From a virus, in the IMG/VR virus record IMGVR_UViG_3300035670_000018, positions 1-64,000 of that record: DNA of 64,000 nt; one strand, written 5' to 3'. Shown here piece after piece: positions 1-64,000 of the stretch (positions are counted from its first letter, which is position 1; each line of letters opens with the position of its first letter). The position numbers and the translations under genes are program-made. Under the pieces are notes generated by a model. It was given only the letters and a program-made list of their open reading frames with translations. It did not search any database and was not told the origin of the DNA.

Positions 1-13
1 CTACGGAGTGAGT

Positions 14-154
14 ATGAGTTACAGTAAAGAGTGTTTAGATTACATAAAAGAATGTTTAGTCAAAGAAGATCGTAAGCCTATTGGCATGTATGGAACGTGG
101 GCATATTATGCTGCAAAGAAAAAAGAGTACGAGAAAAACAAATGCCAAGATTAG
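14..154 (+). CDS. Small hypothetical protein (46 aa)
   Basis: An ATG at 14, preceded by a purine-rich GGAG at 5-8, opens a 46-codon frame ending in TAG at 152-154. The product is charged and Tyr/Lys-rich, with two cysteines near the start, one near the end, and no membrane segment. Its 3' end overlaps the start of the nucleotidyltransferase gene by 13 bases, the tight packing seen through this early region. I do not recognise the family. A GTG at 8 is an alternative start, and the frame could be the tail of a gene beginning outside the window. Confidence 0.5.
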   Translation: MSYSKECLDYIKECLVKEDRKPIGMYGTWAYYAAKKKEYEKNKCQD

Positions 155-573
155 TTCTCATTACAGGTGGATTTGATCCAGTACATTCAGGTCACATAGA
201 GTATATCAATGCGGCCAAGGAACTCGGAGACTACCTGTTTGTAGGACTGAACAGCGATGATTGGCTTACTCGCAAGAAGGGTAAGCCTTTCATGCCTTGG
301 ATGGAACGACATATGATACTATCAAACCTAAGGAGCGTGGACGATGTATTTGCTTTCGATGACTCTGATAACACTGCTATTGACGCTATCCGTCGTATTC
401 GTGAAGAGAACCCAGACCAAACGATTATCTTTGCAAACGGTGGCGATAGAACTCAAGAAAATATTCCCGAGATGAGTTGTGGTGTTGATGATGTTGAGTT
501 TGTCTTTGGTATTGGTGGGCAAGACAAGAAGAATAGTTCTTCTTGGATTCTAAAAGCGTGGAACGAGAGATGA
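142..573 (+). CDS. Cytidylyltransferase-like nucleotidyltransferase
   Basis: This is a 143-aa protein of the cytidylyltransferase-like (HIGH) superfamily, which includes glycerol-3-phosphate cytidylyltransferase (TagD) and the RfaE C-terminal domain. These enzymes transfer NMP from an NTP to a small phosphorylated substrate. Visible motifs are GGFDPVHSGH at residues 9-18, holding the HxGH nucleotide-binding signature, and NSSS at 131-134, in the place of the family's C-terminal ISSTxxR-type motif. I chose the ATG at 142 because the family fold begins immediately with a beta strand (MPRLVLITGG). The longer frame opening at 97 would add 15 unrelated residues that overlap the preceding small gene. 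The substrate cannot be read from sequence; sugar-nucleotide, lipid-head-group or NAD/FAD-type chemistry are all possible. Confidence 0.8.
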   Translation: MPRLVLITGGFDPVHSGHIEYINAAKELGDYLFVGLNSDDWLTRKKGKPFMPWMERHMILSNLRSVDDVFAFDDSDNTAIDAIRRIREENPDQTIIFANGGDRTQENIPEMSCGVDDVEFVFGIGGQDKKNSSSWILKAWNER

Positions 574-899
574 AAACATTCAAAGAATATCTCAATGAGA
601 ATACGCTTGATGACGTTCATGCTTATGCCAAAGAAAAAGGTGTGCATTTAGACATTGATAAGTATCATCGCACAAATGCATATCATCTATCTTGGATAGA
701 TCGTGGTTCAGGTAACAAAGGTGCCGGTCGTGAAGTTATGAATAAACTGCACGATCACGCAGACAAAAATAAAAAAGAGATTCATCTTGTGGCACATGAA
801 TCTCATCCAAAGTTGATATCTTATTACAAAAAGATGGGATACAAATCACGTGGTGAAACAGATGATGGCACACTCATGGTAAGAAAGCCGAAAAAGTGA
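570..899 (+). CDS. Small GNAT-family acetyltransferase with capsid-targeting-like N-terminus
   Basis: This 109-aa protein has the C-terminal part of a GNAT N-acetyltransferase fold: a glycine-containing acetyl-CoA loop (GNKGAGREVM, about residues 49-58) followed by a strand and the motif-B-like helix LISYYKKMGYKSRG. It starts with ATG at 570, overlapping the previous stop as ATGA; the frame remains open upstream to 543. Residues 1-10 read MKTFKEYLNE. As I recall it, the T4 capsid-targeting peptide of internal proteins is MKTYQEFIAE, which gp21 cleaves after the Glu. The match in length and pattern suggests packaging into the head and delivery with the DNA; that is inference. At 109 aa the protein is shorter than usual GNATs (about 140-180), so the N-terminal strands may be minimal. 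The substrate is unknown. Confidence 0.65.
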   Translation: MKTFKEYLNENTLDDVHAYAKEKGVHLDIDKYHRTNAYHLSWIDRGSGNKGAGREVMNKLHDHADKNKKEIHLVAHESHPKLISYYKKMGYKSRGETDDGTLMVRKPKK

Positions 900-1567
900 A
901 AAAGTTTAAGTATGTTGATGGTCTGCCAACGCTTCATTCACTTGATACAGACGAAAGCACAGGCGAGAGATTCTATATCACACCTAATGGCGTGAAGCTG
1001 CCTTCCGTTACAACTGTTCTTGGTCATTTCAAGAAGAAGTCTCTCATTGAATGGCGCAATCGGATTGGAAATGAAGAAGCAGATAAGGTAATGTATCGTG
1101 CTTCCAATCGTGGCACAAGATTCCACAACATGATGGAAGGTTATCTCCGCAATGAGGATGACTTTCTCAATGGTGTAATGCCTGATATGAGACAAGCTTT
1201 CAACGATATGAAAGAAACGCTTGACTTGATTGACAATATACGCTATATTGAAAGTCCTCTCTTCAGTGAGAAGCTTGGTGTTGCAGGAAGAACAGATGTT
1301 ATCGCAGAGTTTGCTGGCTTACCTTCCATCATAGACTTCAAGACTTCCACCAAAGAGAAGAAAGAACACTGGATTGATAACTACTTTGAGCAGGGCACAG
1401 CCTATGCTCTAATGTATGAAGAACTTGTAAAAGAGCCGATAAACCAGATTGTCATTCTCATATCGGTTGACTTTATGGAACATCCACAGGTTTTCATTCG
1501 TGATAAGAATCAGTATGTTCAAAACTTGTTGGAAAAAATTCACTTATACAAACAGGAAAAACTCTAA
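896..1567 (+). CDS. PD-(D/E)XK superfamily exonuclease
   Basis: This 223-aa protein resembles the Cas4/RecB-type single-domain phage exonucleases. The visible core is PSVTTVL near residue 36-42, GTRFHNMMEGYL at 73-84, an acidic E120, GRTD at 131-134 and IDFK at 146-149. The last two form the D-x(n)-(D/E)xK metal site, and Q166 with Y170 forms the conserved QxxxY helix. It probably degrades or trims DNA ends during replication or recombination. The start is GTG at 896, overlapping the upstream stop by four bases. The next gene overlaps by TAATG, so the block is likely co-transcribed and translationally coupled. No N-terminal helicase domain is present. Confidence 0.8.
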   Translation: MKKFKYVDGLPTLHSLDTDESTGERFYITPNGVKLPSVTTVLGHFKKKSLIEWRNRIGNEEADKVMYRASNRGTRFHNMMEGYLRNEDDFLNGVMPDMRQAFNDMKETLDLIDNIRYIESPLFSEKLGVAGRTDVIAEFAGLPSIIDFKTSTKEKKEHWIDNYFEQGTAYALMYEELVKEPINQIVILISVDFMEHPQVFIRDKNQYVQNLLEKIHLYKQEKL

Positions 1568-1779
1568 TGTGGCTAGATACATGGATGATTGTTCTACTCA
1601 TTCTTTCTTTTGGTGCGTGTGCCTATGTTAGTGGCCGTAGAGGATTTGCAGCAGGTGGTGAGTTTGCATTACAGTTGCTTGTAGAAAAGAGAATGATCAA
1701 GATTACAGACGAAGGTGAGATCCTTCGTTGGACTCCATATGATGATAAGCCAAAGAGGGCTACAAGAAAGCGAAAGTGA
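1567..1779 (+). CDS. Small single-span membrane protein
   Basis: This 70-aa protein has one strong hydrophobic segment near residues 5-21 (TWMIVLLILSFGACAYV), followed by a soluble, basic tail ending in RKRK. The likely topology is an N-terminal anchor with the basic C-terminus in the cytoplasm. It starts at ATG 1567, sharing an A with the upstream stop (TAATG). I do not recognise a family, and it is too short to assign as holin or spanin: a holin usually has more than one span or a clear cassette context. Confidence 0.55.
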   Translation: MWLDTWMIVLLILSFGACAYVSGRRGFAAGGEFALQLLVEKRMIKITDEGEILRWTPYDDKPKRATRKRK

Positions 1780-1780
1780 A

Positions 1781-2452
1781 ATGAAACGTTATGTGATTGG
1801 TGATGTGCATGGTTGCTATGATGAACTTCATGAATTGATGAATAGAATTCATGATCATGCTAATGGTGAAAAGATCAAAGTGATTTTTGTCGGCGACTAT
1901 GTTGATCGTGGTCCTGATTCAAAGAAGGTTGTTGATTTGATCATGTATCTAACTTCAATGCATGATCATGTTGCACTGATGGGCAATCATGAAGATATGT
2001 TGCTTGACGGCGATTTCACTTATGCTGAGGCTACGCTTCGCAGTTTCAACAGCAAGCTTACCCCACTTATGGAACTGCCTGATTATGTGACTGATTGGAT
2101 GCGAACTCTGCCGAAGTATTATGAAGATGATACAATCATCGTTGCTCATGCTGGTGCAAACCCTGCATGGCCAATGGATCAGCAGACAGATCAAATGCTT
2201 TTGTGGATGCGATATGAAGAATATCATCACGCACAGTTGCCAAAGCATTTCTATCACGGTCATACACCACGATTGGGCAAGATTGAACAAATAGATGATC
2301 GCACAAACGTTGATACTGCTTGTGTATATGGCGGGCATTTGACTGCTGCGATTGTAGGAGATGATGGCAAGCCTGAAGGTTTCATTCAGGTGCCACAAAA
2401 GGGTGGTGTATATGATATGAGTGATGCTCAATCGAAAGGTTGGGAAGTCTAG
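1781..2452 (+). CDS. Ser/Thr protein phosphatase (PPP metallophosphoesterase)
   Basis: This 223-aa protein has the complete PPP signature: GDVHG at residues 7-11, GDYVDRG at 38-44 and GNHED at 68-72. Later metal-binding histidines lie in VAHAG and YHGHT. Size and motif order match the phage lambda phosphatase group, which dephosphorylates phosphoproteins or acts as a metal-dependent bis-nucleoside tetraphosphatase. The start at ATG 1781 lies one base after the previous stop and puts the first motif six residues from the N-terminus, as in the family. It is the last gene before the tmRNA. A possible role is reversing host kinase signalling during infection, but the target is unknown. Confidence 0.88.
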   Translation: MKRYVIGDVHGCYDELHELMNRIHDHANGEKIKVIFVGDYVDRGPDSKKVVDLIMYLTSMHDHVALMGNHEDMLLDGDFTYAEATLRSFNSKLTPLMELPDYVTDWMRTLPKYYEDDTIIVAHAGANPAWPMDQQTDQMLLWMRYEEYHHAQLPKHFYHGHTPRLGKIEQIDDRTNVDTACVYGGHLTAAIVGDDGKPEGFIQVPQKGGVYDMSDAQSKGWEV

Positions 2453-2530
2453 TATCATATATACTATGTTATCGGTGAAGGAAAACGAAAAACGAACTGG
2501 ACTGGGGTTCAAATCCCCACACCTCCACCA

Positions 2531-2642
2531 AAGACACTAGCAAGTGGCCATTGAGTGTTATGGGTAACACTCTTGAATAAAAAACCCAAGTCAAGCCGAG
2601 GGCGTAATGCGGCGACATATAAAAAAGGCTAGTGTCTCTGAT
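2531..2642 (+). other. Intervening segment of pre-tmRNA with perfect inverted repeats
   Basis: This 112-base segment joins the acceptor-piece CCA end to the coding-piece 5' end. AGACACTAGC (2532-2541) is perfectly complementary to GCTAGTGTCT (2628-2637), which would extend the acceptor stem into a long hairpin. Inside it, GAGTGTTA/TAACACTC (2553-2560/2565-2572) forms an 8-bp hairpin with a 4-base loop. In two-piece tmRNAs the corresponding loop is removed by processing enzymes such as RNase P. No coding potential is seen. Confidence 0.8.
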
Positions 2643-2727
2643 GGGGGTGTTACTGGGAATCGACAGGCGTGGAATAGTGGACTGGAGATAACCGTAGGCG
2701 ACTACGTACAAGCGCAAAACTCTAAAT

Positions 2728-2775
2728 GCAAATGATAACAACATTGCATCTAAGGCTTACGCTCTAGCAGCGTAA
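2728..2775 (+). other. tmRNA proteolysis-tag reading frame
   Basis: Resume codon GCA at 2728 opens the frame ANDNNIASKAYALAA followed by TAA at 2773-2775. The ANDN start is shared by most alphaproteobacterial tags. The hydrophobic LAA end is the usual ClpXP-type degron; YALAA matches the end I remember for rhizobial tags, which I cannot verify here. At 15 residues it is a little longer than typical tags. The A-rich stretch just upstream of the resume codon is normal for tmRNA. Confidence 0.92.
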
Positions 2776-2845
2776 TACCTGTGGGTATGGCTCCACCTAG
2801 AAACAGAACGGGCCACCTTAACACACATGACACAGGAGAAATATC

Positions 2846-3097
2846 ATGTCAAAGAACCCTTACGAAATCCGTCTAGAACTTCTTCATATTGCGCGAGATT
2901 TTATTATTGAGCAAAATATGAACGAACGCATCCGTCTTGAGAATGATTGGGGCCTTGAAAGAGAAAAGGCTTCCATTGCACTATCTCAAGGACAGGATGT
3001 AACGTTGCCTCCGTTTCCAAGCGTGCCTAATATGGACGCAGAAGCTATCATCAAGCTGGCTGAAAAGCTGAACGGGTTCGTATCCAAGAATGAATAG
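2846..3097 (+). CDS. Conserved small T4-like phage protein (83 aa)
   Basis: This 83-aa acidic, mostly helical protein has a clear ribosome binding site (AGGAG at 2834-2838, 7 bases before the ATG). The opening pattern NPYEIRLELL...ARD is one I associate with small proteins of unknown function in T4-like marine and alphaproteobacterial phages. It sits directly after the tmRNA and ends just before an intrinsic terminator, so the tmRNA and this gene may share a transcript. No catalytic motif or membrane segment is visible, and the function is unknown. Confidence 0.75.
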   Translation: MSKNPYEIRLELLHIARDFIIEQNMNERIRLENDWGLEREKASIALSQGQDVTLPPFPSVPNMDAEAIIKLAEKLNGFVSKNE

Positions 3098-3103
3098 AAA
3101 ATC

Positions 3104-3133
3104 AGAGGGGAGTATTGAAACTCCCCTCTTTTT
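3104..3133 (+). terminator. Intrinsic terminator
   Basis: Perfect 10-bp stem AGAGGGGAGT/ACTCCCCTCT (3104-3113/3120-3129) with a 6-base loop runs into TTTTT at 3129-3133. It closes the tmRNA-containing transcript and isolates the downstream protease gene, whose own start follows 13 bases later. Confidence 0.9.
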
Positions 3134-3146
3134 AAGGAAGATAAAA

Positions 3147-4118
3147 ATGAAATTCTTATCTGTAAGTCTACTATCACTTCTGCTTCTTGGTTGCAATAAT
3201 ATCTCTACAGTGAACATTGCTCAACAGGGTGTTTCTGGAACAGTGTTAATCAACAGCCAAATTGATCTTACCACAGGAGCAACAGGAACAGGATTCTTCA
3301 TTGGTGATAATCAAATTCTTACGAATCATCATGTCGTATCAGGAAGAAGTGATATCTACATCTATTCAAGCAATAGCAACAGAAAGTATGCTGCAAAGAT
3401 AAAGCATACAGATCCTGTTTCTGATATTGCCATTTTAGAATTGATTGATTGGGAAGTATTCAAAAGAAACGAACTTCCTAAGAATATGGAATTTGATAAC
3501 AGTGACTCGGTTGGCGTTGGCAGTAAAGTTGTAGTTATTGGTCATCCTTCAGGTCTTGTCTGGAGTGTATCTGAAGGTATCATTTCTGGCGAAAATCGCA
3601 GAATTGGAATGAATCCTAAGTTCATGAATCAGGTAGATGCTAATCTTTTCCAAGGCAACTCTGGCGGTCCTGTATTTGGATCAAACGGAAAAGTTGTATG
3701 TGTAAGCACTATGATGCTGACAATTGAAGGCGGTTCTTATGGTTTTTGTATTCCTTCAAATCTTGTAAAGAAGGTTCTAAACGATTTTGAACTTTTTGGT
3801 AAAGTACGTTGGAGAGTGTTAAACATAACAGCAGGATTGACAGATGACGGATCTTCTGTTATAGTACAATCATTAGAGCCTGATGGTGCGGCATACAAAG
3901 CAGGAATTAAAGAGGGTGATAAGATACTGGAAATATACACACCAAAAAATCATCCTGGTGGTATCACGGTAAAAAACATGGACACTTTAGTTACTGAACT
4001 TGCTCTACTGAACGGCGATGATATTGATGTTAAGCTAATGATTGATAGGAATGGTAGCAAGATGCTGATTGATGTTACAACAAACTATAAACTCTCTTCT
4101 GATTATACGGCGGATTAA
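3147..4118 (+). CDS. HtrA/DegP-like serine protease, lipoprotein with PDZ domain
   Basis: This 323-aa trypsin-fold serine protease has a lipoprotein signal. Residues 4-15 are hydrophobic and end in the lipobox LLGC, so Cys16 would be lipidated and the protein would face the periplasm. The catalytic triad of the S1C family is visible: His62 in TNHHVV, Asp93 in SDIAIL and Ser172 in GNSGGPVF. A C-terminal PDZ-like segment (VQSLEPDGAAYKAGIKEGDK, about 235-254) would bind exposed C-termini of substrates. I chose ATG 3147 (RBS AAGGAAG at 3134-3140) because it starts exactly at the signal peptide; the longer frame from 3090 would run through the terminator. Possible roles are envelope quality control during infection, processing of a periplasmic target or superinfection effects. 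Confidence 0.88.
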   Translation: MKFLSVSLLSLLLLGCNNISTVNIAQQGVSGTVLINSQIDLTTGATGTGFFIGDNQILTNHHVVSGRSDIYIYSSNSNRKYAAKIKHTDPVSDIAILELIDWEVFKRNELPKNMEFDNSDSVGVGSKVVVIGHPSGLVWSVSEGIISGENRRIGMNPKFMNQVDANLFQGNSGGPVFGSNGKVVCVSTMMLTIEGGSYGFCIPSNLVKKVLNDFELFGKVRWRVLNITAGLTDDGSSVIVQSLEPDGAAYKAGIKEGDKILEIYTPKNHPGGITVKNMDTLVTELALLNGDDIDVKLMIDRNGSKMLIDVTTNYKLSSDYTAD

Positions 4119-4120
4119 TC

Positions 4121-4348
4121 ATGCCTACAAAAGAAGAGATTACAACGTTCTCTCTGAAGATTGAAACATTAGTCTCAGAGAAGAACATTCCATATATGGA
4201 CGCAATCGTCATGCATTGTGAAAGCACAGGTCTTGAAATTGAACTTGCTGCAAAGCTTATTTCAGGCGCATTAAAATCTAAAATTCAAATTGAAGCTGAA
4301 GAACTTAACTTCTTACCAAAGTCAAACACAACAAAACTACCTTTTTGA
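4121..4348 (+). CDS. 33: Late promoter transcription coactivator gp33-like
   Basis: This 75-aa protein resembles the short gp33 form of exo-T-even and cyanophage T4-likes. It has a helical core (SEKNIPYMDAIVMHCE, then ELAAKLISGALKSKI) and a C-terminal hydrophobic tail (LNFLPKSNTTKLPF) at the place where gp33 carries its sliding-clamp binding motif. In T4, gp33 bridges RNA polymerase and the gp45 clamp to activate late promoters with sigma factor gp55. The synteny supports the call: 33, 59 and 32 are also grouped in T4. TATAAATA late promoters occur across the window. gp55 is not in this window. Confidence 0.75.
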   Translation: MPTKEEITTFSLKIETLVSEKNIPYMDAIVMHCESTGLEIELAAKLISGALKSKIQIEAEELNFLPKSNTTKLPF

Positions 4349-4350
4349 GC

Positions 4351-5061
4351 ATGATATACAATCTGAGTCCTCTTTACAATTTGTCTGTTCCTAATATTGA
4401 TACGTGGAACGAACGATTCTCACAATTCTTTAGTAATGAGGAATATGATCCTGTATTGCAAGACTGGTATTACAATAAACTCATTGACAATATGAGTGAG
4501 GTTGAAACACTATTGAATGCAGGATATTTCGTTGATCCTTACACTGGGTTGTTCTCAATACCATCACCATATATTGAGGCTACACACTCATTCAATCTTG
4601 CACACTTTATTGGTAAGCATCCACAACACTTCTTTGGTAAGAATATTCTGACTGTGTGTGCTGACTTTGGTATTCTGAATATACAGGCTAAAATGTCCGG
4701 GCTTAACATTGTCAGTTCTGTACAGAAAGAATATTACAATGTAGGAACAGTTCTGACTTGTATAGGTAACAACTCTCCTCCATATCCTATCAATGTCTTT
4801 GACTTTCCTGAAGAAGATGTTGTGTTTATGTCTTGTGTTTTTCAAGAAGATGACCTTGCATACAAGAATTGGGAAATGATGATAGACATGAGAATATCCG
4901 GAAAAGAGGTGTTCTTCACTTCCAATTCATATTTCTATCTTCGCAGATATATGAACTATGATAGAATAGAACTTGTAATTGATCCAAGAACAGTGTATAA
5001 TGAAGAAGATTATGCAGACATAGCATATGGATACATGAACAGAATCTACAGGATGAAGTAA
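4351..5061 (+). CDS. Unknown protein with possible Rossmann/methyltransferase-like core
   Basis: This 236-aa protein lies between gp33 and a nucleotidyltransferase-fold protein. ATG 4351 is preferred; an in-frame TTG at 4345 overlapping the gp33 stop is possible. A segment near residues 92-125 (KNILTVCADFGILNIQ, then a later EYYNVGTVL) resembles the first strand and glycine loop of a SAM-binding Rossmann fold. The usual GxGxG is replaced by ADFG, so the match is weak. The C-terminal half is aromatic-rich. It lies in the replication/late-transcription operon, with TAATG coupling to the next gene. The function is unknown. Confidence 0.65.
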   Translation: MIYNLSPLYNLSVPNIDTWNERFSQFFSNEEYDPVLQDWYYNKLIDNMSEVETLLNAGYFVDPYTGLFSIPSPYIEATHSFNLAHFIGKHPQHFFGKNILTVCADFGILNIQAKMSGLNIVSSVQKEYYNVGTVLTCIGNNSPPYPINVFDFPEEDVVFMSCVFQEDDLAYKNWEMMIDMRISGKEVFFTSNSYFYLRRYMNYDRIELVIDPRTVYNEEDYADIAYGYMNRIYRMK

Positions 5062-5717
5062 TGGACATTAATGATGTTTTTAAGTCTTCTGAGAGGGACA
5101 AGATCCTGCATATGAAGAGCATGGCCAAGTCATATATCGGTATGATATTTGATTATGATATTGATGATTTTAGTCATTATCTTGTTGTGTCTGGTGGCGC
5201 TTTCCCTGATTGGTTTCACGGTAAAGATCCAAAAGACATTGATGTTTTCGTGCTGCATGATGACACAGCAAAGAACAAGCTCCGTTCATATCTTGGCGGC
5301 AGGGGCTTTGTACTTAAGAGTATAGACTATCTAAAGCAGACAAATCCTGGTGCTACTCATGTCCAAGAGATTTGGGAAGGTACTTCTCATCCCAACGGCA
5401 GAAAGTATCAATTCATCTTTACTGATTATTGGTCGCGTGAAGAACTAATCAAGGGCTTTGATTACAAGCATTGTATGGTGTCATATGATGTGGGCAAGAA
5501 TCAGATTTACACCACTCGTCAAATCTATGATGCCATTGCTAACAAGCACCTCATTGTGAACAATCAGAACAGAGTTGCTGAATGGCGCCGCACAAAGTTC
5601 TTGGATCGCGGCTATACTGTGCCTGTAAGAGAAGTGGTTGCTTCTACAACTATGCAAGAATTATATGAAAAACATCGTGATCGTCTTATGAAGGAACTAA
5701 AAGTGAATGGACAATGA
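5061..5717 (+). CDS. Nucleotidyltransferase-fold (pol beta/tRNA-NT-like) protein
   Basis: This 218-aa protein carries the signature of the DNA polymerase beta-type nucleotidyltransferase superfamily: VVSGGAFPDWF at about residues 41-51, followed by PKDIDVFV. That is the hG(G/S)x(n)DxD layout that binds Mg-NTP. CCA-adding enzymes and aminoglycoside nucleotidyltransferases use the same signature. A mixed alpha/beta region and a basic C-terminal helical tail follow. ATG 5061 shares an A with the upstream stop, and the 3' end overlaps gp59. A role in RNA end repair or small-molecule modification is plausible; neither can be shown from sequence alone. Confidence 0.65.
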   Translation: MDINDVFKSSERDKILHMKSMAKSYIGMIFDYDIDDFSHYLVVSGGAFPDWFHGKDPKDIDVFVLHDDTAKNKLRSYLGGRGFVLKSIDYLKQTNPGATHVQEIWEGTSHPNGRKYQFIFTDYWSREELIKGFDYKHCMVSYDVGKNQIYTTRQIYDAIANKHLIVNNQNRVAEWRRTKFLDRGYTVPVREVVASTTMQELYEKHRDRLMKELKVNGQ

Positions 5718-6313
5718 AGCTTACAGGATACGAAACGTACTGTACCTATCTTGCACTGAAGCAGCACTTTACCAAAGAGAATTATGACTACTTTCGTTAC
5801 AATGGTAAGGTGCATGTCAGCAAGGAATCATTCCTGAACCGCAGAGATAGGTTTCAGTTTGAGAAGCTGGCCAGAAAGTGTGATGATGTAAAGTCACACA
5901 TGATAGCTTGCTTCATGTGTGATAAGACATGGATTGGCGATATGTTAGATCATGATGCCTTTGAGTTTGCAAAGGGTAAAGCGAAGAACCGTCAGTCCAT
6001 GTCTTACATTTTCAAGAATGAAATTGGACAATACGATGATCTCAGACAACTCTTCAAGAAAGAAGATGGAAGACCTGATGGTTATCCAATGATATTAAAT
6101 GAATACATGCGAGGCGATGTGACACTGGAAACAGTGATCATTCTAGATCACTTCGTTGGGTTCATTAACAAGTTTGATGCTAAACTCAAGAACGACTTTC
6201 TGTGGTCTAAGTTTAGCTTCAAAGCACGGAAGTACGCGCCGTTCCTGCTCCAAGACTTAGACAAAAAAAAGTTTGCTAAGATACTAAAAGAGCATGCCAA
6301 AGCATATATATAG
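5714..6313 (+). CDS. 59: gp59-like replicative helicase loader
   Basis: This 199-aa basic, helical protein matches T4 gp59 (217 aa) along its length as I remember it. Shared features are the YxxYLxxKQH opening helix, the NRRDRFQFEKLARK segment (T4: KRRDKYFFQKLSEK), a WIGDM motif near the middle, and a C-terminal ETxIxLD helix. gp59 binds fork DNA and gp32 and loads the gp41 helicase. It sits immediately upstream of gene 32, as expected. The start overlaps the preceding gene by ATGA. Confidence 0.85.
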   Translation: MKLTGYETYCTYLALKQHFTKENYDYFRYNGKVHVSKESFLNRRDRFQFEKLARKCDDVKSHMIACFMCDKTWIGDMLDHDAFEFAKGKAKNRQSMSYIFKNEIGQYDDLRQLFKKEDGRPDGYPMILNEYMRGDVTLETVIILDHFVGFINKFDAKLKNDFLWSKFSFKARKYAPFLLQDLDKKKFAKILKEHAKAYI

Positions 6314-6342
6314 TTGACAGGGCGAGATTGTCCTGCTATTAT
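6314..6342 (+). promoter_or_regulatory. Sigma70-type promoter for gene 32
   Basis: TTGACA (6314-6319), a 17-bp spacer and TATTAT (6337-6342) form a consensus -35 and a 5/6 -10 at ideal spacing. It starts directly after the gene 59 stop and about 47 bases upstream of the gene 32 ATG, leaving an untranslated leader with a TAGGAG ribosome binding site at 6375-6380. It would let unmodified host RNA polymerase express gp32 before late genes. Confidence 0.8.
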
Positions 6343-6388
6343 ATACAAATTATACGCTGACATACAACGACATATAGGAGAACATACA

Positions 6389-7306
6389 ATGTCAAACTTT
6401 GCATCCCTCAAGAAGTCCTCAACCGATATTTCCCGCCTTACTAAGGAAATTGAAAAGATCAACGCACCGCAAGGTAATAACGACCGCGAAGAAGATACTC
6501 GCTTCTGGAAGCTGGATCGTGACAAGGCTGGCAATGGCATGGCTGTCATTCGCTTCCTTCCTGCGCCTGCTGTTGATGGTGATGATGCACTTCCTTGGGT
6601 ACGTTACTTCGATCACGGCTTCAAGGGTCCGACTGGTAAGTGGTATATTGAGAACTCACTTACTTCTATCGGCCAGAAGGATCCTGTAGGCGAATATAAC
6701 TCTTCTCTTTGGAATGCTACATCCGACGAGAACTCTTGGCAGCGCAAGCAGGCCCGTGAACAGAAGCGCCGTCTTCACTACGTTACCAACATCTATGTCG
6801 TAAAGGATCCTTCAAATCCTGCAAACGAAGGTAAGGTGTTTCTTTATAAGTTCGGTAAGAAGATTTTTGATAAGCTTACCGCAGCCATGAACCCTGAGTA
6901 TGAGGGTGATACTCCAATGAACCCGTTTGATCTTTGGAACGGTGCTAACTTCAAGCTTCGCTCACGCATGGTTGCTGGCTATGTCAATTACGACACTTCG
7001 TCGTTTGACAATGCTTCGCCTCTTCTTGATGATGATGCAAAGCTTGAGCAGATTTGGAAGTCTGAATACTCACTCAAGGAGTTTCTGGATCCCAAGAACT
7101 ATAAGACTTATGATGAGTTGAAGAAGCGCCTTGATGAGGTGCTTGGTGGTTCAGCGACTGGTGCAGTAAACGACCAGATCACTGATTCAGTGACTCAGAA
7201 GCCTTCGTTTGAAGCTTCAAAGCCGCGCAAGTCTGTTGAAGATACTGCGCCGTTTGATACAGACGATGAGGACTTGGACTATTTCAAGTCCCTTGCTGAT
7301 CAATAA
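6389..7306 (+). CDS. 32: gp32 single-stranded DNA-binding protein
   Basis: This 305-aa protein coats ssDNA in replication and recombination. It has the gp32 plan: a basic N-terminal cooperativity region, an OB-fold core containing the DPVGEYNSSLW and KVFLYKFGKKIFDK segments typical of T4-like relatives, and a strongly acidic C-terminal tail ending in DTDDEDLDYFKSLADQ, which in T4 recruits partner proteins. The whole protein lacks cysteine, so the Cys/His zinc site of T4 gp32 is absent. ATG 6389 is chosen from the RBS and homology; the longer frame would run through the promoter. The codons are more C-ending than in neighbouring genes, consistent with high expression. A terminator follows. Confidence 0.92.
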   Translation: MSNFASLKKSSTDISRLTKEIEKINAPQGNNDREEDTRFWKLDRDKAGNGMAVIRFLPAPAVDGDDALPWVRYFDHGFKGPTGKWYIENSLTSIGQKDPVGEYNSSLWNATSDENSWQRKQAREQKRRLHYVTNIYVVKDPSNPANEGKVFLYKFGKKIFDKLTAAMNPEYEGDTPMNPFDLWNGANFKLRSRMVAGYVNYDTSSFDNASPLLDDDAKLEQIWKSEYSLKEFLDPKNYKTYDELKKRLDEVLGGSATGAVNDQITDSVTQKPSFEASKPRKSVEDTAPFDTDDEDLDYFKSLADQ

Positions 7307-7313
7307 AGATGAG

Positions 7314-7338
7314 AGGGAGAGTTTCGGCTCTCCCTTTT
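7314..7338 (+). terminator. Intrinsic terminator after gene 32
   Basis: Stem AGGGAGAG/CTCTCCCT (7314-7321/7328-7335) with loop TTTCGG, followed by TTTTCTTTT. It lies between the converging gene 32 (plus) and the 943-aa tail protein gene (minus), so it ends the plus-strand transcript. The opposite strand has only a weak T-run. Confidence 0.88.
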
Positions 7339-7341
7339 CTT

Positions 7342-10173
7342 TTATGCTGTTCTTGATGACGGAGTAGAATATCCTGTATGATGAAAACCCTCAGGTAAGA
7401 ACTTAATACGCGCAAATGCTCTAGGCTGGGTGCCTTGTTCATATTGAGCATTAGCTACTGTTTCTTGCCATCTCTTGTCTTCGTCCATCATTTTGTTCTC
7501 TACACGAGGAATAGGAATCTGTCTTGCTTGTGTCTGACTCTGTTCATTCTGTTCTTCCATGCCTGTTTCAATCTCATCCATTCTATCTGACATATCGTAC
7601 ATGTCGTTTAGTTCATCGGCCTTAAGCTTGGATGCAGATGTTATTTGTAGTGCAGAACCTTGCTTTATCAGCCTTTCATTGTTGTTTACCTGAGCGATAG
7701 GAATACCTGTCTTGGTATCCATGATTGTAAGGTCTTCATTAACACCATACATGTTACCACCAAGAAGCTTTTGTTCAACGGGTTGTTCTACGCTGGCTTG
7801 AGCAGTTTTATTCTCTTCATCAAGTTTTTTCTTGTGTATCATAAACTGTAATTCTTCGTATTTTCTGCCAAGTTCTGCATTCTTTTTTTGATAGCTACTA
7901 TCTTTCAACTCATGTGTTTTTGATTCTTCATTATATTGCCAAAGTGCATCCATCTGTTTACCCGTATCAACAAATTCTTTTTGCAAATCTTTTACACTTT
8001 TATTAGAATATTTTTCAGATGCAGATGCTTGGCTGACAGCCTTATCATTTAGTTGCTGCAATTTTTTATCTAGAACAGCATTTTCTTCCTCAGAGTTTAT
8101 TTCTGCCCTCTTCTTCTCAAGTTGTTTATACTCTTCAAATTCATTGTCTGATAGATATTCATATCGGATACTGTTAGGTGTATCTTCATAAGGAAAATCT
8201 GATGATTCACTATCAATTTTAGATGTATCTTCTATTGCTGTTGTGTCTACTTCAACTTCTTCATCTGATTCAGGATCTACGCCAACAGATTGAGGAACAG
8301 ACATAGGTTCTTCTTGAGCAATCGCGGTTGTTCCATCTTGTGATAGCTTTAATGATGCTGCCTGTGACAATTCTGGATACAGTTCAGAGCCTCTTTCAGA
8401 AAGAAGCTGCAACTCTTTCTGTGATATATCATCTAAAACAGAAGGATCATCAGCAACTCTTTCTTGAAGGGCCAAATACTTTTCACGTAAAGCCATCTGC
8501 TGTTGTTCATAATCCTGCCAATAGTCTCTTGGGTTGGATCTGTAAAGAAGACCCTTCTCTGTCTTTGAACCCATACCAGCACTCATTCTGTACAGTTCAT
8601 CGGCCGTATATTCTTTGCCGTTGATTGTCTTTGGTAACCACACTTCAGCATGAGCATGAGCCCAACCACTTCTTACGCCGGAAGCTCCAACCTTGAAAAC
8701 AGTATCTCCTTTTTCAAATCTGCCTTTTTCTACGTTTTCATCATTGTGTGCATATCTATGAATTGATCCGTCATCAAATTTAACGTCGATATAATATCCA
8801 TATCCTTTTCCTTCTCTACCAACACTATAACCACCACCAATTACTTGGCCGCCCATATGTGCTTTCCAAGGTGTTCCTGTTTTAAAACCTTGTTCTGCTC
8901 CGAAATCTGTTCCTGCATGTCCGGGCGTTTTATTATTTGGTCTAATAGGATATTGTTTTCCTGTTTTCGGATCAGTATATATTCTTCCAAATTCACGGCT
9001 TCCAACTGTATTACCGGATGTCGGTATTGCATCAATTTCACTTATTCCTCCAAGATACGTTTCTTCTTCTCCTGGTGCAAATCCTAAACCTTGAGCGGCA
9101 GTCTGAACTGGTGCAACTGTAGCCGTTTCTTGTTGTTCTATTTGTGTTTGTTCAGCAACATTTTGAACAACGTCCATCGCATTTGGCACTTCAGTAGATT
9201 CTTCTTCGTCAGCATAACCTGTGATATTTTCAGGATTTACTTCATTAGCATACTGATCCAATGTGTTAAATGTTACTGCATTTCCACCTATTGCTGTTGC
9301 TTGTTGTGAAGCAATGATAAAATTTCCGTCTTTATCTTTGAGATTGCGTCCTGATCCTAATTGATTTGCCATAAGCATAGTAAAGTTTTGATTGGTATCA
9401 CCTTCAACTATGTTGGTTCTCGCTGAGAAGTTTACACTTTCTAACCAATCACCCCAGACCTTTGTCTGTTGTGCAGCAGACATTTTTAGATACTCACTTG
9501 AAGACAGACCTAAAGATTGAAGTTCTGTTGGGCCCATCTGAAATAGACCAGCATATCTACTATTGGTGCCACCCATAATGGCAGGATTCAGATTACGATT
9601 CTCTACTTTTAGAATCATGGCAATTGCAGCCGGAGTTATACCAAATCTCGCTGCTTGCTCATTTATGGCATTAACAAGATCAGGATTTTTAGCAAGTCCA
9701 GGAAGAATTGATGCTAACTTAGAAGCACTAGCCGTTACACTCGTTTTTCTTTGTGTAGAATCAACTGTACCAGCTAACATGGTATTTTCAACTGCTCTAA
9801 ATTGACCCGCAGTTATCTTTGGTGGTTTTTTTCCAGGAGAAGCAGGTGTAGCATCAGGATCTAACGTTGCTGGTCCATCATATTCATGTGCAGTATACCC
9901 TTGATTACCACCGCCTGTCTGATTCCAAGACTGACCACGACCACTCAACTTGTTCTGAATGTTGGATGTAATGAAGTTTGAGATATCTGGTAGCTGTCTT
10001 CTGTAATAGTCAGGAAAAGCCTGTGCTATCTGAGATGGTGTCAGCGATGACATTATGGCCTGAGCAAATTCAGAACTCGTTGCAGCACCACCGACACGAT
10101 TACCAATAGGTATACGCATCAAACTCTTATAGTCTATTGTGAGTGATTCGCTGGTAATAGGATTTACTGCCAT
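7342..10173 (-). CDS. Large tail protein with lytic transglycosylase-like and M23 peptidase domains (possible tape measure)
   Basis: This 943-aa protein carries two peptidoglycan-active domains. Residues about 165-285 look like a transglycosylase (SLT) domain, with a candidate catalytic Glu191 (VENRN) and GLFQMGP near 209-215. Residues about 395-530 form an M23 metallopeptidase with H419xxxD423 (HAGTDFG) and H506-A-H508 (HAHAEVW), the zinc ligands of LytM-type enzymes. The last 400 residues are acidic, Gln-rich and coiled-coil-like. It starts at 10173, sharing bases with the gp51-like stop (TAATG). T4 carries its tail lysozyme inside gp5, but the gp5 homologue here lacks it. Position directly after gp26/gp51 also suggests a tape-measure role. 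Hydrolase domains are fairly sure; the structural role is inferred. Confidence 0.75.
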   Translation of the reverse strand: MAVNPITSESLTIDYKSLMRIPIGNRVGGAATSSEFAQAIMSSLTPSQIAQAFPDYYRRQLPDISNFITSNIQNKLSGRGQSWNQTGGGNQGYTAHEYDGPATLDPDATPASPGKKPPKITAGQFRAVENTMLAGTVDSTQRKTSVTASASKLASILPGLAKNPDLVNAINEQAARFGITPAAIAMILKVENRNLNPAIMGGTNSRYAGLFQMGPTELQSLGLSSSEYLKMSAAQQTKVWGDWLESVNFSARTNIVEGDTNQNFTMLMANQLGSGRNLKDKDGNFIIASQQATAIGGNAVTFNTLDQYANEVNPENITGYADEEESTEVPNAMDVVQNVAEQTQIEQQETATVAPVQTAAQGLGFAPGEEETYLGGISEIDAIPTSGNTVGSREFGRIYTDPKTGKQYPIRPNNKTPGHAGTDFGAEQGFKTGTPWKAHMGGQVIGGGYSVGREGKGYGYYIDVKFDDGSIHRYAHNDENVEKGRFEKGDTVFKVGASGVRSGWAHAHAEVWLPKTINGKEYTADELYRMSAGMGSKTEKGLLYRSNPRDYWQDYEQQQMALREKYLALQERVADDPSVLDDISQKELQLLSERGSELYPELSQAASLKLSQDGTTAIAQEEPMSVPQSVGVDPESDEEVEVDTTAIEDTSKIDSESSDFPYEDTPNSIRYEYLSDNEFEEYKQLEKKRAEINSEEENAVLDKKLQQLNDKAVSQASASEKYSNKSVKDLQKEFVDTGKQMDALWQYNEESKTHELKDSSYQKKNAELGRKYEELQFMIHKKKLDEENKTAQASVEQPVEQKLLGGNMYGVNEDLTIMDTKTGIPIAQVNNNERLIKQGSALQITSASKLKADELNDMYDMSDRMDEIETGMEEQNEQSQTQARQIPIPRVENKMMDEDKRWQETVANAQYEQGTQPRAFARIKFLPEGFHHTGYSTPSSRTA

Positions 10174-10376
10174 TACTTTCTCTTCTTATGCTTTGCAGCC
10201 GCTGCGCGGTCGCGTCTGTCTTGCTCTTGTTTTCTAAGGAACTCGGTCAGCAAATCAATGTATACATACTTTTCCCATGGTATCATGTTCTCAAGTTCGG
10301 CTAGTGAATATTTATGATGCTGCATCAATGCAAAGTTGGTCTTGTAATAGTTGAAGATGCTATCATAGCCGAACAT
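10173..10376 (-). CDS. 51: gp51-like baseplate hub assembly protein
   Basis: This 67-aa protein has an aromatic N-terminal half (YDSIFNYYKTNFALMQHH, then LAELENMIPWEKYVYIDLL) and a basic tail ending in KHKKRK. Short proteins of this type next to gp26 are annotated as gp51-like baseplate hub assembly catalyst in T4-like marine phages; T4 gp51 itself is longer. The ATG at 10376-10374 overlaps the gp26 stop (TAATG). A T7 run just upstream could also produce it as a -1 frameshift extension of gp26. Coupling to the next gene is again TAATG. The assignment rests on position and general pattern. Confidence 0.55.
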   Translation of the reverse strand: MFGYDSIFNYYKTNFALMQHHKYSLAELENMIPWEKYVYIDLLTEFLRKQEQDRRDRAAAAKHKKRK

Positions 10377-11101
10377 TACTGAAAAAAACTTATGAAGTCT
10401 TTATACCTCACAGTATGTTGTTTGCCACACTTGTTACATTGGGCTGAGGCTTTAACGACAAAGCTAGGGAAGTTCTGTGTGAATTCTTCTAGCTTCTGGT
10501 ACTGCTGTTGTGTCAGATTTTCAATGAAGTTATGCAGTTCTTCTGGTGTGAAGTCTTTGCTGGTATAATACTGACCCTTTGTGAAGATCCTGTCCACACA
10601 TGATGCAATAATCTTAATGTTATTGTCCAGTTTGTCAGCGTTCTCGTCTAGCGACTTCATGATTGAATATGAAGGATATTTCATGGTAAAGATAAGGTCA
10701 TCATAGAACTTTATTGTGAGCGCACTCTTATCGTTGTTTGAGACTTCTATGTTGGCAATATCAAGCTTTACAGGGAATTTGTTTCCACACTTGCCGGCTT
10801 CTGTCTGATTTTGGCATATGAAATTTAATTCAACTGTTTCACCAACTGATTTAGCACGAAGCGCAATGAACAGATAGTCTATATCAAAGAATGGCAGTGT
10901 GTCCACGTTTATCTCTGGTGAGATGATGCAGTTAGTAATAACCTGCTTTGTCGCACGGATTATCTCTTGTGCATCATTACTCTTGACTGCCATAAGCAAT
11001 AGCTTTTCTTCCTTGACAAGAAAAGGTCTGACAGTCACTTCCTGATTATTGGAAGGCAAATGAAGTGTGTATGTAGGTAAGTCTATCTTCGGTAACATCA
11101 T
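10376..11101 (-). CDS. 26: gp26 baseplate hub subunit/assembly protein
   Basis: This 241-aa protein fits the T4 gp26 family (T4_baseplate domain). The N-terminus LPKIDLPTYTLHLPSNNQEV leads into KEEKLLLMA and an acidic helical C-terminal half. Two cysteine pairs, C96/C105 and C222/C225 (CNKC), could form a zinc site linking the middle and the end of the chain. In T4, gp26 works in assembly of the baseplate central hub. The RBS AAAGGA lies just upstream of the double ATG at 11101. It is followed without a gap by the gp51-like gene. Confidence 0.8.
   Translation of the reverse strand: MMLPKIDLPTYTLHLPSNNQEVTVRPFLVKEEKLLLMAVKSNDAQEIIRATKQVITNCIISPEINVDTLPFFDIDYLFIALRAKSVGETVELNFICQNQTEAGKCGNKFPVKLDIANIEVSNNDKSALTIKFYDDLIFTMKYPSYSIMKSLDENADKLDNNIKIIASCVDRIFTKGQYYTSKDFTPEELHNFIENLTQQQYQKLEEFTQNFPSFVVKASAQCNKCGKQHTVRYKDFISFFQ
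10382..10388 (-). other. Candidate -1 ribosomal frameshift site (T TTT TTT)
   Basis: On the minus strand the last codons of gp26 are AGT TTT TTT CAG TAA. The seven T residues form an ideal X XXY YYZ slippery heptamer in the zero frame. Slipping -1 continues as TCA GTA ATG into the gp51-like frame with no stop, giving a fused protein of about 309 aa. No obvious stimulatory stem-loop was worked out. Confidence 0.55.
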
Positions 11102-11130
11102 ATATTCCTTTGGTCAATTTTAAGCGATGA

Positions 11131-11826
11131 TTATCTAAGTCCACCAGGTGTGTCAGAATTTCTGAATGTGTTTGGTTTACCTGCTACAAGATCAGGATTA
11201 TTGCTGACAGACGGATCTCTTCCAACTCTTTTCCACTTGTGATATGTGAATGTCACAGCCAGTCTTTGCACTTGGTCATCGGCCCATGTTACCGGCTGTG
11301 GATTGACAAGGGTAGGATAAGCATTGAACAACGTGATCTTGTATGTTTCTTTTGGATATGTGGCTGGTGTCGTATTTGGACCAGAACCGGTTGAGATACC
11401 ATATTCTGCATATTGCATAATTTCAATCGTTGTCTCATAATCTTTTCTGTAATTAAAGTCATATGTGTTGGTAGGATTTATTGCTTCCATCCAGTCATCA
11501 AAGAACTGTCTCTCATAAGACTCAGAACGGCAAAGAAAAGTCATTGTGGTATCTTCATATTGTGTCTGATATGGTAGCTTTTGATTTGGACCATAGTAGC
11601 GTACATCCAGACTTAGAAAACCACGACCAGGCAATTCAGCAGCTTCACATAGATAAGTGAAGTCGCGCATGATCTGTCCATAACTCATGTCTAAATGAAC
11701 TCTGGCTGGCATGATACGAACAGCAAATCTTGTAGATTTGGCCAGTCCACCATAACGTGAACTTTCTGTCTTGAAGTCATTCATTGACAGCTTGGTTATT
11801 GGATTGGTTACAGGAAGCGAAGACAT
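11131..11826 (-). CDS. 54: gp54-like baseplate tail-tube initiator
   Basis: This 231-aa protein has the tail-tube (gp19-like) fold pattern: an N-terminal region with CEAAELPGRGF followed by VRYYGPNQKLPY, then a DTTMTFLCR strand, FFDDWMEAI helix and a C-terminal VQRLAVTFTYHKWKR strand. The true tube protein gp19 (199 aa, at 54.6 kb) and gp48 (at 12.9 kb) are both present separately, so this third tube-like protein best fits gp54, which starts tube polymerisation on the baseplate. T4 gp54 is longer (about 320 aa). It lies in the minus-strand operon just upstream of gp26. Confidence 0.65.
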   Translation of the reverse strand: MSSLPVTNPITKLSMNDFKTESSRYGGLAKSTRFAVRIMPARVHLDMSYGQIMRDFTYLCEAAELPGRGFLSLDVRYYGPNQKLPYQTQYEDTTMTFLCRSESYERQFFDDWMEAINPTNTYDFNYRKDYETTIEIMQYAEYGISTGSGPNTTPATYPKETYKITLFNAYPTLVNPQPVTWADDQVQRLAVTFTYHKWKRVGRDPSVSNNPDLVAGKPNTFRNSDTPGGLR

Positions 11827-11832
11827 TTGTTA

Positions 11833-12339
11833 CTAACTCTTTCTAATGAATAGTTCTAAAGATAACTGAGCAGCTTTGTCCCATTCAGTGGCTGGTATCT
11901 CAATAAATCTAGACCTAACATGGCCATAGAGATAACGCTTTACTGCTGGAGCCATTACTGAATTGACACTCTTAGATGAACTCAGTAGGTCATACGATAT
12001 TTTCAGTCTGGTTCTTGGTGTGTATTTCTTGGATGTAGCGTATTCCTGAAGACGGTTCAAAAGACCTATTCTCGCACCGACATCCAGATAATGAATATTG
12101 ATGCCAAGAAAGCCGTCGTGATAATCTTCCAGCGGAAATACCAGTGGATAAACGTCATATACAGGCAGCTTATCTTTTGTTTTGGGATCATACTTGAAAA
12201 AGACCATTCTACCTATTGTCGCATATGCTCTCTGTTGCTGTTGCATACGGAATAGATTATCACGCATAGAAGACGCGCTTCTTGCTTTTTCAGTCATCCA
12301 GTCAAATAATTCTTTGGGTGTATATTTCTTTGTGGCCAT
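11833..12339 (-). CDS. Conserved T4-like structural protein, function unknown
   Basis: This 168-aa basic protein has a helical, Met/Gln-rich N-terminus and a core motif VYPLVFPLEDYHDGFLGINI followed by HYLDVGARIGLLNRLQ. The pattern 'PL + short loop + GFLG(I/L)N(I/L)HYL' recurs, as I recall, in uncharacterised virion proteins of cyanophage- and pelagiphage-type T4-likes. It lies between gp4 and the gp54-like gene. I cannot match it to a numbered T4 gene. Confidence 0.7.
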   Translation of the reverse strand: MATKKYTPKELFDWMTEKARSASSMRDNLFRMQQQQRAYATIGRMVFFKYDPKTKDKLPVYDVYPLVFPLEDYHDGFLGINIHYLDVGARIGLLNRLQEYATSKKYTPRTRLKISYDLLSSSKSVNSVMAPAVKRYLYGHVRSRFIEIPATEWDKAAQLSLELFIRKS

Positions 12340-12419
12340 AGAAGTATTTATGTGAATTTACTTGACAAGTGCTTGACATAGCTGTAATATGGCTATGCCA
12401 GCGATGATAAGCACTACTG

Positions 12420-12857
12420 TTATATACCTAATTCATCTTCTGTAATCAGCTTAAATATCCAGCCTCTATCAAGACAGTATTCAGTGGCTGACTTCCATTT
12501 TGCAGTATTCTTACCCCATGTCATGACTTCAGTGATATACTGCTTTGTTATTCGCTTCTTCTTTTTAGGTTCTCTTGTTTCTTTCTTAGGCTTTACTTCC
12601 AGCATCATAGTCTGAGTATTTCCGTCTTTTGTTCTAGCCTTGACGATAAAATCAGGAAAATATCTATGTCTGCGGTTATCTGTTGGGCAGATATATGGTA
12701 TTGCTATTTCCTCTGAACTCCATTCCAGTACACTATCATTGGTATCCAAATGCTTCATTACTCGCAACTCCCACAGAGAGCGATAAATGATGTTTGTTGG
12801 ATCCCCCTTGTATTTCTGAGGATTCTTTGGAGAGAAGCGACCTTTGTATGTTTTCAT
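12420..12857 (-). CDS. 4: gp4 head completion protein
   Basis: This 145-aa basic protein matches T4 gp4 (head completion, about 150 aa) closely in pattern: GRFSPKNPQKYKGDPTNIIY near the start, then RSLWELRVMKHLD, EWSSEEIAIPY, HRYFPDF, LEVKPKKET, and YITEVMTWGKNTAKW. HRYFPDF and EVKPKK also resemble the D...ExK metal site of TnsA/PD-(D/E)XK-type folds, so a nuclease-like activity is possible. gp4 acts after DNA packaging, before tail joining. The ATG is at 12857, at the divergent boundary with gene 48. No good ribosome binding site is seen upstream. Confidence 0.88.
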   Translation of the reverse strand: MKTYKGRFSPKNPQKYKGDPTNIIYRSLWELRVMKHLDTNDSVLEWSSEEIAIPYICPTDNRRHRYFPDFIVKARTKDGNTQTMMLEVKPKKETREPKKKKRITKQYITEVMTWGKNTAKWKSATEYCLDRGWIFKLITEDELGI

Positions 12858-12864
12858 ATAAATA
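12857..12864 (+). promoter_or_regulatory. T4-type late promoter (TATAAATA)
   Basis: Exact TATAAATA, 27 bases before the gene 48 ATG at 12892, in the divergent gap between gp4 and gp48. It would drive the plus-strand baseplate operon. Confidence 0.75.
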
Positions 12865-12891
12865 TATAGAAAACAATCACAGGAACTAAAA

Positions 12892-13902
12892 ATGACTGAA
12901 CCAAGTACAACGGATGGCTTTGAAATTGTTGGAGGTGTATCTGATGTTAATGATAATCCATTTAGTGGGCTGACAGATGTTGCCAGTGAACTCGGCGGCA
13001 GATTTGTTGATATAATTACAGGACCACCTGAAGCAAATGATCAAGACTTAGAGCAAAGTAAGTATGATTTTACTTATCGTGTGTTTCCTGAGGATCTTAC
13101 ACTTTCTGACAGCGCACACTATATGGTCATCAATATTAACGTGCCAACAACCAGAAGCGGGCAGAATAGATCAGCTTTCTCACCTGGTGAATTATTGTCT
13201 GATGATTTCTCAAAGGTAGATAATCTGAGATTTAGTTCAGCATTTGCACCACGCACAAATACTCCTCAAAAAGAATTTCTTTCTATACCAAGAAATACTC
13301 GCAGAATAGCACAGTCCATTGCGCTTCATATGCCTAATGGTGGCTTAGTCTATACTGAAGATAACAAGTATGAGGAAGCGTCTCTGACTTCCATGGCAGG
13401 TAGTATTGTTGGTGCTGCTGGTAGTCTGCCAGGTAGATTTGGTGGTGCTGCGGGTATTGTAGGCAGAATAGGTCAAGCTGTAACTGGTGGATCTAGACTT
13501 GTTGGATATCCTGTTAATCCTCGCGTAGAGGTACTATTTGCAACAAGACCACAAAGACAGTGGATGTTTGAAGTGTTTTTAGCACCACGCTCAGTTGATG
13601 AAGCATTGACAGTCAAAGAAATAATCAGATTGCTCCGTTATCATGCTGCACCTGAACTGGAAGGAGCAGGCTTCTTCTTTATTCCACCAGCTGAATTTGA
13701 TATTACATTTTATAGGCAGGGTGTGGAAAATCGCAATTTACCTCGCATCAATACATGTGTTCTGGAAAAAATTGATATTGATTATGCACCACAGGGAGTA
13801 TATTCAACATTTAGAGACGGTACTCCTGTGGCTGTTCGTCTGAGCATGGGTTTCAGAGAGATTGAAATTGTTCACAAACTCAGAGTTTTACAGGGCTTCT
13901 AA
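12892..13902 (+). CDS. 48: gp48 baseplate tail-tube cap protein
   Basis: This 336-aa protein matches the gp48 family. The C-terminal 130 residues hold VNPRVEVLFATRPQRQWMFE, an APRSVDEALTVKEIIRLLRYH helix, the FFFIPPAEFDITFYRQG strand pair and INTCVLEKIDIDYAPQGVYS, a typical tube-type beta barrel with the insertion helix. The N-terminal part has a Gly/Ala-rich stretch (about 168-200). gp48 sits on the baseplate hub and starts the tail tube together with gp54. It is the first gene of the plus-strand baseplate operon, linked to gene 53 by TAATG. Confidence 0.85.
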   Translation: MTEPSTTDGFEIVGGVSDVNDNPFSGLTDVASELGGRFVDIITGPPEANDQDLEQSKYDFTYRVFPEDLTLSDSAHYMVININVPTTRSGQNRSAFSPGELLSDDFSKVDNLRFSSAFAPRTNTPQKEFLSIPRNTRRIAQSIALHMPNGGLVYTEDNKYEEASLTSMAGSIVGAAGSLPGRFGGAAGIVGRIGQAVTGGSRLVGYPVNPRVEVLFATRPQRQWMFEVFLAPRSVDEALTVKEIIRLLRYHAAPELEGAGFFFIPPAEFDITFYRQGVENRNLPRINTCVLEKIDIDYAPQGVYSTFRDGTPVAVRLSMGFREIEIVHKLRVLQGF

Positions 13903-14801
13903 TGTCTAGATTTTTTGATAAGTTTCCTCTTGTTAGATATACAGTAGATAAAAAGCTGCTGAACGAGTATGATACAGTTCGCAATGTGCTGTTTCGTGTT
14001 GGTATCATCAAAGAGGTTATGGATAATAATATCGATTCCTATTATCTCTATACGATAAAAGACTCTGACAGACCAGAAACTCTATCAGATAGAATATATA
14101 ATGACCCAGAAGCACATTGGATTATTTTATACGCAAATAATATATATGATCCATATTATGACTGGCCTATGGATGCGCGTACATTTGAGAAGTATATCAT
14201 CAAAAAATACGGTTCCCTAGAATTTGCAAAGACAAATTATCATCACTACGAAAAAGTAATTACCAGAGAAAATCCAGCTGCTCAGGTTGTCAGCACTACA
14301 AGATTTGAAGTAAACGAGAAAAAACTGACAGATGGTATTTTGACAATTATTGATGCTGAATTAGACTATGGTATCGGTGAGATAGTCTATGTCGGTCCAT
14401 CTAATGCATCAAATACATTCTCAGGCCAAGTGACTGCATGGAGTAATTCTAACGGGCGTATTGTTCTAGCCAATACCAATGGCACAGCCCTAGCATATCA
14501 GTTTCTTATTGGTTCATCTTCAGCAGTCAATGGCACAATTCTAAAGACTGATCTACCAACAGCACCTATGGATGCATATAATACGCTGACAGATACTACA
14601 GGTTTCTCTACATATACAGTAGCAGGACGCACCGTATTTGAGACTATTTCCCGTGACAAAATATCATACTTTGATTACGAGGAAAGAATAAATGAGGAAA
14701 AGCGCCTTATTCGTATAATCAAGCCTCAGTATTATCAGCAGATTACTGGTGAGTTGGAAGACATTACAAATCAAAGAACATTTTTCAGAAGACCTAGATA
14801 A
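13902..14801 (+). CDS. 53: gp53 baseplate wedge protein with inserted beta-domain
   Basis: The N-terminal 115 residues match T4 gp53 (196 aa): FDKFPLVRYTVDKK, then ETLSDRIYNDPEAHWIILYA followed by NNIYDPYYDWPMD, the LysM-like motif that clamps neighbouring wedges. The protein is 299 aa, about 100 longer than in T4. The extra part holds a domain with GEIVYVGPSNASNTFSGQV and the TAWSNSNGRIVLANTNG strand (about residues 157-218), which resembles insertions in gp8, gp14 and gp15 here. It is coupled to both neighbours by TAATG overlaps. Confidence 0.85.
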   Translation: MSRFFDKFPLVRYTVDKKLLNEYDTVRNVLFRVGIIKEVMDNNIDSYYLYTIKDSDRPETLSDRIYNDPEAHWIILYANNIYDPYYDWPMDARTFEKYIIKKYGSLEFAKTNYHHYEKVITRENPAAQVVSTTRFEVNEKKLTDGILTIIDAELDYGIGEIVYVGPSNASNTFSGQVTAWSNSNGRIVLANTNGTALAYQFLIGSSSAVNGTILKTDLPTAPMDAYNTLTDTTGFSTYTVAGRTVFETISRDKISYFDYEERINEEKRLIRIIKPQYYQQITGELEDITNQRTFFRRPR

Positions 14802-16030
14802 TGGAAGCACCAAGAGAAATAGAAAATCCATATTCGTATGATATTTCATCAACATCATTTGAAGTAAACTTTGATGGTGTGAGTGACCCTATTTTTGAAG
14901 ACCTAAGCGCAAAAGAAATCACAATGACCGAGAGCCTTTTGACACCAGGTTTGCAGACAACGATCAAGCTCCATAGTTTTTTTCACAATCCAACAATCAA
15001 AGTATTAAATGAATTCAAGAACGCTATAGCTAATATCAAGGTATACAGACCAATTCTACAGCAATTTGGTATGATGGATGAGTTGAACGCATCAGCGCGA
15101 ATTTATCGTCTGGACAATAGAAAGATGATTAATCATAACGTAGAAGAATTTACTGTTCAAGGTTGTGATGATACTCTGCTAAATGACGCAAGAAATCTGG
15201 TATCAAAGTCATGGAAATGCGTCAGCCCGTCTTCTGTGGTAGAAGAAGTATTAAGAACATGTGCTGGCGCAAAGACAATAGATTTAGAGAGTTCAGGTCC
15301 AGCGCGTGATTATATCGCTGAGAATATTCATGCGTTTCAGGTTGTCACACAACAGGCCGATGTTGCATTAGCTGGTGGTGATGATCCGTCATTTATTCAT
15401 TACATGACATACAGAAATTTTAGTAAAGGTGATCCACGCGGTACACACCATTTTAGATCACTGAAAAGCCTTACTGCACCAAATAATGGTGTGGCCAGAT
15501 TTTTCTTCCAAGAGACAGGTATATATGCAGGTATCGGTCATCCAGAATCAATTTTGACATATTCATTTCCTTGTGATTTTGATTATTTGTCAGATATTCT
15601 CAATGGTCTAAGGTCATCACTCGTTACAGTAAATCCTATGTTAAAAACATTAAGTCTGCTAGGTAATAAATCAAGCACATGCGGTATGGGTGAAGGCCAG
15701 TATATGGTAGCATTTACCAATTTCAATTCAGCCCAGCGTCAGGATTCATGCAATACAGATGTAGAAAAGCATTTGCTTCTTCGTCAAGCACGTATGGGAT
15801 TGCTAGAACGCGACAAGATAGCACTTAGACTAACAGTACCATGGAATCCTGTATTACATGCTGGTGATATCATTGAAGCATATTTTATCAATAAAAACAC
15901 AAAGAAATATGATAATTTTGGCACAGGTTTGTACTTGATACATAGTATGACACATAACATAAAAGCTGGTGGCTATGGCACAACGACATTGGATTGTGTG
16001 GCTGATACAGTAGGCGAGGGAATAGTATAA
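14801..16030 (+). CDS. 27: gp27-like baseplate hub protein
   Basis: This 409-aa protein lies where gp27 is expected, between gp53 and the gp5 homologue, and is close to T4 gp27 in length (391 aa). Two tube-like beta-barrel stretches (ITMTESLLTPGLQTTIKL, and later IALRLTVPWNPVLHAGDIIE) flank a variable middle, as in the gp27/late-control-D hub fold. gp27 forms the trimeric torus that holds the gp5 needle and joins the tube. Sequence identity to T4 is low, so the call rests on fold pattern, length and order. Confidence 0.72.
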   Translation: MEAPREIENPYSYDISSTSFEVNFDGVSDPIFEDLSAKEITMTESLLTPGLQTTIKLHSFFHNPTIKVLNEFKNAIANIKVYRPILQQFGMMDELNASARIYRLDNRKMINHNVEEFTVQGCDDTLLNDARNLVSKSWKCVSPSSVVEEVLRTCAGAKTIDLESSGPARDYIAENIHAFQVVTQQADVALAGGDDPSFIHYMTYRNFSKGDPRGTHHFRSLKSLTAPNNGVARFFFQETGIYAGIGHPESILTYSFPCDFDYLSDILNGLRSSLVTVNPMLKTLSLLGNKSSTCGMGEGQYMVAFTNFNSAQRQDSCNTDVEKHLLLRQARMGLLERDKIALRLTVPWNPVLHAGDIIEAYFINKNTKKYDNFGTGLYLIHSMTHNIKAGGYGTTTLDCVADTVGEGIV

Positions 16031-17289
16031 TGAGTTATCCATATCAAGGTGAGATTTGCTATGGCATTGTGTGTGGTGGTAATTTAAATGACCCTGATCC
16101 AACAATGTCTGGTGGTGTGCGTGTTATTCAACCACACTTGCATAATCCAAAAAACGTAAAAATAAAAGACTTGCCTTTCGCGCGCACGATGGCACAGGGC
16201 ACACAAAAGGGCATGACAAATATGAACATGCCAGCCGAACACGGCTCAGGTGTATTATGTCTAAAAATGCCCGGACAAGTTGGTACCGGACACCTAGCCG
16301 TTATATGTACTGTGTCGGGTGATATTCCTGAAGATATAGGTACACCAGGAAACAATAATCCATTTTCTGAATTTCTTCAAAAAGTTCTCAGCGAAAGTGC
16401 CGGCATTAATATTCCACCTAGCGTGGGTTCTGGACCAGCAGGATCAAAGCCTCCTGTAGAAAAAGGTGAAGAGTGGAAACACGAACTAACTAAAAATTTG
16501 CCATCTCATCTTGCACTCGCACCATTGATTGGCATCAAAATACCTCAGTTAAAGAATGTAGCGACAGCCATTCAATCATTTTCTAGTATATTGACTGGTG
16601 ATATGCTGAGTAAATTACCTGGTGTTAATATGACGCTTGGTTCATTATTGACAAATATGCCAAGCAACCTATTAAATGATTTGGCTAAGAATATGTCACC
16701 AGATATGTACAGAGCCTTGAATTCCATGAATAAGCTAATGCAGACAATGGAAATTGTTGAAGAGGGTGGCTTTAATACAGCAGCAAAAATCAATCCAGAT
16801 GTATTCTTCAATAATGCAGTAAATCTGTTAGTTGATGTTCGCACAATATATGATTTGGTTGGCTCATATCAAAAACTTCAGTATGATACATCGCTTTTTG
16901 GTCTGGAAAGCTTGCCGCCTGTAGACTTGTTAATGTCTGGTGGACCATTTGGTGATATACCTATGCAGTTGGACTCTTTTGGTAATCTGACAAGCAATGC
17001 ACCAGAAGGTGTTCAGAAACTTATAGAAGCTTTCTCATCACTCATGAAAGATACTTCTGGTGGTTTTCCTGGTGTATTTCCAGATAAGAACATGTTTGGT
17101 GGTTCTGCTGGTGTATTGAATGATATGTTTAATAGACTGCCTAACGCTGAGTTAAATGAAGCTGTTCAGCAGATGCAAAAGCACGTAGCACCTGGAACAA
17201 ATCCAAGAGACAATGGAAACAAGCTTGTGAGTACCACGATGAAAGCTGGTATGCTTGCATTATCACTATTAGACTCATTGAAATCTTAA
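16030..17289 (+). CDS. 5: gp5 N-terminal OB-domain hub protein lacking lysozyme and needle
   Basis: Residues 1-100 look like the OB-fold domain of gp5 (YPYQGEICYGIVCGG; SGGVRVIQPH; a later GSGVLCLKMPGQ strand). After that, where T4 gp5 has lysozyme and beta-helix, there is a Pro/Gly-rich linker and about 280 residues of mainly helical, Met/Asn/Leu-rich sequence. No T4-lysozyme E-D-T motif is seen. The beta-helix follows as a separate gene 17 bases later. This protein would sit on gp27 and carry the spike. The helical region has no match I recognise. Confidence 0.7.
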   Translation: MSYPYQGEICYGIVCGGNLNDPDPTMSGGVRVIQPHLHNPKNVKIKDLPFARTMAQGTQKGMTNMNMPAEHGSGVLCLKMPGQVGTGHLAVICTVSGDIPEDIGTPGNNNPFSEFLQKVLSESAGINIPPSVGSGPAGSKPPVEKGEEWKHELTKNLPSHLALAPLIGIKIPQLKNVATAIQSFSSILTGDMLSKLPGVNMTLGSLLTNMPSNLLNDLAKNMSPDMYRALNSMNKLMQTMEIVEEGGFNTAAKINPDVFFNNAVNLLVDVRTIYDLVGSYQKLQYDTSLFGLESLPPVDLLMSGGPFGDIPMQLDSFGNLTSNAPEGVQKLIEAFSSLMKDTSGGFPGVFPDKNMFGGSAGVLNDMFNRLPNAELNEAVQQMQKHVAPGTNPRDNGNKLVSTTMKAGMLALSLLDSLKS

Positions 17290-17306
17290 AAAAGGAATAA
17301 TATAAT

Positions 17307-18131
17307 ATGGCCATAGCTTATAAACAAGATCAAGAAAATACTGTGCCAAAATATGACACCCCACCGGACGCAAATGGTATAGACGGTGCTTTGGTATATC
17401 CTAACTTTACCTGTCAAAGAACAAGAGGTGGTCATACAATTACATGTGATGATAGTAAAGGTGCGGAAAGTATTACCATCAAGCATCGCTCAGGATCCAT
17501 GGTCCAGTTTTTGCCTGATGGTGCTATTCACTTTGTATCACATAATGGCCAATACACCACAGTATTTGGTGAAAATCGTATGACTGTGACTGGTGCATTT
17601 GATGTTGTAGTACAAGGTGGTGGTTCATTAAAAGTAGATGGTGACTACAACATGACTGTCATGGGTAATCATAATACCACAGTCAATGGTGATATGAACG
17701 TTACAGCCAAAAACATGAATCAAGTTATTCGTGGTAATATGGATACATCAGCACAGAATATGACAATGAAAGTTGCAGGATCAACTGAAGTAACTACAGA
17801 GGGAGTAACAACCATTTCATCTGATGGCGGTTTGTCACTGGCCTCTACTGGTGCGCCTGCATCTATTCTTTCAAAAGGTGACTTAGGCATCGGCACAACA
17901 GGTAAACTCATGATACATGCTGGAGGTGCAGCACATATTAAAACAGACACAAACATGGTTATGTCATCTGGTGGTACATTCCGTATGAAAGGTTTTGGAC
18001 AGATGGCATTTGATGGTGGTGCAGAAATTCGCATGAACGAAGGGATTGCAGGTGAAGCAGACAGTATGGCAATTAGTATGCCTGTTCCAAATAATCCTAA
18101 TCCAATAGCCGGCGGCTCAACTGTAGCATAA
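17307..18131 (+). CDS. 5: Tail spike (gp5 C-terminal beta-helix needle)
   Basis: This 274-aa protein is composed of short repeated beta strands with gp5C/VgrG-like periodicity (VDGDYNMTVMGNHNTTVNGD, then MNVTAKNMNQVIRGNMDTSA), the triple-stranded needle that pierces the outer membrane. The N-terminal 60-80 residues contain GAESITIKHRSGSMVQFLPD, the typical neck of such spikes. In T4 this is part of gp5 and is released by proteolysis; here it is its own gene with its own RBS (AAAGGAAT at 17291-17298). Confidence 0.85.
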   Translation: MAIAYKQDQENTVPKYDTPPDANGIDGALVYPNFTCQRTRGGHTITCDDSKGAESITIKHRSGSMVQFLPDGAIHFVSHNGQYTTVFGENRMTVTGAFDVVVQGGGSLKVDGDYNMTVMGNHNTTVNGDMNVTAKNMNQVIRGNMDTSAQNMTMKVAGSTEVTTEGVTTISSDGGLSLASTGAPASILSKGDLGIGTTGKLMIHAGGAAHIKTDTNMVMSSGGTFRMKGFGQMAFDGGAEIRMNEGIAGEADSMAISMPVPNNPNPIAGGSTVA

Positions 18132-18139
18132 ATAAGAAC

Positions 18140-18541
18140 ATGGTAAACATAATCTCAAGAAAAAATGACTACTCAGATTTAGATTTGGACTTCATGCCAC
18201 ATCCAACAACAAAGGATGTCATGAAGAAAACAGGCATTGAAGCAATCAAGAGGTCAGTAAGAAATCTCATTCTTACAAACTTCTATGATAGACCATTTCA
18301 ACCGTATATCGGTTCAAATGCGCTAAAACTATTGTTTGATAATGCAACACCAATTACAGCCAATTTCCTAAACAATGCTATTCGTGAGACAATAACAAAC
18401 TTTGAACCGCGTGTTCGTTTAGAAGACTTGAGAGTTAACTTTGATCTTGATAACAATGGATATAACGTCACTCTTTATATTGTTATCCTAAACAGAAACG
18501 AACCAGCCGTCATAAACCTATTTCTAGAGCGTATTAGATGA
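18140..18541 (+). CDS. 25: gp25 baseplate wedge protein
   Basis: This 133-aa protein has the length and motifs of T4 gp25 (132 aa). The helix with VKRS/NLILTNFYDRPFQP, the SNALKLLFDN segment and the hallmark FEPRVRL (EPR motif, about residues 91-97) that joins gp25 to gp6 and gp53 in the wedge core are all visible. It is followed by gp6 with a 4-base overlap. gp25/gp6/gp53 is the conserved core of contractile baseplates. Confidence 0.92.
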   Translation: MVNIISRKNDYSDLDLDFMPHPTTKDVMKKTGIEAIKRSVRNLILTNFYDRPFQPYIGSNALKLLFDNATPITANFLNNAIRETITNFEPRVRLEDLRVNFDLDNNGYNVTLYIVILNRNEPAVINLFLERIR

Positions 18542-20616
18542 GTACAGCAAACACTTCATTAAGAATAGCAGAGTTAGATTTTGATTCAATCAAGCTAAAT
18601 CTAAGAAACTATCTTCGCAGTCAGTCTGAATTCCAAGACTTTGATTTTGAAGGTTCGGGTATGAATATTCTAATAGACCTATTGGCCTATAATACTCACT
18701 ATATGGGTTATTATCTGAATATGGTAGGCAATGAATCATTTCTGGATACAGCACAGCTTAGAGAATCAATGATATCTGTGGCCAAGTTGATGAACTATGT
18801 TCCTAGAAGTAGTGAAGGAGCAACAACAAAACTGAATATAACAATCACACCAACAGCAGGTTCTGAAGATACAACAGCACAAGCAGTTACACTTGATCGC
18901 TACACAAAGCTTCTTGGCGCCGATATCAGTGGCGTAAACTATCCGTTTGTTACACTATATTCAAATACATCTATAAAGACAAATGGCAGCTTTAAGTTTG
19001 CAAATGTTGTTATCAAGCAGGGTGAAGTTGTTACACGCCAGTTTGAAATGGATGCTCAAAATACGCGCCGCAGATTTAAGATTCCATCTGCAAACGTAGA
19101 TGTTTCCACACTGCAAGTCTCAGTTCAGGAATCAAGCACAAATACCTATACCACTGTGTATAATCTATATGATGACATTACTTTGGTACAGGGCAATACA
19201 GCCGCATACTTTGTTGAGGAAGACACAGACTCAAACTATGTTGTGTATTTTGGTGATGACATCATTGGTAAAAAACCAAAGAACGGTAACATCATTAATC
19301 TGACATATCTTGATACGGTTGGTTCAGCAGCTAATAGTATTAATGCATTCTCGTTCATAGACAGAATTGGTGGTAAATACAGCAGCAATGTCATTGTCAA
19401 CTCAACTGGACCAACTTACGGTGCAGCACAGAAAGAGTCAGTAGAAGATATTCGTTTCCGCGCACCATATCACTATACTGTGCAGAATCGTGCTGTTACT
19501 AAAAATGACTATGAAACTTTAATTCTGAGAGATTTTCCTTTTGTAGATTCGGTATCGGTTTGGGGTGGTGAAGATAATGATCCTGTTGTTTATGGTAAAG
19601 TTTATATGTCTCTCAAACCAAGAACAAACTTCATTCTGACAACAGCACAAAAAGAAGAAATTAAAAACACTCTGATTAAGACCAGAAATGTTCTGACAAT
19701 CATTCCTGAAATTGTTGATCCAGACTTTGAATATGTGACAATGATTTGTAGAGTAAAGTATGATCCAAAGAAGACCACGCTTACAGCCGATCAGATTTCT
19801 ACTCTTGTTTTAGCTGCTATCTCAGATTATAACGATAGAGAACTTGAAAGATTTAACTCTATATTCAGAGAATCAAAACTTCAGTCTTATATTGAGAATG
19901 CAGAAAGATCCATTACTGGTTCTGACCTTGAAATCTATCTACAAAAGAGAGTTATTCTTCAGTTCAATAGACCGCAAAACCTTCGTGTAAAGTTTGACGT
20001 TCCTCTAAGAAAAGGTGACTTTCTGGCCAAACTCTTTACATTCCCGGAAGTTAAAATCTCAGATTTGGAAGGTGTTGTCAGAAACGCTTTTATTGAAGAA
20101 GTTCCAGAATCATTTACGGGTGTTGAAAGCATTACTATTGAAAATCCAGGCAGAAACTATTCATCAATACCAACAGTGAACATTCGTGGCGATGGTATCG
20201 GTGCTACTGCTGTGGCTAAAGTGGTTAACGGTAAGATTTCTACGATAGAAATTACAAACAAAGGTACCAACTATAACAGAGCCATCATATCAATTGAGGG
20301 CGGTGGTGGCACAGAAGCATCTGCTACCGCTGTTTTAGAAGCAAAAACAGGCACACTAAGAACATTCTATTATAGACCAAATGGTGAAAAAGTCATACTT
20401 AACGAAAATGCAGGATCTATTGATTATGATATAGGCGAAATTTTTCTGGAAAACTTTAATCCTGTTTCACTGACACCAAATGAATACTATCCTAATGATG
20501 TTCTAACATTTAATGTTCCTTCACAAGATGAAATTATTTATCCATTGAGAAATCGTGTTCTCTTGATAGATGAAGGCGACTCATATGCAACTCAGATTAT
20601 CGTAGAACCAGAATAA
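18538..20616 (+). CDS. 6: gp6 baseplate wedge protein
   Basis: This 692-aa protein has the gp6/baseplate-J N-terminus (SLRIAELDFDSIKLNLRNYL, FDFEGSGMNILIDLLAYNTH, ESFLDTAQLRESM) and the later core (FRAPYHYTVQNRAVTKNDYE, then a PKTNF-like loop). Residues about 525-600 form an inserted beta-repeat domain with two NPGRNY/NKGTNY copies. The same kind of repeat occurs in gp8 and two other proteins here. gp6 dimers form the inner wedge ring that triggers sheath contraction. T4 gp6 is 660 aa. Confidence 0.9.
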   Translation: MSTANTSLRIAELDFDSIKLNLRNYLRSQSEFQDFDFEGSGMNILIDLLAYNTHYMGYYLNMVGNESFLDTAQLRESMISVAKLMNYVPRSSEGATTKLNITITPTAGSEDTTAQAVTLDRYTKLLGADISGVNYPFVTLYSNTSIKTNGSFKFANVVIKQGEVVTRQFEMDAQNTRRRFKIPSANVDVSTLQVSVQESSTNTYTTVYNLYDDITLVQGNTAAYFVEEDTDSNYVVYFGDDIIGKKPKNGNIINLTYLDTVGSAANSINAFSFIDRIGGKYSSNVIVNSTGPTYGAAQKESVEDIRFRAPYHYTVQNRAVTKNDYETLILRDFPFVDSVSVWGGEDNDPVVYGKVYMSLKPRTNFILTTAQKEEIKNTLIKTRNVLTIIPEIVDPDFEYVTMICRVKYDPKKTTLTADQISTLVLAAISDYNDRELERFNSIFRESKLQSYIENAERSITGSDLEIYLQKRVILQFNRPQNLRVKFDVPLRKGDFLAKLFTFPEVKISDLEGVVRNAFIEEVPESFTGVESITIENPGRNYSSIPTVNIRGDGIGATAVAKVVNGKISTIEITNKGTNYNRAIISIEGGGGTEASATAVLEAKTGTLRTFYYRPNGEKVILNENAGSIDYDIGEIFLENFNPVSLTPNEYYPNDVLTFNVPSQDEIIYPLRNRVLLIDEGDSYATQIIVEPE

Positions 20617-20617
20617 T

Positions 20618-23239
20618 ATGGCAAATACCAATACGGGCATTTCTACTTTTGTTTCATCACAATCTCCTTTCTTTGTAAGGAACGATCATCCTAACTTTGT
20701 TCGTTTTGTTGAAGCATACTATGAGTATCTTGAACAAGAAGGTAAAACAATCAATCGTGCAAAAGATTTCAGAAACGCTTTGGATATAGACCGCAGTATT
20801 GATCTATATACCGAAAAGCTTTATTCACAGTTTCTTAGCAACATTCCAGAAGAAGTTATAGCAGATAGAAATCTAATTCTTAAACATGCTAAAGATTTTT
20901 ATAGAGCCAGAGGTACCGAAAAATCAATTAAGTTTCTTTTGGCCATATTGTTTGATCAGGACACAAATTTCTACTATCCTAAAAGAGACATTCTAAAAGC
21001 ATCTGATGGCAAGTGGTATCAGGAAAAGTCTCTTAAAGTCTTTGATGTTCAAGTAAATAATACAAGTGATCCTGGCATCTTTACTGTTAAGAATTTTACA
21101 GGTAGACAAATTCGTGGTCAAACATCCAATGCGACAGCTACAGTGGAATCTGTTGACGTTTACTATGAAACCGGTGTTGTTGTTAAAGAACTGAAAATTT
21201 CTAATCAGATTAGAGATTTTACAGCAGGTGAAATCATTCGGGCTAAATTTGAAGAAGAAGGACAAGTAAAAGATATATCTGCAAATGTGTTCTCAGGAAT
21301 CATTGTTCGTGCAGATATCATTAATCGTGGTAACAACTATGTCGTAGGTCAAACAGCCAACGTTGAAAGCAATACAGGTTCAGGTGCTGTAATTGTTATT
21401 TCCGAAGTTTCAAGAGCAGCTATCAAGACCATATCGCCTCTTGATGGTGGTGCTGGATTCCAAAATAGCAATCTGATCCTTGTCAGTGGTGGTCTAGGTT
21501 TAGGCGCTAATGCAAACGTTGCTCTTGTTAACACAGATGAAACATATCATCCAAACACATACAACATTGGAATATCTCTGATTGGTTCGGAAGCAAATAC
21601 AATTATCGGGAATGTATCAACATCAAATTACGAAACTTTTGCTTATCCTAACTTAGATGTTGTTCTGGTAACTGTTCCTGCAAACACTTCAAATCTTGTG
21701 GCCAACACAGTATCAGGTACGCTTGTTAGTCAGCTATATTTTGATCAGAATATTGCAAACTCAAACGTATTTTTCCAAACAGGAGATTCGTTAAACGTCT
21801 ATAACGTTCTGACTGACTCAAACTATGTGCTTTACATTTCATCTAATACAGTAAGTACCTCAAACATACAGTTTACACCACAGATAGCAGGTAATCTTTC
21901 GTTTGAGCGTGTTGTAGTTCTTAAAGCTCCATTCTCTGCATGGTCTAATCTGACAATAAGTTGCGGCGCAGGCACATCAACATTATTAAATCTTTCAGCA
22001 TGGAAAGCAAACTCTAACGTCTTCTTTGAGACATATGATAACATATTCTGTTTTGGCACAAATGTTATGATCATGTCTTCTAACAGTATTAGCAATACTA
22101 TAACAGTAAGTCCTGGTTTGTCTGGTCCACTAGTAAATGAACCTTTCCAAGTAATAAAGAAGCCTAATGCATATACAACTTTGGCCAATTCAATGTTGTT
22201 CTTTACATATGCAAACACAGGTCCTATTCAGCGCGTTGTCGTATTGAATGGTGGTAATAACTACACAGGTAACATATCACTAACTGCTGTCGCAAACACA
22301 AGAGTAACCAATCTAGGTATTCTTGGTAGAATGGCAATTATAAATCGTGGTAGAGATTATGTTGTTGGAGATGAGATTGAATTCATCAATAAACCTGGAG
22401 CTACTATTGGTGCGGGTTCCGGTGCAAGAGGTTATGTAGCTTCTGTTAACGCAAGTGGCTCAATAGAAAGTGTAAAGTTCAAAGAAGTGCCTGGCAATTA
22501 TATTGGCGGATCAGGATATAACATGCTTGAACTACCTACAGCCAATATCATATCTGCAACAGGAATTGGTGGAAATGTAGTTGTCACAGCAATATTGGGT
22601 GCTGGTGAAAAACTGGTTAGTACCTCTGATGATATTGGTGCAATTCTAAGAATTCAAATTCTTTCTGGCGGTTCAGGATATCTAACACCACCAACAATCA
22701 ATCTTAAGGGATTTGGTTCTGGTACAGCACAGGTAGTACCAACTCTTGTACAGGGTGTGTTCTCTTATCCAGGCAGATATCTAAATGATGATGGGCATCT
22801 AAGCAGCTATAACTTCTTGCAAGATGGAAAGTATTATCATAATTATTCTTATGTTGTTCGTATACAACAAGCAATATCCAAATATCGCAATGCATTAAAG
22901 AGCCTTATTCATCCTGCAGGTATGAGTTTGTTTGGTGAGTATCTTAGAGTAGACGACGGCAATACATTAAACGTTCAAGTCAGATCAGTCAACAGTACAT
23001 TTAAGATAATATACAATCTTGCACAGTACAATGCAAATCTCGGCAATATTCGTATACACAAAACAGATCATGGTTTAGAAAACGGAAACACTGTTTATCT
23101 AGAATTCCAGTCAGGAAATACTATAAATATAATGAATGGTATATTCACTGTTGCAACCTCAAATGCCAATACATTTTTTGTATTGCAGGCAAACACGGTT
23201 AACACTTCTGGTAATGTCTATTATGGAAAAACAATATAA
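20618..23239 (+). CDS. Large baseplate wedge protein in the gp7 position
   Basis: This 873-aa protein lies between gp6 and gp8, the place of T4 gp7 (1032 aa). The first 130 residues are helical and charged (QSPFFVRNDHPNFVRFVEAY, then YARGTEKS-like helices), a conserved wedge-docking region in marine T4-likes. The rest is beta-rich, with at least three repeats built around NRGNNY, NGGNNY, NRGRDY and SGGSGY, also found in gp6, gp8 and the 1067-aa protein. Sequence similarity to T4 gp7 is not obvious, so I name only the position. It would bridge the wedge core and periphery. Confidence 0.75.
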   Translation: MANTNTGISTFVSSQSPFFVRNDHPNFVRFVEAYYEYLEQEGKTINRAKDFRNALDIDRSIDLYTEKLYSQFLSNIPEEVIADRNLILKHAKDFYRARGTEKSIKFLLAILFDQDTNFYYPKRDILKASDGKWYQEKSLKVFDVQVNNTSDPGIFTVKNFTGRQIRGQTSNATATVESVDVYYETGVVVKELKISNQIRDFTAGEIIRAKFEEEGQVKDISANVFSGIIVRADIINRGNNYVVGQTANVESNTGSGAVIVISEVSRAAIKTISPLDGGAGFQNSNLILVSGGLGLGANANVALVNTDETYHPNTYNIGISLIGSEANTIIGNVSTSNYETFAYPNLDVVLVTVPANTSNLVANTVSGTLVSQLYFDQNIANSNVFFQTGDSLNVYNVLTDSNYVLYISSNTVSTSNIQFTPQIAGNLSFERVVVLKAPFSAWSNLTISCGAGTSTLLNLSAWKANSNVFFETYDNIFCFGTNVMIMSSNSISNTITVSPGLSGPLVNEPFQVIKKPNAYTTLANSMLFFTYANTGPIQRVVVLNGGNNYTGNISLTAVANTRVTNLGILGRMAIINRGRDYVVGDEIEFINKPGATIGAGSGARGYVASVNASGSIESVKFKEVPGNYIGGSGYNMLELPTANIISATGIGGNVVVTAILGAGEKLVSTSDDIGAILRIQILSGGSGYLTPPTINLKGFGSGTAQVVPTLVQGVFSYPGRYLNDDGHLSSYNFLQDGKYYHNYSYVVRIQQAISKYRNALKSLIHPAGMSLFGEYLRVDDGNTLNVQVRSVNSTFKIIYNLAQYNANLGNIRIHKTDHGLENGNTVYLEFQSGNTINIMNGIFTVATSNANTFFVLQANTVNTSGNVYYGKTI

Positions 23240-23247
23240 GGTAGAAA

Positions 23248-24588
23248 ATGGTCGTTTCTGTTTACTCTAAAAATTTAAACGTATTCAATGCCGAACAGTT
23301 TAAGGAATCTGTAGCTGAAGAGGCCAATAACAGCATATATTTCACTATCGGCAAGACAGAATCATGGGCAAATGATGCAGAACCGCTACAAGCGAACAGT
23401 TCCATAACATCATTATATGAAATATACAGAAACATGATTGGAGCAAAGAAAATCACAGGTAATGATCTGTATCACTGTATTCCAAGAATAGATTGGACAC
23501 AAGGAACAATTTACGACCAATACGATCATTGCACATGTTCTTTGATTTTGTTCAATGCAAACACAAAATTCTATATTGTGACACCAAATTGGGATGTATA
23601 TAAGTGCATATCAAACAACAATGGTGCTCCATCACAGAACGTTCCTATACAAAAAATAACAACAGGAACAGTTACAGAAGTTGATGGTTACACATGGAAA
23701 TACATGTATACTATTACGCCAGCTGAACAGCTAAGATTTACAACAGAACAGTTCATACCTGTGAAAACACTTGAAAAAGACGATGGTTCACTTCAATGGG
23801 ATGTTCAAGAAAACGCAATTAATGGTGGACTAGAATATATTGAAGTAAGAAATGGTGGAAGTGGTTATACAGATAACACAAAACTTTGGATATCAATCAC
23901 AGGTGATGGAACAGGCGCTAATGCTTTTCCACAAACAAATGCATTGACAGGTCAGATATCAACAATTGTTATTGATATTCCAGGTTCAGGATATACATAT
24001 GCAGATATTCAAGTCTATGATGATTCAACATCAGGCGTTGGAGCAGAACTGAGAGCAATCATAAGTCCGCCTGGTGGACATGGTTCAGATCCTTTGCGTG
24101 AGTTAGGTGGTAGTAACATTATAATAAACGCAAGACTGAGATATGACGAAGATGGTAAATTGCCAGTTACAAATGATTTTAGACAGATTTCTCTAATAAA
24201 AGATCCGATTGCATATGGTACAGAAGTGATTAAGACTAATACTGCAATTTCACAACTAACAACATTAACACTATCAGGTGTAGGTGATGATAACTTCATT
24301 GAAGACGAAACTGTATATCAAGGTCTTTCTGTTTCCAATGCTTCGTTTACAGGAACAGTTGTAGAGTGGACAGATACAAATCTGATTAAGTTATCAAACG
24401 TTACAGGCGTACCAGAAGCAAGAACGTTAATAGGCGACACATCAGGCGCGACAGGTACAGTTATTATTCCATATACTGTGCCTGAGTTGAAGTTGAATTC
24501 AGGACAGTTGCTATATATTGATAACATCAAACCTGTTTCAAGATCATCCGACCAAATTGAAGACTTTAAGATAGTATTAAAATTTTAA
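23248..24588 (+). CDS. 8: gp8 baseplate wedge protein with inserted beta-domains
   Basis: The N-terminal 190 residues match gp8: NSIYFTIGKTESWANDAEP, ITGNDLYHCIPRIDWTQGT, YDQYDHC, FYIVTPNWDVYKCI and VDGYTWKYMYTI, the last being a hallmark of the family. The protein is 446 aa against 334 in T4. The excess holds NGGSGYTDN/GSGYTYAD repeats (residues about 196-275) and a later VYQGLSVSN domain (about 331-410). Both module types recur elsewhere in the window. gp8 is part of the outer wedge. Confidence 0.9.
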   Translation: MVVSVYSKNLNVFNAEQFKESVAEEANNSIYFTIGKTESWANDAEPLQANSSITSLYEIYRNMIGAKKITGNDLYHCIPRIDWTQGTIYDQYDHCTCSLILFNANTKFYIVTPNWDVYKCISNNNGAPSQNVPIQKITTGTVTEVDGYTWKYMYTITPAEQLRFTTEQFIPVKTLEKDDGSLQWDVQENAINGGLEYIEVRNGGSGYTDNTKLWISITGDGTGANAFPQTNALTGQISTIVIDIPGSGYTYADIQVYDDSTSGVGAELRAIISPPGGHGSDPLRELGGSNIIINARLRYDEDGKLPVTNDFRQISLIKDPIAYGTEVIKTNTAISQLTTLTLSGVGDDNFIEDETVYQGLSVSNASFTGTVVEWTDTNLIKLSNVTGVPEARTLIGDTSGATGTVIIPYTVPELKLNSGQLLYIDNIKPVSRSSDQIEDFKIVLKF

Positions 24589-24607
24589 GAAGATTTAGGA
24601 TATAAAA

Positions 24608-27600
24608 ATGGCTAAGGCAAATGTAGCGAATACGCTTGTAGTTCCAACAGAAACAAAAGTATTTCCTTACTACGACGATTTTGACGAAGATAAAAACTTC
24701 TACCGTATTCTGTTTAGACCTGGATATGCTGTTCAGGCCAGAGAACTTACACAGCTACAAACAATTCTACAAAATCAGATTGAGAGATTTGGTCGTCACA
24801 TCTTTACCAACGGATCATCCGTAATTGGTGGTGAAGTTTATTTTCCGCCTAACACATATGCAACCATAAATCTAAATCCTACTTTTGCCAACACTACAAT
24901 TGACATTAATGAGTTTAACAAGAAAGTTGTTGTTTCTACCGACGCTGCTAATACAATTCAGTTTCGTGTTCTTGATGTGGCTGGTCCTACAGCCAATGAT
25001 CCTCCTGTACTTTTTGGATCATATCTTGGTGATAAAGAATTTACAGAGAATCAAACTCTTGTTGTAAAGAACGGTACATTTTTTGCAAATACAGCTTCAG
25101 CAAACTCAGGGTCTTTCAGTAAGTTTGCAGGTATAAAAGATAGCATTTTCTTTTATAATGGATTCTTCATCAAAGTTCCTTCACAGACGGTCGTTATTAG
25201 CAAGTATGATGTTCTGCCATCATGTCGCGTGGGTCTTGAGATTGATGATGGTATCATTACCGAGCAGTCAGATTCATCACTTTTGGATCCTGCACAAGAA
25301 TCATTTAACTATCAGGCACCTGGTGCAGCAAGATATAAAGCTGATTTGATTCTAACTTCTAGAACATTAGACAGTGTAGACGATAGTAAGTTCATTGAAT
25401 TGGCCAGAATTGAAGATGGTGTAATCAAGAACCTTGTAAAGTATCCTGTTTATTCAGAAATTGAAGAGGTATTTGCACGTAGAACATATGACGAGTCTGG
25501 CAACTATGTTGTAAAATCATTTAACATTACATTACAGCAAAGCACAAGAGATCCGGAAAATAACTTTACCGCTGTTCTTTCACCTGGTAAAGGTTATGTA
25601 TTTGGATATGAAATTGAGACAGCAGGCACAACAGAACTTGAAATTGAAAAGGGCAGAACACTCAATCGCGTTGATACCTATGATTTGAACATGAACTATG
25701 GTAACTATGTATACATAGACACACTTAGAGGTTTATTTGACACAACAGCCATGGATCTGTTTGATATTCATTGTGTATCTTGGCCACTGGTAAATACTAC
25801 AAATACACAAACATATAACAGAACAAAGATTGGTACCGGTCGTATCAAAGATTTAGAATTTTTCTCTGGTGACGTTGATGTGGATGCTCGCAAGTATGAA
25901 TTTTATCTATTTGATACAAACTTCATTAACATTACATCCAACATTGCATATTCAGACAATACAACAATAGTTAGATTATTTGCTAATAACTTGACAACAA
26001 ACGTCTCAAATGCATATAGCGGTGCTGTTCTTAGATTAGTAAATGGACCTGGTTCTGGATATGCTTATACAATTGAAAGTTATGACGCAGCAGCCAGAGA
26101 ACTAACACTGTCTACACCATTATTTGAGAACGTTTCTCCTGCAACAAATGCAGCAATTGAGTTTAGCTTTGGTAGTTCAGATTCATTTGTAAAGCAAGTA
26201 CCATATACATCAGGTGCAACAACAAATGCTTATGCTGAAATATCTACTCTAAGTAAGTCGGGCGGCAGAGCAAACGGACTTGCATTTATCAGCGAATCTT
26301 CATTAGAAACACTACTATTTCCTCTTCCAGATGAGTATATTGCATACGGCGCAAACGGTCTGCAAAACATGACATACTCATACAGAAGAAAATTTACCAC
26401 AACATTTACTGCTGGTGTATCAACACCTATTCAGGTAGACAACAATGAGGATTTTATTGGTACAACAGCATCAAGCAATATAGCTTCTACAATCACAGAT
26501 AACTTTTTAATTATCTGCACAGACAAGCAAGTTAGTGCTAGAGCAAATGGCGACATTATTAAGCCAACTGTGTCTGTATCAGGTTCTCCAGAACAAGCTA
26601 TATTTGACACTGGTAACACAGATCCAAACGATACATTTAGTGCTACTGTTTTTGCCAAAGTTGAATTTGATCCCGGTGTGGTTGCAAAACAGAAAGTTCT
26701 TCATCTGATGAACTATCAAACACTGACAAGCAATACACCAGTTACTTTGACAGGATGGAATACAGGAAGCAGTGCAAATGTTTACTTGCCTGATGGACAA
26801 GTTGTTATCACAAATCCGACAAGACAAATTGGTGTACCAGAAACTCTATACATATCGGATGTAACGGCAGTTCGTGTGTTTGATTTGAACGGATCAGCAG
26901 TTCCTTCTGGTGGTACTCTTCTATCAAACTACAATGATGTTACCAACAGATTTGAATTGGATAATGGACAAAGAGACAACTACTATGAACACGCTTCAAT
27001 CAAGCTGAAGCCTAACTATGCTTCATGCCGTGGTCCTCTACTTGTCTGCTGCCGATACTATGAGCATTTAGATATTGCATCTGGTGGTGGTGGTTATTTC
27101 TCTGTAGATTCATATCCGGATTTGAATGTTCAGATTGTTGAAAACGAGGTTAACTTGGGTGATGGATATTCAATTATTCCTCAACATGTTAGAAATGATG
27201 GTTCAGTGCTTGAGTTAAGAGATTGCATTGATTTCAGACCATCTAGACAGAATGCATCCAATACATCTCCAAACTCTACGTTAAGAGGAGTGAAGATTCC
27301 TTTACCGACAACAGACTTTGAATTGGACTATGAATACTATCTTGGCCGTAGAGCATTGATTGCTCTTGACAAGACTCGTCAGTTCTTGGTAATCAATGGC
27401 ATTCCTTCAAAGTTCCCACAGGATCCTTCTGCTCCTGCAAGTGCTATGGTTCTATACTCATTGGGCATTTCACCGTATACAGAATATCCAAGCAACGTAA
27501 AAGTTCGTTATGTGGATAACAGAAGATATACCATGCGTGATATTGGTAAAATTGACAAGAGAGTTGAAAATCTAGAATATTATGTATCTTTGAACACATT

Positions 27601-28069
27601 GGAAAAAAATGCTCTTGATTTGAACATTCCAGACGTTGATGGTTTGGATAGAGCAAAGTTAGGTGTGTTTGTTGATAGCTTTACATCACACTTGTTGGGC
27701 AATCCAACACTCGCAGATTATGCTTGCTCAATGAATTTCCAAGAAGGATGGCTACAAAATCAGAGTGAGACTGTTGGTGTCAAGCTTAAAGCCAATTCTT
27801 CTACAAGTTCAGATGTTATTATTGGTAAAGATAAGACAACTTTGAACTATTCTGAAACAGAATATCTTTCACAGAAATCAGCAACAAAGTTTTCACCTGT
27901 GGCTGAGTTCTTATATGCTGTTTTTGATGGTAATATCATTACATTGCCTGATGCTGATATTTGGTATAATACGAAACAAAGTCCAGACATTGTTGTGACA
28001 GATGAGGGTATTGATAAGTTTACTCTTGACAAGATATATCAAAGCATAGTCAACTCGCAGCAAAGATAG
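24608..28069 (+). CDS. Very large baseplate/fibre protein with DUF4815-like N-terminus
   Basis: This 1153-aa protein starts with the very conserved block FPYYDDFDEDKNFYRILFRP followed by GYAVQARELTQLQTILQNQI, which I associate with the DUF4815 family of phage structural proteins, often beside gp8 in T4-likes lacking recognisable gp9-gp11. Later segments (LELRDCIDFRPSR, DYEYYLGRRALIALDKTRQF) and a C-terminal helical part (YTMRDIGKIDKRVENLEYYV) are also typical. Probable role: peripheral baseplate or fibre attachment protein. No catalytic motif is seen. Confidence 0.75.
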   Translation: MAKANVANTLVVPTETKVFPYYDDFDEDKNFYRILFRPGYAVQARELTQLQTILQNQIERFGRHIFTNGSSVIGGEVYFPPNTYATINLNPTFANTTIDINEFNKKVVVSTDAANTIQFRVLDVAGPTANDPPVLFGSYLGDKEFTENQTLVVKNGTFFANTASANSGSFSKFAGIKDSIFFYNGFFIKVPSQTVVISKYDVLPSCRVGLEIDDGIITEQSDSSLLDPAQESFNYQAPGAARYKADLILTSRTLDSVDDSKFIELARIEDGVIKNLVKYPVYSEIEEVFARRTYDESGNYVVKSFNITLQQSTRDPENNFTAVLSPGKGYVFGYEIETAGTTELEIEKGRTLNRVDTYDLNMNYGNYVYIDTLRGLFDTTAMDLFDIHCVSWPLVNTTNTQTYNRTKIGTGRIKDLEFFSGDVDVDARKYEFYLFDTNFINITSNIAYSDNTTIVRLFANNLTTNVSNAYSGAVLRLVNGPGSGYAYTIESYDAAARELTLSTPLFENVSPATNAAIEFSFGSSDSFVKQVPYTSGATTNAYAEISTLSKSGGRANGLAFISESSLETLLFPLPDEYIAYGANGLQNMTYSYRRKFTTTFTAGVSTPIQVDNNEDFIGTTASSNIASTITDNFLIICTDKQVSARANGDIIKPTVSVSGSPEQAIFDTGNTDPNDTFSATVFAKVEFDPGVVAKQKVLHLMNYQTLTSNTPVTLTGWNTGSSANVYLPDGQVVITNPTRQIGVPETLYISDVTAVRVFDLNGSAVPSGGTLLSNYNDVTNRFELDNGQRDNYYEHASIKLKPNYASCRGPLLVCCRYYEHLDIASGGGGYFSVDSYPDLNVQIVENEVNLGDGYSIIPQHVRNDGSVLELRDCIDFRPSRQNASNTSPNSTLRGVKIPLPTTDFELDYEYYLGRRALIALDKTRQFLVINGIPSKFPQDPSAPASAMVLYSLGISPYTEYPSNVKVRYVDNRRYTMRDIGKIDKRVENLEYYVSLNTLEKNALDLNIPDVDGLDRAKLGVFVDSFTSHLLGNPTLADYACSMNFQEGWLQNQSETVGVKLKANSSTSSDVIIGKDKTTLNYSETEYLSQKSATKFSPVAEFLYAVFDGNIITLPDADIWYNTKQSPDIVVTDEGIDKFTLDKIYQSIVNSQQR

Positions 28070-28071
28070 TA

Positions 28072-28079
28072 GATAAATA
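28072..28079 (+). promoter_or_regulatory. Possible late promoter (GATAAATA)
   Basis: One mismatch from TATAAATA, in a 32-base gap and 22 bases before the ATG of the 1067-aa protein. Weaker than the exact matches. Confidence 0.4.
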
Positions 28080-28101
28080 GTTAAAAAGGCAATTTTGACA
28101 A

Positions 28102-31100
28102 ATGAGCAGTAAATCAACAAGAAATAAACTAGTAACAAGTGCTTCTACAAGTATACCTAATAAGCAACCAACACAGACGCAAACTCAAACTCTTGTGCAA
28201 AATGCACAGGTTGTAACAAATACTACGACCGTTACACCAACTAGAGTTGTTCAGACTGTAGTACCTTCAACTACAACATCAGCCAGTTCGTCTGCGACAA
28301 CAGGTCAAATAGCATCTGTTGCTACAAAAACTGTTACTGAAACTGTAGTAGGAAATGTTCTAACAGATGTTTCTATTATTCCATATATGAGATATCTACC
28401 AATAGATTTTGTTGGTTACAGATTGCGTCCTAACAGACAGGTATGGTTTTATTTTGATGACAAGAGTGTGGATAAGTACATTCAAAAACCTAACATAATT
28501 GAGGTTAACACTTCCGCTCGCGTGGATGATATTAGAAGTGGCCCACAAAGAAACTTCAGAATTGGTTCTTCTACAGCTAGAATTCTACATGTAGAAAGAA
28601 ACGAAACTTCAGGAAATACAAGATTCTATGTGTCTGAGTTTACCAATCCTGCGTCATTTGCTGTAGGAGCTTCTGTTACTGTTCCTGGTGTTAGCTTCTC
28701 GTCAACGCTAAAAGCATATGACCATTATTCAGGAATTGTACAAAGTGGATCATCAAATACAGCAATCAAGTTTACGGCCGACGCTAATGGCACAACGGCA
28801 GATTACTATGTCGGTAATACCATCACAATTGTAAATGGAACAAATGCTGGACAGACAGCAGAGATTATTGGATATAATGCTACAAACAAGACAGCAAACG
28901 TAAGTCCTGCATTTAGAATTTCTTCAAGAGAAGATAGACTGATCTATACAATTGGTGACTACAGAAGTTGGTATGCGGCCAATACATTCCCAGCTGGATT
29001 TGTAACATCAAGAGGTCTGATTTCAGGTGTATTTCACGTTCCAGATCCAAACAAGAATCCGAATATAAAATTTAGAACAGGTGATAGAATATTCCGCATT
29101 CTTGATAATCCAAGAAACGACACAAGTTCATACACAACAAGAGCCGATTATCGCTTCACATCCAATGCTCTAGATTTGTCTAAGGCTCAGATCATTGAAC
29201 GTGATACAAACTATGATATCCCTATTGTACCTGTGCCTTCTCCTACTCCATCACCTACGAGAACACCAACGCCTACTCGCACACCTACTGCGACAAGTTC
29301 TCCTACACCAACACCAACATCTTCAAAGACACCGACACCTACAATTTCGTCGGCCGTTCCTAATAACTGTGCAGCACAAAGCACATCAGAAGCAAATGTT
29401 TTGAGTTGGACAAAACCACCTACTGGATACAAAGGATTTTCAATTCAGTTACAAAGAGACCGCGCAGCATATTGTGATAGAACTGGTGTTATCAGCACCA
29501 CACTTAATACAACCGTTAGCGGCTCACCAAATTCAACACTGAATGGAAAAAGAAGAGTTGGTAACATTTCATCTGCAACTTCAGCTGGAACAATATTCAA
29601 TACACCTACAGATCCTAATGGAAGAACATACATCATGTTCTGGACATTTGTGGGCAAAAAGTATGAAGGACCATTTGATGTAACAGGACTTTTTGTCTTT
29701 GAAGTTCTATATCAGACTGGCCTATCACTGAACTGTTTGAGATTGCCACACGATCCTATTGCACAGACATTCTATGTTTCTGCTGTTGATCATCCAGACG
29801 GTGTGTTCGTTACATCCGTTGACATGTTCTTCAAGAACAAGGGTGAATTGCTTCCAATTGAAGTGCAGTTGCGTCCAGTAGTTAATGGTGTTCCAAGCAG
29901 TAATACTGTTATTCCTGGAGCAACCACAACTTTGGATTCTGAAGATATTAACGTATCTAACTTTCCTGATGCAGCAAATGCAAGTACAAAAACAACGTTT
30001 AAGTTTTCAAGTCCTGTGTATCTCAACTCAGGATACGAATATGCCATAGTTGCCATTACTGATGATTTTGGATATGATTACTATGGTGCTGCTAAGGGTG
30101 AAAAGATAATTGGTACAGATAGAGTTGTTTCTATTCAACCTTTCTTAGGTTCATTGTTTAAGTCACAGAATCAAATGACCTGGACACCAATTCAAGATGA
30201 AGATATGATGTTCGTTCTTAACAGAGCAACATTTGATCCTCTTGAAGGTAGCGTTATCTTTGAAGAAGATAAAGAAGCATTGTATAGAGAAGTAACATCA
30301 AATACTGATTATAATTCATTTGATAGCATTAAGGCCAACACATACTATGATTCGTTTGAACTTAGATCAGATGCAATTGAGTTAAACAATACACAACTAG
30401 TTTATTACTATAAAGGTATGACAAATACCTCAAGAACAATGGCTACAGCCTATACAAACTTTTTACCAGATAATAGATTTGATTTGTCTGACAGAAATGT
30501 AATCATCAATCCACAACTTGATGAAAAGTCATTTGATATGCGTGTGGATCTAAAGACTAAGAATCCTGATGTATCACCTGTTGTATTCCATGAAAGACAG
30601 AATCTGGTTACAATTGAAAATCTGATTAACAATACAGGTTTGACAGCAGATAGATTTGTCATTACAAATCCTGGTTCCGGTTATACTACAACCAATGCTG
30701 CGATTACAATTACAAGTAATACTGGTTATGGAGCTAATGCCTATGCTATAGCTAATGCAACAACAGGAAACATTGTTTCTATTATTGTTGATAGTGAAGG
30801 CGTAGGTTATGTTGATGATGTAACAGCAACAATCGTTGGTGGTGCAGGTACAGGTGCAACATTGTCTGTATCAACTGAAACTGAAATATCTGGTGGTCCA
30901 GCTTTGGCCAGATATATTTCAAAAACAATTACACTTCTAGATGGATTTGATGCTGGTGATTTGAGAGTGTATCTAACAGCAGTAAAACCACCTGGTGCAA
31001 ACGTAAACGTATATTACAAGGTTCGTAACTCTTTTGATCCTGCGCGTATTGAAAATCGTAAGTGGGTAAGAATGATTCAAAAGACAAGTGAGTTTACGTT

Positions 31101-31305
31101 CTCAACAAATAGAACTCCTGTTGAATATGAATATAGACCGTCACTTACTTCAAATAACATTACATATTCAACAGACACAACAACATACAAGACGTTCAAT
31201 CAGTTTGCGATAAAGATTGTTCTTTCTGCACAAAATACAGTTGCTAACGCAATTCCATATGTTTTGGATGTCAGAGCAATTGCGCTTCCTGAGGACGCTT
31301 ACTAA
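28102..31305 (+). CDS. Large baseplate/fibre protein with Pro-Thr linker
   Basis: This 1067-aa protein opens with a low-complexity Thr/Gln/Val region (about 1-90). It continues with a beta-rich part (PYMRYLPIDFVGYRLRPNRQ), then a 45-residue Pro/Thr/Ser linker around residues 373-417 (nt 29221-29352). A cysteine-containing domain and a conserved phage block follow (DPIAQTFYVSAVDHPDGVFV, VDMFFKNKGELLPIEVQLRP, YEYAIVAITD). Near residues 850-920 there is an NPGSGYTTTN/SEGVGY beta-repeat as in gp6-gp8. The next gene is TAATG-coupled. Likely a peripheral baseplate or fibre-network component; the T4 counterpart is not recognisable. Confidence 0.72.
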   Translation: MSSKSTRNKLVTSASTSIPNKQPTQTQTQTLVQNAQVVTNTTTVTPTRVVQTVVPSTTTSASSSATTGQIASVATKTVTETVVGNVLTDVSIIPYMRYLPIDFVGYRLRPNRQVWFYFDDKSVDKYIQKPNIIEVNTSARVDDIRSGPQRNFRIGSSTARILHVERNETSGNTRFYVSEFTNPASFAVGASVTVPGVSFSSTLKAYDHYSGIVQSGSSNTAIKFTADANGTTADYYVGNTITIVNGTNAGQTAEIIGYNATNKTANVSPAFRISSREDRLIYTIGDYRSWYAANTFPAGFVTSRGLISGVFHVPDPNKNPNIKFRTGDRIFRILDNPRNDTSSYTTRADYRFTSNALDLSKAQIIERDTNYDIPIVPVPSPTPSPTRTPTPTRTPTATSSPTPTPTSSKTPTPTISSAVPNNCAAQSTSEANVLSWTKPPTGYKGFSIQLQRDRAAYCDRTGVISTTLNTTVSGSPNSTLNGKRRVGNISSATSAGTIFNTPTDPNGRTYIMFWTFVGKKYEGPFDVTGLFVFEVLYQTGLSLNCLRLPHDPIAQTFYVSAVDHPDGVFVTSVDMFFKNKGELLPIEVQLRPVVNGVPSSNTVIPGATTTLDSEDINVSNFPDAANASTKTTFKFSSPVYLNSGYEYAIVAITDDFGYDYYGAAKGEKIIGTDRVVSIQPFLGSLFKSQNQMTWTPIQDEDMMFVLNRATFDPLEGSVIFEEDKEALYREVTSNTDYNSFDSIKANTYYDSFELRSDAIELNNTQLVYYYKGMTNTSRTMATAYTNFLPDNRFDLSDRNVIINPQLDEKSFDMRVDLKTKNPDVSPVVFHERQNLVTIENLINNTGLTADRFVITNPGSGYTTTNAAITITSNTGYGANAYAIANATTGNIVSIIVDSEGVGYVDDVTATIVGGAGTGATLSVSTETEISGGPALARYISKTITLLDGFDAGDLRVYLTAVKPPGANVNVYYKVRNSFDPARIENRKWVRMIQKTSEFTFSTNRTPVEYEYRPSLTSNNITYSTDTTTYKTFNQFAIKIVLSAQNTVANAIPYVLDVRAIALPEDAY

Positions 31306-31544
31306 TGAAAAAACTGGCCAAGATTGAAGAAAGAGAAGAACTGCTCAAGGACATAAATTCTGGTGCGGTTCTTCTTTCGGATAAAAATGTAATGAATGAA
31401 TATCGGTCAAAGAAATCCATGATGAAAAATGTTCGGGATGTAAGTCTAGAACTAAATACAATAAAAGAAAGATTGTCTAAAGTGGATAAACTTGAAACCG
31501 ACATGCAAGAAATAAAAGAACTTCTAAGAGGATTGACAAAGTAA
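31305..31544 (+). CDS. Small coiled-coil protein
   Basis: This 79-aa highly charged protein has heptad-like leucine spacing, especially at the C-terminal end (LNTIKERLSKVDKLETDMQE). Its start overlaps the 1067-aa protein stop (TAATG), and it ends one base before the first fibre gene. Short coiled-coil proteins in this place are common in T4-like marine phages; a fibre joint or trimerisation role is a guess. Confidence 0.65.
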   Translation: MKKLAKIEEREELLKDINSGAVLLSDKNVMNEYRSKKSMMKNVRDVSLELNTIKERLSKVDKLETDMQEIKELLRGLTK

Positions 31545-31545
31545 A

Positions 31546-33558
31546 ATGTCTATTGCAAACGTTACGCTAAACAATACATTTGATGAATGGCGCACAGTTA
31601 CCAATCAATTAATTCACTTTGTCAATGATGTTGATTCAGGAAATCTTACTAAGTTTTATTCAAATAGTGCTGTTCTCACTGTTACCGAAAACGTTGCGCG
31701 TAATGGTAAAAACTTTATCACTTTAAATGTTTCAAGCAATGTTCTAGACACATCAACTTTAAATCTTGCGACAGCCAATGCTGTAAATGTTGTATTTGCT
31801 GCATTAGCCAATACAGACGCAACAATTGTTTTACTATCTGATGCTGCTAACGTTATTAATGATAAAACAAATTCAGCATTCATTGTATCCAATATTGCAT
31901 TTGTACAGGCCAATACAGGCAGGGATCATGCTAATGCAAGTTTTGAGCAAGCTAATACTGGTAGAATCCATGCTAATTCATCTTTTGAACAAGCTAATAC
32001 AGCAAGAGTTCATGCTAATTTAGGATTTGCACAAGCTAATACTGGTAGAATTCATGCTAATAATGCATTTGAAAAAGCAAACGCAGCTTTTACATTAGCA
32101 GAAGTTGCTTCAGGAAACAGTTCAAATACAATCATCTCAAATAAAGCAGCTTTTGATACTGCAAATCTTGGTTTCCATCAAGCTAATACAGCAAGAGTTC
32201 ATGCAAATGCAAGTTTTGAGCAAGCTAATACAGCAAGAGTTCATGCAAATGCAGCATTTGCGGCCGCTAATAACGTTGCGCCTCAGATAACACCAACATT
32301 CATTCAAGCCAACACAGCGAGAGACCATGCAAATGCTGCATTTGCAGCCGCTAATACTGTTGCACCTCAAATAGCACCAGTTTTTTCTCAAGCTAATACA
32401 GCTAGAATTCATGCTAACAATGCTTTTGAGAGAGCAAATGCAGCCCTGCCAAACACATCTGGTGTATCATTTGCAGGTAATCTACAAATTCCAACAGGCA
32501 ATCTTACCCTTGGCGCAGGAACAAATCAAGGTATAAGACTTCATGTAAATCATCTCAATACTGTTGCAAACGTTGATCCTCAGATAAGAATTCTAAACGG
32601 TTCACAGTTTGTAAACTTCAATGCAAATACCAGCGCTGGTGCATGGAATGATTTGATGTTGAATAGAGACGCATCAATCATCTATAGTAGAGGTACATCA
32701 GATGATGACGCAAATCTTGTAATAGGTCCATGGACAGATAGTTCGTTTGGTTATAAGCAAGATGGCGAAGGTCGTCATGGCTTCAATACACTCAATCCTA
32801 GATTTACGATTGATGCTAACGGCTCAGCAAACATCGCTGGCTCTTTACTTGTTGGAAATCAAAATGTTATTCCAACACTGACTGCAAGCTTTATTCATGC
32901 TAACACTGCACATGTTTCAGCAAATGCTGGACTTACACAAGCTAACACAGCGAGAGACCATGCTAATGCTGCTTTCAATAAAGCTAACTCTACTACATTT
33001 ACTTCTAATGTAGTTATTAGCGTATCAGACAATGCAAATGCTGCTCTGAGAATTACGCAACTAGGCACAGGCGAAGTTTTAAGAGTAGAAGATGATTCTA
33101 ATCCGGATGCTACACCATTTGTAATTGATGCAACTGGTAATGTGCTGATTGGTCGTTCTACATCAACTGTAGGAAATGATGTTAAACTTGATGTTGCAGG
33201 TGGCATAAATGTTGCTGCAATTCTAATCAATGGTTCATATTCTCAGAGCATTATAACTCTGAATGGAGGTGGTAGTGCAGGCAACACAATAGATTGCAGC
33301 ATAGGCAATTATTTCCGTAAAAACGTTGCAAATGCAAACACATTCTTCTTTTCTAATGTTGTATCATCAAGAGCATATGCGTTTACATTTGAATTAAATT
33401 TGAGTGGTTCAGCCGTTATCACGTGGCCAGCAAGTGTAAGATGGCCTGGCGATGTTGCTCCAACTTTATCAATTGATAAAACTCACATATTGACATTCTT
33501 GACGGACGATAGCGGCTCAACATGGCGCGGTTCATCAATCTTGAACTATACAACATAA
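31546..33558 (+). CDS. Tail fibre protein with QANTARxHANAAF repeats
   Basis: This 670-aa fibre has three parts. The N-terminal 110 residues would attach to the particle. About residues 118-305 hold roughly nine copies of a 13-residue-type repeat (QANTARxHANAxF), a pattern expected to make a long trimeric shaft. The C-terminal part has beta strands (PTGNLTLGAGTNQGIRLHVN), a short second repeat stretch at about 445-485 and a terminal domain ending in VRWPGDVAPTLSIDKTHILT. It is the first gene of the receptor-binding region. A related shaft occurs in the 502-aa and 435-aa proteins. Confidence 0.85.
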   Translation: MSIANVTLNNTFDEWRTVTNQLIHFVNDVDSGNLTKFYSNSAVLTVTENVARNGKNFITLNVSSNVLDTSTLNLATANAVNVVFAALANTDATIVLLSDAANVINDKTNSAFIVSNIAFVQANTGRDHANASFEQANTGRIHANSSFEQANTARVHANLGFAQANTGRIHANNAFEKANAAFTLAEVASGNSSNTIISNKAAFDTANLGFHQANTARVHANASFEQANTARVHANAAFAAANNVAPQITPTFIQANTARDHANAAFAAANTVAPQIAPVFSQANTARIHANNAFERANAALPNTSGVSFAGNLQIPTGNLTLGAGTNQGIRLHVNHLNTVANVDPQIRILNGSQFVNFNANTSAGAWNDLMLNRDASIIYSRGTSDDDANLVIGPWTDSSFGYKQDGEGRHGFNTLNPRFTIDANGSANIAGSLLVGNQNVIPTLTASFIHANTAHVSANAGLTQANTARDHANAAFNKANSTTFTSNVVISVSDNANAALRITQLGTGEVLRVEDDSNPDATPFVIDATGNVLIGRSTSTVGNDVKLDVAGGINVAAILINGSYSQSIITLNGGGSAGNTIDCSIGNYFRKNVANANTFFFSNVVSSRAYAFTFELNLSGSAVITWPASVRWPGDVAPTLSIDKTHILTFLTDDSGSTWRGSSILNYTT

Positions 33559-33573
33559 CTTGGAAATTTTGAT

Positions 33574-35448
33574 ATGGAACCTACAGCACAAAGACTTATG
33601 TTTACATCGTCTGGAATTTCAGGCTGGGAAGTTATAAACTATTTACAAACAAACGCCGTGGCTGATGGTACAAACATTGATTTTCCTGTTGGTTATCAAG
33701 CAGGAGATTCAGTCTTTGCTGTATTTCTTTCTAGAGCGTCTAACGCATCTTCAACACCCTCTACTCCAACTTTACCTTCTGGATATAGAAACGTCCAAAA
33801 TACAAGTTTTGGCGGTAGTGAAGGTAGTGATAGAGGAAGACTGACTGTTTACATGTTAAATGAGATAACAACAGAAACATCATTTCCATACACAGGAGAC
33901 AACGGAACAGCAAATCATATTGTTTTGATTATTTTAAGAAAACCAGCAGATTTTGATTTAACTAAGATGGTTGTTTCTAACATAGACTATGCAAAATCGG
34001 TTGATATTGATGACCCTGACGAAGGAGATAATACGCCTACTTTACCATCAATAACTACCGATTTAGATGAAAATTTTATATTTGCAATAGGACTAACTAC
34101 CGATACCGGTGGTGCAGTATTATCAACACCCACCAACTACACCAGTTTGGTAAGAGTAAGTTCCGGTATAGCTTATAACATTACATACAGAAACGGTGTT
34201 GGAATAGGCACTGTTAATCCAGCTGATATGACAGCTTCTATATCAAGAACAAGTGCCGATGCTTCTATAGGTTCAACAATTGCTCTTCGTTCAAGACTTT
34301 ATGAATACAAAACAAATTTTACTAACTTTACAACTCAATCAGTAGATATTGGTGGAATTGTCCAAGAAAGCACACAACAAACATTTAATGCAGAAACACT
34401 AGATGATACTTCTTCTTCTTTTGCAATATCCATATCTGGCGGTAACAGTGCAGAGTATCAAATTAATGGTGGTTCATGGACTAGTTCTTCAGGAACAATA
34501 ACAAAAGGCGATACAGTTAACGTTCGTCAAACTTCTGTTACAGGTACTTCAGGCACAACTACAGCATCAACATGCACTCTAACAATCAACGGATTGGACT
34601 ACACATACACACTAAATACGCGAAGAGAACTTGTCGTCAGTGGTAGTGCAACGATTACACTTCCACTTCCTAACGGTGTAAATTCAATCTATGTTGTCGG
34701 TACCGGTGCTGGTGGTTCTGGCGGAGGCGCTAGTTCAAGTATTCGTGGTGGAGGTGGTGGTGGCGGCGGAGCAATGTCTATTATTCCATCACTCTCTGTA
34801 TCAAATGGACAAAGCTTAGTCATAACCGCAGGCCAGAGAACCACTAGTGCAAATGGTAAAGGTGGCAATAGTTCCATAACTATTTCAAGCACGACAGTAT
34901 GGAGAGCAGTAGGTGGTTGGGGTGGTCAGACAGCAAATTCTACACATGCTGGTGTTGGTGGACTAGGCGGAACAGCAGAAGGAAGTATAGGCACTATAAA
35001 GTTTTCGGGTGGCAATGGTGGTGATGGCGTAGTCTCTTCAAATACCGGCGCTGTTATCGGTGGAGGTGGTGGCGGCGCTGGAGGTTATAGTGCAAATGGT
35101 GGCGCTGGCGCTTCAGGCAATACATTACCTTCTAATGATGCGACTGGAGGAGTAGCAAACGTTACACCTAGTGCAGCAGCTACAGGTGGCGCAGGATCCG
35201 GAGGAGCATCTGCTTGTGGAGGTGGAGGTACTGGTATTTCCGGTGAAGGAACTTCAGGTGCGGCTGCAACAAGAGGTGGTAATGAAGGTTCACCTGACGC
35301 ATATGCATCCTCAGGTACTGCCTTTGTTGGTAATGGGTCATCATACAGAGACGCTGGTGACGGTGGTTTTTCTGGCGGTGGTGGTGGTGGATCTCCTGAT
35401 AGAGCTATAGGTAACGGTGAAGACGGTAGAATACGTATAACTTGGTAA
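33574..35448 (+). CDS. Glycine-rich adhesin
   Basis: This 624-aa protein has an N-terminal domain with a strand pattern AGDSVFAVFLSRASNASSTP and LTVYMLNEI, similar in layout to the 252-aa protein at 44.8 kb. It also has an Ig-like middle (GNSAEYQINGGSWTSSSG, about 285-330) and a glycine-rich C-terminal region from about residue 375 with runs such as GGGGGGGG and GGGGGGSP. Polyglycine loops of this sort form packed PGII helices with variable receptor-binding loops in gp38-type adhesins of T4-like phages. Likely a fibre-tip receptor-binding protein. Confidence 0.75.
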   Translation: MEPTAQRLMFTSSGISGWEVINYLQTNAVADGTNIDFPVGYQAGDSVFAVFLSRASNASSTPSTPTLPSGYRNVQNTSFGGSEGSDRGRLTVYMLNEITTETSFPYTGDNGTANHIVLIILRKPADFDLTKMVVSNIDYAKSVDIDDPDEGDNTPTLPSITTDLDENFIFAIGLTTDTGGAVLSTPTNYTSLVRVSSGIAYNITYRNGVGIGTVNPADMTASISRTSADASIGSTIALRSRLYEYKTNFTNFTTQSVDIGGIVQESTQQTFNAETLDDTSSSFAISISGGNSAEYQINGGSWTSSSGTITKGDTVNVRQTSVTGTSGTTTASTCTLTINGLDYTYTLNTRRELVVSGSATITLPLPNGVNSIYVVGTGAGGSGGGASSSIRGGGGGGGGAMSIIPSLSVSNGQSLVITAGQRTTSANGKGGNSSITISSTTVWRAVGGWGGQTANSTHAGVGGLGGTAEGSIGTIKFSGGNGGDGVVSSNTGAVIGGGGGGAGGYSANGGAGASGNTLPSNDATGGVANVTPSAAATGGAGSGGASACGGGGTGISGEGTSGAAATRGGNEGSPDAYASSGTAFVGNGSSYRDAGDGGFSGGGGGGSPDRAIGNGEDGRIRITW

Positions 35449-35457
35449 GGTAGAAAC

Positions 35458-35925
35458 ATGAAATACGCAAAAATAGTAAACAAAAAGATAACAAAATATC
35501 CATATCTTAGTCTTCAGACTGATTATCCAAACGTCAGTTTTCCTTCTCCTTTATCGGAAAGTATTCTTGCTGAGTATGGTGTTTACATTGTTCATGAAAC
35601 AGAAATGCCTGAAAAAAAGTGGAATGAAACTGTAGTAGAAGATATGCCTGTCTATGAAGGTGGTAAATGGATTCAGAAATGGAAAATACTTCCTATAGAT
35701 AAGGAAGAAAGACAAAAGAGACTTGATAACGAACTAAAAAACATCAAGAGCATTAGAAACAAGTTGCTGGCCGATTGTGATTGGACACAGTTACCTGACG
35801 CTGACCTTTCAGGAAAGAAAAAAGCTGAGTGGTCTGAATACAGAAAACAGCTTAGAGACCTTCCTAACAAATCAAGTGTTATTAAAAATCCATTCTCAGT
35901 CAAGTGGCCTAAGGTTCCAGAGTAA
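35458..35925 (+). CDS. Tail fibre assembly chaperone-like protein
   Basis: This 155-aa protein has a C-terminal block typical of the phage tail-assembly chaperone (Phage_tail_APC-type) family: IRNKLLADCDWTQLPDADLS followed by WSEYRKQLRDLP. The helical middle (about 78-105) is strongly charged and the N-terminus is beta-rich (VYIVHETEMP). It follows the glycine-rich adhesin directly, which fits a role in folding or trimerising that adhesin. It would not stay in the virion if it acts as a chaperone. Confidence 0.75.
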   Translation: MKYAKIVNKKITKYPYLSLQTDYPNVSFPSPLSESILAEYGVYIVHETEMPEKKWNETVVEDMPVYEGGKWIQKWKILPIDKEERQKRLDNELKNIKSIRNKLLADCDWTQLPDADLSGKKKAEWSEYRKQLRDLPNKSSVIKNPFSVKWPKVPE

Positions 35926-35929
35926 ATCT

Positions 35930-35937
35930 TATAAATA
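35930..35937 (+). promoter_or_regulatory. T4-type late promoter (TATAAATA)
   Basis: Exact TATAAATA, 18 bases before the ATG at 35956. It would start a second fibre transcript. Confidence 0.7.
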
Positions 35938-35955
35938 CAAGAAAAAGGAATAAAA

Positions 35956-36294
35956 ATGGCAGCGTATACCGAACTGATAATGGATCAAGGATCAACGTTC
36001 AATAACATCATCAATCTGACCGATGATGTTACAAACGCAACATTGAACATCATCGGTTATGAAGTTCGCAGCCAAATGCGCCGCTCGTACTATTCAGCAA
36101 ATGCGACGGCAAACATCACTTGCACAATTACAGACTATGCAAATGGTGAAATAACCATGTCAATGACAGCAGCCAATACAGCAGCTATAAAAGCGGGTAG
36201 GTATCTGTTTGATTTGGAAACTGTTGACAGATTAAACACGACAGTAAGGGTTCTTGAAGGAATTATTACCGTAACACCTCAGATAACAAGGTAA
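35956..36294 (+). CDS. Small beta-sandwich fibre/baseplate accessory protein
   Basis: This 112-aa protein has the pattern of the BppU-N/Ig-like domain found in phage baseplate and fibre adaptors: TELIMDQGSTFNNIINLTDD, then VRSQMRRSYYS, ITDYANGEITMSM and AGRYLFDLETVD. It is all-beta with no catalytic motif. It precedes a second small protein and a repeat-rich fibre, so it probably links that fibre to the baseplate. RBS AAAAGGA (35942-35948) and a late promoter lie just upstream. Confidence 0.6.
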   Translation: MAAYTELIMDQGSTFNNIINLTDDVTNATLNIIGYEVRSQMRRSYYSANATANITCTITDYANGEITMSMTAANTAAIKAGRYLFDLETVDRLNTTVRVLEGIITVTPQITR

Positions 36295-36301
36295 AGAAAC
36301 A

Positions 36302-36535
36302 ATGGGAACAAAGGTAATAGTAAACTCAGTATCTCCAAACAGAGTTTCTATAAACAATCAACAGAGAACAACTATTAGAACAGTAGGCATATCAACTTCA
36401 TCTGTCAGAAGAATTGGTGATCTAGTAGACGTTGATGTTTCTGATGCAGACAACAATGAAACTCTGGTATACGATAGCACAATAAATAAATATGTAGTAA
36501 AAACTTTACCGGGGATAGACGGAGGAACGTTCTAA
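36302..36535 (+). CDS. Small fibre-associated protein
   Basis: This 77-aa protein carries VDVSDADNNETLVYDSTINK followed by YVVKTLPG, a phrase common at the ends of phage fibre proteins ('...ETLVYDSxTNKYV...'), and ends GIDGGTF; the neighbouring 502-aa fibre likewise ends in LDGGVF. It begins seven bases after the BppU-like gene and stops one base before the fibre. Likely a fibre joint or capping segment. I do not know a named family. Confidence 0.6.
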   Translation: MGTKVIVNSVSPNRVSINNQQRTTIRTVGISTSSVRRIGDLVDVDVSDADNNETLVYDSTINKYVVKTLPGIDGGTF

Positions 36536-36536
36536 A

Positions 36537-38045
36537 ATGTCTAATACTTTAATTCAAATCAAGAGAAGTATAGTTACTGCTACTCCTCCAAACGGCTCTC
36601 TTTCTTCTGGTGAACAAGCATATTCATATTCATCAAACACTCTATTTATAGGTACACCAGATGGAACTGGTGTTATCGCTGTTGGTGGTAAATACTATCT
36701 TGATACAATCACTTCTGCTTTTGCTGCTGCCAATGCTGCATTTTTAGCTGCTAACTCTGGTGCAACAGTAAGTGCTGCCTTTGCAACAGCTAATGCAGCT
36801 TTTGCTGCTGCTAACGGCGCTTTTGCTTCAGCTAATGCGGGACAATCAACAGCTAATGCGTCATTCAATCAAGCAAATACTGCAAGAATTCATGCTAACG
36901 CTGCTTTTTCTTCAGCTAATGCAGGTCAAGCAACAGCTAATGCTGCTTTTGCTGCTGCTAATGGAGCATTTGCTTCAGCTAATGCGGGTCAAGCAACTGC
37001 AAATGCGTCATATGCTTTCGCTAACTCTGCTCACACAACAGCTAACTTAGCATTTACTCATGCTAACGCTGCGTATGCTAAAGCAAATGCTGCTCTTCCT
37101 TTAGCTGGTGGAACAATTACTGGTGACTTGTCTGTTACAGGAAATATTGTTATTTCAGGTACGACAACCTATGCTAATACACAGACGCTTCTCATTGGTG
37201 ATAATATTTTTGTTGTTAATGCAGATTTGCCTAATAATGTTGCTCCATCTGAAGATGCAGGTTTTGTTGTCAATCGTGGCAATTCTGCAAATTCCGGTCT
37301 TATCTGGCTTGAAAATGTTGATAAGTGGGCACTTACAGATGGTACAGGCTATAAATATCTGGCCACAAATACAGATATTGAAGTTCTAACAGCGTTAAAT
37401 ATAGCATCGTTTGCTCACGCCGCCGCAGCCATGGCTACTGCTAATGGAGCATTTGCTTCAGCTAATGCGGGACAATCAACAGCCAATGCATCATTTAATC
37501 AAGCAAATACTGCAAGAACTCACGCTAATGCTGCTTTTGCTTCAGCTAATGCGTCATATGCTTTTGCTAACTCTGCTCACACAACAGCTAACTTAGCATT
37601 TACTCATGCTAACGCTGCTTTTGCTTCAGCTAATGCGGGTCAAGCAACTGCAAATGCGTCATATGCTTTCGCTAACTCTGCTCACAGAACAGCAAATCTT
37701 GCATTTACTCACGCTAACAATGCATATGCTCTGGCCAACTCTGCAACAGCACAAGCAGCTAATGCTGATTTTCTAACAAGCGGCACTGTCAATACCAATC
37801 GTATCTCTGGTTCATATACAGGTATTACTGGTGTAGGAACACTAACTGCTGGCACATGGAATGCTAATACAATTAAAGTTCCATATGGTGGCACTGGAAT
37901 GGTTTCATTCACAACAAACGGTATTCTATATGGTAACAGCACAGGGGATTTGAAGGCAACATCTGCTGGCACAGAAGGTCAAGTGCTACAAGCATCCGAT
38001 ACTGGTATTCCTCAGTTCGGTATGTTAGATGGAGGGGTTTTCTGA
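36537..38045 (+). CDS. Tail fibre protein with long Ala/Asn repeat shaft
   Basis: This 502-aa fibre begins with LIQIKRSIVTATPPNGSLSS, a usual fibre N-terminal domain ('IKRS...P..L..GE'). Two repeat blocks (about residues 60-185 and 290-400) of ASANAGQATANASYAFANSA-type units follow, separated by a beta domain (GGTITGDLSVTGNIVISGTT; DNIFVVNADLP). The end carries a conserved TAGTWNANTIKVPYGGTGM block. At the DNA level it contains a perfect 66-bp direct repeat (36970-37035 and 37621-37686). Confidence 0.85.
   Translation: MSNTLIQIKRSIVTATPPNGSLSSGEQAYSYSSNTLFIGTPDGTGVIAVGGKYYLDTITSAFAAANAAFLAANSGATVSAAFATANAAFAAANGAFASANAGQSTANASFNQANTARIHANAAFSSANAGQATANAAFAAANGAFASANAGQATANASYAFANSAHTTANLAFTHANAAYAKANAALPLAGGTITGDLSVTGNIVISGTTTYANTQTLLIGDNIFVVNADLPNNVAPSEDAGFVVNRGNSANSGLIWLENVDKWALTDGTGYKYLATNTDIEVLTALNIASFAHAAAAMATANGAFASANAGQSTANASFNQANTARTHANAAFASANASYAFANSAHTTANLAFTHANAAFASANAGQATANASYAFANSAHRTANLAFTHANNAYALANSATAQAANADFLTSGTVNTNRISGSYTGITGVGTLTAGTWNANTIKVPYGGTGMVSFTTNGILYGNSTGDLKATSAGTEGQVLQASDTGIPQFGMLDGGVF
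36970..37686 (+). repeat. 66-bp perfect direct repeat within fibre gene
   Basis: Positions 36970-37035 and 37621-37686 are identical over 66 bases (starting TTGCTTCAGCTAATGCGGGT). A second near-identical pair lies at about 36820-36890 and 37450-37520. Both encode the shaft repeats of the 502-aa fibre; recombination between copies would change shaft length in multiples of 651 bp. Confidence 0.85.
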
Positions 38046-38067
38046 TAATTGAAAGGATACTATTGTT

Positions 38068-38511
38068 ATGGATCAGAACAAGTTTATTAACACCTATATT
38101 GATATTGTCGTAGCTAATCTCGTAGAACAAATAAAGACTAATCTGCAACTACAGACACAAGTGAAAGTTCATGAGTTTGTAGTTGCAGATAAGGAACAAA
38201 TCATTGCATCTCTATCTCAACAATTGAACGAGAACAGAATAGCAGAAGACTGGAAAGTTAAGTATGAATCTGCTGAATCAAACTACAATGCAATACTCGG
38301 TAAACTCAAGCACATGGACACACTGTTAGCCCAAGTTAATGATATGAAGAATATCATCATTGAAAAAGACAGTCAGATTGCGGTCTTGAAGAGTGAAATA
38401 GAAGAATTGAAATTTCCTAAGAAAGTCATAAATACTAAAGTAAAGAAGAAAGAAGAATCTTTATTAGTTGTACAAGATAAACCAACAAAGAATCCTTTAG
38501 ATGACTTTTAA
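38068..38511 (+). CDS. Coiled-coil protein of the fibre region
   Basis: This 147-aa protein is almost wholly helical and charged, with two likely coiled-coil stretches (residues about 45-75, and 85-118 with LLAQVNDMKNIIIEKDSQIA followed by VLKSEIEELK) and a Lys-rich tail ending in KNPLDDF. RBS GAAAGGA (38051-38057). The next gene starts on its stop codon (TAATG). It may scaffold fibre assembly or connect fibres. No family recognised. Confidence 0.65.
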   Translation: MDQNKFINTYIDIVVANLVEQIKTNLQLQTQVKVHEFVVADKEQIIASLSQQLNENRIAEDWKVKYESAESNYNAILGKLKHMDTLLAQVNDMKNIIIEKDSQIAVLKSEIEELKFPKKVINTKVKKKEESLLVVQDKPTKNPLDDF

Positions 38512-39344
38512 TGGCCAACACAGTAATTGCACTTAAAAAATCAGCTACACCATCGGCAGCACCAGCTGACCTAGCAAACGGCGAGTTGGCTATCAACTAT
38601 GCTGATGGTAAACTATATTACAAACATGCAAACGGTACGATTGCTGTTTTTTCTTCTGGTGGTGCAGGTGGAGATAGTTTTGGTACAGTTAATGCTGCTG
38701 GTACATTAATTGTTGCTGACACTGCTGGTGACATTCTTACACTTGAAGCAGGATCAGGTATCAGTATCACTGGTGATGCTATTAATGATAAGATTACAAT
38801 TGCCGCTACAGGTGGTTCAGGTTCTGTAACAACATCTGATACAGCACCAGGATCACCAAGTGACGGTGATTTATGGTGGGACTCATCTACAGGCAAACTT
38901 TATATATATTATGATGATGGTTCATCTTCACAGTGGGTTGAAGTTTCATCTCCTTCTTATTCAGCTACGACTCAATCTGCATCCAACACTACAATAGGTT
39001 ATGTCATTTCAGGCGGTGGTTCAACGATTACAACAGGAACCATTGGTCTTGGTCTTCGCGTATCTTATAGCTGTACTATAAAGTCTGTTACTCTTTTAGC
39101 CGATCAAACAGGATCAATCGTTATTGATATATGGAAAGATACGTATGCTAACTATCCTCCAACAAATGCTAATTCTATAACAGGATCTTCTCCTCCTACC
39201 ATAACAAGTTCTAATAAGTCTGAAGATACAACTTTATCTGGTTGGACAACTCAAATCAATGAGGGTGATATTTTGTTCTTCAATGTTGATAGTGTTACCG
39301 ATCTTCAGGAAGTATCGTTATTCTTAAAGGTAACAAAAACATGA
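38511..39344 (+). CDS. Tail fibre protein (short-form)
   Basis: This 277-aa protein starts with the common fibre N-terminal module VIALKKSATPSAAPADLANG followed by ELAINYADGKLYYKHANG. After a Gly/Ala beta stretch (EAGSGISITGDAINDKITIA) and the frequent TAPGSPSDGDLWWDSSTGKL linker comes a C-terminal beta domain of about 130 residues, which may bind a receptor. Starts and stops overlap both neighbours, and two glycine-rich adhesins follow at once, so this protein may carry them. Confidence 0.75.
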   Translation: MANTVIALKKSATPSAAPADLANGELAINYADGKLYYKHANGTIAVFSSGGAGGDSFGTVNAAGTLIVADTAGDILTLEAGSGISITGDAINDKITIAATGGSGSVTTSDTAPGSPSDGDLWWDSSTGKLYIYYDDGSSSQWVEVSSPSYSATTQSASNTTIGYVISGGGSTITTGTIGLGLRVSYSCTIKSVTLLADQTGSIVIDIWKDTYANYPPTNANSITGSSPPTITSSNKSEDTTLSGWTTQINEGDILFFNVDSVTDLQEVSLFLKVTKT

Positions 39345-40291
39345 GTATTAATGTTCAAGTTTTTACAACAGGTTCTGGTAACTGGACAAAACCAGCTTGG
39401 GCTAATCTTGTCACTGTCATTACAGTCGGAGGTGGCGGAGGTGGCGGTGGTGGTGATGTTGTACCTTTTGGTGTAAATGCTACAGGTGGAGCAGGTGGCG
39501 GAGGTGCAGCAAGAAATGAAAGGATTTATCTTGCTTCTGATCTTGGTGCTACAGAACCATATACTGTAGGTGCTGGAGGAAATGGAGGAATAGCAGGAAT
39601 AGCAAATACTGGAGGCGGCACTGGTGGGCAAGGTGGCAATTCTACATTTGGTGGTAACGTATTAGTCAATATTCAAACAGGTTATGGTGGCGGTGGCGGT
39701 GGCGGTGGTTTTGGAGGAGCCACAATCACTTCTGCTGGTGGAGGTGGTGGAGGACTAGGTGGACCTGGTGGTAATGGAACAACAACCGTTGCCGGTACAG
39801 AGGGTTTTAATGGTGGCGCGGCTGGCGGTAGACCTACTCCTTCATCACAGAACAGTTTGGGAGGTGGTGGAGGCAGTGGATCAAGTACGTCAGTCGGTAG
39901 TCCATCCTCAGGCGCGAATGCTCTTAGTGGAGCAGGAGGTGGTGGATCAGGCTCTGATAAATCAACTACTACAGTACCTAGCGATGAGGGTGGAGGCGGT
40001 GGTTCAGAACTGGGTTTTGCAAGAGACACTAGAACTAGTAGTACCGTTCCTAGAAGCTTAAAAATTCCTGGTAGTAATGTTGACGGTTTAAACGGATTCA
40101 ACTCATTAATCTTGGGTTTTTGTGGAGGTGGTGGAGGTGGCGGTGCTGCGTCAAATACAACACCCGCAGGAAATGGTGGTAACGGTGGATTTCCTGGTGG
40201 AGGAGCGGGCGGTGGTGGTTCTACTTCAACAGGAACAGCAGGAAATGGTGGTAACGGTGGAGGCGGCATTGTTGTCGTAATCAGTGAATGA
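39341..40291 (+). CDS. Glycine-rich adhesin (fibre tip)
   Basis: In this 316-aa protein, residues 1-30 (VQVFTTGSGNWTKPAWANLV) are the typical strand pair leading into polyglycine. More than a third of the protein is Gly, with many GGGGG runs separated by short polar loops. This layout matches PGII-helix receptor-binding tips. It overlaps both neighbours by ATGA. No N-terminal fibre-shaft module is present, so it probably caps another fibre as an independent subunit. Confidence 0.75.
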   Translation: MSINVQVFTTGSGNWTKPAWANLVTVITVGGGGGGGGGDVVPFGVNATGGAGGGGAARNERIYLASDLGATEPYTVGAGGNGGIAGIANTGGGTGGQGGNSTFGGNVLVNIQTGYGGGGGGGGFGGATITSAGGGGGGLGGPGGNGTTTVAGTEGFNGGAAGGRPTPSSQNSLGGGGGSGSSTSVGSPSSGANALSGAGGGGSGSDKSTTTVPSDEGGGGGSELGFARDTRTSSTVPRSLKIPGSNVDGLNGFNSLILGFCGGGGGGGAASNTTPAGNGGNGGFPGGGAGGGGSTSTGTAGNGGNGGGGIVVVISE

Positions 40292-41292
40292 CAGAGAGTT
40301 CATCAGTAATAGTTACAAAACTAACAAGCGGTAATGGCACATTTTCAAAAAATCCCAATACACAAAAAGTAAGACTTGTGCTTATAGGTGCTGGAGGAAG
40401 CGGAGGCGGCGGCGGCAAAAGCGTTACTAATTCTGGCGCCGGTGGTGGTGGCGGTGGTGGCGGTGGTTTATTGGACATAACTCTTGAAGCATCACAGTTG
40501 AGTAATACAGAAAGTTATTCTGTGGCAGATTTTTCAATAGGTGGTTTAGGAGCAACAACAAATACCACTTCTGGTGTTGCTGGTGTTGCTGGTGGTAATA
40601 CAACCTTTACAATATCTGGTGGAACAATAACACTTACTGCATATGGCGGCGGAGGGGGTGGTGGAGGTGGTACAGCCTCAGCCGCTGGAGGTCGTGCTGG
40701 AGGTGGTGCAGGAACTTCAGAATTGGGTGGAACAGCAAATGCTACTTTGGCAGGCACAGGAGGTATTGCTGATGGCACAAATGGAGGAACGGTTGGAACA
40801 ACAGGCGTACACTGCAATACTTTTTTTGGTGCTGCTTCAGGAGGCGGTGGTGGTACAGGAACTGGTTCAGGTTCCAGAGGTGGCGATTCTGTTTTTGGTG
40901 CAAGCGGAGGCGGAGGCGGGGGTGGTCTTAACAATGGTGGAGATGGTGGAGCATGTCGTGACTTTCCGAGAGCATCAGGAGGAACAGCAAATGGAACAAG
41001 TATAACTATTCATGGTTCTAATGGAACATCAAGTTTTTCTGCTGCGCCAGGTTCAGGAGGAGGCGGAGGAGCTTTTTCTAATGGCTTTAACTCTTTAACG
41101 AAATCTGGTAATGGTGGACATGGTGGTATTCCAGGTGGAGGTGGTGGTGGAGGTGGCCGAGGACAAAATACAGCATTAACTGATGGTGGTGATGGCGGAA
41201 ACGGAGGACGTGGTGAAATTTGGGTTATTGAATATACCTCATTATCAGTAGGAAGTTCAGCCGGTACATTTGGATACGGAACAATCTTCTAG
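40288..41292 (+). CDS. Second glycine-rich adhesin (fibre tip)
   Basis: This 334-aa protein is a paralogue of the preceding gene in design: an N-terminal strand pair (TKLTSGNGTFSKNPNTQKVR then LVLIGAGGSGGGGG), about 40% Gly in the body, a few Phe/Asn-containing loops, and a C-terminal strand (EIWVIEYTSLSVG). Loop sequences differ from the first copy, so it could bind a different receptor. The start is ATGA-coupled. Confidence 0.75.
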   Translation: MTESSSVIVTKLTSGNGTFSKNPNTQKVRLVLIGAGGSGGGGGKSVTNSGAGGGGGGGGGLLDITLEASQLSNTESYSVADFSIGGLGATTNTTSGVAGVAGGNTTFTISGGTITLTAYGGGGGGGGGTASAAGGRAGGGAGTSELGGTANATLAGTGGIADGTNGGTVGTTGVHCNTFFGAASGGGGGTGTGSGSRGGDSVFGASGGGGGGGLNNGGDGGACRDFPRASGGTANGTSITIHGSNGTSSFSAAPGSGGGGGAFSNGFNSLTKSGNGGHGGIPGGGGGGGGRGQNTALTDGGDGGNGGRGEIWVIEYTSLSVGSSAGTFGYGTIF

Positions 41293-41296
41293 TAAT

Positions 41297-41304
41297 CATA
41301 AATA
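41297..41304 (+). promoter_or_regulatory. Possible late promoter (CATAAATA)
   Basis: One mismatch from TATAAATA in a 33-base gap, 21 bases before the ATG of the 435-aa fibre gene. Confidence 0.5.
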
Positions 41305-41325
41305 ACATAAAACAGTAAAGTAAAA

Positions 41326-42633
41326 ATGGCAATTAATTTTCCAAATACACCTATAGATCAAGAAACATACACAGAGAATGGAATAACATACATCTATTCT
41401 TCTGCTAAAGGTGTATGGAATATTGTTCAACAGACAGTAGCTATTGTATCTGCAAATACCCAAAACAATCAGATACTTTTCAAGAGTAACAGTGAAATAT
41501 CTGGTTCAAATGGTATGATTTATTTGCCAGAATCAAATACAGTATCTGTAAATAATGTTGATGTTACTTTAAACGTTACAGCACAATATTTTTATGGTAA
41601 TGGTGCTTTTCTCCAAGGTATTAGTGGTGATTTAGGTCCTGCTTTTGGTCAAGCAAACACCGCAAGAACACACGCTAATACCGCACATCTAACAGCTAAT
41701 GCTGCTTTTGATAAAGCAAACTCTGCACTACCAAATACATCTGGTATATCGTTTAATGGAAGTCTTAATTTTCCATCAGGCAATGTTAATATTGGTACTG
41801 ATTCTCCATTAACATTGTTTCAAGTTTCTACTGGTTATGATGCTGCTGCTGCTGGTAAATATCCATCTATTGTATCAAGAGGTGGATATGGCGGTGGTAT
41901 CGGTTTCTACGATTCTCCTGTAATGTCTGGTATCTATGCAAAAGATACAGGAAGTAAGCTTGTATTCTTCGTAGGACAAACAGCATCAGATAGTGCAACA
42001 TCTAAAGAAAAAATGTTTATTGATACCAACGGTAATGTTGTTATCGGTCGCACAGATTCTACAGTAGGTCAAGATGTTAAACTAGATGTTGCTGGTGCAA
42101 TCAACGCTTCTGCTGTATTAGTCAATGGCACGCCTCTTACATCTGGAACTGGTGGTGGTTCTCTCAATGTTGCAACTGATGTAGTCAATGCTACTCGTTA
42201 TTTGATGTTTGCTAACGGTGTCTCAGGTTCTGTTCCAACACTCAATGTAGCAACTGGTTTGACATTCAATCCATCTTCAAATACGCTAGACATTAATGGT
42301 CCAATCAACGCTATAACCAAGTCGTTCGTAATCAATCACCCAACCAAACCAGATATGAAGCTACGTTATGGTTCGTTGGAAGGTCCTGAGAATGGTGTGT
42401 ATGTGCGTGGTCGTTTGTATGGACAGAGCATCATTGAATTGCCTGAATACTGGTGGAATTTGATTGATGAAGAAACAATCACAGTCAATCTGACACCAAT
42501 AGGATATAGTCAAGACCTCTGGGTACAGTCAACGTCTTCTCATTTCATTCATCTCAATCAACCGGCAGAGTGCTTCTTCACAGTCTTTGCTGAACGTAAG
42601 GACGTTGATAAGTTAGTTGTGGAGTATTGGTGA
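41326..42633 (+). CDS. Tail fibre with conserved C-terminal head domain
   Basis: This 435-aa protein begins with a frequent fibre anchor (TYTENGITYIYSSAKGVWNI) and has one short QANTARTHANTAH shaft repeat near residue 107. The last 115 residues carry SFVINHPTKPDMKLRYGSLE, then GPENGVYVRGRL, and a terminal FFTVFAERKDVDKLVVEYW. That block is widespread at the ends of cyanophage and T4-like fibres. A likely function is a fibre tip or a self-trimerising end. It is followed by two lectin-like genes with start/stop overlaps. Confidence 0.8.
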   Translation: MAINFPNTPIDQETYTENGITYIYSSAKGVWNIVQQTVAIVSANTQNNQILFKSNSEISGSNGMIYLPESNTVSVNNVDVTLNVTAQYFYGNGAFLQGISGDLGPAFGQANTARTHANTAHLTANAAFDKANSALPNTSGISFNGSLNFPSGNVNIGTDSPLTLFQVSTGYDAAAAGKYPSIVSRGGYGGGIGFYDSPVMSGIYAKDTGSKLVFFVGQTASDSATSKEKMFIDTNGNVVIGRTDSTVGQDVKLDVAGAINASAVLVNGTPLTSGTGGGSLNVATDVVNATRYLMFANGVSGSVPTLNVATGLTFNPSSNTLDINGPINAITKSFVINHPTKPDMKLRYGSLEGPENGVYVRGRLYGQSIIELPEYWWNLIDEETITVNLTPIGYSQDLWVQSTSSHFIHLNQPAECFFTVFAERKDVDKLVVEYW

Positions 42634-43343
42634 TGGGTGTTAGATACAATACATATTTTGATATGACCGGTCTTGAGTTTTATTATGATGCAACTAATAC
42701 TAAATTGTATTCAGGATCTGGAACATCTCTAATTGATCTTGCAGGAAAGAACAACGGAACACTCGTCAATGCTCCTACATACACATCAGGTAATGGTGGA
42801 TATTTCACTTTTAATGGAACAAATCAAGAGATAACAACAACAACAAATTACACAGGAACAGGTATTAACAGTGGCCCACTAACTTATGTTTGTTGGTTTA
42901 GAACAAGCACATCATCTGGTAAGAAGATTATAGGATTTCAAAACACCCAAACAGGCACAAGTGGTACAAATTTTGATAAACATGTCTATGTGGGCACAAA
43001 TGGCCACTTATATCTTGGCATTTGGAATAGCGGCGGCGAAGCTATATCCTCAGGATTCAGCGTTGCAAATGGTATTTGGCGGTCTTTTGTTGCTGTTATC
43101 AATGATGGTGGAACAAGCAGTTTGTATGTTGATGGTATATTAAGAAATTCTTTTGCAAAAACTTCTGCTGATACTGAAGCATTCGTCCGTATATGTGGTT
43201 ATAGATTAGGAACAAATTGGACAAATGGAACAGATGGATACTATACAGGAGATATCGCAACAATTGGAATGTTTAGAAGAGCGTTCAAGCAAGTAGATGT
43301 TACAGCATTTCATGAAACATTTCGTGGAAGGTTTGGTATCTGA
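42633..43343 (+). CDS. LamG/concanavalin A-like lectin domain adhesin
   Basis: This 236-aa protein has the jelly-roll pattern of LamG-type phage adhesins: FYYDATNTKLYSGSGTSLID, NNGTLVNAPTYTSGNGGYFT, FNGTNQEI, PLTYVCWFRTSTSSGKKIIG, LYVDGILRNS and a C-terminal GDIATIGMFRRAFKQVDVTA. The start is ATG 42633 on the upstream stop (TGATG) rather than the TTG at 42627. It ends in FRGRFGI, like its tandem paralogue. Carbohydrate binding is likely; ligand unknown. Confidence 0.8.
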   Translation: MGVRYNTYFDMTGLEFYYDATNTKLYSGSGTSLIDLAGKNNGTLVNAPTYTSGNGGYFTFNGTNQEITTTTNYTGTGINSGPLTYVCWFRTSTSSGKKIIGFQNTQTGTSGTNFDKHVYVGTNGHLYLGIWNSGGEAISSGFSVANGIWRSFVAVINDGGTSSLYVDGILRNSFAKTSADTEAFVRICGYRLGTNWTNGTDGYYTGDIATIGMFRRAFKQVDVTAFHETFRGRFGI

Positions 43344-44050
43344 TGGGTCTTGCTCATTCTCCTCGCATAGTTACTGATGGAATGGTATTGTGTCTAGATG
43401 CGGGCAATTCCAAGTCGTATCCTGGCAGCGGTACGACATGGACTGATTTGAGCGGAAATGGTAATAATGGCACATTGATAAGTGGTCCAACATTCAATAG
43501 CGATAATGGTGGTAGTATAGTTTTAGATGGATCAAATGATTATGTATCTCACACAACTTCGGATGGAGATTCACTTGATCTTACTACAGAAGGAACTTGG
43601 GGTTGCTGGTTCAATGGCACAAGTATTGCTGTAGGAAGTATATCATCAAGTGCTGATTATCTGATTTCAAAAAATACAAACGGCGGATCTTTAGATCAGC
43701 AATTTTCTATTGCTATATCAACTACAGAATTTGTAGTTGCATTTCACGAAACATTCAGTAATGATGGCAGATACAATTTTTCCAATGGTATTTGGTACAA
43801 CATGGTAGGAAGCTACGATAGTTCAACTATCAAAGCTTATGTAAATGGTGTTCAAGTTTTTGAACAATCAGCAGTTGGATTGAACGCTACACACAAAGCA
43901 AATTTTGCATTGGGTAGAAGAGCAGATGGTGGTTCAGGAACTTTTTATTTCAACGGTAAAATAGCACAAGCATCTGTGTATAATAGAGCATTGAGTGCAG
44001 CAGAAATCCAACAAAACTTCAATGCTCATAGAGGAAGATTTGGAATCTAA
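43343..44050 (+). CDS. LamG/concanavalin A-like lectin domain adhesin, tandem paralogue
   Basis: This 235-aa protein has the same fold as the upstream gene: LCLDAGNSKSYPGSGTTWTD, NNGTLISGPTFNSDNGGSIV, LDGSNDYV, a WGCWF strand, KAYVNGVQVFEQ and GKIAQASVYNRALSAAEIQQ. Both copies end in HRGRFGI/FRGRFGI, which suggests a shared C-terminal docking tail. This copy is closer to the form most often seen in marine phages. TGATG coupling to the first copy means equal expression, so both may be displayed together. Confidence 0.82.
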   Translation: MGLAHSPRIVTDGMVLCLDAGNSKSYPGSGTTWTDLSGNGNNGTLISGPTFNSDNGGSIVLDGSNDYVSHTTSDGDSLDLTTEGTWGCWFNGTSIAVGSISSSADYLISKNTNGGSLDQQFSIAISTTEFVVAFHETFSNDGRYNFSNGIWYNMVGSYDSSTIKAYVNGVQVFEQSAVGLNATHKANFALGRRADGGSGTFYFNGKIAQASVYNRALSAAEIQQNFNAHRGRFGI

Positions 44051-44058
44051 ATAGTACC

Positions 44059-44436
44059 ATGGCAAACACATATAAAAACATAGTTATTACACCTAATAGA
44101 GATACAGATGCGGCCGATGTTCCGTTCATTCGGTTCTCAGGTGGTGATGCTACAACAAACACAGATATCAACGTTAGAGTTTACACAACTCAGAGTGGAA
44201 CATTGTCTTTTGAAGGTTCTGCTGGTCAGTTGTTCTCTATCACAAACGATTTGACCAACTCTATATTCTCAGTCAATGACGTTTCAGGTATTCCATCTAT
44301 TGAAGTATTAGCAAACGGTGCGATTTATCTAGCGCCATATGGTGGCAATGTATATGTAAAAGGTGTTGAGATAGAATCTGGTTCATCAGGCATAACAACA
44401 GGTAAAGCCATCGCAATGGCAATCGTATTTGGATAA
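44059..44436 (+). CDS. Small beta-rich fibre protein
   Basis: This 125-aa protein has the fibre-style strand series INVRVYTTQSGTLSFEGSAG, QLFSITNDLTNSIFSVNDVS and GIPSIEVLANGAIYLAPYGG, a module seen inside many T4-like marine phage fibres and here made as a separate gene. No shaft repeats. It ends in a hydrophobic AIAMAIVFG. Likely a fibre segment or connector. Eight bases after the lectin stop. Confidence 0.65.
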   Translation: MANTYKNIVITPNRDTDAADVPFIRFSGGDATTNTDINVRVYTTQSGTLSFEGSAGQLFSITNDLTNSIFSVNDVSGIPSIEVLANGAIYLAPYGGNVYVKGVEIESGSSGITTGKAIAMAIVFG

Positions 44437-44445
44437 GAGGAAAAT

Positions 44446-44805
44446 ATGGCACAACCAAACATAGTGAATGTAGGAACCATTCGTGGCAATACTGCGGTAC
44501 AGAATGTATCAACAGTTGCAACAGCAATCGTTACTAACAATGCTGCAAGTAATAAAGTATATAAAATTAATACATTATTGATTTCCAACATTGACGGTAC
44601 AAATCCCGCAGACATTACTGCCGAACTTGTAAGAGGTGGAGCACCATATGATCTTGCTGCCACAATTACTGTACCTGCTGATGCTTCTTTGGTCATAATA
44701 TCAAAAGATACATCAATATACCTTGAAGAAGGTGATAGTATCAGACTGCAAGCAAGTGCTAACGGAGATTTGCAAGCAATTTGCTCTTATGAAGAGATTA
44801 GTTGA
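44446..44805 (+). CDS. Small beta-sandwich virion protein
   Basis: This 119-aa protein has a recurring phage pattern: VGTIRGNTAVQNVSTVATAI, VTNNAASNKVYKINTLLISN, then LIIS(K)DTSIYLEEGDSIRLQ and ICSYEEIS. The series resembles small decoration/fibre accessory proteins of marine myoviruses (all-beta, ending in 'SYEEIS'). A good RBS (AGAGGA at 44436-44441) precedes it, and the next gene is coupled by TGATG. No named family from memory. Confidence 0.65.
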   Translation: MAQPNIVNVGTIRGNTAVQNVSTVATAIVTNNAASNKVYKINTLLISNIDGTNPADITAELVRGGAPYDLAATITVPADASLVIISKDTSIYLEEGDSIRLQASANGDLQAICSYEEIS

Positions 44806-45563
44806 TGAAAAACAGTTTGCGTATGAATGGCAGTTTTATTGGCAAAAACAGATTTTTTGCCAATAACTTTGTTGATTCCAATACTTCTTCGGGCATTTGG
44901 AATATAAATGCGATTTATGAAAATCCTTATGTTGAAACAATTATACCATTTTCTTTTAATAGTGAAACGCCAGCATTTGAAGTTAACACAAGAGATGTAT
45001 CATCAATTACAATTCCTGCTGGGGCTTCGGCAGGTCAACTAGCAATACTATTTTGTTCTATAGATGATCCTGCCTCAAGATCGCTGACTTCTAATTGGAA
45101 TGTTATAATCAATGATGTAAATACAACAGGTGTTAATAACTCCGATGTAACGGTGGCATGGAAAATTTTGACTGCATCCGATCCCGGATCATCATTGACA
45201 TGTTATGGTGCTACCAATTCAACATGGTATCTTGCTGTTTTTGATTCTAATTTGAGCAATGTTACCGTTGCTGGATTACAGCAACAGGTTACAACAGGAA
45301 CAGCATCAAATCAGACTATTGCTGCTTCAACAGGAAATGCACCTCTGCTTGTTGTTGCTTTTAAGGTCGCTTCGCAAGATACAGCAGCAACAATATCTGG
45401 AATGACTGGATATACTGCTTTGAGTGGATCACAATCTACGAGTGAACCGGCACAACGTGTTAGGTTTAAGTATTATGCGTCATCACCATCAAATGAAACT
45501 ATCACAACTGTAGATGATGGGTTTGGACAATTATTTGCTTCCTGGTATATGGAATTAAGTTGA
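44805..45563 (+). CDS. Modular adhesin with beta-sandwich domain
   Basis: In this 252-aa protein, residues 1-38 contain NGSFIGKN and SGIWNINAIYEN, an anchor shared in outline with the next gene (RGNLIGKT and NGVWNL). The remainder is a beta-sandwich (ITIPAGASAGQLAILFCSID, then VTVAWKILTASDPGSSLTCY) similar in plan to the N-terminal domain of the 624-aa glycine-rich adhesin. ATG 44805 lies on the upstream stop; the TTG at 44802 is less likely. Probable fibre-tip or decoration adhesin. Confidence 0.68.
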   Translation: MKNSLRMNGSFIGKNRFFANNFVDSNTSSGIWNINAIYENPYVETIIPFSFNSETPAFEVNTRDVSSITIPAGASAGQLAILFCSIDDPASRSLTSNWNVIINDVNTTGVNNSDVTVAWKILTASDPGSSLTCYGATNSTWYLAVFDSNLSNVTVAGLQQQVTTGTASNQTIAASTGNAPLLVVAFKVASQDTAATISGMTGYTALSGSQSTSEPAQRVRFKYYASSPSNETITTVDDGFGQLFASWYMELS

Positions 45564-46495
45564 TGAGTAGAGGAAATTTAATAGGTAAAACAAATAGACC
45601 AAGTGCATTTACAGCCAATGGAGTATGGAATTTAATTGAGCAAAATAATGCAAGACTCATCAATTCATGGCCAACTGCCGATTTGTTATCTGGAGGAATT
45701 ATAACTGAAACTGGTGGTTATAGATATCACACTTTCAATTCTTCAGATACGTTAGTTGTAAATGTTGCTTCTGCAAACGTTGAATATCTCATTGTCGCAG
45801 GTGGAGGTGGAGGTGGTATAGCAACTTTTTCCACTTTAGATAGAGCAGGAGGTGGCGGCGGCGGTGGTGGATATAAAACAGGTTCCATAACATTAACAAA
45901 AAATACATACAGCATAATTGTTGGTAATGGTGGTTCTGGTGCACTTTTTACCACTGGTGACGGTAGTGATGACCCAGATGTGAGAAAGGGAAACAATTCT
46001 TCTGCTTTTGGTATAACTGCTACTGGAGGAGGTGGTGGCGGCGCAGGTGGTGGCGGCGCAGGTGGTTCCGGTGGTTCCGGTGGTGGTTCAGGAAGAAACA
46101 ATTCTACTGTAGCAAGTGGTATAAGTGGTGAGGGTAACAATGGTGGTGCTGGTGCAACCGGAGGAACAACAGGAATATACGGTGCTGGTGGTGGTGGTGG
46201 AGCCAATGCATCCGGTTCGGCAGGCACAACATCTGTTGGTGGCAATGGTGGAGCAGGTATAACAACATTCTTGACTACACACTCCGGCGGTGGCGGTGGA
46301 GCAAGACCTGATGGTTCACCAGGAACAGGTGGAACAGGAGGTGGTGGTAATGGAGCTTCTGGTACCAATGCAGGTGTTTCAGGCACACCAAATACCGGCG
46401 GTGGTGGCGGTGGTGGATCTCAGACACCTAGTACAGGTCCAAGAAATGGTGGTAATGGAGGCTCGGGAGTAGTGGTAGTAAGATATCCTATTTGA
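45563..46495 (+). CDS. Modular glycine-rich adhesin
   Basis: This 310-aa protein has an N-terminal anchor (RGNLIGKTNRPSAFTANGVW), a strand leading to VEYLIVAGGGGGG and then a glycine-rich region to the end with runs like GGGGGGGYKTG and GSGGSGGGSG, ending in VVVVRYPI. The same anchor type as the preceding gene is joined to a different binding domain. It is the fourth glycine-rich protein of the region. ATG 45563, TGATG-coupled. Confidence 0.72.
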   Translation: MSRGNLIGKTNRPSAFTANGVWNLIEQNNARLINSWPTADLLSGGIITETGGYRYHTFNSSDTLVVNVASANVEYLIVAGGGGGGIATFSTLDRAGGGGGGGGYKTGSITLTKNTYSIIVGNGGSGALFTTGDGSDDPDVRKGNNSSAFGITATGGGGGGAGGGGAGGSGGSGGGSGRNNSTVASGISGEGNNGGAGATGGTTGIYGAGGGGGANASGSAGTTSVGGNGGAGITTFLTTHSGGGGGARPDGSPGTGGTGGGGNGASGTNAGVSGTPNTGGGGGGGSQTPSTGPRNGGNGGSGVVVVRYPI

Positions 46496-46539
46496 TAGTA
46501 TATTTTAGAAAAGAAACAAAAATAAATTAGGAAAATGAA

Positions 46540-47154
46540 ATGACACTGTATTCATATCAGAGGCAATATCCAAAAGCAATACCATTCAGAATTAATCTTT
46601 CTGACGGTAGAACAAGAACCGATTCAAGCACATTTACAGCAGAAGAAATAGCTGATGCCGGATATACCGCCGTTGATGATATGCCCACTGTTTCACAGAA
46701 TCAGATTGTTGCTTGGGATTCAACAAATATAAATTGGATTGTTCGTGATAAAACACAAGAAGAACTTGATGAAGAACTCAAGTTAAAAAACAAACAATTG
46801 ATAGAAGAAATAACTGAATATAGGAATCATTTGATATCTGATGGTTTTGAATTCAATGGTGTTGTTTATGATAGCAGACCGGAAGATCAAAAGCGAATAT
46901 CAGGTGCTTCTCTTCTTGCTTTCATGGCAATATCGCAAGGAGCGCAAGCTGGTGATTATCTGTGGCATGGCGGAAACGATCCATTTGTTTGGATAGCACA
47001 AGACAATTCAGTAAATCCTATGGACGCTTTTACCGTTATTGAATTTGGCAAAGCAGCAGCATTTCATGAAAGTTCACACATCTTTGCCGCTAGACAACTG
47101 AAAGATATGAATCCTATACCTGATAACTATACAGACCCGATGTATTGGCCATGA
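46540..47154 (+). CDS. DUF4376-type tail fibre assembly/accessory protein
   Basis: The C-terminal 110 residues of this 204-aa protein match the DUF4376 pattern: YRNHLISDGFEFNGVVYDSR, DQKRISGASLLAFMA, then FVWIAQDN...MDAFTVIEFG and AAAFHESSHIFAARQLKD. Such domains occur in many phages next to fibre genes and are thought to help fibre assembly. The N-terminal 90 residues are a separate beta/charged-helix region. RBS TAGGAAA at 46528-46534. This is the second chaperone-like gene in the region. Confidence 0.78.
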   Translation: MTLYSYQRQYPKAIPFRINLSDGRTRTDSSTFTAEEIADAGYTAVDDMPTVSQNQIVAWDSTNINWIVRDKTQEELDEELKLKNKQLIEEITEYRNHLISDGFEFNGVVYDSRPEDQKRISGASLLAFMAISQGAQAGDYLWHGGNDPFVWIAQDNSVNPMDAFTVIEFGKAAAFHESSHIFAARQLKDMNPIPDNYTDPMYWP

Positions 47155-47351
47155 AATATCTTTGGAACATACTTATATCTGTAGATCAGCTTGGTAATAC
47201 TCTTTTGGGTGGTGATCCAGATGAAACAATATCTTCCAGATGTGCTAAAATACTAAGCACATGTATTTTATGCAGATGGTTTTGTTGGATAGCTGACAAG
47301 ATAGATCCAAATCACTGTGAAAAATCTATTGAGCATGACGAAGGTACATAA
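47151..47351 (+). CDS. Conserved small phage protein with Cys/Trp-rich core
   Basis: This 66-aa protein matches a very widespread small phage protein by pattern: YLWNILISVDQLGNTLLGGD, PDETISSR, a Cys/Trp-rich stretch (CILCRWFCWIADKIDP) and NHCEKSIEHDEGT at the end. Its role is, as far as I know, unknown. It overlaps the DUF4376 gene by ATGA and ends at the late promoter for gene 13. The hydrophobic middle could be a membrane or zinc-binding segment. Confidence 0.75.
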   Translation: MKYLWNILISVDQLGNTLLGGDPDETISSRCAKILSTCILCRWFCWIADKIDPNHCEKSIEHDEGT

Positions 47352-47354
47352 ATA
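47347..47354 (+). promoter_or_regulatory. Late promoter (CATAAATA) for gene 13
   Basis: One mismatch from TATAAATA, 19 bases before the gene 13 ATG at 47374, at the start of the neck/packaging operon. Confidence 0.6.
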
Positions 47355-47373
47355 CTCTAAAAAGGGGTATTGA

Positions 47374-48114
47374 ATGTCAGTTCCAGCATCCAGAGAACAG
47401 CTAAAAGATTGGTGTTTGCGTCAGCTAGGCCATCCAGTTATTGAAATCAATGTTGATGATGATCAAGTTGAAGATCGCATTGACGAAGCATTTCAGTACA
47501 TTCAGCAATTTCACTTTGATGGTGTAGAACGCTGGTATCTCAAGCATCAGTTTACACAAGAAAACATTACTAATGGTTGGATTCCTATCACAGATAACAT
47601 CATAGGTGTTACTAGAATATTTCCTATCTCATCTTCAAACGCAACTATAAACATGTTTGACCTTCGTTATCAGTTGCGTCTTCATGAATTGTATGACTTT
47701 ACTTCAACGTCATATGTAAATTATGTTTTAACAATGCAGCACATTCGCACACTAGATTTGCTGTTTTCAGGTGAAACACCAGTTCGTTTCAATCGTCATA
47801 CAGACAGACTTTATATTGACATGAATTGGGGAATGATTAGTGCTGGTGAATGGGCAGTTATTGAAGGTTGGGTTATTATTGATCCAGACACATATCCTAA
47901 AATCTATAATGACCGTATGCTCAAAAAACTTTCTACAGCATACATTAAGCGTCAGTGGGGCAACAATCTCAAGAAATATCAGGGTATGCAATTGCCTGGT
48001 GGTATCATGATGAATGGTCAACAAATCTATGATGAAGCTGTGCAAGAAATAGCAGAACTAGAGCAGCTAATACGTGACACATTTGAAGAACCACCACAGT
48101 TTTGTTTAGGCTAA
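47374..48114 (+). CDS. 13: gp13 neck protein
   Basis: This 246-aa protein matches the T4 gp13 head-completion/neck family: SREQLKDWCLRQLGHPVIEI, NVDDDQVEDRIDEAFQYIQQ, FHFDGVERWYLKH, then VIEGWVIIDPDTYPKIYNDR and IKRQWGNNLKKYQGMQLPGG. All are well-known conserved blocks. gp13 binds the portal vertex to gp14 and allows tail joining. The gene for gp14 would normally follow at once, but an endonuclease gene lies between them here. Confidence 0.92.
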   Translation: MSVPASREQLKDWCLRQLGHPVIEINVDDDQVEDRIDEAFQYIQQFHFDGVERWYLKHQFTQENITNGWIPITDNIIGVTRIFPISSSNATINMFDLRYQLRLHELYDFTSTSYVNYVLTMQHIRTLDLLFSGETPVRFNRHTDRLYIDMNWGMISAGEWAVIEGWVIIDPDTYPKIYNDRMLKKLSTAYIKRQWGNNLKKYQGMQLPGGIMMNGQQIYDEAVQEIAELEQLIRDTFEEPPQFCLG

Positions 48115-48159
48115 GACACTCGGTTTACTATATACTCTTGTAACAACAGGAGTAATAAT

Positions 48160-48834
48160 ATGGAAAAATACGGTTTTATATATCTTTGGTATGACAAGAA
48201 ACATAAAATGTACTATTTGGGCTGTCACTGGGGAACTGAAAATGATGGATATATCTGTTCTTCTAATAGAATGAGAGATGCTTATAGAAGAAGACCGCAA
48301 GACTTCAAAAGACGTATAATACAAAAAAATATTCTTAAGGAAAATCTACTTTCGATAGAGCATAAATGGTTATCTCTCATAGATGAAAGTGAGTTACAAA
48401 CAAAATACTATAATCGATATACAACAAATACTGCATTACGGTTGGCTTGGGCAGCTTCTAAAGGAAGAAAACAAACTCAAGAAGAAATATCCAAAAGAGT
48501 GACGTCTAATACAGGTAAAAAACGCACTGAAGAAACAAAACGCAAGATTTCTGAGAGTAATAAAGGCAAAGTTATGGGTCCTTTATCTGAAGAACACAAA
48601 CAAAAGTTGAGTGTATCTTTATCTGGCAAAAACAATCCGTTTTATGGAAAACAACACGATCCAGAAAAGAAAAAAGAAATGAGTGCTAAAGCAAGCGCAA
48701 CATTGAAAGGTAAGAAACCTAAAAATCTTGATATGTTTGTTGGCAGTTTTTGGTGGAACAACGGCATGATAAATAAAAGAAGCAAACTTTGTCCAGGAAA
48801 TAATTGGACAAAAGGTAAATTAAAGAAAGTTTAG
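48160..48834 (+). CDS. Free-standing GIY-YIG homing endonuclease
   Basis: This 224-aa protein has an N-terminal GIY-YIG module in variant form (GFIYLWYDKKHKMYYLGCHW), a conserved Arg/Glu region (RRIIQKNILKENLLSIEHKW, with the metal-binding Glu in IEHKW) and C-terminal NUMOD3-like DNA-binding repeats (TGKKRTEETKRKISESNKGK; LSEEHKQKLS; KNNPFYGKQ). This is the plan of T4 Seg and other free-standing homing enzymes, which cut the same site in relatives lacking the gene. It is inserted between genes 13 and 14 with its own RBS (CAGGAG at 48147-48152). The sequence is AT- and Lys-rich compared with its neighbours. Confidence 0.9.
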   Translation: MEKYGFIYLWYDKKHKMYYLGCHWGTENDGYICSSNRMRDAYRRRPQDFKRRIIQKNILKENLLSIEHKWLSLIDESELQTKYYNRYTTNTALRLAWAASKGRKQTQEEISKRVTSNTGKKRTEETKRKISESNKGKVMGPLSEEHKQKLSVSLSGKNNPFYGKQHDPEKKKEMSAKASATLKGKKPKNLDMFVGSFWWNNGMINKRSKLCPGNNWTKGKLKKV

Positions 48835-48836
48835 CC

Positions 48837-49709
48837 GTGGCAACGTCCGTATATCTAAACAACTACTCAGTTGGTGTAATCAACGAACAAAGACTTCTGG
48901 AAGATTTGATTACCGAATCAATTCATCTAATGGGGCATGACTGCTATTACATTCCAAGAGATTCCTACAATGGTGATGACGAGATATACGGTGAGACCAT
49001 AAACGCAAAGTTCTCTCGCGCATACACAATGGAAATGTACATTGCTAACGTTGAAGGTTACGAAGGCGATGGTGACTTCTTCTCTAAGTTTGGCCTAGAA
49101 ATTCGTGATACTTCAAATTTTGTTCTATCACGCAAGACATTCAATAAGTATATTCCAAGCAACATAGCTGCAAGACCTAGAGAAGGTGATCTGATATACG
49201 TTCCTGTTATGCGAAAGATTTTTGAAATCAAGTTTGTGGAAGAAGAATTGCTATTCTTCTCTATAGGTAAGCGTAATCCTTACATGTACGAATTGCGCTG
49301 TGAACTATTCCGCTTTTCTGATGAGAACTTTGACACAGGCGTTGAGGAAATTGATGATGTGGAATCAGAAAACTCATATACAATAGAACTGGCCCTTGGT
49401 ACAGGCACAGGTAACTATCAGTCTGGAGAACTTGTGTATCAGGGTGCTAACGTTGCATCATCTAACACAAAAGCATATGTTACAGATTACAATCCAACGA
49501 CAAAGAAGATTACGCTTCATAATATTGTTGGAACATTTGCAACAGCTACAAATCTACGTGGTGCTACATCTAATGCTGTATATGTTGTAACATCTACGGA
49601 CGTTCTAGGAGACTATGTATTCTATGATCAATCTGATAACAAGAATTTCCAGAATGAGGCAGCATTGTTTATAGACCTATCAGAAATCAATCCATTTGGA
49701 AATCCATAA
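48837..49709 (+). CDS. 14: gp14 neck protein with inserted beta-domain
   Basis: This 290-aa protein matches gp14: VYLNNYSVGVINEQRLLEDL, DCYYIPRDSYNGDDEIYGE, AYTMEMYIANVEGYEGDGDF, FEIKFVEEE and GKRNPYMYELRCELFRFSDE. It is longer than T4 gp14 (256 aa) because of an inserted module near residues 181-257 (GTGTGNYQSGELVYQGANVA ... LRGATSNAVYVV) of the same type as in gp15. The start is GTG 48837, two bases after the endonuclease stop. Confidence 0.92.
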   Translation: MATSVYLNNYSVGVINEQRLLEDLITESIHLMGHDCYYIPRDSYNGDDEIYGETINAKFSRAYTMEMYIANVEGYEGDGDFFSKFGLEIRDTSNFVLSRKTFNKYIPSNIAARPREGDLIYVPVMRKIFEIKFVEEELLFFSIGKRNPYMYELRCELFRFSDENFDTGVEEIDDVESENSYTIELALGTGTGNYQSGELVYQGANVASSNTKAYVTDYNPTTKKITLHNIVGTFATATNLRGATSNAVYVVTSTDVLGDYVFYDQSDNKNFQNEAALFIDLSEINPFGNP

Positions 49710-50716
49710 TGTTCGGAACACACTTCTATCATAAGCTAATGAGAAAATACGTTGTACTTTTTGGCACAATGTTCAATAACATCACTCTTGTTCGTACTAA
49801 TACAGATACAAACACTGAGATTGAACGAGTAAAAGTTCCTATTGTTTATGGTCCAAAAGAAAAGTATATCTCAAGACTTCGTTCTGATCCTGATTTACAG
49901 AAGCAAATTCAAGTAAGACTTCCACGCATGTCGTTTGAACTTTCCGGCATATCTTATGACGCATCAAGAAAGCAGAATTCTTTATTAAAAGTGGCTAAAA
50001 GTAGTTCTGGAACAGCAGCACAATCGTCTTACATGGCCGTGCCTTATGATCTAAATTTTGACTTGACAATGTATACTAGAAACATAGATGATGGCAATCA
50101 GATTATAGAACAGATATTGCCAATTTTCAATCCTGACTATACAGTTACCATAAATCCTATTTCATCTCTTGGTGTTCTAAAAGATGTTCCTATCATAATG
50201 AATTCTGTGTCAAATCAAGTTGAATATGAAGGAAACTTTGACAGCGTTAGATTTGTGTTCTGGACACTATCATTCACAATGAAAGCACATTTCTATGGGC
50301 CAGTTACAAATCCAAAGATTATTCGCAAGGTCATCGCAAACATATTCAACGATCCTACACTACAGGCTGGCTATGTTACAAGACTAAATCTTGTCAGTGG
50401 TAACAATGGTAAGTTTCTGCAAGATGACATTGCTTATCAGGGAGATAACTACAACTCTGCAAACGCATACGGCATTGTATTGAGTTGGTCAGCTAATACA
50501 GGAAAACTTGCATTGGGTGGTGTGCAAGGACAGTTCAAGTTAAATAATACCATCAGAGGACTATCATCTAATGCTGCATTTCAGTTGGACAGCTTTGATA
50601 TCGCACCTCTCAAACTTTCAAAGATTACTATTCAACCTGATCCTATCACTGCTGAACCTGGTGATGATTATGGCTATGATATTGACATTGAGGAATGGCC
50701 TGACATAAATGAGTAA
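49709..50716 (+). CDS. 15: gp15 tail sheath terminator with inserted beta-domain
   Basis: This 335-aa protein matches gp15: FGTHFYHKLMRKYVVLFGTM, FNNITL, VPIVYGPKEKYISRLRSDPD, RLPRMSFELSGISYDASRKQ and AVPYDLNFDLTMYTRNIDDG. T4 gp15 is 272 aa; the excess is a module near residues 226-298 (LQDDIAYQGDNYNSANAYGI ... IRGLSSNAAF), as in gp14. gp15 caps the completed tail and binds gp14 on the head. TAATG-coupled to gp14. Confidence 0.92.
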   Translation: MFGTHFYHKLMRKYVVLFGTMFNNITLVRTNTDTNTEIERVKVPIVYGPKEKYISRLRSDPDLQKQIQVRLPRMSFELSGISYDASRKQNSLLKVAKSSSGTAAQSSYMAVPYDLNFDLTMYTRNIDDGNQIIEQILPIFNPDYTVTINPISSLGVLKDVPIIMNSVSNQVEYEGNFDSVRFVFWTLSFTMKAHFYGPVTNPKIIRKVIANIFNDPTLQAGYVTRLNLVSGNNGKFLQDDIAYQGDNYNSANAYGIVLSWSANTGKLALGGVQGQFKLNNTIRGLSSNAAFQLDSFDIAPLKLSKITIQPDPITAEPGDDYGYDIDIEEWPDINE

Positions 50717-51131
50717 GACAGATAAAGCACTAAGCGAAGCACTTGGTATTGAAAACGCAATGGAAATCATACCACCAAAGCAAGTAGAAGTCATCAATAC
50801 TCCACATGAAGATGATGATATCAAAGCTGACTATAATCTGTCTCGCAGAACTTTTAGGTCGCTGATAGATAAAGGCAATGCTGCTATGGAAAATCTGACT
50901 GATCTGGCCAAAGAATCTGAAAGCCCACGCGCGTATGAAGTTCTAGCTACCATGATGAGAACCATAGCTGACACCACGAAAGACCTTTACGATTTACAAA
51001 AGAAAACAAAAGATTTGAAATGTGATGATAAAAAAGAACAACCAAATGTTACAGTGGAAAAAGCTGTGTTTGTCGGTTCACCTTCCGATTTGTTGAAAAA
51101 GATTAAGGAAGAGCAAAAGTCAAGTGAGTAA
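50709..51131 (+). CDS. 16: gp16 small terminase subunit
   Basis: This 140-aa helical, charged protein between gp15 and gp17 has the typical small-terminase layout: a charged N-terminus with ADYNLSRRTFRSLIDKGNAA, a central MENLTDLAKESESPRAYEVL and TMMRTIADTTKDLYDLQKKT coiled-coil, and a basic tail. It regulates and targets DNA cutting by gp17. It overlaps gp15 by 8 bases and gp17 by 8 bases. Confidence 0.88.
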   Translation: MSKTDKALSEALGIENAMEIIPPKQVEVINTPHEDDDIKADYNLSRRTFRSLIDKGNAAMENLTDLAKESESPRAYEVLATMMRTIADTTKDLYDLQKKTKDLKCDDKKEQPNVTVEKAVFVGSPSDLLKKIKEEQKSSE

Positions 51132-52776
51132 AGGTTATAACAATAATCCGAATCTCCCGCGCGAAGACTTTTTACACGCATTCACGCAGGCTGAACTAGA
51201 CGAGTTTATCAAGTGTTCACAAGATCCTGTGTACTTTGCTTGCACATATATGCGTATTATCAACGTTGACCGCGGTCTTATGCCATTTGAGATGTGGGAC
51301 TTTCAGAAAGAAATGCTTACCACATTCCATGAAAACCGCTTCTCTATCTGTAAGCTTCCGCGTCAGGTAGGTAAGACTACAACCAGTGTTGCATTTTTGC
51401 TACACTTCATTCTCTTCAATGAAAATGTCAATGTAGCCATTCTTGCTAATAAGTCCGCAACAGCAAGAGAAATCATGGGCAGACTTCAGCTTGCCTTTGA
51501 GTATCTACCAAGATTCCTACAGCAGGGTGTCAAGGAATGGAACAAGGGTTCTATTGAACTTGCTAACGGTTCACGCGCGGTAGCTGACTCCACATCTGGT
51601 TCGTCTGTTCGTGGTAGATCGTTCAATGTCATTTTCCTTGACGAGTTTGCGTTTGTTCCAAACAATATCGCAGAAGCTTTCTTCATGTCTACATATCCTA
51701 CCATCTCATCTGGTAAGACAACTAAAGTTATTATCGTTTCTACACCTAACGGTCTGAATCTGTTCTATCGTATGTGGATTGAAGCACAAGAACAGCGCAG
51801 TCTATACAAGCCTATTGAGATCCACTGGAGCATGGTGCCTGGTAGAGATGAAGAGTGGAAAGAAGAGACTATTAGGAATACATCTCCGGATCAGTTCCGT
51901 CAAGAATTTGAGTGTGAGTTTATAGGTTCTACAAACACGCTTATTCATCCCGTCAAGCTTCGCTCACTTGTCTGGCACAATCCTATTCGTCAGGAAGGCA
52001 AGCTGGATATCTACAAAGATCCTGTACCAGGCAGAACTTACACAATGACAGTGGACGTGGCCGAGGGACAAGGCTTAGACTATTCTACATTTTCGATAAT
52101 AGACGTTACGGAAATACCATATCGTTTGGTAGCAAAATACAGAAACAACCAGATTTCACCACTGCTGTTTCCGACTATCATAGTACAAACAGCAAAGCTA
52201 TACAATGAAGCTTTCGTATTGGTAGAAATCAACTCCATTGGCCTACAGGTTTCAGACATTATTCATCATGAACTGGCCTATGAAAATCTGATCAAGATTG
52301 AAATGAAGGGTAAGCAGGGTCAGCAGCAAACACCCGGTTTCAAGAAGAAGATAGCATACGGTCTTAAGACCACCAATCAGTCTAAGATGATCGGATGCAC
52401 GAACCTGAAAACGCTCATTGAGAATGATAAACTGATAATCAATGACGCTCAGATGATTACCGAGTTGACTACGTTCTCAGCAGACAAGAAGACGTTCAAA
52501 GCCGAAGAAGGCAACAACGATGACTTGGTAATGACACTGGTACACTTTGGTTGGTTGTCAGCACAGAAGTATTTCCGTGAGAACATCAATAATGACATTC
52601 GTAAAGTCCTACAGCAGGAACAGCTTAATCTGATGGACCAAGACATTGTACCTATTGGAATCATAGATAATGGAATAGATGACCCATTTGATGAGAATAT
52701 GGACAAAGACTTGTGGGTAGAAGATAGGAAAAAGCTATTTCCATTTGATGATTACAACTGGTCATCCAAGCTATAA
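51124..52776 (+). CDS. 17: gp17 large terminase subunit
   Basis: This 550-aa headful packaging motor has an ATPase and a nuclease domain. Walker A RQVGKTT lies at residues 80-86, Walker B VIFLDE at 169-174 with the catalytic Glu, and a coupling motif STPNG follows near 204-208. The nuclease domain begins with VDVAEG at 310-315 (catalytic Asp311) and includes later acidic residues (VLVEINSIG; GNNDDLVMTL). It starts at GTG 51124, overlapping gp16. It translocates DNA through gp20 and cuts at headful. Confidence 0.95.
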   Translation: MSKGYNNNPNLPREDFLHAFTQAELDEFIKCSQDPVYFACTYMRIINVDRGLMPFEMWDFQKEMLTTFHENRFSICKLPRQVGKTTTSVAFLLHFILFNENVNVAILANKSATAREIMGRLQLAFEYLPRFLQQGVKEWNKGSIELANGSRAVADSTSGSSVRGRSFNVIFLDEFAFVPNNIAEAFFMSTYPTISSGKTTKVIIVSTPNGLNLFYRMWIEAQEQRSLYKPIEIHWSMVPGRDEEWKEETIRNTSPDQFRQEFECEFIGSTNTLIHPVKLRSLVWHNPIRQEGKLDIYKDPVPGRTYTMTVDVAEGQGLDYSTFSIIDVTEIPYRLVAKYRNNQISPLLFPTIIVQTAKLYNEAFVLVEINSIGLQVSDIIHHELAYENLIKIEMKGKQGQQQTPGFKKKIAYGLKTTNQSKMIGCTNLKTLIENDKLIINDAQMITELTTFSADKKTFKAEEGNNDDLVMTLVHFGWLSAQKYFRENINNDIRKVLQQEQLNLMDQDIVPIGIIDNGIDDPFDENMDKDLWVEDRKKLFPFDDYNWSSKL

Positions 52777-52779
52777 ATA
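52772..52779 (+). promoter_or_regulatory. T4-type late promoter (TATAAATA) for gene 18
   Basis: Exact TATAAATA overlapping the end of gene 17; the sheath ATG lies 56 bases on, after a leader with RBS AAAGGAG (52822-52828). Confidence 0.75.
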
Positions 52780-52835
52780 CTCATTTTTCTAAATAATGTA
52801 GAGACTTGAATTACTTTTCTTAAAGGAGAAACACG

Positions 52836-54563
52836 ATGGCATTTCAATTGTCACCAGGCGTAAATGTATCTGAAATTGACTTAACAACTATTGTACCTGC
52901 TGTAGGTACAACCGAGGGCGCTTTTGTAGGTAACTTCAATTGGGGTCCTTTAGAAGAAATTCGTACTATTTCTTCGGAAGTTGAACTAGTGGATACATTT
53001 GGTAAGCCAGATAACAACAATTTCGTAGACTTTTTTACAGCGGCCAACTTCTTGGCTTATGCTCGTAATCTAAAGATAGTCCGCGCTGGTGATAACTCAT
53101 CAGCTAAAAATGCTTCTATTGGTAATGGTATTTTGATTAAAAATTCTGATGATTATCTTTCAAACTATATCAATCAGGAAGCAGCTAATACTGCTGGTAT
53201 GTTTGCTGCTAAGTTTGCTGGTGATCTAGGTAACAGCTTGAAGGTTTCTCTATATGCAAATACAGATTATGTAGAAAGAGTAAATTGGAATAGCACAAGA
53301 TGGACTTATGCTGAACAGTTTAACGGTGCACCAAATACTTCTGTTTATGCTGCTGGTGTAAACGGTTTAAGAGACGAAATGCACATTATTGTTATTGACG
53401 AAGACGGTAGATTTACAGGAACAGCAAACAGCATTCTAGAAAAGTTTGCTTATGTATCTAAGGCTTCTGATGCTGTCACAAGCGATGGTTCATCAAACTA
53501 CTATGTAAACGTAATTAATGAACGTTCAAAGTACATCTATATCATTAATCATGCTCTAGATGTTACAAGTAACGTAACTGATACCTCTACATGGGGATCA
53601 TCTGCTGTTGGAACAACATTCACTGAAGGAGCAAGCAGCTATACAGTATCTCTATCAGGCGGTACAAATGGCGAAGTAGGTGATGATCAACGCATTCTTG
53701 GTTACGATAGATTTACCAATGCTGAAGAAGTTGATATTTCACTTGTTGTAACAGGTGGTGCAAACTTGGCTGTTGTTCAGCACTGCATTGACAATCTTGC
53801 AGAATTCCGTAAAGATTGCGTTGTATTCTGCTCACCAACAAGAGCAAACGTTGTTTCTGTAGGTATTTCAGATGCAGCAAACAATGTTATCTCATACCGT
53901 AACGCAATGGGACGTTCAACATCATATGCTGTCATGGATTCTTCTTGGAAGTATCAGTTTGACAAGTATAACAACGTATATCGTTGGGTTCCAATGAACG
54001 GCGACATTGCTGGTCTATGTGTAAGAACAGACTTTGAACGTGATCCATGGTTCTCACCAGCTGGTTTCAATCGCGGTCAAATCAAGAATCTTGTAAAGCT
54101 TTCATTTAATCCTGATAAGACAGATCGTGATGAACTTTACAAAAATGGTATCAACCCAATCGTTACATTCCGTGGAGAAGGTACAGTTCTATACGGTGAT
54201 AAGACAATGCTTACTCGTCCATCAGCATTTGATCGCATCAACGTTCGCCGTTTATTCATCGTACTTGAAAAGGCCATCGCAAGAGCAGCCAAGTATAGCT
54301 TGTTTGAATTCAATGATGAATTTACACGCGCACAGTTTGTTGCTTTGATTGAGCCATATCTACGCGATGTACAGGGTCGTCGTGGTATCTTTGATTTCCG
54401 CGTAGTATGTGATGAAACTAATAACACTCCTGAAGTAATCGACCGTAACGAATTTATTGGCGATATCTACATCAAACCAGCCAGAAGCATCAACTTTATC
54501 CAGTTGAACTTCATTGCTGTAAGAACTGGTGTTGCCTTTGAAGAAGTTGTAGGCAGATTTTAA
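52836..54563 (+). CDS. 18: gp18 tail sheath protein
   Basis: This 575-aa protein has the conserved sheath N-terminus (SPGVNVSEIDLTTIVPAVGT, then TEGAFVGNFNWGPLEEI) and C-terminus (NVRRLFIVLEKAIARAAKYS, FEFNDEFTRAQFVALIEPYL, RDVQGRRGIFDFRVVCDETN), which form the interlocking arms and the core. T4 gp18 is 659 aa; the reduction lies in the exposed middle. It contracts to drive the tube through the cell envelope. Confidence 0.95.
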   Translation: MAFQLSPGVNVSEIDLTTIVPAVGTTEGAFVGNFNWGPLEEIRTISSEVELVDTFGKPDNNNFVDFFTAANFLAYARNLKIVRAGDNSSAKNASIGNGILIKNSDDYLSNYINQEAANTAGMFAAKFAGDLGNSLKVSLYANTDYVERVNWNSTRWTYAEQFNGAPNTSVYAAGVNGLRDEMHIIVIDEDGRFTGTANSILEKFAYVSKASDAVTSDGSSNYYVNVINERSKYIYIINHALDVTSNVTDTSTWGSSAVGTTFTEGASSYTVSLSGGTNGEVGDDQRILGYDRFTNAEEVDISLVVTGGANLAVVQHCIDNLAEFRKDCVVFCSPTRANVVSVGISDAANNVISYRNAMGRSTSYAVMDSSWKYQFDKYNNVYRWVPMNGDIAGLCVRTDFERDPWFSPAGFNRGQIKNLVKLSFNPDKTDRDELYKNGINPIVTFRGEGTVLYGDKTMLTRPSAFDRINVRRLFIVLEKAIARAAKYSLFEFNDEFTRAQFVALIEPYLRDVQGRRGIFDFRVVCDETNNTPEVIDRNEFIGDIYIKPARSINFIQLNFIAVRTGVAFEEVVGRF

Positions 54564-54577
54564 TTGATAAAAAGCAT

Positions 54578-54585
54578 ATAAATAT
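54578..54585 (+). promoter_or_regulatory. T4-type late promoter (TATAAATA) for gene 19
   Basis: Exact TATAAATA, 19 bases before the tube-protein ATG, followed by RBS AAGGAG (54590-54595). Confidence 0.78.
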
Positions 54586-54604
54586 TCAGAAGGAGTAAAA
54601 ACAA

Positions 54605-55204
54605 ATGGCTTCATTTAACGTACAAGAATTTAGAGCGCAGATGACAGGTGACGGTGCTCGTCCTAACCTGTTTAACTGTGAACTACCATTCTTAGGAAAT
54701 CTATTAGGCACAGCAGCAGTTAAGTATAACTTCATGTGCCGCGCCGCTCAATTGCCTGGTTCCACTGTGAACCAGGTTCCTGTCAACTACTTTGGCCGTG
54801 AACTAAAGTTTGCAGGAAACCGTACATTCACTGAATGGACAGTTACAATTATCAACGACGAAGACTTTGTTATTCGCAACGCATTTGAACTATGGATGAG
54901 TAGACTGAACTCACACGTATCAAATCTTCGTTCTTCCAATTTTATTAGCCCAGCACAGTACCAGCAAGACGGTATTGTAACTCAGTTTGGCAAAGCTGAT
55001 GAAGTGTTGAAACTATACAAGTTCATCGGTATGTTCCCAATTGACATTTCTCCAATTGAACTTGATTGGGGTGCAAATGATACAATTGAAGAATATGCAG
55101 TGACATTTGCCTATCAGTGGTGGGAATCAGATACAACAGACAGTATTGCAACTTCTGGTGCGCCTTCTGTTCGTACTTCATTTACACCGCCGCTAGTTGG
55201 CTAA
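54605..55204 (+). CDS. 19: gp19 tail tube protein
   Basis: This 199-aa protein has the tube-family layout: an N-terminal RPNLFNCELPFLGN strand, CRAAQLPGSTVNQVPVNYFG, RELKFAGNRTFTEWTVTI, a helix AFELWMSRLNSHVSN, and a C-terminal AVTFAYQWWESDT. It forms the hexameric rings of the inner tail tube. T4 gp19 is 163 aa. It lies between sheath and portal, as in T4. Confidence 0.92.
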   Translation: MASFNVQEFRAQMTGDGARPNLFNCELPFLGNLLGTAAVKYNFMCRAAQLPGSTVNQVPVNYFGRELKFAGNRTFTEWTVTIINDEDFVIRNAFELWMSRLNSHVSNLRSSNFISPAQYQQDGIVTQFGKADEVLKLYKFIGMFPIDISPIELDWGANDTIEEYAVTFAYQWWESDTTDSIATSGAPSVRTSFTPPLVG

Positions 55205-55213
55205 TATATAAAA

Positions 55214-55237
55214 AGGAGGGGGTTTATTCCCCCTCCT
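55214..55237 (-). terminator. Strong hairpin between genes 19 and 20 with U-run on minus side
   Basis: Perfect 9-bp stem AGGAGGGGG/CCCCCTCCT (55214-55222/55229-55237) with loop TTTATT. On the plus strand it is followed by ATAAC, with no T-run. On the minus strand it runs into TTTTTATATAT, a good terminator for antisense transcription. On plus-strand RNA it could act as a stability or processing hairpin protecting tube mRNA. Confidence 0.6.
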
Positions 55238-55256
55238 ATAACATGGAGAATTGTAG

Positions 55257-56993
55257 GTGGTCCAACTTTTTGGCTTTGAACTCTCACGTAAAAAAACGAA
55301 GCAAGAGCAAAATGCTTCACAACAGGATTCTAATAAGTCGTTTGCTTTACCGCAAAACGATGACGGTGCTGTAACTATTCAATCAGGTGCCTATTATGGC
55401 ACCTATGTTGACTTGGACGGTGTTGTTAGAAACGAAATAGAACTCATTACACGCTATCGTGAAATGTCAATGCAACCAGAGTTGGAAACAGCTATTGATG
55501 AGATTGTAAACGAAGCCATTGTAAACACTGCAAAAGACAAAGCAGTTGAAATCAATCTAGATGATTTGAAGCAACCGGAATCGGTAAAGAAGAAAATTCG
55601 TGATGAATTTGATATTGTTCTAAAGCTTCTTAACTTTGGTAACATGGGCCATGAGATTTTTCGTCGCTGGTATGTTGACGGTCGTATGTTCTATCATGTT
55701 ATCATTGACGAAGCAAGTACAGCTAAAGGCATTCAAGAACTAAGATACATTGACCCTCGTCGTATTCGCAAAATCCGTGAAATTCAAAAGACAAAAGATC
55801 CAAGAACTACCATAGACGTTATCAATAAGATTAACGAATACTATCTCTATAATGAGCGTGGTATTATTGGCGCGCATTCCAATCTTGGTGCTAAGATTGC
55901 CATTGATGCAATCATCAACATCAATTCAGGTTTGATGGATTCCAAGAGAGCGATGGTTCTCTCATATCTACACAAGGCCATCAAACCACTAAACAACTTG
56001 AGAATGATTGAAGATGCGACAGTTATATATCGTCTATCACGCGCTCCCGAACGCCGTATATTCTATATTGACGTTGGTAACATGCCAACCATCAAAGCGG
56101 AACAATACCTAAAAGATATCATGACCAAGTATCGTAACAAGTTGGTTTACGATAGCACAACAGGCGAAATCAAGGATGATCGTAAGCATCTTTCCATGCT
56201 TGAAGACTTCTGGTTACCTCGTCGTGAAGGCGGCAAAGGAACAGAAATCACAACTCTTCCTGGTGGTCAAAATCTAGGTGAACTGGAAGACGTTAAGTAT
56301 TTTGAACGTAAGCTATACAAAGCACTTGGCGTTCCTATTGGCCGTCTAGAACAGCAACCAGGTGGTGGTATTCTAGGTCGCTCAACTGAAATTACCAGAG
56401 ACGAATTGAAGTTCTCAAAGTTCATTGATAGACTACGTAACAAGTTCTCAACTTTGTTTGATGATATTCTTCGTGTCCAACTTATCATGAAGAAAGTTTG
56501 TACAGAAGAAGAGTGGAAAGAGTTCAAAGAAGATGTTTACTACGATTTCAAGAAAGACAACAACTTTGATGAGTTGAAAGAGTCTGAACTATTAATGAAT
56601 CGTATTGCTACGCTACAAGCAGTAGATCCATACGTAGGTCGTTATTATTCAATGCAGTGGGTTCGTAAGAATATTCTCATGATGGATGACGATGAGATTG
56701 AAGAAATCCAAGGTCAGATAGAAGAAGAGCAAGCAGCCAATACTCCAGTTGATGATCAGGGTAATCCATTGCCTACAGATGATCAAGGCAATCCATTACC
56801 ACCACAAGCACCGCAACCAAACATAGTTCCTCCTACACCAATTGAAGGAATGCTGCAACAGCAAATGTCTCAGCAGGGCGCACAAGCTGTTTATCAAGAT
56901 GGAACACAAAAAGACACCATGGATCCATTAGAGATGGGGCAAGCTGCTAATCGCAGAAGATTTGTCAATGATACTATGGAACCAGTAAGATGA
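55257..56993 (+). CDS. 20: gp20 portal protein
   Basis: This 578-aa protein matches gp20 (T4: 524 aa): SGAYYGTYVDLDGVVRNEIE, LITRYREMSMQPELETAIDE, IVNEAI, GRMFYHVIIDE, IRKIREIQKTK and DFWLPRREGGKGTEITTLPG, followed by a clip/crown region. The C-terminal 80 residues are Gln/Pro/Asp-rich, with a tandem DDQGNPLP repeat. It starts at GTG 55257 with GGAG at 55245-55248. The dodecamer nucleates prohead assembly and is the DNA channel. Confidence 0.93.
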   Translation: MVQLFGFELSRKKTKQEQNASQQDSNKSFALPQNDDGAVTIQSGAYYGTYVDLDGVVRNEIELITRYREMSMQPELETAIDEIVNEAIVNTAKDKAVEINLDDLKQPESVKKKIRDEFDIVLKLLNFGNMGHEIFRRWYVDGRMFYHVIIDEASTAKGIQELRYIDPRRIRKIREIQKTKDPRTTIDVINKINEYYLYNERGIIGAHSNLGAKIAIDAIININSGLMDSKRAMVLSYLHKAIKPLNNLRMIEDATVIYRLSRAPERRIFYIDVGNMPTIKAEQYLKDIMTKYRNKLVYDSTTGEIKDDRKHLSMLEDFWLPRREGGKGTEITTLPGGQNLGELEDVKYFERKLYKALGVPIGRLEQQPGGGILGRSTEITRDELKFSKFIDRLRNKFSTLFDDILRVQLIMKKVCTEEEWKEFKEDVYYDFKKDNNFDELKESELLMNRIATLQAVDPYVGRYYSMQWVRKNILMMDDDEIEEIQGQIEEEQAANTPVDDQGNPLPTDDQGNPLPPQAPQPNIVPPTPIEGMLQQQMSQQGAQAVYQDGTQKDTMDPLEMGQAANRRRFVNDTMEPVR

Positions 56994-57919
56994 TGAAGTT
57001 TGGTAACTTTATATCAGAATCGTTAGCTGCTGAAATCAAATCAGAGCCAAAAACAAACGCATCCAGAGAAGCAAGAAGACTTGGACTAACTTATATGGGT
57101 TTTGGCAGATATGCTGACTCTAAAGGTAAAATAGCATATACAGTAGATAACAATAGACTTGTGCCATACAAACATATAGAAGAAATTCAAAGTATGCATG
57201 ACAAAGCTAGAAGCACAAGTAATCCAAATAAATCCAAAGAGTTGATGGCTCAAGTTGATACTCATTCAAAAGTTTTATCAAAAAGAGAAGCAGAAGACAA
57301 TAAGATACTTAGCAAAAAAAGCAAAGAGATAATGGCTCTGAATAAAGAACTATACAAGTTCTATAAGCCTGGAATGTATGATGACGAAGAAATACGAGCA
57401 ATCGAAGAATACACTAATGATGCTTTTGGTCCTATAAATAGATTTCTTTACAAAGGTCATGATCCAGACACAGAACCAGAAGACGCTTCTTTTATAGAGA
57501 GTATGGTAGAAGCACTAGATTCAGCTTTCGAAGAAACACAAGCTCCATTTGCTTATACTGTATACACAGGTCTGAGTGAAAGATATAAAGCTGAAAAAAT
57601 AAAACCTGGTGGTGAATATATCTTCAGAGGTTATTTGTCTACTTCTATAGATTTCAATACAGCCATTGGTGGATTTACCGATTCGGACTGGGGCAATAAA
57701 AAACCTGTAGTTCTTCAAATAGATATTTCGAAGGGTCAAAAATCTATCTATGTTGATCCACTTTCTTCAAATACTGGTGAATTGGAAACTATGTTGCCTA
57801 GAGGATCAAGAGTAAAAATTATATCTGGTCCACATCAAATTGATTATGGTATACTAAATCCAGAAGCAGATCCGGTAACGATAAATCTTTTCCATTGTGT
57901 ATTGGTCGAAGATTTATAA
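56993..57919 (+). CDS. Probable capsid-packaged ADP-ribosyltransferase
   Basis: The C-terminal half of this 308-aa protein has the R-S-E type mono-ADP-ribosyltransferase layout: TVYTGL at 189-194 (beta strand with Tyr-Thr-Gly where many members have Arg), FRGYLSTSIDF with Ser216-Thr217-Ser218, and GELETMLPRGS with the ExE pair Glu263/Glu265. The N-terminal part has EARRLGLTYMGFGRYADSKG, a domain seen in several phage head-associated proteins. The first residues, MKFGNFISE, resemble a gp21-cleaved capsid-targeting peptide. T4 Alt is likewise packaged and modifies host RNA polymerase. It lies between portal and prohead core genes. ATG 56993 is chosen; ATG 56990 is also possible. Confidence 0.78.
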   Translation: MKFGNFISESLAAEIKSEPKTNASREARRLGLTYMGFGRYADSKGKIAYTVDNNRLVPYKHIEEIQSMHDKARSTSNPNKSKELMAQVDTHSKVLSKREAEDNKILSKKSKEIMALNKELYKFYKPGMYDDEEIRAIEEYTNDAFGPINRFLYKGHDPDTEPEDASFIESMVEALDSAFEETQAPFAYTVYTGLSERYKAEKIKPGGEYIFRGYLSTSIDFNTAIGGFTDSDWGNKKPVVLQIDISKGQKSIYVDPLSSNTGELETMLPRGSRVKIISGPHQIDYGILNPEADPVTINLFHCVLVEDL

Positions 57920-57922
57920 ATA
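57915..57922 (+). promoter_or_regulatory. T4-type late promoter (TATAAATA)
   Basis: Exact TATAAATA overlapping the ADP-ribosyltransferase stop; next ATG at 57949 with RBS TAGGAGT (57934-57940). Confidence 0.75.
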
Positions 57923-57948
57923 TAAGAAATACGTAGGAGTTAAAACAA

Positions 57949-58251
57949 ATGTCAGTTAACAAAGCATTAAATAACATTCTAGAGAACAATCTAGATGAAA
58001 TGCGCCAAAACTTTTCCGCTGCTCTTTCTACAAAAGCAGTAGAAAAGCTTGAAGAGCGCAAGATGGAAATTGCCAAGAATTACTTTGGCCAGGTAATGGA
58101 ATCAACAGAACAGATTGATGAAGCTTTACCAGTAAAGTATTTTGATCGTCCTTTGCCAAATAAAACGCCGCTTGGTAAATTTGACAATGTTGTAAATAAA
58201 GCGATGAAGAGTGCAAAAAGTAAGAAAATGACTGCTGTAAAGAAGAAGTAA
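57949..58251 (+). CDS. Prohead core protein-like (gp67/gp68 position)
   Basis: This 100-aa basic, helical protein follows a late promoter in the place of T4 genes 67/68. The pattern MRQNFSAALSTKAVEKLEER followed by KMEIAKNYFGQVM is shared, as I recall, with the small prohead core proteins of marine T4-likes. The lysine-rich C-terminus ends in KKMTAVKKK. It probably joins the scaffold core and may be cleaved by gp21. Sequence support for naming 67 rather than 68 is insufficient. Confidence 0.7.
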   Translation: MSVNKALNNILENNLDEMRQNFSAALSTKAVEKLEERKMEIAKNYFGQVMESTEQIDEALPVKYFDRPLPNKTPLGKFDNVVNKAMKSAKSKKMTAVKKK

Positions 58252-58257
58252 TACATC

Positions 58258-59391
58258 ATGAAAAGCATCAAAGGCCTTAGAGAACAATACGATCTAATCA
58301 CAGAGAAAGAAGAAGCAGAAGTTCGTAAACTTTCTGCTCTTGTTCGTGCTGGTCTTTTTGATGCTAAGAAACTAACATCACTGAAACGCGCACTGGAAAA
58401 ACCAGTTGATAAAATGACAGCACAAGAAAAGCGTATGCTTCTTAACTTGCTGGATTCACTTATGTCTGAGGTTCTGTCCAATCAGCCTGTGTATCAAAAG
58501 GTCAAGCAGAATGTGATGAAGGAAAACAAGGATAACTTTGTAAGTGACCGTAGATTTGGTCGTGGTTATCCTTCTCAGAAAGATATGCCTTCCGTATTGT
58601 TACTAAAGCGTAAGGCTATTCGTGTATTTCCTGATGGTCAAAAAGTAGGACTATACTACGCTCAAGCGATAGACAAGTATGTTACCATACCATTCAGTGA
58701 AATTGGAATAAACGAAGAGAATGAATTGGATGAGATAGCTCCCGCTCTAGTTCCTCTTGCAGTAGGTGCAGCTAGAGTTGCAGCTCCTATAATTGCACGT
58801 AATGCTTCACGTATCGGATCAGCCGGCAAAAAAGCATGGGATGCTTGGAAAAAGAGTAGAGCAGTCAAAAAAGCTGAAAAGGCAAAAGACAAAATATCTA
58901 GAGGTGGCACGATAACAAATGCTGATAGATTGGCCAGAAGAAAAGCCATTGCCAAAGGCATAAAAAAAAGAAGCAGTAGTGCTGGTGGCAGATGGAGAAA
59001 TATAGGGCGCCGCACTGCTGAATTGGGTGCAGGAGCTGCCGCAGTCGGTGCAGCACTATCTGGTGGTTCAGGTGAAAAAAAGTATTTTACACCAATGTCT
59101 CCTACACTAAAAGCTACTACAGTAGGACCAAAGAGAGAAGGCGGTTCAGATTCGAGAGCAGAGCGTGAGAGACAAGCCGCTTTCAGAGCATCAAAATCCA
59201 TGGCTACAAATGAGTCTGTAGAAGTAAATCTAGATGGAAATCTATTTGAACTAAATAATAAGGCAGCAAATAAAATTACCAAACTCTATGAGTCATTGAA
59301 CAATAAGAACAAACGCAAGATGATTTCCATGATGAATGAGAGTGGAGAAAGCCTCAACAAGATTGTATCATTTGCATTAGGACAGAAATAA
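58258..59391 (+). CDS. Prohead core/internal head protein with basic Ala-Gly-rich insertion
   Basis: The first 130 residues of this 377-aa protein contain a conserved T4-like block (VRKLSALVRAGLFDAKKLTS, MTAQEKRMLLNLLDSLMSEV, PSVLLLKRKAIRVFPDGQKV, GLYYAQAIDKYV). Residues about 160-275 are an Ala/Gly/Lys/Arg-rich stretch, and the C-terminus is again ordered (KITKLYESLNNKNKRKMISM). The conserved parts suggest a prohead core protein, and the basic middle suggests DNA contact inside the head. LITE at 13-16 could be a gp21 cleavage site. No T4 counterpart assigned. Confidence 0.68.
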   Translation: MKSIKGLREQYDLITEKEEAEVRKLSALVRAGLFDAKKLTSLKRALEKPVDKMTAQEKRMLLNLLDSLMSEVLSNQPVYQKVKQNVMKENKDNFVSDRRFGRGYPSQKDMPSVLLLKRKAIRVFPDGQKVGLYYAQAIDKYVTIPFSEIGINEENELDEIAPALVPLAVGAARVAAPIIARNASRIGSAGKKAWDAWKKSRAVKKAEKAKDKISRGGTITNADRLARRKAIAKGIKKRSSSAGGRWRNIGRRTAELGAGAAAVGAALSGGSGEKKYFTPMSPTLKATTVGPKREGGSDSRAERERQAAFRASKSMATNESVEVNLDGNLFELNNKAANKITKLYESLNNKNKRKMISMMNESGESLNKIVSFALGQK

Positions 59392-59394
59392 GAC

Positions 59395-59886
59395 ATGGCA
59401 AACGTAATAAGAGAACAAAAGCTTATTGATTCCAACAAGCGAGCATTAATTAAGTATGTGATACTTTCTGATGGAACTAACGAGGCAAACACACGTTTGC
59501 TTGATGCGTCTTCATTAGCATTTGCACTAAACGCAACAGGTGTAATATCTCAAACAGATCCAAAGTCAAACTACAGATCAACAATAAGAAAAGTAAAAGC
59601 TTACTCTAGAACAGGTGGTTCTTTTATACTTAAGTGGGAAGGTGATGCAAACTCAGAGATTATCACGTTTGGTTCAGGTTCCGTAGACTTTACATTTGAA
59701 AACGATGGTGCAATCATTCAAAATCCAGAAGCAAACGCAACAGGTGATATTCTTCTAAGCACAGCTAATCTTGTTGCTGGTGATACAACAACGATTTTCC
59801 TAGACATAAGAAAAGACAGTTTGGATTATGATGCTGGTCAGACAGCAGATCCTTACGCATTCAACGCAAAAGGTCCATTTCCATGA
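59395..59886 (+). CDS. Conserved virion protein, probable capsid-associated beta-sandwich
   Basis: This 163-aa all-beta protein begins IREQKLIDSNKRALIKYVIL and continues TRLLDASSLAFALNATG. Later strands (GGSFILKWEGDANSEIITFG, SGSVDFTF) and a C-terminal FLDIRKDSLDYDAGQ are typical of a small structural protein found in head gene clusters of marine T4-likes. It could decorate or line the capsid. No T4 counterpart known to me. ATGA overlap with the next gene. Confidence 0.68.
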   Translation: MANVIREQKLIDSNKRALIKYVILSDGTNEANTRLLDASSLAFALNATGVISQTDPKSNYRSTIRKVKAYSRTGGSFILKWEGDANSEIITFGSGSVDFTFENDGAIIQNPEANATGDILLSTANLVAGDTTTIFLDIRKDSLDYDAGQTADPYAFNAKGPFP

Positions 59887-60557
59887 TTAACCTAATAAAT
59901 TCCATTATAGATAGAGACTTCATAGAGGCAGATTTTATTTTGGAAGAATCTGTTCAAGTCATCATGAGTCGCAAGCTTGAAGAAGCAAAGAAGATGTATG
60001 CTGCTAAAATGGCAGAACAGAGTCATTCTATGAATAGAACAGCGTCTAAGCTTGTCAGACTTGGTGTTGTAGAAGAAGACAACATTGAAGAAATGTCAGG
60101 AAATTCAGGATTAGTTGTAAATAAAAAACCAGAATCTGCAAGTGGAAAAACAGATTTGGGTGGACCAGCACCATCTAATTCAAAAAGTATTAGTGATACG
60201 GAAACAGATGATCTAATTAAAAGAAATACAGAAGGTCTTAAGAGAGCAAAACAAAGAGGAATGTTACCTCCTGGTCATCCTATAACAACAAGAATGGAAG
60301 AAGAAACTCTTGAAGAAGCACGTATCAATATAATCAAGGCCCGTATTCGTGGCGGTAAAATTCAACGCCGTAAAAAAGTTTCAAACGTTCCAGGAATGAC
60401 TCTACGTGGTGGTAAGTTACAGCGCATGTCAGCAGCAGAACGCCGCCGTAGAAAATTAGGCGCAAGAAAAGCAGTTCGTAAGAGAATGCCAAAAATGAAT
60501 CGCGCATTGATGAAGCGCAAGAGATCATTAATTAAAAGAAGGGCTTTAGGTCTATGA
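59883..60557 (+). CDS. Highly basic head protein
   Basis: This 224-aa protein has an acidic, helical N-terminal part (EESVQVIMSRKLEEAKKMYA) and a middle low-complexity linker. The extremely basic C-terminus includes INIIKARIRGGKIQRRKKVS, NVPGMTLRGGKLQRMSAAER and RRRRKLGARKA, ending in a Lys/Arg tail. The C-terminal block is common in head clusters of T4-like and other phages. Its charge suggests a role with packaged DNA or as a core protein. ATGA coupling to both neighbours. Confidence 0.72.
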   Translation: MINLINSIIDRDFIEADFILEESVQVIMSRKLEEAKKMYAAKMAEQSHSMNRTASKLVRLGVVEEDNIEEMSGNSGLVVNKKPESASGKTDLGGPAPSNSKSISDTETDDLIKRNTEGLKRAKQRGMLPPGHPITTRMEEETLEEARINIIKARIRGGKIQRRKKVSNVPGMTLRGGKLQRMSAAERRRRKLGARKAVRKRMPKMNRALMKRKRSLIKRRALGL

Positions 60558-61204
60558 AGCTTATAAAAGAAGAAGTAAACGAAGTCCGTTTTCTCACAGA
60601 AATGAACGAGAAGACAGGACAAAAGGAAATGTTCATTGAAGGTATCTTCATGCAGGCCGAGACAAAGAATCGTAACGGCCGCGTTTATCCTTTTGGTGTC
60701 TTACAGAAAGAAGTTGACAGATATAACAAAGATTATGTTGACAAGAACCGTGCTTTTGGTGAACTAGGTCATCCTGATTCTCCAACTATTAATTTGGATC
60801 GTGTATCACACATGATTACCAAGCTTTATCCTGATGGTAATAACTTCATAGGTAAAGCAAAGATTATGGATACTCCTAACGGAAAAATTGTGAAAAGTTT
60901 ACTAGACGGTGGTGCTAGTTTGGGTGTTTCTACAAGAGGCGTAGGGTCTCTTAAGCCATCAAATGGCTATCAACTTGTTCAGGACGATTTTCATCTTGCG
61001 ACAGCCGCAGATATCGTTGCTGATCCATCTGCTCCAAATGCTTTTGTTCAAGGCATTATGGAAAATGCGGAATGGATTCTTACAGAAACAGGATGGAAAG
61101 AAGTTCAGTTTGAAGCAGCTAGAAAAGAAATCAAGCAAGCTTCAAAAAATGATATTGAGGCAGTAGCACTGCGTCTCTTTGAGAATTTTATCTCTAAACT
61201 TTAA
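60554..61204 (+). CDS. 21: gp21 prohead protease
   Basis: This 216-aa protein is the serine-type prohead maturation protease of the herpesvirus-assemblin-like fold. FIEGIFMQAETKNRNGRVYP leads into FGELGHPDSP (catalytic His73) and LGVSTRGVGSL (nucleophile Ser126); an acidic residue in IVADPSA (Asp157) lies in the right region. It cleaves scaffold, capsid and internal proteins after (L/I)xE motifs in T4. Size and position between core proteins and gp22 are as expected. Confidence 0.93.
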   Translation: MKLIKEEVNEVRFLTEMNEKTGQKEMFIEGIFMQAETKNRNGRVYPFGVLQKEVDRYNKDYVDKNRAFGELGHPDSPTINLDRVSHMITKLYPDGNNFIGKAKIMDTPNGKIVKSLLDGGASLGVSTRGVGSLKPSNGYQLVQDDFHLATAADIVADPSAPNAFVQGIMENAEWILTETGWKEVQFEAARKEIKQASKNDIEAVALRLFENFISKL

Positions 61205-61208
61205 AAAT

Positions 61209-61216
61209 TATAAATA
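61209..61216 (+). promoter_or_regulatory. T4-type late promoter (TATAAATA) for gene 22
   Basis: Exact TATAAATA, 25 bases before the gene 22 ATG, followed by RBS AAAAAGGAG (61224-61232). Confidence 0.8.
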
Positions 61217-61241
61217 ATACAAGAAAAAGGAGTATACTCAT

Positions 61242-62588
61242 ATGGGTAAGTCATTAACAGAAGTAGCCAAGTCAATTCTCATGAATGAGAATGCTAACAT
61301 GGCCACACTAAAGCCAGGTGGTGGTGCAAAGGATGGTGTTGAACCATCTCCAATGAGCAATCAAGCTACGTTAGTAGGTGATGCACCGAAGAAGCCAGGC
61401 GAAGGCGACAACGTTGGCGCTAAGGCTGCTACAATGAAGCAGGATACATCTCAAGCTTCTCCATCTCGTAAGGGCGTAGTTCCAGCTATGCCTCCTCAGA
61501 AGGAAGTAATGGAAGAAGATGTAGAGATTGAAGAAGAAAATATTGAAGAAGCTATGGGCGATAGCAATGTTCGTGCTGGTATAAAAACAGTTCAAGGTAA
61601 TGCAGCACCAAAGTCACATCCTCTTACACCAGCAATAGGTGAGAAATCAAAGATGGGTTCTTCAAGCACTCAGTCAATGAAGGAAGAAGAAGAACTGGAA
61701 GAAGAAATTGAACTTTCTGAAGAACTAGAGGCTTTCATTGATCAGTGTCTAGAGGAAGGTCTATCAGAAGAAGAAATCGTAGCAGCTATCGATGAAAACT
61801 TTGAACTAATTTCTGAAGAAGAACTAGAAGAAGAAAAAGTTGAGTATGACTACGAAGTAGACATGAACGAACACGTAGAGGCTCTATTTGCTGGTGAAGA
61901 CCTATCAGAGGAATTCAAGCAGAAAGCTGTAACAATTTTTGAAGCTGCTGTTGTAGCAAAGATGCAGTCAGAAATTGCTCGTCTAGAAGAAGCATATGCT
62001 GCTACTCTAGAGGAAGAAGTAGAAACACTTAAGGAAGAATTGTCATCTAACGTTGATGACTATCTAAACTATGTGGTTGAACAGTGGGTATCTGATAATG
62101 AAGTTGCTATTGAAGCAGGACTTCGCACAGAATTGACCGAAGACTTCATCTCAGGTCTTCGTCAGCTATTTGCTGAAAACTACATTGATATTCCAGAAGA
62201 CAAGATTTCAGTCGTTGAAGAATTTGGATCTAAGATTGAAGAACTTGAAGCTAAGTTAAACGAAGAAATCGCACGTAATGTTGAACTTACAAGCATTCTT
62301 TCAGAAAGCAAAAAGACAGAAGTTCTTCATGCTATGACAGAAGGTTTAACAGCAACTCAGGCCGAAAAGCTTAAGCAGCTTGCAGAAGGCGTAGAGTTTG
62401 TTGATGTTGATACCTTTGCTACAAAGGTTCAGACATTACGCGAAAATTATTTCCCTTCTTCAGTAAACGCTCAGACTGAATTGGACAAGATTGAACCTGG
62501 CACAGAAGGCCAGACAATGATTTCGGAAGAGAATAACCCAATGAGCAAGTATGTTCGTGTACTTGGCAAGACTCTTCCAAAGAAGTAA
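61242..62588 (+). CDS. 22: gp22 prohead scaffolding protein
   Basis: This 448-aa very acidic, coiled-coil protein has many Glu-rich stretches (EEDVEIEEENIEEAMG; EEEELEEEIELSEELEAFID) and a helical C-terminal half (EEFGSKIEELEAKLNEEIAR). It lies between protease and capsid genes, so it is the major scaffold of the prohead core, cleaved to small peptides by gp21. T4 gp22 is 269 aa. The first 100 residues are low-complexity, and the C-terminus ends GKTLPKK. Confidence 0.9.
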   Translation: MGKSLTEVAKSILMNENANMATLKPGGGAKDGVEPSPMSNQATLVGDAPKKPGEGDNVGAKAATMKQDTSQASPSRKGVVPAMPPQKEVMEEDVEIEEENIEEAMGDSNVRAGIKTVQGNAAPKSHPLTPAIGEKSKMGSSSTQSMKEEEELEEEIELSEELEAFIDQCLEEGLSEEEIVAAIDENFELISEEELEEEKVEYDYEVDMNEHVEALFAGEDLSEEFKQKAVTIFEAAVVAKMQSEIARLEEAYAATLEEEVETLKEELSSNVDDYLNYVVEQWVSDNEVAIEAGLRTELTEDFISGLRQLFAENYIDIPEDKISVVEEFGSKIEELEAKLNEEIARNVELTSILSESKKTEVLHAMTEGLTATQAEKLKQLAEGVEFVDVDTFATKVQTLRENYFPSSVNAQTELDKIEPGTEGQTMISEENNPMSKYVRVLGKTLPKK

Positions 62589-62592
62589 AAAC

Positions 62593-62600
62593 TATAAATA
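62593..62600 (+). promoter_or_regulatory. T4-type late promoter (TATAAATA) for gene 23
   Basis: Exact TATAAATA, 30 bases before the gene 23 ATG, with RBS AAAAGGAGA (62616-62624). Confidence 0.82.
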
Positions 62601-62630
62601 ATACTAAGATATCTCAAAAGGAGAATTTAA

Positions 62631-63941
62631 ATGTATCTTACAGAACAATTAGAACAGAAGTGGTCTCCAGTACTGGACCACGAAGGTGCAGGAAAGATTA
62701 AGGACTCATATCGTCGTGCTGTTACAGCTATCATTCTTGAGAACCAAGAAAAGGCTATGGCAGAAGAAAGCCGTGTTCTTAACGAAGCTGCTCCAACAAA
62801 CGCAACTGGTTCTGGTATTCAGAACTATGATCCAATTCTTATCTCATTGGTTCGTCGTTCGCTACCAAAGTTGATTGCTTATGACGTTTGCGGCGTACAG
62901 CCAATGACTGGTCCAACAGGACTTATCTTTGCTATGCGTTCACGTTATGACAATCAGGCTGGTACAGAAGCATTCTTCAATGAAGCTAATACCCGCTTTA
63001 CATCTTCTAACAAAGCTGCTAACACTGTTGGTGGTTCACTACAGACAGGTACAGATCCAGTATCAAACGTACTAAACTCTGCTCTATACACAACAGCTAA
63101 CGGTATGTCTACCGCTGCTGCTGAAGCACTTGGTGATTCAGGTGCAAACCTATTCGCTGAAATGGCTTTCAGCATTGAAAAGGTAACTGTAACAGCCCGC
63201 TCACGCGCTCTAAAGGCTGAGTACACAATGGAACTTGCTCAGGATCTTAAGGCTGTTCACGGTCTAGACGCTGAGACAGAGTTGGCCAACATTCTGTCAA
63301 CAGAAATTCTTGCAGAAATCAACCGTGAAGTTATTCGTACAATCTACGAACAGGCTGTTGTTGGTGCTGCATACGGTACTACAACTGCTGGTACATTTGA
63401 CCTTGACACAGACTCAAACGGCCGTTGGTCAGTTGAAAAGTTCAAGGGTCTTGTATTCCAGATTGAACGTGAATGTAACGCAATCGCTAAGGCAACTCGT
63501 CGTGGTAAGGGTAATACCCTAATCGTTTCTTCTGACGTTGCTTCTGCTCTTGCAATGGCTGGCGTTCTAGACTACACACCTGCTCTTCAGGTTAACCTTG
63601 AAGTAGACGATACTGGCAACACCTTTGCTGGTACAATGCACGGCCGTGTAAAGGTCTACATTGATCCTTACTTCGGTGGTTCAGCATCTGGTAACGAACT
63701 AGTTCTAGTTGGTTATAAGGGTACTTCTCCTTATGACGCTGGTCTATTCTACTGCCCATACGTTCCTCTACAGATGGTTCGTGCTATTGGTCAGGATACA
63801 TTCCAGCCAAAGATCGGCTTCAAGACACGTTACGGCATGGTAGCAAACCCATTCGCACAGGGTACAGATGCTGGTCTTGGTGTTCTTACACCACGTACCA
63901 ACAACTACTACAGAATATTCCGTGTCCGCAACCTCATGTGA
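62631..63941 (+). CDS. 23: gp23 major capsid protein
   Basis: This 436-aa protein has the HK97-type T4 capsid layout and conserved blocks: SLPKLIAYDVCGVQPMTGPT followed by GLIFAMRSRYDNQ, VTARSRALKAEYTMELAQDL, INREVIRTIYEQAV, then IGFKTRYGMVANPFAQG and NYYRIFRVRNLM at the end. A gp21 cleavage site is likely after Glu52 (VLNE/AAPTNATGSG), removing a scaffold-binding N-terminus. T4 gp23 is 521 aa; the smaller size is usual in marine relatives. Codons are strongly C-ending and regular, as expected for the most expressed protein. A terminator follows. Confidence 0.96.
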   Translation: MYLTEQLEQKWSPVLDHEGAGKIKDSYRRAVTAIILENQEKAMAEESRVLNEAAPTNATGSGIQNYDPILISLVRRSLPKLIAYDVCGVQPMTGPTGLIFAMRSRYDNQAGTEAFFNEANTRFTSSNKAANTVGGSLQTGTDPVSNVLNSALYTTANGMSTAAAEALGDSGANLFAEMAFSIEKVTVTARSRALKAEYTMELAQDLKAVHGLDAETELANILSTEILAEINREVIRTIYEQAVVGAAYGTTTAGTFDLDTDSNGRWSVEKFKGLVFQIERECNAIAKATRRGKGNTLIVSSDVASALAMAGVLDYTPALQVNLEVDDTGNTFAGTMHGRVKVYIDPYFGGSASGNELVLVGYKGTSPYDAGLFYCPYVPLQMVRAIGQDTFQPKIGFKTRYGMVANPFAQGTDAGLGVLTPRTNNYYRIFRVRNLM

Positions 63942-63970
63942 CATATTGTCGCACTTTGCGATATAAGTTT

Positions 63971-63996
63971 GGGGAGCTTCGGCTCCCCTTTCTTTT
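63971..63996 (+). terminator. Intrinsic terminator after gene 23
   Basis: GGGGAGC (63971-63977), TTCG tetraloop, GCTCCCC (63982-63988), then TTTCTTTT. A compact UUCG-loop terminator 29 bases after the capsid stop. Confidence 0.92.
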
Positions 63997-64000
63997 GTTA

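Follow-up and report, generated by a model that had tools for sequence, protein, structure and literature searches.

Two-piece tmRNAs, encoded by circularly permuted genes, are already known in phages. Counts among phage genomes gave 53 two-piece tmRNAs called by ARAGORN (PMC9004378), and 79 unique phage tmRNA sequences have been listed when all forms are considered (PMC11915505). In the Methylophilales phage Melnitz, a two-piece SsrA lies directly upstream of a coactivator gene (PMC9004378). Its authors described ssrA as following an early promoter and reported that its 3′ portion contains a glutamine riboswitch, which they do not regard as a defining feature (PMC9004378). In Pelagibacter phage Mosig, an SsrA is annotated within the order PD-(D/E)XK nuclease - SsrA - gp33 - gp59. 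The gene studied here belongs to an IMG/VR virus record of 167,363 bases and lies within its first 64 kb; this stretch of 64,000 nucleotides is hereafter called the window. As in Melnitz and Mosig, the SsrA of the window is permuted, in two pieces, of the alphaproteobacterial type, carried by a T4-like phage and encoded beside gp33. Similarity to both sequences is, however, low, and the tag differs from that of Mosig (GEDNFALAA by ARAGORN). Moreover, the window tmRNA is preceded by a late-type motif, whereas that of Melnitz follows an early promoter. The riboswitch of Melnitz has no counterpart either, since a search of window positions 2300-3000 found no Rfam family other than tmRNA at E<=1. 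A two-piece tmRNA in a T4-like phage, to which the first-pass annotation of this DNA drew attention, therefore has precedents, one of them at the same locus, and taken alone the window gene adds a further member to a known group.

The existence of a circularly permuted (two-piece) tmRNA gene of the alphaproteobacterial type at positions 2468-2817 was confirmed. Covariance searches matched RF04321 (tmRNA_permuted) at 2468-2775 with 100.2 bits (E=2.5e-18, Rfam gathering cut-off 47). The alphaproteobacterial model RF01849 (alpha_tmRNA) matched at 2408-2817 over its whole length (1-355) with 56.4 bits (E=6e-13), only 6 bits above its gathering cut-off of 50. The first-pass annotation had proposed such a gene from the sequence and each element that it listed was found in place, including the full complementarity of the acceptor strands (2520-2526 with 2643-2649, 7/7). 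An anatomical rule combining an ANDN frame, a TCGA D region, 7/7 acceptor pairing with NCCA and a T stem gave one match in the window, none on the opposite strand and none in 2.56 Mb of shuffled window. ARAGORN makes no call for this gene in the window; it does call a permuted tmRNA in many of its close relatives. In whole-record searches, RF04321 scores fall below the cut-off when spacers are long (28 bits for the group of contigs represented by L109). The ARAGORN miss, together with this loss of score, suggests that counts of phage tmRNAs are probably underestimates.

The elements of the gene and of its surroundings are collected in Table 1. The acceptor stem is recovered in the precursor fold and contains a wobble pair, G2645-U2524, corresponding to G3-U70. 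The G3-U70 pair is an identity element of alanyl-tRNA synthetase. Pairing of the P2 strands is accompanied by compensatory changes in relatives (ATTGTC:GACAAT in L015, ACTATC:GATAGT in L093). A single-sequence fold favours pairing of GTTATC with the GATAAC located inside the tag (2734-2739) over P2, but this alternative receives no support from the relatives. The 3′ pseudoknot region follows the tag and extends to 2817. Neither an ORF nor a tRNA was found in the window spacer.

Table 1. Features of the tmRNA locus in the window and HNH endonuclease ORFs in the tmRNA spacers of relatives (positions refer to the window unless a contig is named).
Feature	Position	Strand	Basis or remark
PD-(D/E)XK exonuclease, conserved upstream neighbour	896..1567	+	phrog_298, PF12705; same order in Mosig
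Late-type promoter candidate CATATATAC	2456..2464	+	Directly upstream of piece 1; degenerate match to TATAAATA
tmRNA piece 1	2468..2530	+	P2 5′ strand, T arm, 3′ acceptor strand, encoded CCA; RF04321/RF01849, sequence, co-fold with piece 2
P2 5′ strand GTTATC	2468-2473	+	Pairs with GATAAC 2687-2692
T arm TGGGG-TTCAAAT-CCCCA	2503-2519	+	Sequence
3′ acceptor strand CACCTCC	2520-2526	+	Followed by discriminator A 2527 and CCA 2528-2530
Intervening segment (spacer), 112 nt	2531..2642	+	Excision expected
Spacer-closing helix, 5′ arm AGACACTAGC	2532..2541	+	Paired with 2628-2637 in precursor fold
Spacer-closing helix, 3′ arm GCTAGTGTCT	2628..2637	+	Precursor fold, pairing in relatives
Conserved TGAT	2639..2642	+	Adjoins 5′ acceptor strand; in 83/94 distinct spacers
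5′ acceptor strand GGGGGTG	2643..2649	+	Predicted mature 5′ end of piece 2; 7/7 pairing
D-loop region CTGGGAATCGACAGG	2653..2667	+	Among close relatives, shared only with L004/L005/L006 group
P2 3′ strand GATAAC	2687..2692	+	Compensatory changes in relatives
mini-PK1 stem-loop CGTAG-GCGA-CTACG	2693..2706	+	Sequence; counterpart AGTAG/CTACT in L015
Tag reading frame ANDNNIASKAYALAA + TAA stop	2728..2775	+	Rfam alignment
Exchanged module: tag after ANDN + 3′ pseudoknot	2740..2817	+	Module identity, AU tests
HtrA/DegS-like PDZ serine protease	3090-4118		Lipoprotein signal MKFLSVSLLSLLLLGC
gp33-type late-transcription coactivator, conserved downstream neighbour	4121..4348	+	PF16805, phrog_254; same order in Mosig
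gp59	5714-6313		Homologue match
Spacer HNH ORF, L028	L028:2683-3111		142 aa
Spacer HNH ORF, L030	L030:5208-5663		151 aa; L108 is the same contig
Spacer HNH ORF, L109-L114	L109:2001-2462		154 aa; six contigs
Spacer HNH ORF, L176/L243			156 aa
Spacer HNH ORF, L118-L121	L118:2001-2312		104 aa; different HNH type

Homologues of the terminase, portal gp20, sheath gp18, gp48, gp6, gp22, gp33 and gp59 identify the phage as a T4-like myovirus, as the first-pass annotation had supposed. Its portal is nearest to those of cyanophages and of Mosig (55-58% identity). When 25 kb was compared with phage records in a near search, nothing matched. Genes in the window are arranged in the order nuclease, phosphatase, tmRNA, 83-aa ORF, HtrA-like protease, gp33 and gp59. 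Because the order nuclease - tmRNA - gp33 - gp59 is common to the window and Mosig, and because the tmRNA of Melnitz is also upstream of the coactivator gene, the locus can be considered old and shared. Among the relatives described below, gp33 or gp59 is found downstream of the tmRNA in 36 of the 54 distinct loci that are followed by 3 kb or more of sequence. The phage record contains neither SmpB nor SspB, so that the tmRNA would depend on host partners. The HtrA-like protease is rare among phage records. It also lies beside the tmRNA in L021, L023, L028, L032 and L245, and a protein search of viral contigs with its sequence returned no relatives. This protease was considered as a partner of the tag and rejected, since its lipoprotein signal indicates a location outside the cytoplasm and since it is present in some relatives only.

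Relatives were gathered by pattern and protein scans of IMG/VR, then with RF04321, and by a sequence scan for the 3′ pseudoknot. The resulting set comprises 101 distinct permuted phage tmRNAs, among which 59 different tags are found. The start of the tag is conserved by construction, since ANDN was a search criterion. The end of the tag was not a criterion; AA is found at the end of all 59 distinct tags and LAA at the end of 53. The G3-U70 pair is present in 101/101 relatives, G-C having been equally allowed in the search. The tag frames of the relatives are under purifying selection, with pN/pS values of 0.14 within APR tags and of 0.31 and 0.48 within two length classes; the two shifted frames give 1.05 and 2.32. 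In agreement with the first-pass annotation, according to which the tag differs from known host tags, the window tag looks phage-specific. Indeed, 84,980 species genomes of bacteria and archaea were scanned without a match to the pattern ANDNxxxxKA[Y/F]ALAA, and the 3′ pseudoknot pattern is found in at least 120 viral contigs and in 0 of the same 84,980 genomes, both scans using exact patterns that divergent bacterial copies could escape. Two one-piece phage tmRNAs (L008:9226-9656 and L011:9385-9794) were also observed. Their acceptor ends in CCACAA in the DNA, meaning that CCA is not encoded, and their D region resembles that of the window gene.

Compensatory changes also concern the spacer. 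The bases at its start, after CCA, pair with a stretch that ends five before G1; among the 94 distinct spacers with a length of 40 nt or more, 88 show at least eight consecutive pairs in this register. In these spacers, 91.8% of the cells of the helix are paired (0.918), against 61.4% (maximum 65.6%) when the arms are re-dealt among sequences. The helix measures 9-12 bp across relatives. Since the spacer loops are only about 45% identical between groups while pairing is kept, the helix is maintained as the sequence drifts. Its role may be to keep both ends of the spacer together for processing.

The timing of expression is suggested by the motif found directly upstream of piece 1, which is consistent with late transcription of the tmRNA. 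At the same place, the T4-type late motif TATAAATA occurs in L081, L082, L089, L093, L095, L096 and L097, and L099 has ATAAATAC at this position. Within the window, TATAAATA is also found upstream of gp18, of gp22 and the next gene, of gp48 and of others. Overall, the anatomy of the gene, its conservation, the compensatory changes, the selection acting on the tag frames of relatives and the mosaicism described below make it very probable that the window encodes a working, phage-lineage-specific two-piece tmRNA of the alphaproteobacterial type, late-made, processed and charged by the host and able to rescue ribosomes, whose modules are exchanged between phages. One precursor would be made from the late-type promoter, and its spacer would close on itself via a helix stacking beneath the acceptor stem. 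Host tRNA-processing enzymes would then excise the spacer by cutting at 2530/2643, leaving two pieces held together by the acceptor and P2 helices. The tmRNA would be charged by host AlaRS through G3-U70. With host SmpB, it would release stalled ribosomes and append a tag whose YALAA end should be recognisable by host ClpXP. As far as can be judged from the sequence, late-expressed ribosome rescue with host SmpB, AlaRS and ClpXP is the most likely function, and it is plausible that the gene serves to control ribosome rescue or tag-directed proteolysis, as put forward in the first-pass annotation. The phage would likely benefit from functional ribosomes and proteolysis at a time of frequent mRNA breakage and, possibly, of fading host ssrA expression.

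Other interpretations of the gene can be considered. The lack of recognition by ARAGORN and the low RF01849 score would fit a decaying, functionless copy captured from a host. Decay is, however, difficult to reconcile with an intact acceptor, T arm, tag and stop, with compensatory changes in both P2 and the closing helix, or with selection on the tag. In addition, the locus is conserved across divergent phages and exact-pattern scans found the 3′ module in no bacterial genome, so that this origin appears most improbable. A functional RNA could nevertheless act otherwise than by rescue. Once charged and bound to SmpB, the phage tmRNA might be a competitor or decoy whose altered tag diverts tagging from host proteolysis, thereby shielding phage products. 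A point in its favour is the tag-less tmRNA-like RNA of mycobacteriophage DS6A, which is reported to inhibit endogenous tmRNA in E. coli (PMC11915505). The phage-specific character of the tag outside ANDN, with no bacterial match to the tag pattern, and the diversity of the 59 tags would also be compatible with it. But a decoy could freely lose the AA ends or the peptide; the peptide is kept by purifying selection, and the invariant AA and frequent LAA ends are those expected of tags inducing proteolysis. A decoy thus seems unlikely, and a tmRNA that rescues ribosomes and tags for proteolysis is preferred.

The tag of the window nevertheless has a history distinct from that of the rest of the gene. 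Up to the ANDN codons, the window gene resembles L004/L005, and its tag and 3′ pseudoknot resemble those of L094/L092/L080. With L004 (tmRNA locus L016), identity is 1.00 in the T arm and acceptor, 0.99 in the spacer, 1.00 in the D region and 0.97 in P2/PK1/ANDN, and drops to 0.58 in the tag; with L005 (tmRNA locus L018), it is 0.64 in the tag and 0.52 in the 3′ pseudoknot. Conversely, L094 is 0.61 identical in the T arm and 0.46 in the spacer, as compared with 0.92 in the tag and 0.98 in the 3′ pseudoknot. The 5′ and 3′ parts give conflicting trees. AU tests, in which groups were chosen after the alignment had been seen, rejected the grouping of the window with L080/L092/L094 for the 5′ part (p=3.7e-8) and with L018 for the 3′ part (p=7e-8). 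The switch is located in or beside the conserved ANDN codons, at about 2739. T-loop and D-loop types travel together (TTCAAAT with CTGGGAATCGACAG, GGCAGTA with CTAGGATCGAC). An assembly chimera of two phages co-occurring in the metagenome could mimic such a swap, and the ends of contigs L004 and L005 indeed fall inside or close to the tmRNA, which points to local strain variation of the kind that troubles assemblers. However, the same kind of switch is observed on another background, L088 (type A tag) and L094/L092 (type B) being 1.00 identical in P2/PK1/ANDN and 0.56-0.58 in the tag, and 11 tags are found with more than one T-loop sequence. Moreover, the exchanged module continues into a downstream ORF that is 84% identical to ORFs of both L005 and L094. 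A chimera is therefore decidedly unlikely. By all appearances, the window tmRNA is a mosaic that acquired its tag and 3′ pseudoknot by recombination from an L094-like phage tmRNA; by exact pattern no bacterial donor is found for the module, and phage donors are at hand. The gene would thus be inherited at a fixed T4-like locus (nuclease - tmRNA - gp33 - gp59) while its modules are swapped between phages, the crossover in the window having occurred within the conserved ANDN codons.

In relatives, the spacer itself can be occupied by genes. HNH endonuclease ORFs fill the tmRNA spacer in 14 contigs representing five tmRNA contexts (Table 1). PHROGs matches identify the encoded proteins as homing or HNH endonucleases (phrog_655, E=1.7e-11 to 6.7e-15; phrog_2255, E=2e-25). 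The L030 protein has seven close homologues (identity of 66% or more), each encoded in a tmRNA spacer, and three more distant ones encoded elsewhere. Rfam confirmed the tmRNA around the insertions and detected no intron in the HNH-bearing spacers, so that a group I intron was discarded as the cause of long spacers. Around the insertions, acceptor pairing and G3-U70 remain intact although the bases have changed (GGGCTAG:CTAGTCC in L028, GGGCCAG:CTGGTCC in L030). For most of these ORFs, the stop codon is the TGA within the conserved TGAT that adjoins the 5′ acceptor strand. In L109, L030 and L028, a hairpin precedes the start of the ORF, with TATAAATA or CTAAATA in its loop and a ribosome site in or next to its 3′ arm. 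A hairpin and late-promoter layout has been reviewed for I-TevI, I-TevII, I-TevIII, SegB and MobE of T4-like phages (PMC2988022). The phage record of the window has no HNH gene by PF01844. Other spacers contain small ORFs stopping at the same TGA (64 aa in L070, 54 aa in L210) or, in L007:1306-1575 (minus strand), a complete tRNA-Ala(TGC) at 1433-1504. Downstream of position 2219 in L115, a more distant HNH homologue is seen just upstream of an apparent tRNA-Ala gene, judged by eye; tRNA-like acceptor ends may perhaps be the target of this HNH family.

As the spacer would be excised from the RNA anyway, a gene inserted there should be harmless to the tmRNA. This raises the possibility, to which we give somewhat less than an even chance, that the permuted tmRNA spacer of T4-like phages offers HNH homing endonucleases an intron-like safe harbour. 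Cleavage and repair in the spacer region would be the driving force behind swaps of the tRNA-like domain and the tag, a model that would explain both the spacer genes and the mosaics. If so, selfish DNA would be a source of diversity for the degradation tags of a family of tmRNAs specific to phages. The spacer endonuclease genes also suggest that an RNA-processing spacer can substitute for an intron as a site for mobile DNA, and this role may have kept or spread the permuted layout. Independently, phages whose tmRNAs are nearly identical except for the tag constitute natural pairs for testing the role of the tag in infection. In the literature searched, with most subscription journals outside its reach, no report was found of a swapped tag, a covarying spacer helix or endonuclease genes in the spacer.

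Compared with the Caulobacter-type two-piece tmRNA (RF01849), the window gene has the same order of pieces, a G3-U70 acceptor, an ANDN...ALAA tag, a mini-PK1 and a single downstream pseudoknot. It differs by a 3′ pseudoknot pattern seen, in exact-pattern scans, in phage contigs only, and by a long closing helix and a spacer TGAT that are absent from the RF01849 model; in addition, the spacers of its relatives can hold genes. The sole BLASTN match among 50,697 phage records is a permuted, previously unannotated tmRNA of Sinorhizobium phage Phosso, with a 3′ module of the same type and the tag ANDNVSTKVALAA. Phosso is, however, a 469-kb jumbo phage, in which the spacer measures 410 nt and the flanking genes are different. 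Finally, the spacer endonuclease genes of L109, L030 and L028 share with I-TevI, SegB and MobE of T4 a hairpin, a late promoter in its loop and a ribosome site in its 3′ arm (PMC2988022). Whereas the homing endonucleases of T4 reside in self-splicing introns or at intergenic sites, the HNH genes of the relatives are housed in the presumably processed spacer of a permuted tmRNA.
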